Assembly: GCA_012797725.1 (NCBI GenBank)
Contig: JAAZON010000007.1
Location: forward strand, 1 to 11,133
Reading direction: 5' to 3'
Origin: SAR324 cluster bacterium
GTDB lineage: Bacteria > Bdellovibrionota > UBA2361 > JAAZON01
Length of the DNA: 11,133 nt
In this document: positions 1 to 11,133 of the stretch, piece by piece
How positions within the stretch are numbered: position 1 is the first letter of the stretch
How the letters are laid out: the number at the start of each line of letters is the position of its first letter
Position numbers and translations under genes: made by a program
Notes under the pieces: generated by a model
Told to the model about the DNA's origin: nothing
The model's input: the letters and a program-made list of their open reading frames with translations, nothing else
Database searches by the model: none

Positions 1-304
1 TAGAGTCGCTATTTACTCTCTCATTTTTCAACACTGCACAATCTAGTCTCGTGAATGACATATGGCTCTGAATCTAAATTTCAAAAAAACACATCGTAGC
101 TCATCAAAAAGCTCGTGACATCAACAGATGACTCTGATTCCGCAGGATCCCATGATTTCGCAGACAAGCAAGCTTCGAAAAAGCTTAGCCTAGCGGAAGC
201 CTGACCCTCTATTTTCCAACATTCCGGAACTTAATAAGTAGATACAAAATACAGGCATAATATCCTGTATTCACGAGAAAAAATCAATGCAAACAAGATT
301 CTAC
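1..304. other. Intergenic region without a supported gene
   Basis: No reading frame here has a start, ribosome site and length that would support a gene. Two degenerate direct copies of a sequence are visible at 49-74 and 113-140: both begin TCGTGA and end in nearly the same 13 bases (ATGGCTCTGAATC and ATGACTCTGATTC). A duplicated HindIII-like hexamer, AAGCTT, at 170-175 and 181-186 forms a small hairpin. A perfect 8-bp palindrome follows at 248-271 and is listed separately. A minus-strand frame runs from an ATG at 61 off the left edge, but it is only about 20 codons long in the window and cannot be judged. Confidence 0.5.
248..271. repeat. Perfect inverted repeat, possible operator or hairpin
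   Basis: Arms AATACAGG (248-255) and CCTGTATT (264-271) are perfectly complementary around an 8-base AT-rich centre. The site lies about 110 bases upstream of the DUF5610 start and about 35 bases upstream of the sigma-28-like promoter. That position would suit a regulator-binding site. The half-sites point the opposite way to a LexA box (ACAG then CTGT rather than CTGT then ACAG), so I do not call it an SOS box. The role is inferred from symmetry and position only. Confidence 0.4.
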
Positions 305-331
305 TAAAGTCACCTTCTTTAAAGACGATAC
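305..331 (+). promoter_or_regulatory. Sigma-28 (FliA)-like promoter
   Basis: The -35 element TAAAGTCA (305-312) and the -10 element GACGATAC (324-331) are separated by exactly 11 bases. The enterobacterial FliA consensus is TAAAGTTT, 11 bases, GCCGATAA, so 12 of 16 positions agree, including the core TAAAG and CGATA. Transcription would begin near 338-342, about 40 bases before the DUF5610 start codon. This would place that gene in the late flagellar or motility regulon. The match is seen in the sequence; the regulation is inferred. Confidence 0.6.
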
Positions 332-379
332 TACACTCTGAAGCAAGCAAGCTAGCCACCTTTTGACAAGGAGTGTTGT

Positions 380-1012
380 ATGGAAAATCTCAGCGTCAGC
401 CAGTCAGGCAAAGCCCCAAATTACCATTCATATTATCGCGAAATGAAGCTTAGTCTTAATGCAGTGATAATTGAAAAATCATTCAAAAAGAACTCCCAAT
501 CTGATGACGATAACGATGTAGGTATAAATGACCTCTCCAAAGGTCTTTCAATAACTGCTCAAAACATCATTGACAAAATCAACGAGCTTCTTAAGGCAAA
601 ACTTCCAAATGGAGTACAAAGTCTAAAACATGATGAAGTTACCCCTGATGCTACTGCAGAAAGAATCGTAAGCGGCGTCACTGCATTTTTCGATGCTTAT
701 GCAAAGCAAAATCCCAATCTCGAAGGTGAAGAGCTTATCGCATCCTTCATGAAAGAAATTCGTTCGGGTGTCGATAAAGGATACGAAGAAGCTTTTAATA
801 TATTAGAAGGTCTTGGAGCCTTTGAATTTGATGGGGTGAAAGACGGGGTGCAACAGACGAAAGCTCTCATTGAATCAAAACTGCAAGCTTGGGAAAGCAC
901 CAAAAGAAAAGAGTTGGGGCTTGAGACACAGGTCACAGCATCGCAAGTATCATCTGAAGTCTCGTCCGATCTTCTAGTTCAAGCTGCAAATCAAGTGAGT
1001 GTTTATGCTTAA
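380..1012 (+). CDS. DUF5610 domain-containing protein
   Basis: A 210-aa soluble protein with no signal peptide or membrane helix. The start is well set: AAGGAG lies 6 bases before the ATG. Residues about 60-172 resemble the DUF5610 family, most clearly at 89-107 (TPDATAERIVSGVTAFFDAY region) and 137-147 (EAFNILEGLG), which look like an amphipathic helical domain. The N-terminal 50 residues are polar and Asp/Asn rich, and the C-terminal 35 residues are Ser/Val/Gln rich and probably disordered. The function of this family is not known to me. The sigma-28-like promoter just upstream suggests expression with flagellar genes. The gene is a single transcription unit, bounded by that promoter and a strong terminator at 1081-1127, and is surrounded by genes of opposite strand. 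Family assignment is from motif memory, not a search. Confidence 0.82.
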   Translation: MENLSVSQSGKAPNYHSYYREMKLSLNAVIIEKSFKKNSQSDDDNDVGINDLSKGLSITAQNIIDKINELLKAKLPNGVQSLKHDEVTPDATAERIVSGVTAFFDAYAKQNPNLEGEELIASFMKEIRSGVDKGYEEAFNILEGLGAFEFDGVKDGVQQTKALIESKLQAWESTKRKELGLETQVTASQVSSEVSSDLLVQAANQVSVYA

Positions 1013-1080
1013 TCAATTAATTAAATAAATTTTGAAAGGATATCTCTCCCAGAAATTGTGTGTGTTACTAGTGTTTGCTG

Positions 1081-1127
1081 AAGAAGCCGGTTGAGCCTAA
1101 ATGGTCTCCTCCGGCTTCTTTTTTTTT
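1081..1127 (+). terminator. Rho-independent terminator of the DUF5610 gene
   Basis: A perfect 10-bp stem, AAGAAGCCGG (1081-1090) with CCGGCTTCTT (1111-1120), runs straight into a T tract ending at 1127. The 20-base loop can fold further (GAGCC with GG-CTC around TAAAT), giving a long bulged hairpin. It lies about 70 bases after the DUF5610 stop codon. It also separates this gene from the convergent 84-aa gene that ends at 1164. Confidence 0.93.
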
Positions 1128-1163
1128 ATTCTAGCATCCGGATCTAAGGCGCTGCACCGAAAT

Positions 1164-1418
1164 CTAATCGATTCTAACTTTTTCAACCTTTGCCACTTTC
1201 TCGGCAAAAAGCCGCAAAGTCTGATTAATTGCCTTTCCCTTAAAATATTCCCTATCTTGATCCGTTCCCGGTTCCAGAATCAAAATATCTCCTTCGAAAT
1301 GATAAGCTGCCACTCTTCTCAATCTATCAAGAAGTCCCAGTTGAAGTTTGTCCTCAAGTTCATTCAGTAACTTTTCCCATAGTACAGGATTGTTGCCTTT
1401 ACTTGACTCGGAGCTCAT
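1164..1418 (-). CDS. Small protein resembling DnaA domain I / DnaX C-terminal domain
   Basis: An 84-aa acidic and basic mixed protein, ATG start preceded by AAGGAAGG at about 8 bases. After a short polar lead (1-11), residues 12-83 follow a pattern familiar from the N-terminal domain of DnaA and the C-terminal domain of the DnaX tau/gamma subunit. The pattern is an LWEKLLNELED helix, a second helix rich in Leu and Arg (LLDRLRRV), a beta hairpin (GDILILEPGT), then a helix and a last strand (LRLFAEKVAKVEKVRI). No AAA+ or DNA-binding domain is attached, so the protein would be a standalone interaction module. Such a protein could bind a replication partner or be a family of its own; the resemblance is weak and rests on pattern recognition. 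It lies downstream of the 95-aa gene with a 64-nt palindrome in between, so it may be separately controlled. Confidence 0.65.
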   Translation of the reverse strand: MSSESSKGNNPVLWEKLLNELEDKLQLGLLDRLRRVAAYHFEGDILILEPGTDQDREYFKGKAINQTLRLFAEKVAKVEKVRID

Positions 1419-1501
1419 AATTCAAACCTTCCTTAGAAAGACGAGAAAATGCAAAAAAACTTCCAGAGCGAACGCAACTGACCCGCATGCAAAAGACACA
1501 T

Positions 1502-1565
1502 GCCAGTCAGTGTATAACATAGAGCATGACCTACAATCATGCTATGTCATACACTGTGCTTTGGC
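1502..1565. repeat. 64-nt imperfect inverted repeat between two genes
   Basis: Left arm 1509-1529 (AGTGTATAACATAGAGCATGA) pairs with right arm 1537-1555 around the 7-base loop CCTACAA. The pairing has one mismatch and a two-base bulge. A further 4-bp stem, GCCA (1502-1505) with TGGC (1562-1565), closes it outside a small internal loop. Neither side has a run of T long enough for an ordinary terminator; the minus strand has only TTTT, 16 bases after the main stem. It sits between the 95-aa gene (stop at 1600) and the 84-aa gene (start at 1418). It could be an RNA processing structure, a mobile repeat (REP or MITE type) or a large operator. The structure is certain, the role is not. Confidence 0.75.
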
Positions 1566-1599
1566 AATTTTAATTCTCTATGCGAGATTATTACTCTAT

Positions 1600-1887
1600 T
1601 TAGAGTGCAATTTCTTGCACAGCATCTTGCTGCGCTGTTTCGGCTTGCATCAGGATGGCACTCTTGAGACTCTCATAATCGAGATCGAGTGCTTCACAGA
1701 TGAACTTGAATGTTAACGGAGCGTCCGATGGTTCATCTTCCATCAGCCATGACCTTGCCCCTTCTTTCAACTCTCCTTCACCACTAACATAATCCGTGAT
1801 TGCCCGCTGTAAAACAGCGGCTAAGAGTCTTTTCTCAGGAACATGTGCCCCTGCTGCTGGAATTTCCGAATTTGACCAACCCTTCAT
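1600..1887 (-). CDS. Small uncharacterised protein, paralogue of the gene at 3343-3690
   Basis: A 95-aa soluble protein, ATG start with GAGG about 10 bases upstream. The core, residues 17-81, shares a clear pattern with the 115-aa protein encoded at 3343-3690. The shared elements are PE-[KR]-x-x-L-x-x-AVL-x-x-AI, then a W-[LF] pair, then F-x-F-x-x-[IV]-CEAL, then an acidic or polar turn and a final Leu-rich helix. The present protein is shorter in the middle. I recognise this as a type of short protein seen in deltaproteobacterial-like genomes, often with a WF-S and FSF-VCE-LG signature, but I know no function. The arrangement of helices could hold a helix-turn-helix, which would fit a small regulator; that is a guess. 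Upstream lies the terminator-like hairpin at 1927-1971, so this gene probably has its own promoter. Confidence 0.72.
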   Translation of the reverse strand: MKGWSNSEIPAAGAHVPEKRLLAAVLQRAITDYVSGEGELKEGARSWLMEDEPSDAPLTFKFICEALDLDYESLKSAILMQAETAQQDAVQEIAL

Positions 1888-1926
1888 GTAGCTTATGCCT
1901 CAAAAAAATAAGTTGAGTACAACCAC

Positions 1927-1971
1927 AAAAAACTCAGACAAAAATCTCCCCCCTTTCTACCTGAGTCTGAG
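1927..1971 (-). terminator. Possible intrinsic terminator, minus strand
   Basis: On the minus strand CTCAGAC (1971-1965) pairs with GTCTGAG (1939-1933), followed at once by six T residues (1932-1927). The 25-base loop contains a G-rich run (complement of 1948-1953). A second CTCAG copy in the loop permits an alternative ACTCAG/CTGAGT stem, so two folds compete. It lies about 208 bases after the stop of the 328-aa gene and about 40 bases before the start of the 95-aa gene, where it could end the former transcript. The long loop lowers confidence. Confidence 0.5.
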
Positions 1972-2178
1972 AACAAACAACACCCTCAGGTGAATCCACC
2001 TTTTTTAAATTTTTCATTAAATTCAGCTGAGCATGACTGAAATGCCCAGGGGTATCTGAGCCTTACGCCTGACTTCTTAATAACAATAGAAAGCCTTTAA
2101 CGTAAGGATAAATTTTAAAGAATGAACATTCGCAAGTCAATGAAAAAATTTACACCAGAGTCACTGTTAATTTTTTTT
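1972..2178. other. Intergenic sequence with short inverted repeats
   Basis: Together with the preceding hairpin, this forms the 291-base gap between the 95-aa and 328-aa genes. It contains AGGTG-AATC-CACCT followed by T residues near 1988-2006, a terminator-like hairpin on the plus strand but with only 5 bp. It also contains a 7-bp pair, CCTTACG (2061-2067) with CGTAAGG (2101-2107), and the small palindrome GAATGAACATTC near 2121-2132. No gene, tRNA or convincing promoter is visible. Confidence 0.4.
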
Positions 2179-3165
2179 CTAATTTGACATATTGTGTATT
2201 TTCAATATGTTAAGACGCTCAAACAGATTCGGTGGACTTAAGAGTACGAATAGGCGAGCCTTAAGAAGCCCTATTAGCTTCTTTCTCATTAATTTTGACT
2301 TATGATCTAAACCCTTTTTCCTCTCTTGGAGCTTTTGTTCCGATTCGTTCAATTTCGTTAGGCTTTCCTTTGTTTTTAAGCAACGCTTTCTTAGCTCATT
2401 AAGTGTTTCCGCGAAGTATTCCATCGGATTTGATTGATTGCTAACTTGCACTTTAACACCAAGAGCATCTAACGCATCTCTCAGTTCCTTCATGTCCTGA
2501 AAAGTCCTGGGAAGCTCCTGTAACCTCGGTAAGCCTTCTAGAATCCCTTCCTCGTAAAACTCAAACTTTTGACTCTCGTTTTCCCTTCTGCGATTTGCAC
2601 CCTTAGTTTCGTCTTGAAAGCCAAGAAAAATTCGCAAGCTGTCTCTAACAGCAATGAATTCTGGAGCGATTCTCAGACGACTAGACTTAATTGCCAATAT
2701 TTGTTCATTAAGAAAATCCAAAGCAAGCATACTTGATTTTAATTCCTCAACTTGCCTGACTAATGGACTTTCACTCTCTGGATTCTCCAAATCCGACACT
2801 TCCTCCACTGTTCTTAAAAACCCAGTGTCAAGCTTTGACTGGAGTATCGCTGGATTATTTTGTTGCAATGCATCAAGTGCATCTAAAAACTTAAGCACAC
2901 TATTTTCAGGGACCCAAAGAAGTTTATGCTTTCTGTCAATTTTCTCAAAGATCTTCTCACTTACTGATAAATCAAAAAGACCCGGGGACGCCATTCTTGC
3001 ATCAGCAAAACGCTGTTGCTTAACATTCTCTCTTATCTCTCGTGCAAGCAGAGCCTTCGCATATTGATCCAGTGGTAATTGAACTATTCCTATAAACAAA
3101 ACAAGCAGCAGGATTGAAAGTCCACATAAACACCATGCCCACCACTTTGGTTTAGTTCTATTCAT
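2179..3165 (-). CDS. Membrane-anchored coiled-coil protein of unknown function
   Basis: A 328-aa protein. Residues 1-8 are basic (MNRTKPKW) and 9-30 form one hydrophobic helix, so it is probably anchored in the inner membrane with the rest in the periplasm (positive-inside rule). The remainder is almost all charged helix. Residues 88-160 are Leu/Glu rich, and 252-300 (LNELRKR, LTKLNESEQKL and following) look like a coiled coil. The end, 301-328, turns hydrophobic (RLFVLLSPPNLF) and could touch the membrane again. I recognise no enzyme motif. An in-frame TAG three codons upstream fixes the ATG as the first usable start, yet no good Shine-Dalgarno sequence precedes it (only CTATAGC). This suggests weak or leaderless translation. 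The 115-aa gene upstream ends at a terminator, so this is probably a single-gene unit. Confidence 0.75.
   Translation of the reverse strand: MNRTKPKWWAWCLCGLSILLLVLFIGIVQLPLDQYAKALLAREIRENVKQQRFADARMASPGLFDLSVSEKIFEKIDRKHKLLWVPENSVLKFLDALDALQQNNPAILQSKLDTGFLRTVEEVSDLENPESESPLVRQVEELKSSMLALDFLNEQILAIKSSRLRIAPEFIAVRDSLRIFLGFQDETKGANRRRENESQKFEFYEEGILEGLPRLQELPRTFQDMKELRDALDALGVKVQVSNQSNPMEYFAETLNELRKRCLKTKESLTKLNESEQKLQERKKGLDHKSKLMRKKLIGLLKARLFVLLSPPNLFERLNILKIHNMSN
2184..2213. repeat. Inverted repeat at the 3' end of the 328-aa gene
   Basis: TTGACATATTG (2184-2194) and CAATATGTTAA (2203-2213) pair at 10 of 11 positions around an 8-base loop. They lie inside the last codons of the minus-strand gene. 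The minus-strand RNA would carry a stem-loop ending just before the stop codon, with A rather than U following, so it is not an intrinsic terminator. It may protect the 3' end. On the plus strand the same bases contain TTGACA, 16 bases, TATGTT, which is promoter-like and would drive antisense RNA; chance is a fair alternative in such AT-rich DNA. Confidence 0.5.
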
Positions 3166-3225
3166 AAATAGCTATAGGAAAAACAAATCTGTTGCCTAAC
3201 CAAAATCTCGAGAATTAGAGTCTTT

Positions 3226-3270
3226 AAAAATAAACAGGCCAGTTCACCACTTTTCGCGTTGAACCGGCCT
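3226..3270 (-). terminator. Rho-independent terminator of the 115-aa gene
   Basis: On the minus strand AGGCCGGTTCA (3270-3260) pairs with TGAACTGGCCT (3246-3236), an 11-bp stem with one G-U pair and a 13-base loop. It is followed by GTTTATTTTT. Seen from the plus strand the same pair is an A-C mismatch, so the structure is asymmetric and favours minus-strand transcription. It lies about 70 bases after the stop of the 115-aa gene and about 60 bases before the start of the 328-aa gene. It therefore splits these two genes into separate units. Confidence 0.85.
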
Positions 3271-3317
3271 ATCATAGCTGGACATGGCAAAATTTGAAAT
3301 ACATGACTTTAGTCGCT

Positions 3318-3338
3318 GCGTGTGATGATTGCACACGC
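3318..3338 (-). repeat. Short GC-rich hairpin after the 115-aa gene
   Basis: GCGTGTG (3318-3324) and CACACGC (3332-3338) form a perfect 7-bp stem with a 7-base loop, only 4 bases beyond the stop codon at 3343. No T tract follows, so it is more likely a 3' stabilising or pausing structure ahead of the true terminator at 3226-3270 than a terminator itself. Confidence 0.5.
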
Positions 3339-3342
3339 GCGA

Positions 3343-3690
3343 TCAATCACGTTTTCTCATTTGCTTAAAATGTCGATTCTTGAAGGCGTTAATAATTCCC
3401 AGACGAAGATACTCAGGGTTAATACCCAAGGCTTCACAGACATTTTCAAATGAAAATACATACTCACGATCGTGGCTTAAAAACCAAACTTGCGTCTCCC
3501 GAAAGGCGGCTGCCTCTTCGGCACGACGAAAGCTCCTACCTGCTAAGAGTAGCTGAATTGCATCAAAGAGTACTGCGGACATAAGTGCTCGCTCTGGTCC
3601 TTCAGCAAAACCTGTGGCCTCCGAAAAATATTCAAATGGTTCTGAGTCTTCAAGATTCAAGAAAAGGAATTCAGTATTTAGCTCCAACAT
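3343..3690 (-). CDS. Small uncharacterised protein, paralogue of the gene at 1600-1887
   Basis: A 115-aa protein starting at ATG 3690, because AAAGGAG lies exactly 6 bases before it. The frame is open up to a TTG at 3825, but that start lacks a ribosome site and the extra 45 residues look non-coding. Residues 1-20 are hydrophobic and acidic in turn (LELNTEFLFLNLEDSE). The core, about 32-101, carries PERALMSAVLFDAI, then a WF pair with SHDREYVF, then FSFENVCEALGINPEYLRLGI. The same ordered pattern appears in the 95-aa protein at 1600-1887, so the two are paralogues. The C-terminal tail (NRHFKQMRKRD) is basic and could touch nucleic acid. The function of the family is unknown to me. The gene has its own terminator and is followed by an extra hairpin. 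Confidence 0.75.
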   Translation of the reverse strand: MLELNTEFLFLNLEDSEPFEYFSEATGFAEGPERALMSAVLFDAIQLLLAGRSFRRAEEAAAFRETQVWFLSHDREYVFSFENVCEALGINPEYLRLGIINAFKNRHFKQMRKRD

Positions 3691-3884
3691 CTTGAACTCC
3701 TTTGATTTTAAAAAAATATTTCTTCCGAACTTGGGATCCTCACAATCCCAGCTCTGTTTAAGATCAAAATCCCTTGGTTCACTTATCGAGACGTCCAGTT
3801 TGGCTCTCAAAATTAAGACGCCCAAGATTAAAAAACGGTGTGCTTTTTTTTATTTAAGCCCCTTTATTGAAGTCGAAAGGTCGC

Positions 3885-3909
3885 TGAGAAAACTGCTGTC
3901 ATTTTCTCA
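3885..3909 (-). repeat. Hairpin directly after the pseudo-ATPase stop
   Basis: TGAGAAAA (3885-3892) and TTTTCTCA (3902-3909) form a perfect 8-bp stem with a 9-base loop, starting 3 bases beyond the stop codon of the 702-aa gene. The minus-strand transcript has no U tract after it, so it may be a 3'-end stabiliser or a weak terminator. The bases beyond (3826-3860) are rich in runs of A and T but show no clear promoter or terminator. Confidence 0.5.
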
Positions 3910-3912
3910 AGA

Positions 3913-6021
3913 TTAATACGCATCAGAAGGCGTGAGAATATAACTATATAGGCCTAACTGAATGAACGTCCAAAGCAGCAAAGCCCCCACTATGGCTATT
4001 GGAGGCATCAGTCCCCAAAGTCCTAGAACTATCATTACAACACCAAGAGGAATAGATGTTCTCAAAATAAGGTGTCTTGCAAAAAGTTCTAGGCGACTCA
4101 GTCTAAACAGCCTAGGGATCAAATTAAGAGATCTCGAGAAAAATACAACATCTGATTGGTTAAAATCCCATTTATTTTTATTGAAATAGGTCATTCTAAG
4201 ATCCGCAGCCTCATATACTTGACTAGGATTCTCATCTGATACCAACAGAGCACACGGCTTAAGAAACTCAAGCCTTTCTTGAAAAACCTTATCAGATATA
4301 GCGCCAGTTATTGCCGAAAGCTCCAAACCAATTCTCTTACCCAATTCATCAACCACAGGATTTTCTTCCTTGCTAAGAAGTGAAAGTCGAAGTCCAAGAT
4401 TGTGAAGAGAATCATTTAATACTTTGCCGTCAATTTCAAAGGGGTTTTCCACCGCAAAGCGCGCAAGAAGCTGTTTCCCACAAGCCACGAAAAGCTCTTT
4501 CTCTCGCCTCCCTTCAACGCTATCAAGAGCATCAGAAAGCTCAAAATGCACGCCCTTCGCAAGTAAAACTTCTTCGCTCCCTAACAGAAATAAGGAATCT
4601 TGCAGCTTTCCTTGTAATCCATCGTCTTCAAGCTCTTCCCATTCTGACACTTCCTGAATAGACAAACTACGCTTCCCTTCAGCTATGAACTCTGCAAGAT
4701 CCTTGAACATTTGATTCTTAGACTTGCAAAACATGCTAAGCAACAAAGACCACATTGCCTTTTCATCAACACGTTCATCGAGCACCTTGAAATTCTTAAT
4801 TGCATATCTTCCTGGTGGTCTACTTGCAACATACTCAACAACGACATTCTTGATTCCACCTATTTTTGAAAAACACTCTAGGGGCTTCCCGCAGAAAATT
4901 CCTTCGCGCGCAAGTCTGCTAAAGACCGCGGAGAACCCCATTATAATCACATGAAGACCATGAACAACGAGACTCGCAAGCATGCCTGAAGCTATCACCC
5001 AAGAAATTTTTTCCAACGAAGCTCCTGTGCCAGTCCAGTATAATGCTGCACCAAAAGTAGCAAAGATAATCAAGACAAACGCGATTTGCTCTATACGTCG
5101 CAACTTTTCAATCTCTGGAACTATACCATTAAGACTTGCATTCATTTGTTCGAAATACCCAGCTATGTCTGAATTGAATGGAGTAGCTTCAGTTTGAACT
5201 ATGAAATTTCCTTCCAGCACCCGGGAGCCAGCATAAGTTCGGTCTCCGGCTTTCTTAAATTGCATACTAAGCGAAAAATCATGCCTTCGCTCACAAAAAC
5301 TTCCATGACCGGCAACGATAACAGAGTCAGCAGGCACTATTTCTCCAGGCTTCAAGGCAACTCGCATTTTCTTTTCTATCTTTTCTGTTGGGATTCGATT
5401 TGAGATCTTTTGGCCCTTATTAGCAAAACCTTCTTCATCTTGGGAAGCCAGAGTGCTGAATGGGGCAAGATCGCTTACTGAATATATACTATCTCTTCCA
5501 AAGGTCAGAAGTATTCTGCTCTCAAGAAAATCAACTAACGACAACAAAAAAATCGTGGTTATTGCAAGCTCTGCATGAAGTAATCCCTCACCCAAATAAA
5601 AGGTCGAAATCAAAGCTTGGGTAGCTCCCATAAATAGAGATAGCACTGCTATTAGTCTTAAGATTTTTGCTGACAACCTGAACGACTTTAAGGCATTTAA
5701 ACTAGGACGCCAGTATTGACGTATGCTTTGATACAACTGAGTGGCAAGCAGCAAGAGCAGTAAAATCACATAAGGAACCAAAAGACTTTTTCTGGCTTCC
5801 GGGCCTTTAAATAACACAAGTTCTGTTAATACGATGTTAACGCAAGCAAAAACTCCAACAGCGATACGATTGCCAGATGAAAGGTCTGTTGTTGAAGATG
5901 TGAATGGATAAGAAAAAATTCTCTTAAAAAAAGCGACTATGCGGCTAAGGATTCTTAGCCTCCCCTCGGTATTCTCAGCGAGTGCAATTTCTCGCATCTG
6001 CTCGCTTCCAATTCCATTCAT
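3913..6021 (-). CDS. P-type ATPase-like membrane protein lacking all catalytic motifs (pseudo-ATPase)
   Basis: A 702-aa protein with the plan of a P1B (heavy-metal) or KdpB-like P-type ATPase. Predicted helices lie near 52-74, 81-98, 121-143 and 150-166, then an actuator domain (about 185-305), helices 312-331 and 340-367, a P/N region (370-645), and helices 652-670 and 673-694. The actuator strand LKPGEIVPAD (223-232) and KKAGD (256-260) are kept. However, TGE is DFS (248-250), the membrane CPC is LVV (351-353), and the phosphorylation motif DKTGTLT reads EYVASRP, with Glu396 in place of the catalytic Asp. HP in the N domain is NQ (436-437), TGD is SKE (550-552), and GDGIND reads SDENPS (595-600). 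The P-domain lysine (SDK, Lys578) remains. The frame has no stop or shift, so it is a maintained protein, probably a scaffold, sensor or subunit. ATG 6021 is preferred to the TTG at 6027 because GAG lies 6 bases before it. The gene follows rpmG by 40 bases and may share its transcript. Confidence 0.8.
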   Translation of the reverse strand: MNGIGSEQMREIALAENTEGRLRILSRIVAFFKRIFSYPFTSSTTDLSSGNRIAVGVFACVNIVLTELVLFKGPEARKSLLVPYVILLLLLLATQLYQSIRQYWRPSLNALKSFRLSAKILRLIAVLSLFMGATQALISTFYLGEGLLHAELAITTIFLLSLVDFLESRILLTFGRDSIYSVSDLAPFSTLASQDEEGFANKGQKISNRIPTEKIEKKMRVALKPGEIVPADSVIVAGHGSFCERRHDFSLSMQFKKAGDRTYAGSRVLEGNFIVQTEATPFNSDIAGYFEQMNASLNGIVPEIEKLRRIEQIAFVLIIFATFGAALYWTGTGASLEKISWVIASGMLASLVVHGLHVIIMGFSAVFSRLAREGIFCGKPLECFSKIGGIKNVVVEYVASRPPGRYAIKNFKVLDERVDEKAMWSLLLSMFCKSKNQMFKDLAEFIAEGKRSLSIQEVSEWEELEDDGLQGKLQDSLFLLGSEEVLLAKGVHFELSDALDSVEGRREKELFVACGKQLLARFAVENPFEIDGKVLNDSLHNLGLRLSLLSKEENPVVDELGKRIGLELSAITGAISDKVFQERLEFLKPCALLVSDENPSQVYEAADLRMTYFNKNKWDFNQSDVVFFSRSLNLIPRLFRLSRLELFARHLILRTSIPLGVVMIVLGLWGLMPPIAIVGALLLWTFIQLGLYSYILTPSDAY

Positions 6022-6061
6022 TGACAACTCAAAGTAGGCATACTGCCACTATGAGAAAATT

Positions 6062-6301
6062 TTATTTAGCGGACTTCGAAGAAGCCTCTGCTGCTTCACC
6101 TTCAGTCCTCTGATACTTGACTTTAAGCTTACTGAGCTTCTTCTCAGCAAACTCCACATGCTTTCTTGCGACAGGATCATATTTCTTTAGTGCAAGTTTT
6201 TTTTCGCCCTTATTTTTTTTCTTGTTCTTGCGATTTGTATAAAAATAACCTGTCTTCTCCGATGATACGAGAAACGTAGTTTCTTTTTGAGCCTTTGCCA
6301 T
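6062..6301 (-). CDS. rpmG: 50S ribosomal protein L33
   Basis: A component of the large ribosomal subunit near the E site. The 79-aa protein starts at ATG 6301, with AAGG 9 bases upstream; the frame is open for 22 more codons, but these do not resemble L33. Residues 8-58 match the family: [13 protein letters not shown] (10-22), the basic run [10 protein letters not shown], then [21 protein letters not shown]. There are no cysteines, so this is the zinc-independent form. The usual length is about 50-55 residues, and here a 20-25 residue Lys/Ala/Glu/Ser-rich tail (59-79) is added, which is unusual. The gene stands alone rather than beside rpmB. The pseudo-ATPase gene follows 40 bases downstream and may depend on the rpmG promoter. 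Confidence 0.93.
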
Positions 6302-6699
6302 AATGACTACCTTGAATACACTCGGGCTACCCCCCAATACGCCCATTGTAAATAGTCTCAATTCCACAAATTCGCGATCTTGAGATTGGGGTCTTGATCT
6401 TGCCCTTTTTAAGCTTCAACGCTTACTAGGAGCAGTAAAGGTATAAAAAAAACGACTTTTTTTCAAGGGTTGGCCTTGAGACTTGAATTTAGTATGAATA
6501 ATCCGATTCAAATGGGCCTGGTATTTGACCGAAGCAAGTCAAAATATTGCTCGAAATGCCTTCCTGCCTATTCCTTTGGGGTCGATCTCAGCCCCTATCA
6601 TAAACTAAGACCATTGCTTATATTCGTTTCAAGCCAGCAATTAGATGGTTTCTACTGACTGCTGAAAACGATTCTGACTAATATTAAGTAAGATACAAT
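6302..6699. other. Divergent intergenic region between rpmG and the Smr gene
   Basis: About 400 bases separate two divergent genes. I see a possible rpmG promoter (6438-6466, listed separately) and a perfect 6-bp hairpin, TCAAGG (6463-6468) with CCTTGA (6474-6479), next to it. There is no tRNA: no T-arm or acceptor pair could be found. A plus-strand frame of 62 codons (TTG at 6470 to 6658) lacks a ribosome site and any recognisable motif, so I do not call it a gene. No clear promoter for the Smr gene was found; TAATATTA at 6679-6686 is AT rich but lacks a partner. Confidence 0.4.
6438..6466 (-). promoter_or_regulatory. Possible rpmG promoter
   Basis: On the minus strand TTGAAA (6466-6461) is followed, after 15 to 17 bases made largely of A and T runs around GTCG, by TATACC or TACCTT. 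The -35 element is good (5 of 6) and the -10 is poor. It would give a leader of about 130 bases ahead of rpmG. No better pair was seen closer to the gene. Confidence 0.3.
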
Positions 6700-7143
6700 A
6701 TGGCATTAGACATTGGGTCTCATGTTTGGCTTCGAAGAATTGGAAAGGAAGGAATAATTAGCTCTATTGGCCCAGATGGCATGTACAGAGTTTCTGTTGG
6801 AAGTCTAAGTTTGAGATGCAAAGCTGACGAAATCGAGAAGCTTAGCCCCTCTAAAATGAGGCAAAGAGAGAAGAATCCATCCTCAAAAGCCTCGAAAACA
6901 TCAGAAAGATCTCGCATTTTGAGTCTCGACTTACATGGAAAGACAGTTAATGAAGCTCTTGAAGCAATTGAGCAATGCATCAGTGATGCTATTATGGCCG
7001 GCATTGACGAGATTGAGCTCATCCATGGCCTAGGCACAGGTAAACTACAAAGAGCCGCCCATCAATATCTTAAAGGTTGCAAAGTTGTTCATGCCTTTCG
7101 AGTACTCGATAACAACCCGGGGACAACAATTATACATTTATGA
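6700..7143 (+). CDS. Smr-domain protein with MutS2-like KOW domain (standalone MutS2 tail)
   Basis: A 147-aa protein that matches only the C-terminal part of MutS2. Residues 4-48 (IGSHVWLRRIGKEGIISSIG and following) have the small barrel seen before the Smr domain in MutS2. A charged Lys/Ser-rich linker spans 50-72. The Smr domain spans 73-147, with its diagnostic LDLHG (76-80), HGLGTGKL (109-116) and NPGTT (139-143). Smr domains bind branched DNA or RNA and many are nucleases; in MutS2 they act on recombination intermediates or collided ribosomes. No MutS ATPase or clamp region is present upstream, so this is either a naturally separate protein or a reduced form. The ATG is preceded only by weak AAGTAAGA. 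Its stop is 3 bases from the stop of the convergent pnp gene. Family is sure, target is not. Confidence 0.88.
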   Translation: MALDIGSHVWLRRIGKEGIISSIGPDGMYRVSVGSLSLRCKADEIEKLSPSKMRQREKNPSSKASKTSERSRILSLDLHGKTVNEALEAIEQCISDAIMAGIDEIELIHGLGTGKLQRAAHQYLKGCKVVHAFRVLDNNPGTTIIHL

Positions 7144-7146
7144 CGA

Positions 7147-9228
7147 CTATGCCTTATTATCTTTAAGAGATAATCGAATCTTGCCTTGACGGTCAACTTC
7201 AAGCACTTTAACCATCACCTCATCTCCTTCTTTGACGATGTCGGTTACTCGATTAACACGCTCGTCTGCAAGTTGAGAAATATGAACTAATCCATCGGTA
7301 CCAGGCAGTATTTCGACAAACGCCCCAAAATCAGCAATACGCTTAACGATTCCCTTATAGACCTTCCCCACCTCGGCCTGTCTCGTCATATTCTCGATTA
7401 TTGTCACAGCAGCCCTGACTTTGGATTCATCGGCGCTTGAAATACTGACAGTTCCATCATCGCTCACATCCATCTTAACATCACATGATTCTGTAATTGA
7501 GCGAATGGTCTTACCTCCTGGTCCAATTACATCCTTAATCTTCTCAGGATTGATTTTAATCGTAACAATTCGAGGAGCATATCTACTCAAATCCCCTCGC
7601 GGCTCTGATATGACGGCATTCATTTTGCTTAAGATATGCAGCCTTGCGTCTTTTGCTTGCTCCATTGCTTTTTCTAAAATCGAAGGATTTAGACCTTTAA
7701 TTTTTATATCCATCTGAAGTGCGGTAACGCCTTTGTCAGTTCCACAAACCTTAAAATCCATGTCGCCCAGATGATCTTCGTCCCCTAAGATATCAGTCAA
7801 TACAACAAACTCATCGCCTTCCTTAATAAGTCCCATCGCCACACCAGCAACTGGGGCCTTGATTGGAACGCCTGCGTCCATTAAAGCAAGGCTTGTACCA
7901 CACACCGTTGCCATAGAGCTGGAACCATTACTCTCAGTGATCTCTGAAACTACTCTAATCACATATGGGAACTTGGTCATATCAGGAATCACAGCACTTA
8001 TTGCTCTATGAGCAAGTGCCCCATGTCCCACTTCTCTTCGGCCAGGTCCTCTCATCGGCTTTGTCTCGCCAACTGAAAAAGGAGGGAAGTTGTAATGAAG
8101 CATGAACGTCTTTGAGTCTTCACCCGCTAAATTATCCAACCGTTGCGCCTCTTCCTTGGTACCAAGAGTCGCAATAGCCAAAGCTTGGGTTTCACCTCTG
8201 GTAAAGAGCGCAGACCCATGAGTCCTTGGAAGCAGCCCAACTTCAATATCAATAGGACGAACTGTCTTGACATCTCGCCCGTCAATACGAGATCCCTCTT
8301 TCACTATACGCTCTCGAACCTTTTCAAAAACGTGTTCTTCAATACAATGATTGATAAGCATAGTAATTTGCGCTGCCTTCGGATCGTCTTCATTCACAAA
8401 TTCTGTAATAAGAGCAGCTTTCGCATCTCTATAAGCATCACGACGCTCCATCTTATCTTTGATCTGTATCGCTTTCTCGACCAAAGGCTTAGCTTTAGCG
8501 GAAATCTTGGCAAGCAATGCTGCGTCCTGAGTTTTCGGCGTAAACGGCACCTTCTTCTTGCCACACTGTTTTTGCAGTTCAAGCTGCATTTCAATAATAG
8601 GCTGCATCTCTTTGTGTGCAAAGAATAGGGCCTCAAGAACATCCGCTTCTGGCACTTGATCGGCTCCACCTTCAACCATAACGATGGCATCTTGTGAGCC
8701 TGCAACAATAAAATTAATATCCGACTTCTCAAGCTGAGAAATCGTTGGGTTAATGAGCAACTGCCCGTCAATACGACCGACACGTACTGCCGCTATCGGC
8801 CCTTCAAAGGGAAGCTCAGAAAGCGTTAGGGCCGCAGAAGCTCCACAGACTGCCAACGCGTCAGTTTCGTTCTCTTGATCAGCGGAGATCACTGTGGCTA
8901 TGACCTGAATTTCTTTATTGAAACCTTTGGGAAAAAGTGGTCGACACGGTCTATCCATCAAACGCGAGACCAAGGTTTCTCTTTCACTTTGTTTCCCTTC
9001 ACGTTTAAAAAAACCACCCGGGATTTTCCCTGCTGCATATGTCTTTTCAAAATAGTCAATCGTAAGAGGAAGGAAATCTCCTATCTCTCTCTCTTCTCCA
9101 GCGCATGCAGTCACTAGAACCATCGCATCGTCCACTCGGACAACTACCGAACCGCCTGCTTGTTTTGCGATTCTTCCAGTCTCGATTGAAAATTTGTGAC
9201 CGAATAGTTCTCTTTCTACTATTTGCAT
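7147..9228 (-). CDS. pnp: Polyribonucleotide nucleotidyltransferase (PNPase)
   Basis: Degrades RNA 3' to 5' by phosphorolysis, releasing nucleoside diphosphates, and is a partner of RNase E in many proteobacterial degradosomes. At 693 aa it is full length (E. coli 711). Order: first RNase PH domain (about 5-140) with the RNA-gripping FFKREG (73-78) and DRPCRPLFP (92-100); helical linker (150-300); second RNase PH domain (310-545) holding the active-site stretch GDEDHLGDMDF (482-492); KH domain with GPGGKTIR (569-576); S1 domain 619-690 (GIVKRIADFGAFVEILPG and LVHISQL). The catalytic aspartates appear intact. AGAGG lies 8 bases before the ATG. It follows rpsO by 164 bases, as in many bacteria, and that gap holds a hairpin that may be an RNase III or processing site. 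Confidence 0.98.
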   Translation of the reverse strand: MQIVERELFGHKFSIETGRIAKQAGGSVVVRVDDAMVLVTACAGEEREIGDFLPLTIDYFEKTYAAGKIPGGFFKREGKQSERETLVSRLMDRPCRPLFPKGFNKEIQVIATVISADQENETDALAVCGASAALTLSELPFEGPIAAVRVGRIDGQLLINPTISQLEKSDINFIVAGSQDAIVMVEGGADQVPEADVLEALFFAHKEMQPIIEMQLELQKQCGKKKVPFTPKTQDAALLAKISAKAKPLVEKAIQIKDKMERRDAYRDAKAALITEFVNEDDPKAAQITMLINHCIEEHVFEKVRERIVKEGSRIDGRDVKTVRPIDIEVGLLPRTHGSALFTRGETQALAIATLGTKEEAQRLDNLAGEDSKTFMLHYNFPPFSVGETKPMRGPGRREVGHGALAHRAISAVIPDMTKFPYVIRVVSEITESNGSSSMATVCGTSLALMDAGVPIKAPVAGVAMGLIKEGDEFVVLTDILGDEDHLGDMDFKVCGTDKGVTALQMDIKIKGLNPSILEKAMEQAKDARLHILSKMNAVISEPRGDLSRYAPRIVTIKINPEKIKDVIGPGGKTIRSITESCDVKMDVSDDGTVSISSADESKVRAAVTIIENMTRQAEVGKVYKGIVKRIADFGAFVEILPGTDGLVHISQLADERVNRVTDIVKEGDEVMVKVLEVDRQGKIRLSLKDNKA

Positions 9229-9343
9229 AAATATACCTCTGTAATTTTCACTTTCTTAGGGGATTGAGAAATAAATGAGTCTACCTCTATTTCCATCACT
9301 GATTCACTTTTCAAGCTGCCTGACAATCTAAACGCGATTTGCT

Positions 9344-9364
9344 CCCTGTCATGTCAAGACAGAG
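9344..9364 (-). repeat. Stem-loop between rpsO and pnp
   Basis: On the minus strand CTCTGTC (9364-9358) pairs with GACAGGG (9350-9344), a 7-bp stem with one G-U pair, and the loop is TTGACAT. No T tract follows, so it is not an ordinary terminator. In E. coli the rpsO-pnp gap holds a terminator and the RNase III hairpin that lets PNPase control itself; a similar role is possible here by position only. The loop happens to spell a perfect -35 element (TTGACA, 9357-9352), but the matching -10 region (CGTTTA or TTTAGA) is poor. Confidence 0.5.
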
Positions 9365-9392
9365 GATATTCATTCGCAAGTGAGTTAAATAA

Positions 9393-9665
9393 CTATTTAC
9401 GAAGTCCCAGTGAGGAAATAAGCGTACGATACCGCTCGACATCTTCTCTGCGGAGAAAATCCAAAAGACTTTTACGTCGAGAGATCAACTTCATCATTCC
9501 CCGTCGCGAGTGATTATCGTGTGCATTATTTGCGAAATGACTGGAAAGGGTCTCTAGTCTTTTGGTAAGAAGCGCAACCTGCACTTCAGGAGACCCGGTA
9601 TCATTTTCTTTCAATTGATACTGCTTGATTACACTTAACTTATCAGAAGCGGATCCTAACGCCAT
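9393..9665 (-). CDS. rpsO: 30S ribosomal protein S15
   Basis: A primary binding protein of the 16S rRNA central domain, needed for platform assembly of the small subunit. The 90-aa length is nearly the canonical 89. The family signatures are clear: DTGSPEVQVALLTKRL (22-37), then HDNHSRRGMMKLISRRKSLL (49-68) and FLRREDVERY (70-79). The ATG is preceded by AGGAGA about 8 bases upstream. It lies 187 bases after infA and 164 bases before pnp, all on the minus strand, so rpsO-pnp is probably one operon. The long leader could carry S15 autoregulation, as in several bacteria, though I do not recognise a known S15 leader fold. Confidence 0.98.
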   Translation of the reverse strand: MALGSASDKLSVIKQYQLKENDTGSPEVQVALLTKRLETLSSHFANNAHDNHSRRGMMKLISRRKSLLDFLRREDVERYRTLISSLGLRK

Positions 9666-9852
9666 TAAAACTTCTCCTGTCTGAACTCAAATTAATAATT
9701 TTATTCTTCAACCAACAGGTCAGCTTCTTTGATTCCTTTAAAAACATGCTACGAAGCCACTCAATCAACGATTGAAGAATCGATAAAATTTCAATCCCTA
9801 AATTTCTCAAGGAACTTAGCAGCTTATGGGTCTAAAGTCAAATGTCAGCTTT
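9666..9852 (-). promoter_or_regulatory. rpsO leader region with possible promoter
   Basis: The 187-base gap between infA and rpsO contains, on the minus strand, TTGACT (9841-9836), 17 bases, TAAGTT (9818-9813). The -35 element is good and the -10 weak (3 of 6). The leader after it has a small hairpin, CGATT-GAAG-AATCG (9769-9782, given on the plus strand), overlapping a longer GATTGAA/TTCAATC pair. Competing hairpins in an rpsO leader would suit S15 autocontrol, but no homology to a known leader was seen. Confidence 0.35.
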
Positions 9853-10104
9853 CTAGGTGGGCTCTCCGCCTTCTGATGCCTTTTGAACCATGCTAACACG
9901 CTTGATGATACGGCCCTTGCTCAGATCGTATGGGGAAATCTCAACGGTTACTCGATCCCCAGGCAAAACCCGTATGTAATTTCTACGCATTTTGCCCGCC
10001 AAATAGGCGATAATTTGATGTCCATTATCACATTCAACACGGAACTTAGTGTCTGGAAAACACTCTTTTACTGTCCCGTTCATCTCTATTCCGTCTTTTC
10101 CCAT
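9853..10104 (-). CDS. infA: Translation initiation factor IF-1
   Basis: Binds the A site of the 30S subunit during initiation and helps IF-2 and IF-3 choose the start codon. The 83-aa product is one OB-fold domain: IEMNGTV (6-12), [11 protein letters not shown] (19-29), [19 protein letters not shown] (37-55), YDLSKGRI (59-66). Starting at ATG 10104 gives [12 protein letters not shown], which aligns with the usual MAKEDNIEMQGTV. The frame is open to 10206, but that part overlaps the end of accA and does not look like IF-1. The ribosome site AAGGG is close (about 3 bases from ATG). The C-terminal tail of about 13 residues ([14 protein letters not shown]) goes beyond the standard 72. It lies 46 bases downstream of accA. 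Confidence 0.95.
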
Positions 10105-10150
10105 ATCCCTTATATTTTTTAGCCTTTGATGTGGCGCGTAGTTTATACCT

Positions 10151-11133
10151 TTATTTTTCCACTGTAAACACGCCAATACGCCTATATTTTTGGTAGCGTT
10201 TTTCAAGGAGTTCGGGTATCGGTGTATGTTCTAAGAGCTCCAAATTCCGTACTAAAACACTTCTCAGAAGCTCGGCTGCTTCCTTCCGATTGGTATGTGC
10301 TCCGCCCGCAGGCTCAGGAATTATCTCATCTATGATTTCTCTTCGCTTCAAGTCTTGAGCCGTTACCTGCATCATTTCCGTTGCTTGCGCAACATTGGCC
10401 AAAGGATTTTCTCCGGCCCCATGCCAAAGAATCGATGCACAGCCTTCTGGACTGATAACTGAATAAGAACTGTTTTCCATCATAAGAATGCGATCTGTCA
10501 CTCCCAATCCAAGAGCACCACCACTTCCTCCCTCGCCCACAACTATTGATATAGAGGGTGTCTCTAACTTAGCCATTTCAAATAGATTTCGCGCAATAGC
10601 TTCAGATTGCCCCCTCTCCTCTGCCCCTATCCCGGGATAAGCTCCAGGAGTATCAATAAAAGTAATAAGGGGAAGTTGAAATTTCTCTGCTAATTTGAAA
10701 AGTCTTAGTGCCTTCCTATAGCCTTCTGGATTGGCCATTCCAAAATTTCTTTTGAGCCGTTCCTGCGTCGTCTTTCCCTTTTCATGACCAACCACCATAA
10801 TCGGCGTTTCACCTATCTTAGCCGTTCCCCCCACTATGGCTGGATCATCTCCAAAACCCCTATCTCCACTGAATTCAATGAAGTCCGTAAACACCATTTT
10901 GATGAAATCAAGCGAGGAGGGTCTGTCAAAATGCCTTGAAAGCTGAACTCTTTGAAAAGGAGTAAGTTTGCCAAAGATATCGTCGCGAAGTTTAACAAAT
11001 TTTCGCTCAAGCTTTGCAAACTCATCACGACGAGCCGAGTTACCAGCAGAGATCTCATCGCGTAGTAGCTCAAGTTCTACCTCTAACTCGACAAGGGCCT
11101 TTTCAAAATCAAGGGGATGCTTAACTTCTGTCA
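10151..11133 (-). CDS. accA: Acetyl-CoA carboxylase carboxyltransferase subunit alpha (start just outside window)
   Basis: With AccD it moves the carboxyl group from biotin on AccB to acetyl-CoA, giving malonyl-CoA for fatty-acid synthesis. The frame runs to the window edge: the last two bases read TG on the minus strand, followed by [13 protein letters not shown], so the missing base is very probably the A of the start codon and the protein would be 327 aa, normal for AccA. The N-terminal helical part (about 8-52) precedes [12 protein letters not shown]. Conserved blocks are [20 protein letters not shown] (161-180), [10 protein letters not shown] (200-209) and [14 protein letters not shown] (224-237). 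An internal ATG at 10897 would start within the conserved DFI-FSGDR region and is not the real start. infA follows by 46 bases on the same strand. Confidence 0.97.

Follow-up and report, generated by a model that had tools for sequence, protein, structure and literature searches.

The window (the whole stretch of DNA analysed here, 11,133 nucleotides from a SAR324 cluster bacterium) carries one member of a branch of P-type ATPases that have become pseudoenzymes. The branch is real, conserved and not explained by decay, and we found no earlier description of it. The phosphorylated Asp is taken as the defining feature of the P-type ATPase superfamily; a bacterial lineage that is kept vertically across an order and has lost the catalytic motifs would count as a pseudoenzyme branch within it. 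Sequence comparison places the origin of the gene among the P1B-type metal ATPases and shows that it has been retained under purifying selection. The conserved motif loss, the fixed genomic place and an inverted pattern of constraint argue for an ancient pseudo-P-type ATPase, and we think it probable that this pseudo-P1B ATPase, orthologous across one order, serves as a non-pumping, membrane-tethered scaffold or conformational sensor. An ion pump would then appear to have been turned into something else in little-known bacteria. The gene and its principal sites are as follows.

3913..6021, minus strand: pseudo-P1B-type ATPase gene, 702 codons plus stop, recognized by its intact frame, motif table and predicted structure
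5152..5424, minus strand: actuator (A) domain, residues about 200-290, with G226, P230, D232, G238, G259 and G265 kept and TGE replaced
5272..5280, minus strand: site of the lost TGE motif, now D248, F249 and S250
4822..4836, minus strand: site of the lost DKTGT phosphorylation motif, from E396 through Y, V and A to S400
4459..4785, minus strand: nucleotide-binding (N) domain, residues about 413-521, the most conserved part of the family
4225..4242, minus strand: site of the lost GDGxND motif, residues 594-599

Predicted fold and lost motifs

The first-pass annotation had proposed an intact P-type ATPase fold in which the catalytic motifs are replaced, and the unbroken 702-codon frame, the motif table and the predicted structure confirmed it. 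The A, P and N domains and the eight-helix membrane plan are all present in the predicted structure, the best structural matches of which are P1B pumps, with KdpB appearing from rank 14 down. In profile searches, the P1B family TIGR01525 matched the protein at 70.6 bits (E value 1.2e-19), which is below its curated cut-off of 346.25, and the KdpB model TIGR01497 gave no match at an E value of 1. No Kdp families were found in a Pfam scan of 10 window proteins and 10 neighbour proteins of one other locus. KdpB, a potassium pump subunit within a complex, shares the P-type fold with the window protein, but it keeps the catalytic motifs and lies with kdpFAC. With the P1B ATPases (CopA, ZntA, ATP7B, HMA4; TIGR01525) the window protein shares the predicted fold, the domain order, the glycines of the A domain and G481, and the pseudo family often shares their N-domain GxG as well. 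It differs from them in lacking the catalytic and metal-site motifs, with LVV at the CPC/SPC/TPC position and EYVAS at the DKTGT position, and in having no Pfam match to an N-terminal metal-binding domain. Its identity to 20 ordinary homologues in the alignment is 15-19%.

We compared 22 pseudo sequences, consisting of 21 orthologues and the window protein, with 24 ordinary ATPases, of which 19 came from loci of the same class and five from databases; two repeat others, leaving 22 distinct sequences. For six of the 19 same-class loci, the source genome has the pseudo form too. In terms of sequence motifs, all 22 pseudo members lack the residues for taking up phosphate from ATP (KTGT, TGD and GDGxND), for dephosphorylation (TGE) and for metal binding in the membrane (CPC), and the His of the HP motif is missing in 21. 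The ordinary ATPases retain these motifs or close variants (SGE, SPC/TPC/APC, SGD), the exceptions being one sequence cut short at its end and one without HP. None of the 21 pseudo loci has D[KR]TGT or GDGxN, and nine other loci recovered by the same search have both. A lone Cys stands in the last column of CPC, that of the second Cys, in seven of the 22 pseudo sequences. In the N domain, 17 of them retain GxG, and its second G is present in 20, the window included. On this evidence the protein would not pump.

The bare Asp of DKTGT is a different matter, being present in 18 of the 22 members; it is Glu in the window and one other, and His and Arg in the remaining two. This suggests that the ancestor probably lost the catalytic engine while retaining the Asp, and that the window protein has gone one step further. 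A cryptic enzyme, in which the lone Asp is still phosphorylated with the aid of substituted helper residues, would draw on this column, but the HAD motifs bind Mg2+ and phosphate, and phosphoryl transfer without them is unlikely. Since KTGT, TGD and GDGxND are missing throughout, the window itself has E396, and the second part of the P domain is some 30 residues shorter in ten members, we regard continued catalysis as highly improbable.

Distribution and descent of the family

Relatives were first reached through the PNPase encoded in the window, which led to metagenome-assembled genomes (MAGs) labelled Deltaproteobacteria, Oligoflexia and Proteobacteria, the five closest at 66-70% identity. 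Searching 80 PNPase loci with the window protein by tblastn gave no match; three proteins of the same kind, 20-24% identical, were present in the PNPase-linked MAGs. Family profiles were then built from four sequences (A3) and afterwards from 22 (A5). Profile searches of 45 genomes, the class-level and phylum-level searches taking in the same set, found pseudo-ATPase orthologues in one order only, where 21 of 28 genomes have them; the 17 other genomes of the class gave none. Members scored at E values of 2.2e-168 or better and the best non-member at 8.5e-59. In two other phyla (282 and 297 genomes, with at most 3-4 candidates scored per genome) a single match each reached 1e-60, and both of these proteins have DKTGT, GDGxND and CPC intact. 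A profile search of a large protein set returned at least 52 others, each listed with the hydrolase domain PF00702; the number of candidates scored there is limited, so the lack of family members among them carries little weight.

A recently decayed, non-functional gene or an assembly artefact in a single strain might have been suspected from a single-sequence search of 5.8 billion proteins, in which 7993 candidates were scored and only two ordinary ATPases, 20% identical at an E value of 1e-3, were returned besides the query. That explanation is refuted and keeps practically no probability, as orthologues in 21 of 28 genomes show the same losses, in the same place, in open frames. All 22 pseudo frames are open (L130, L132 and L139 run to the contig end on the 5' side). 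The alignment of homologues thus bears out a motif loss common to all 22 sequences, and no orthologue (0 of 21) has an intact DKTGT.

In a tree built without the motif columns, the pseudo and ordinary sets were split with 100/100 support, in an analysis for which the tree tool warned of long branches. Common descent of the 22 members, despite this warning, is supported by their shared gene order.

Seven genomes of the order had no detected pseudo gene (G013, G003, G006, G020, G029, G015 and G005). In the first five neither tyrS nor rpmG was detected, both of which were detected in the controls G041 and G046, and the same region is probably incomplete in all five MAGs. G015 has an open hydrophobic frame after rpmG that runs to the contig end. 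Only G005 has tyrS and rpmG and no pseudo gene, on a contig that stops 233 bp past the rpmG match. The apparent absences are therefore mostly missing assembly, and G005 may represent a true loss.

Literature searched at the level of titles and abstract openings yielded no bacterial pseudo-, inactive or degenerate P-type ATPase, and the part of the review PMC10654040 that was consulted makes no mention of a pseudo-P-type ATPase. One parallel is an apicomplexan guanylyl cyclase with a P4-ATPase-like half (PMC6592433, PMC7858053), which resembles the present family in that its membrane part is P-type ATPase-like and linked to signalling, and differs in being eukaryotic, P4-like and a fusion with a cyclase; activity of its ATPase domain is named in the title of PMC7858053. 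Among pseudoenzymes, the pseudophosphatase PHLPP2 (PMC12002173) is similar in that catalytic activity was lost in an ancestor and the protein kept, but it has another fold and is not a membrane pump.

Selection and shifted constraint

Four close pairs of pseudo genes (54-72% identity) had second-position change of 0.15-0.28 against third-position change of 0.63-0.65. NG86 estimates of dN/dS, which had been suggested as a check, could be computed for two of these pairs and came to about 0.16 and 0.20, with dS saturated. Within one and the same pair, second-position change was 0.24 in the pseudo gene, 0.08 in tyrS and 0.28 in a ketosynthase-like neighbour; the difference from tyrS indicates moderate constraint, and the pseudo gene is not slowly evolving.

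This constraint is unevenly spread. Conservation was scored by region relative to the mean of each set, for 22 pseudo and 21 ordinary sequences (three near-duplicates removed), and was 1.30 in the pseudo set versus 0.70 in the ordinary set for the N domain, 0.88 versus 1.29 for the P1 region up to the phosphorylation site, 1.12 in the ordinary and 0.81 in the pseudo set for TM5-6, and 0.60 in the pseudo and 0.76 in the ordinary set for TM1-4, in a comparison that sets orthologues (pseudo) against a mix of paralogues (ordinary). For TM7-8 the pseudo value was 0.81. The constraint is thus inverted, the N domain being the least conserved part of the ordinary pumps and the most conserved part of the pseudo family. 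The family would in effect be a natural experiment showing what persists of the machine once pumping is no longer selected, with the most variable domain becoming the most constrained.

Lengths differ in a similar manner between domains. The N domain has 106-109 residues in all 22 members, and the second part of the P domain has 90-94 residues in ten members and 114-137 in the other twelve. The ten with the shorter form make up one supported clade (L127, L128, L133-L136 and L139-L142), which suggests that the P domain goes on shrinking.

By column, using 22 pseudo and 22 ordinary sequences (two duplicates removed), 28 of the columns kept in at least 19 of the 22 ordinary sequences were lost in the pseudo set, and nine columns are newly fixed there. 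These nine include D415 (22/22), R417 (21/22), E483 (22/22), R521 (20/22) and F613 (20/22), each found in 0-3 of the 22 ordinary sequences. Among the N-domain columns conserved in ordinary pumps, E431 was lost in all 22 pseudo members and H436 in 21. We take these two columns to be ATP contacts, and their loss argues against ordinary ATP binding. The GxG turn, being kept in 17 members, leaves room for a possible nucleotide ligand, which would be bound without hydrolysis.

The eight membrane helices contain no Cys, His, Met, Asp or Glu common to at least 11 of the 22 pseudo members, and the only polar residues shared to that extent are R164, R169, Q354, R643 and R653. The strongest is R164 in helix 4, which is Arg in 15 of 22 and Asp in the window. 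With the eight-helix plan retained in the model, R164 might speak for a protein that has dispensed with the ATPase but still provides a membrane path, as a passive channel, a carrier or a handler of lipids. We consider this very unlikely, as the membrane parts are the least conserved of the protein and share so few polar residues. An ion or metal sensor using a site in the membrane, one of the roles suggested by the first-pass annotation, is likewise made less likely by the absence of shared residues of those five kinds from the helices and by the low conservation of the helices. A re-constrained N domain together with drifting membrane helices is what would be expected of a new cytosolic binding role, not of a transport path. 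For the scaffold or sensor favoured here, the helices would be an anchor, and the A domain, and above all the N domain, would provide the surface on which a protein or small ligand is bound in the cytosol.

Neighbouring genes and possible function

Three other genes of the window, near the pseudo-ATPase, are as follows.

6062..6301, minus strand: rpmG, encoding a C-terminally extended ribosomal protein L33, 40 bp upstream of the pseudo-ATPase gene
3343..3690, minus strand: small all-helical protein of an unnamed family, with a possible helix-turn-helix (HTH); in 14 of 22 loci a relative of it comes next downstream
1600..1887, minus strand: another member of the small helical family, divergent from the first

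The rpmG gene lies directly upstream on the same strand in all 18 loci where more than 351 bases precede the pseudo gene, with gaps of 0-239 bp (median 37); the other four of the 22 loci end 104-351 bases upstream of the pseudo gene and fall outside this count. Its listed frame opens at a GTG at 6367, and by eye the ATG at 6301 is the likely start. The pseudo-ATPase gene is probably co-transcribed with it. A role as an assembly factor for membrane proteins, or one linked to the ribosome, would account for the fixed place behind rpmG, but position is the whole of this argument and ribosomal genes often adjoin unrelated genes in slowly rearranging loci, so we hold such a role to be quite unlikely. 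A metal link by way of zinc variants of L33 was considered and is unsupported, the L33 of the window having by eye no CxxC pair.

The small helical gene (listed frame from a TTG at 3825; likely start, by eye, the ATG at 3690) is the next gene downstream, in the same orientation, at 14 of the 22 loci, lies 2-4 kb away in two and on another contig in three, and was not clearly found in three, one of which has a fragment at the contig edge. The gap to the pseudo-ATPase is roughly 90-280 bp. At E<1e-30 the family occurs in 18 of 21 carriers of the pseudo gene and in none of 24 non-carriers, the latter having weaker relatives (best 9.8e-25); because both genes lie in the same region, this co-occurrence is not independent evidence. 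The large protein set holds 384 relatives at an E value of 1e-3. Most of the 120 listed are without a name, and the named ones among the matches listed come from Dadabacteria, Bdellovibrionota, Oligoflexia, Deltaproteobacteria and Pseudomonadota MAGs. Matches to the PDB are weak and do not settle the fold, including the HTH. This possibly DNA-binding neighbour would be the leading candidate partner of the pseudo-ATPase, a link that is suggestive.

A regulatory or stabilising subunit, paired with one of the cell's own intact P-type ATPases, would also suit the conserved cytosolic surfaces, which fit a protein-protein role. A search with TIGR01525 in 10 of the 21 carrier genomes found a P1B ATPase over the family cut-off in six and a fragment in a seventh (G011). 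However, G012 and G016 yielded no further P1B match, and the one in G031 is weak and lies in a 924-aa frame; these three MAGs are probably incomplete. In the 22 neighbourhoods, which comprise 269 ORFs, P-type ATPase matches at an E value of 1e-3 are confined to the 22 pseudo genes, and no ORF has DKTGT. We therefore regard a partner subunit as unlikely. Selection for a non-pumping role, as first claimed, is upheld by the motif loss shared by all 22 members, the fixed place and the low second-position relative to third-position change; of the roles then suggested, the sensor of metals or ions and the partner subunit are both weakened, and a regulator or scaffold remains. In its most specific and quite tentative form, the scaffold or sensor would be a pump turned once, long ago, into a membrane-tethered signalling protein, expressed with L33, whose N and A surface reports to the small DNA-binding partner and so couples membrane or nucleotide state to gene expression. 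Automatic annotation may label such proteins metal transporters, which could give misleading predictions of metal resistance.

Three further genes of the window were noted. The 328-aa protein at 2179-3165 (minus strand) has by eye one N-terminal membrane helix and a charged helical remainder, matches no Pfam family over the cut-off and has similar proteins in three of the 22 neighbourhoods, including the window. At 1164-1418 (minus strand) lies an 84-aa protein without a Pfam match that presumably resembles, by eye, DciA-like proteins; small proteins of its size sit nearby in other loci (cluster c5), a likeness of size and place. The 147-aa protein at 6700-7143 (plus strand) corresponds only to the C-terminal part of MutS2 (MSSS plus Smr, positions 642-781 of TIGR01069), without the MutS2 ATPase, and its cluster is present in 12 of the 22 neighbourhoods.
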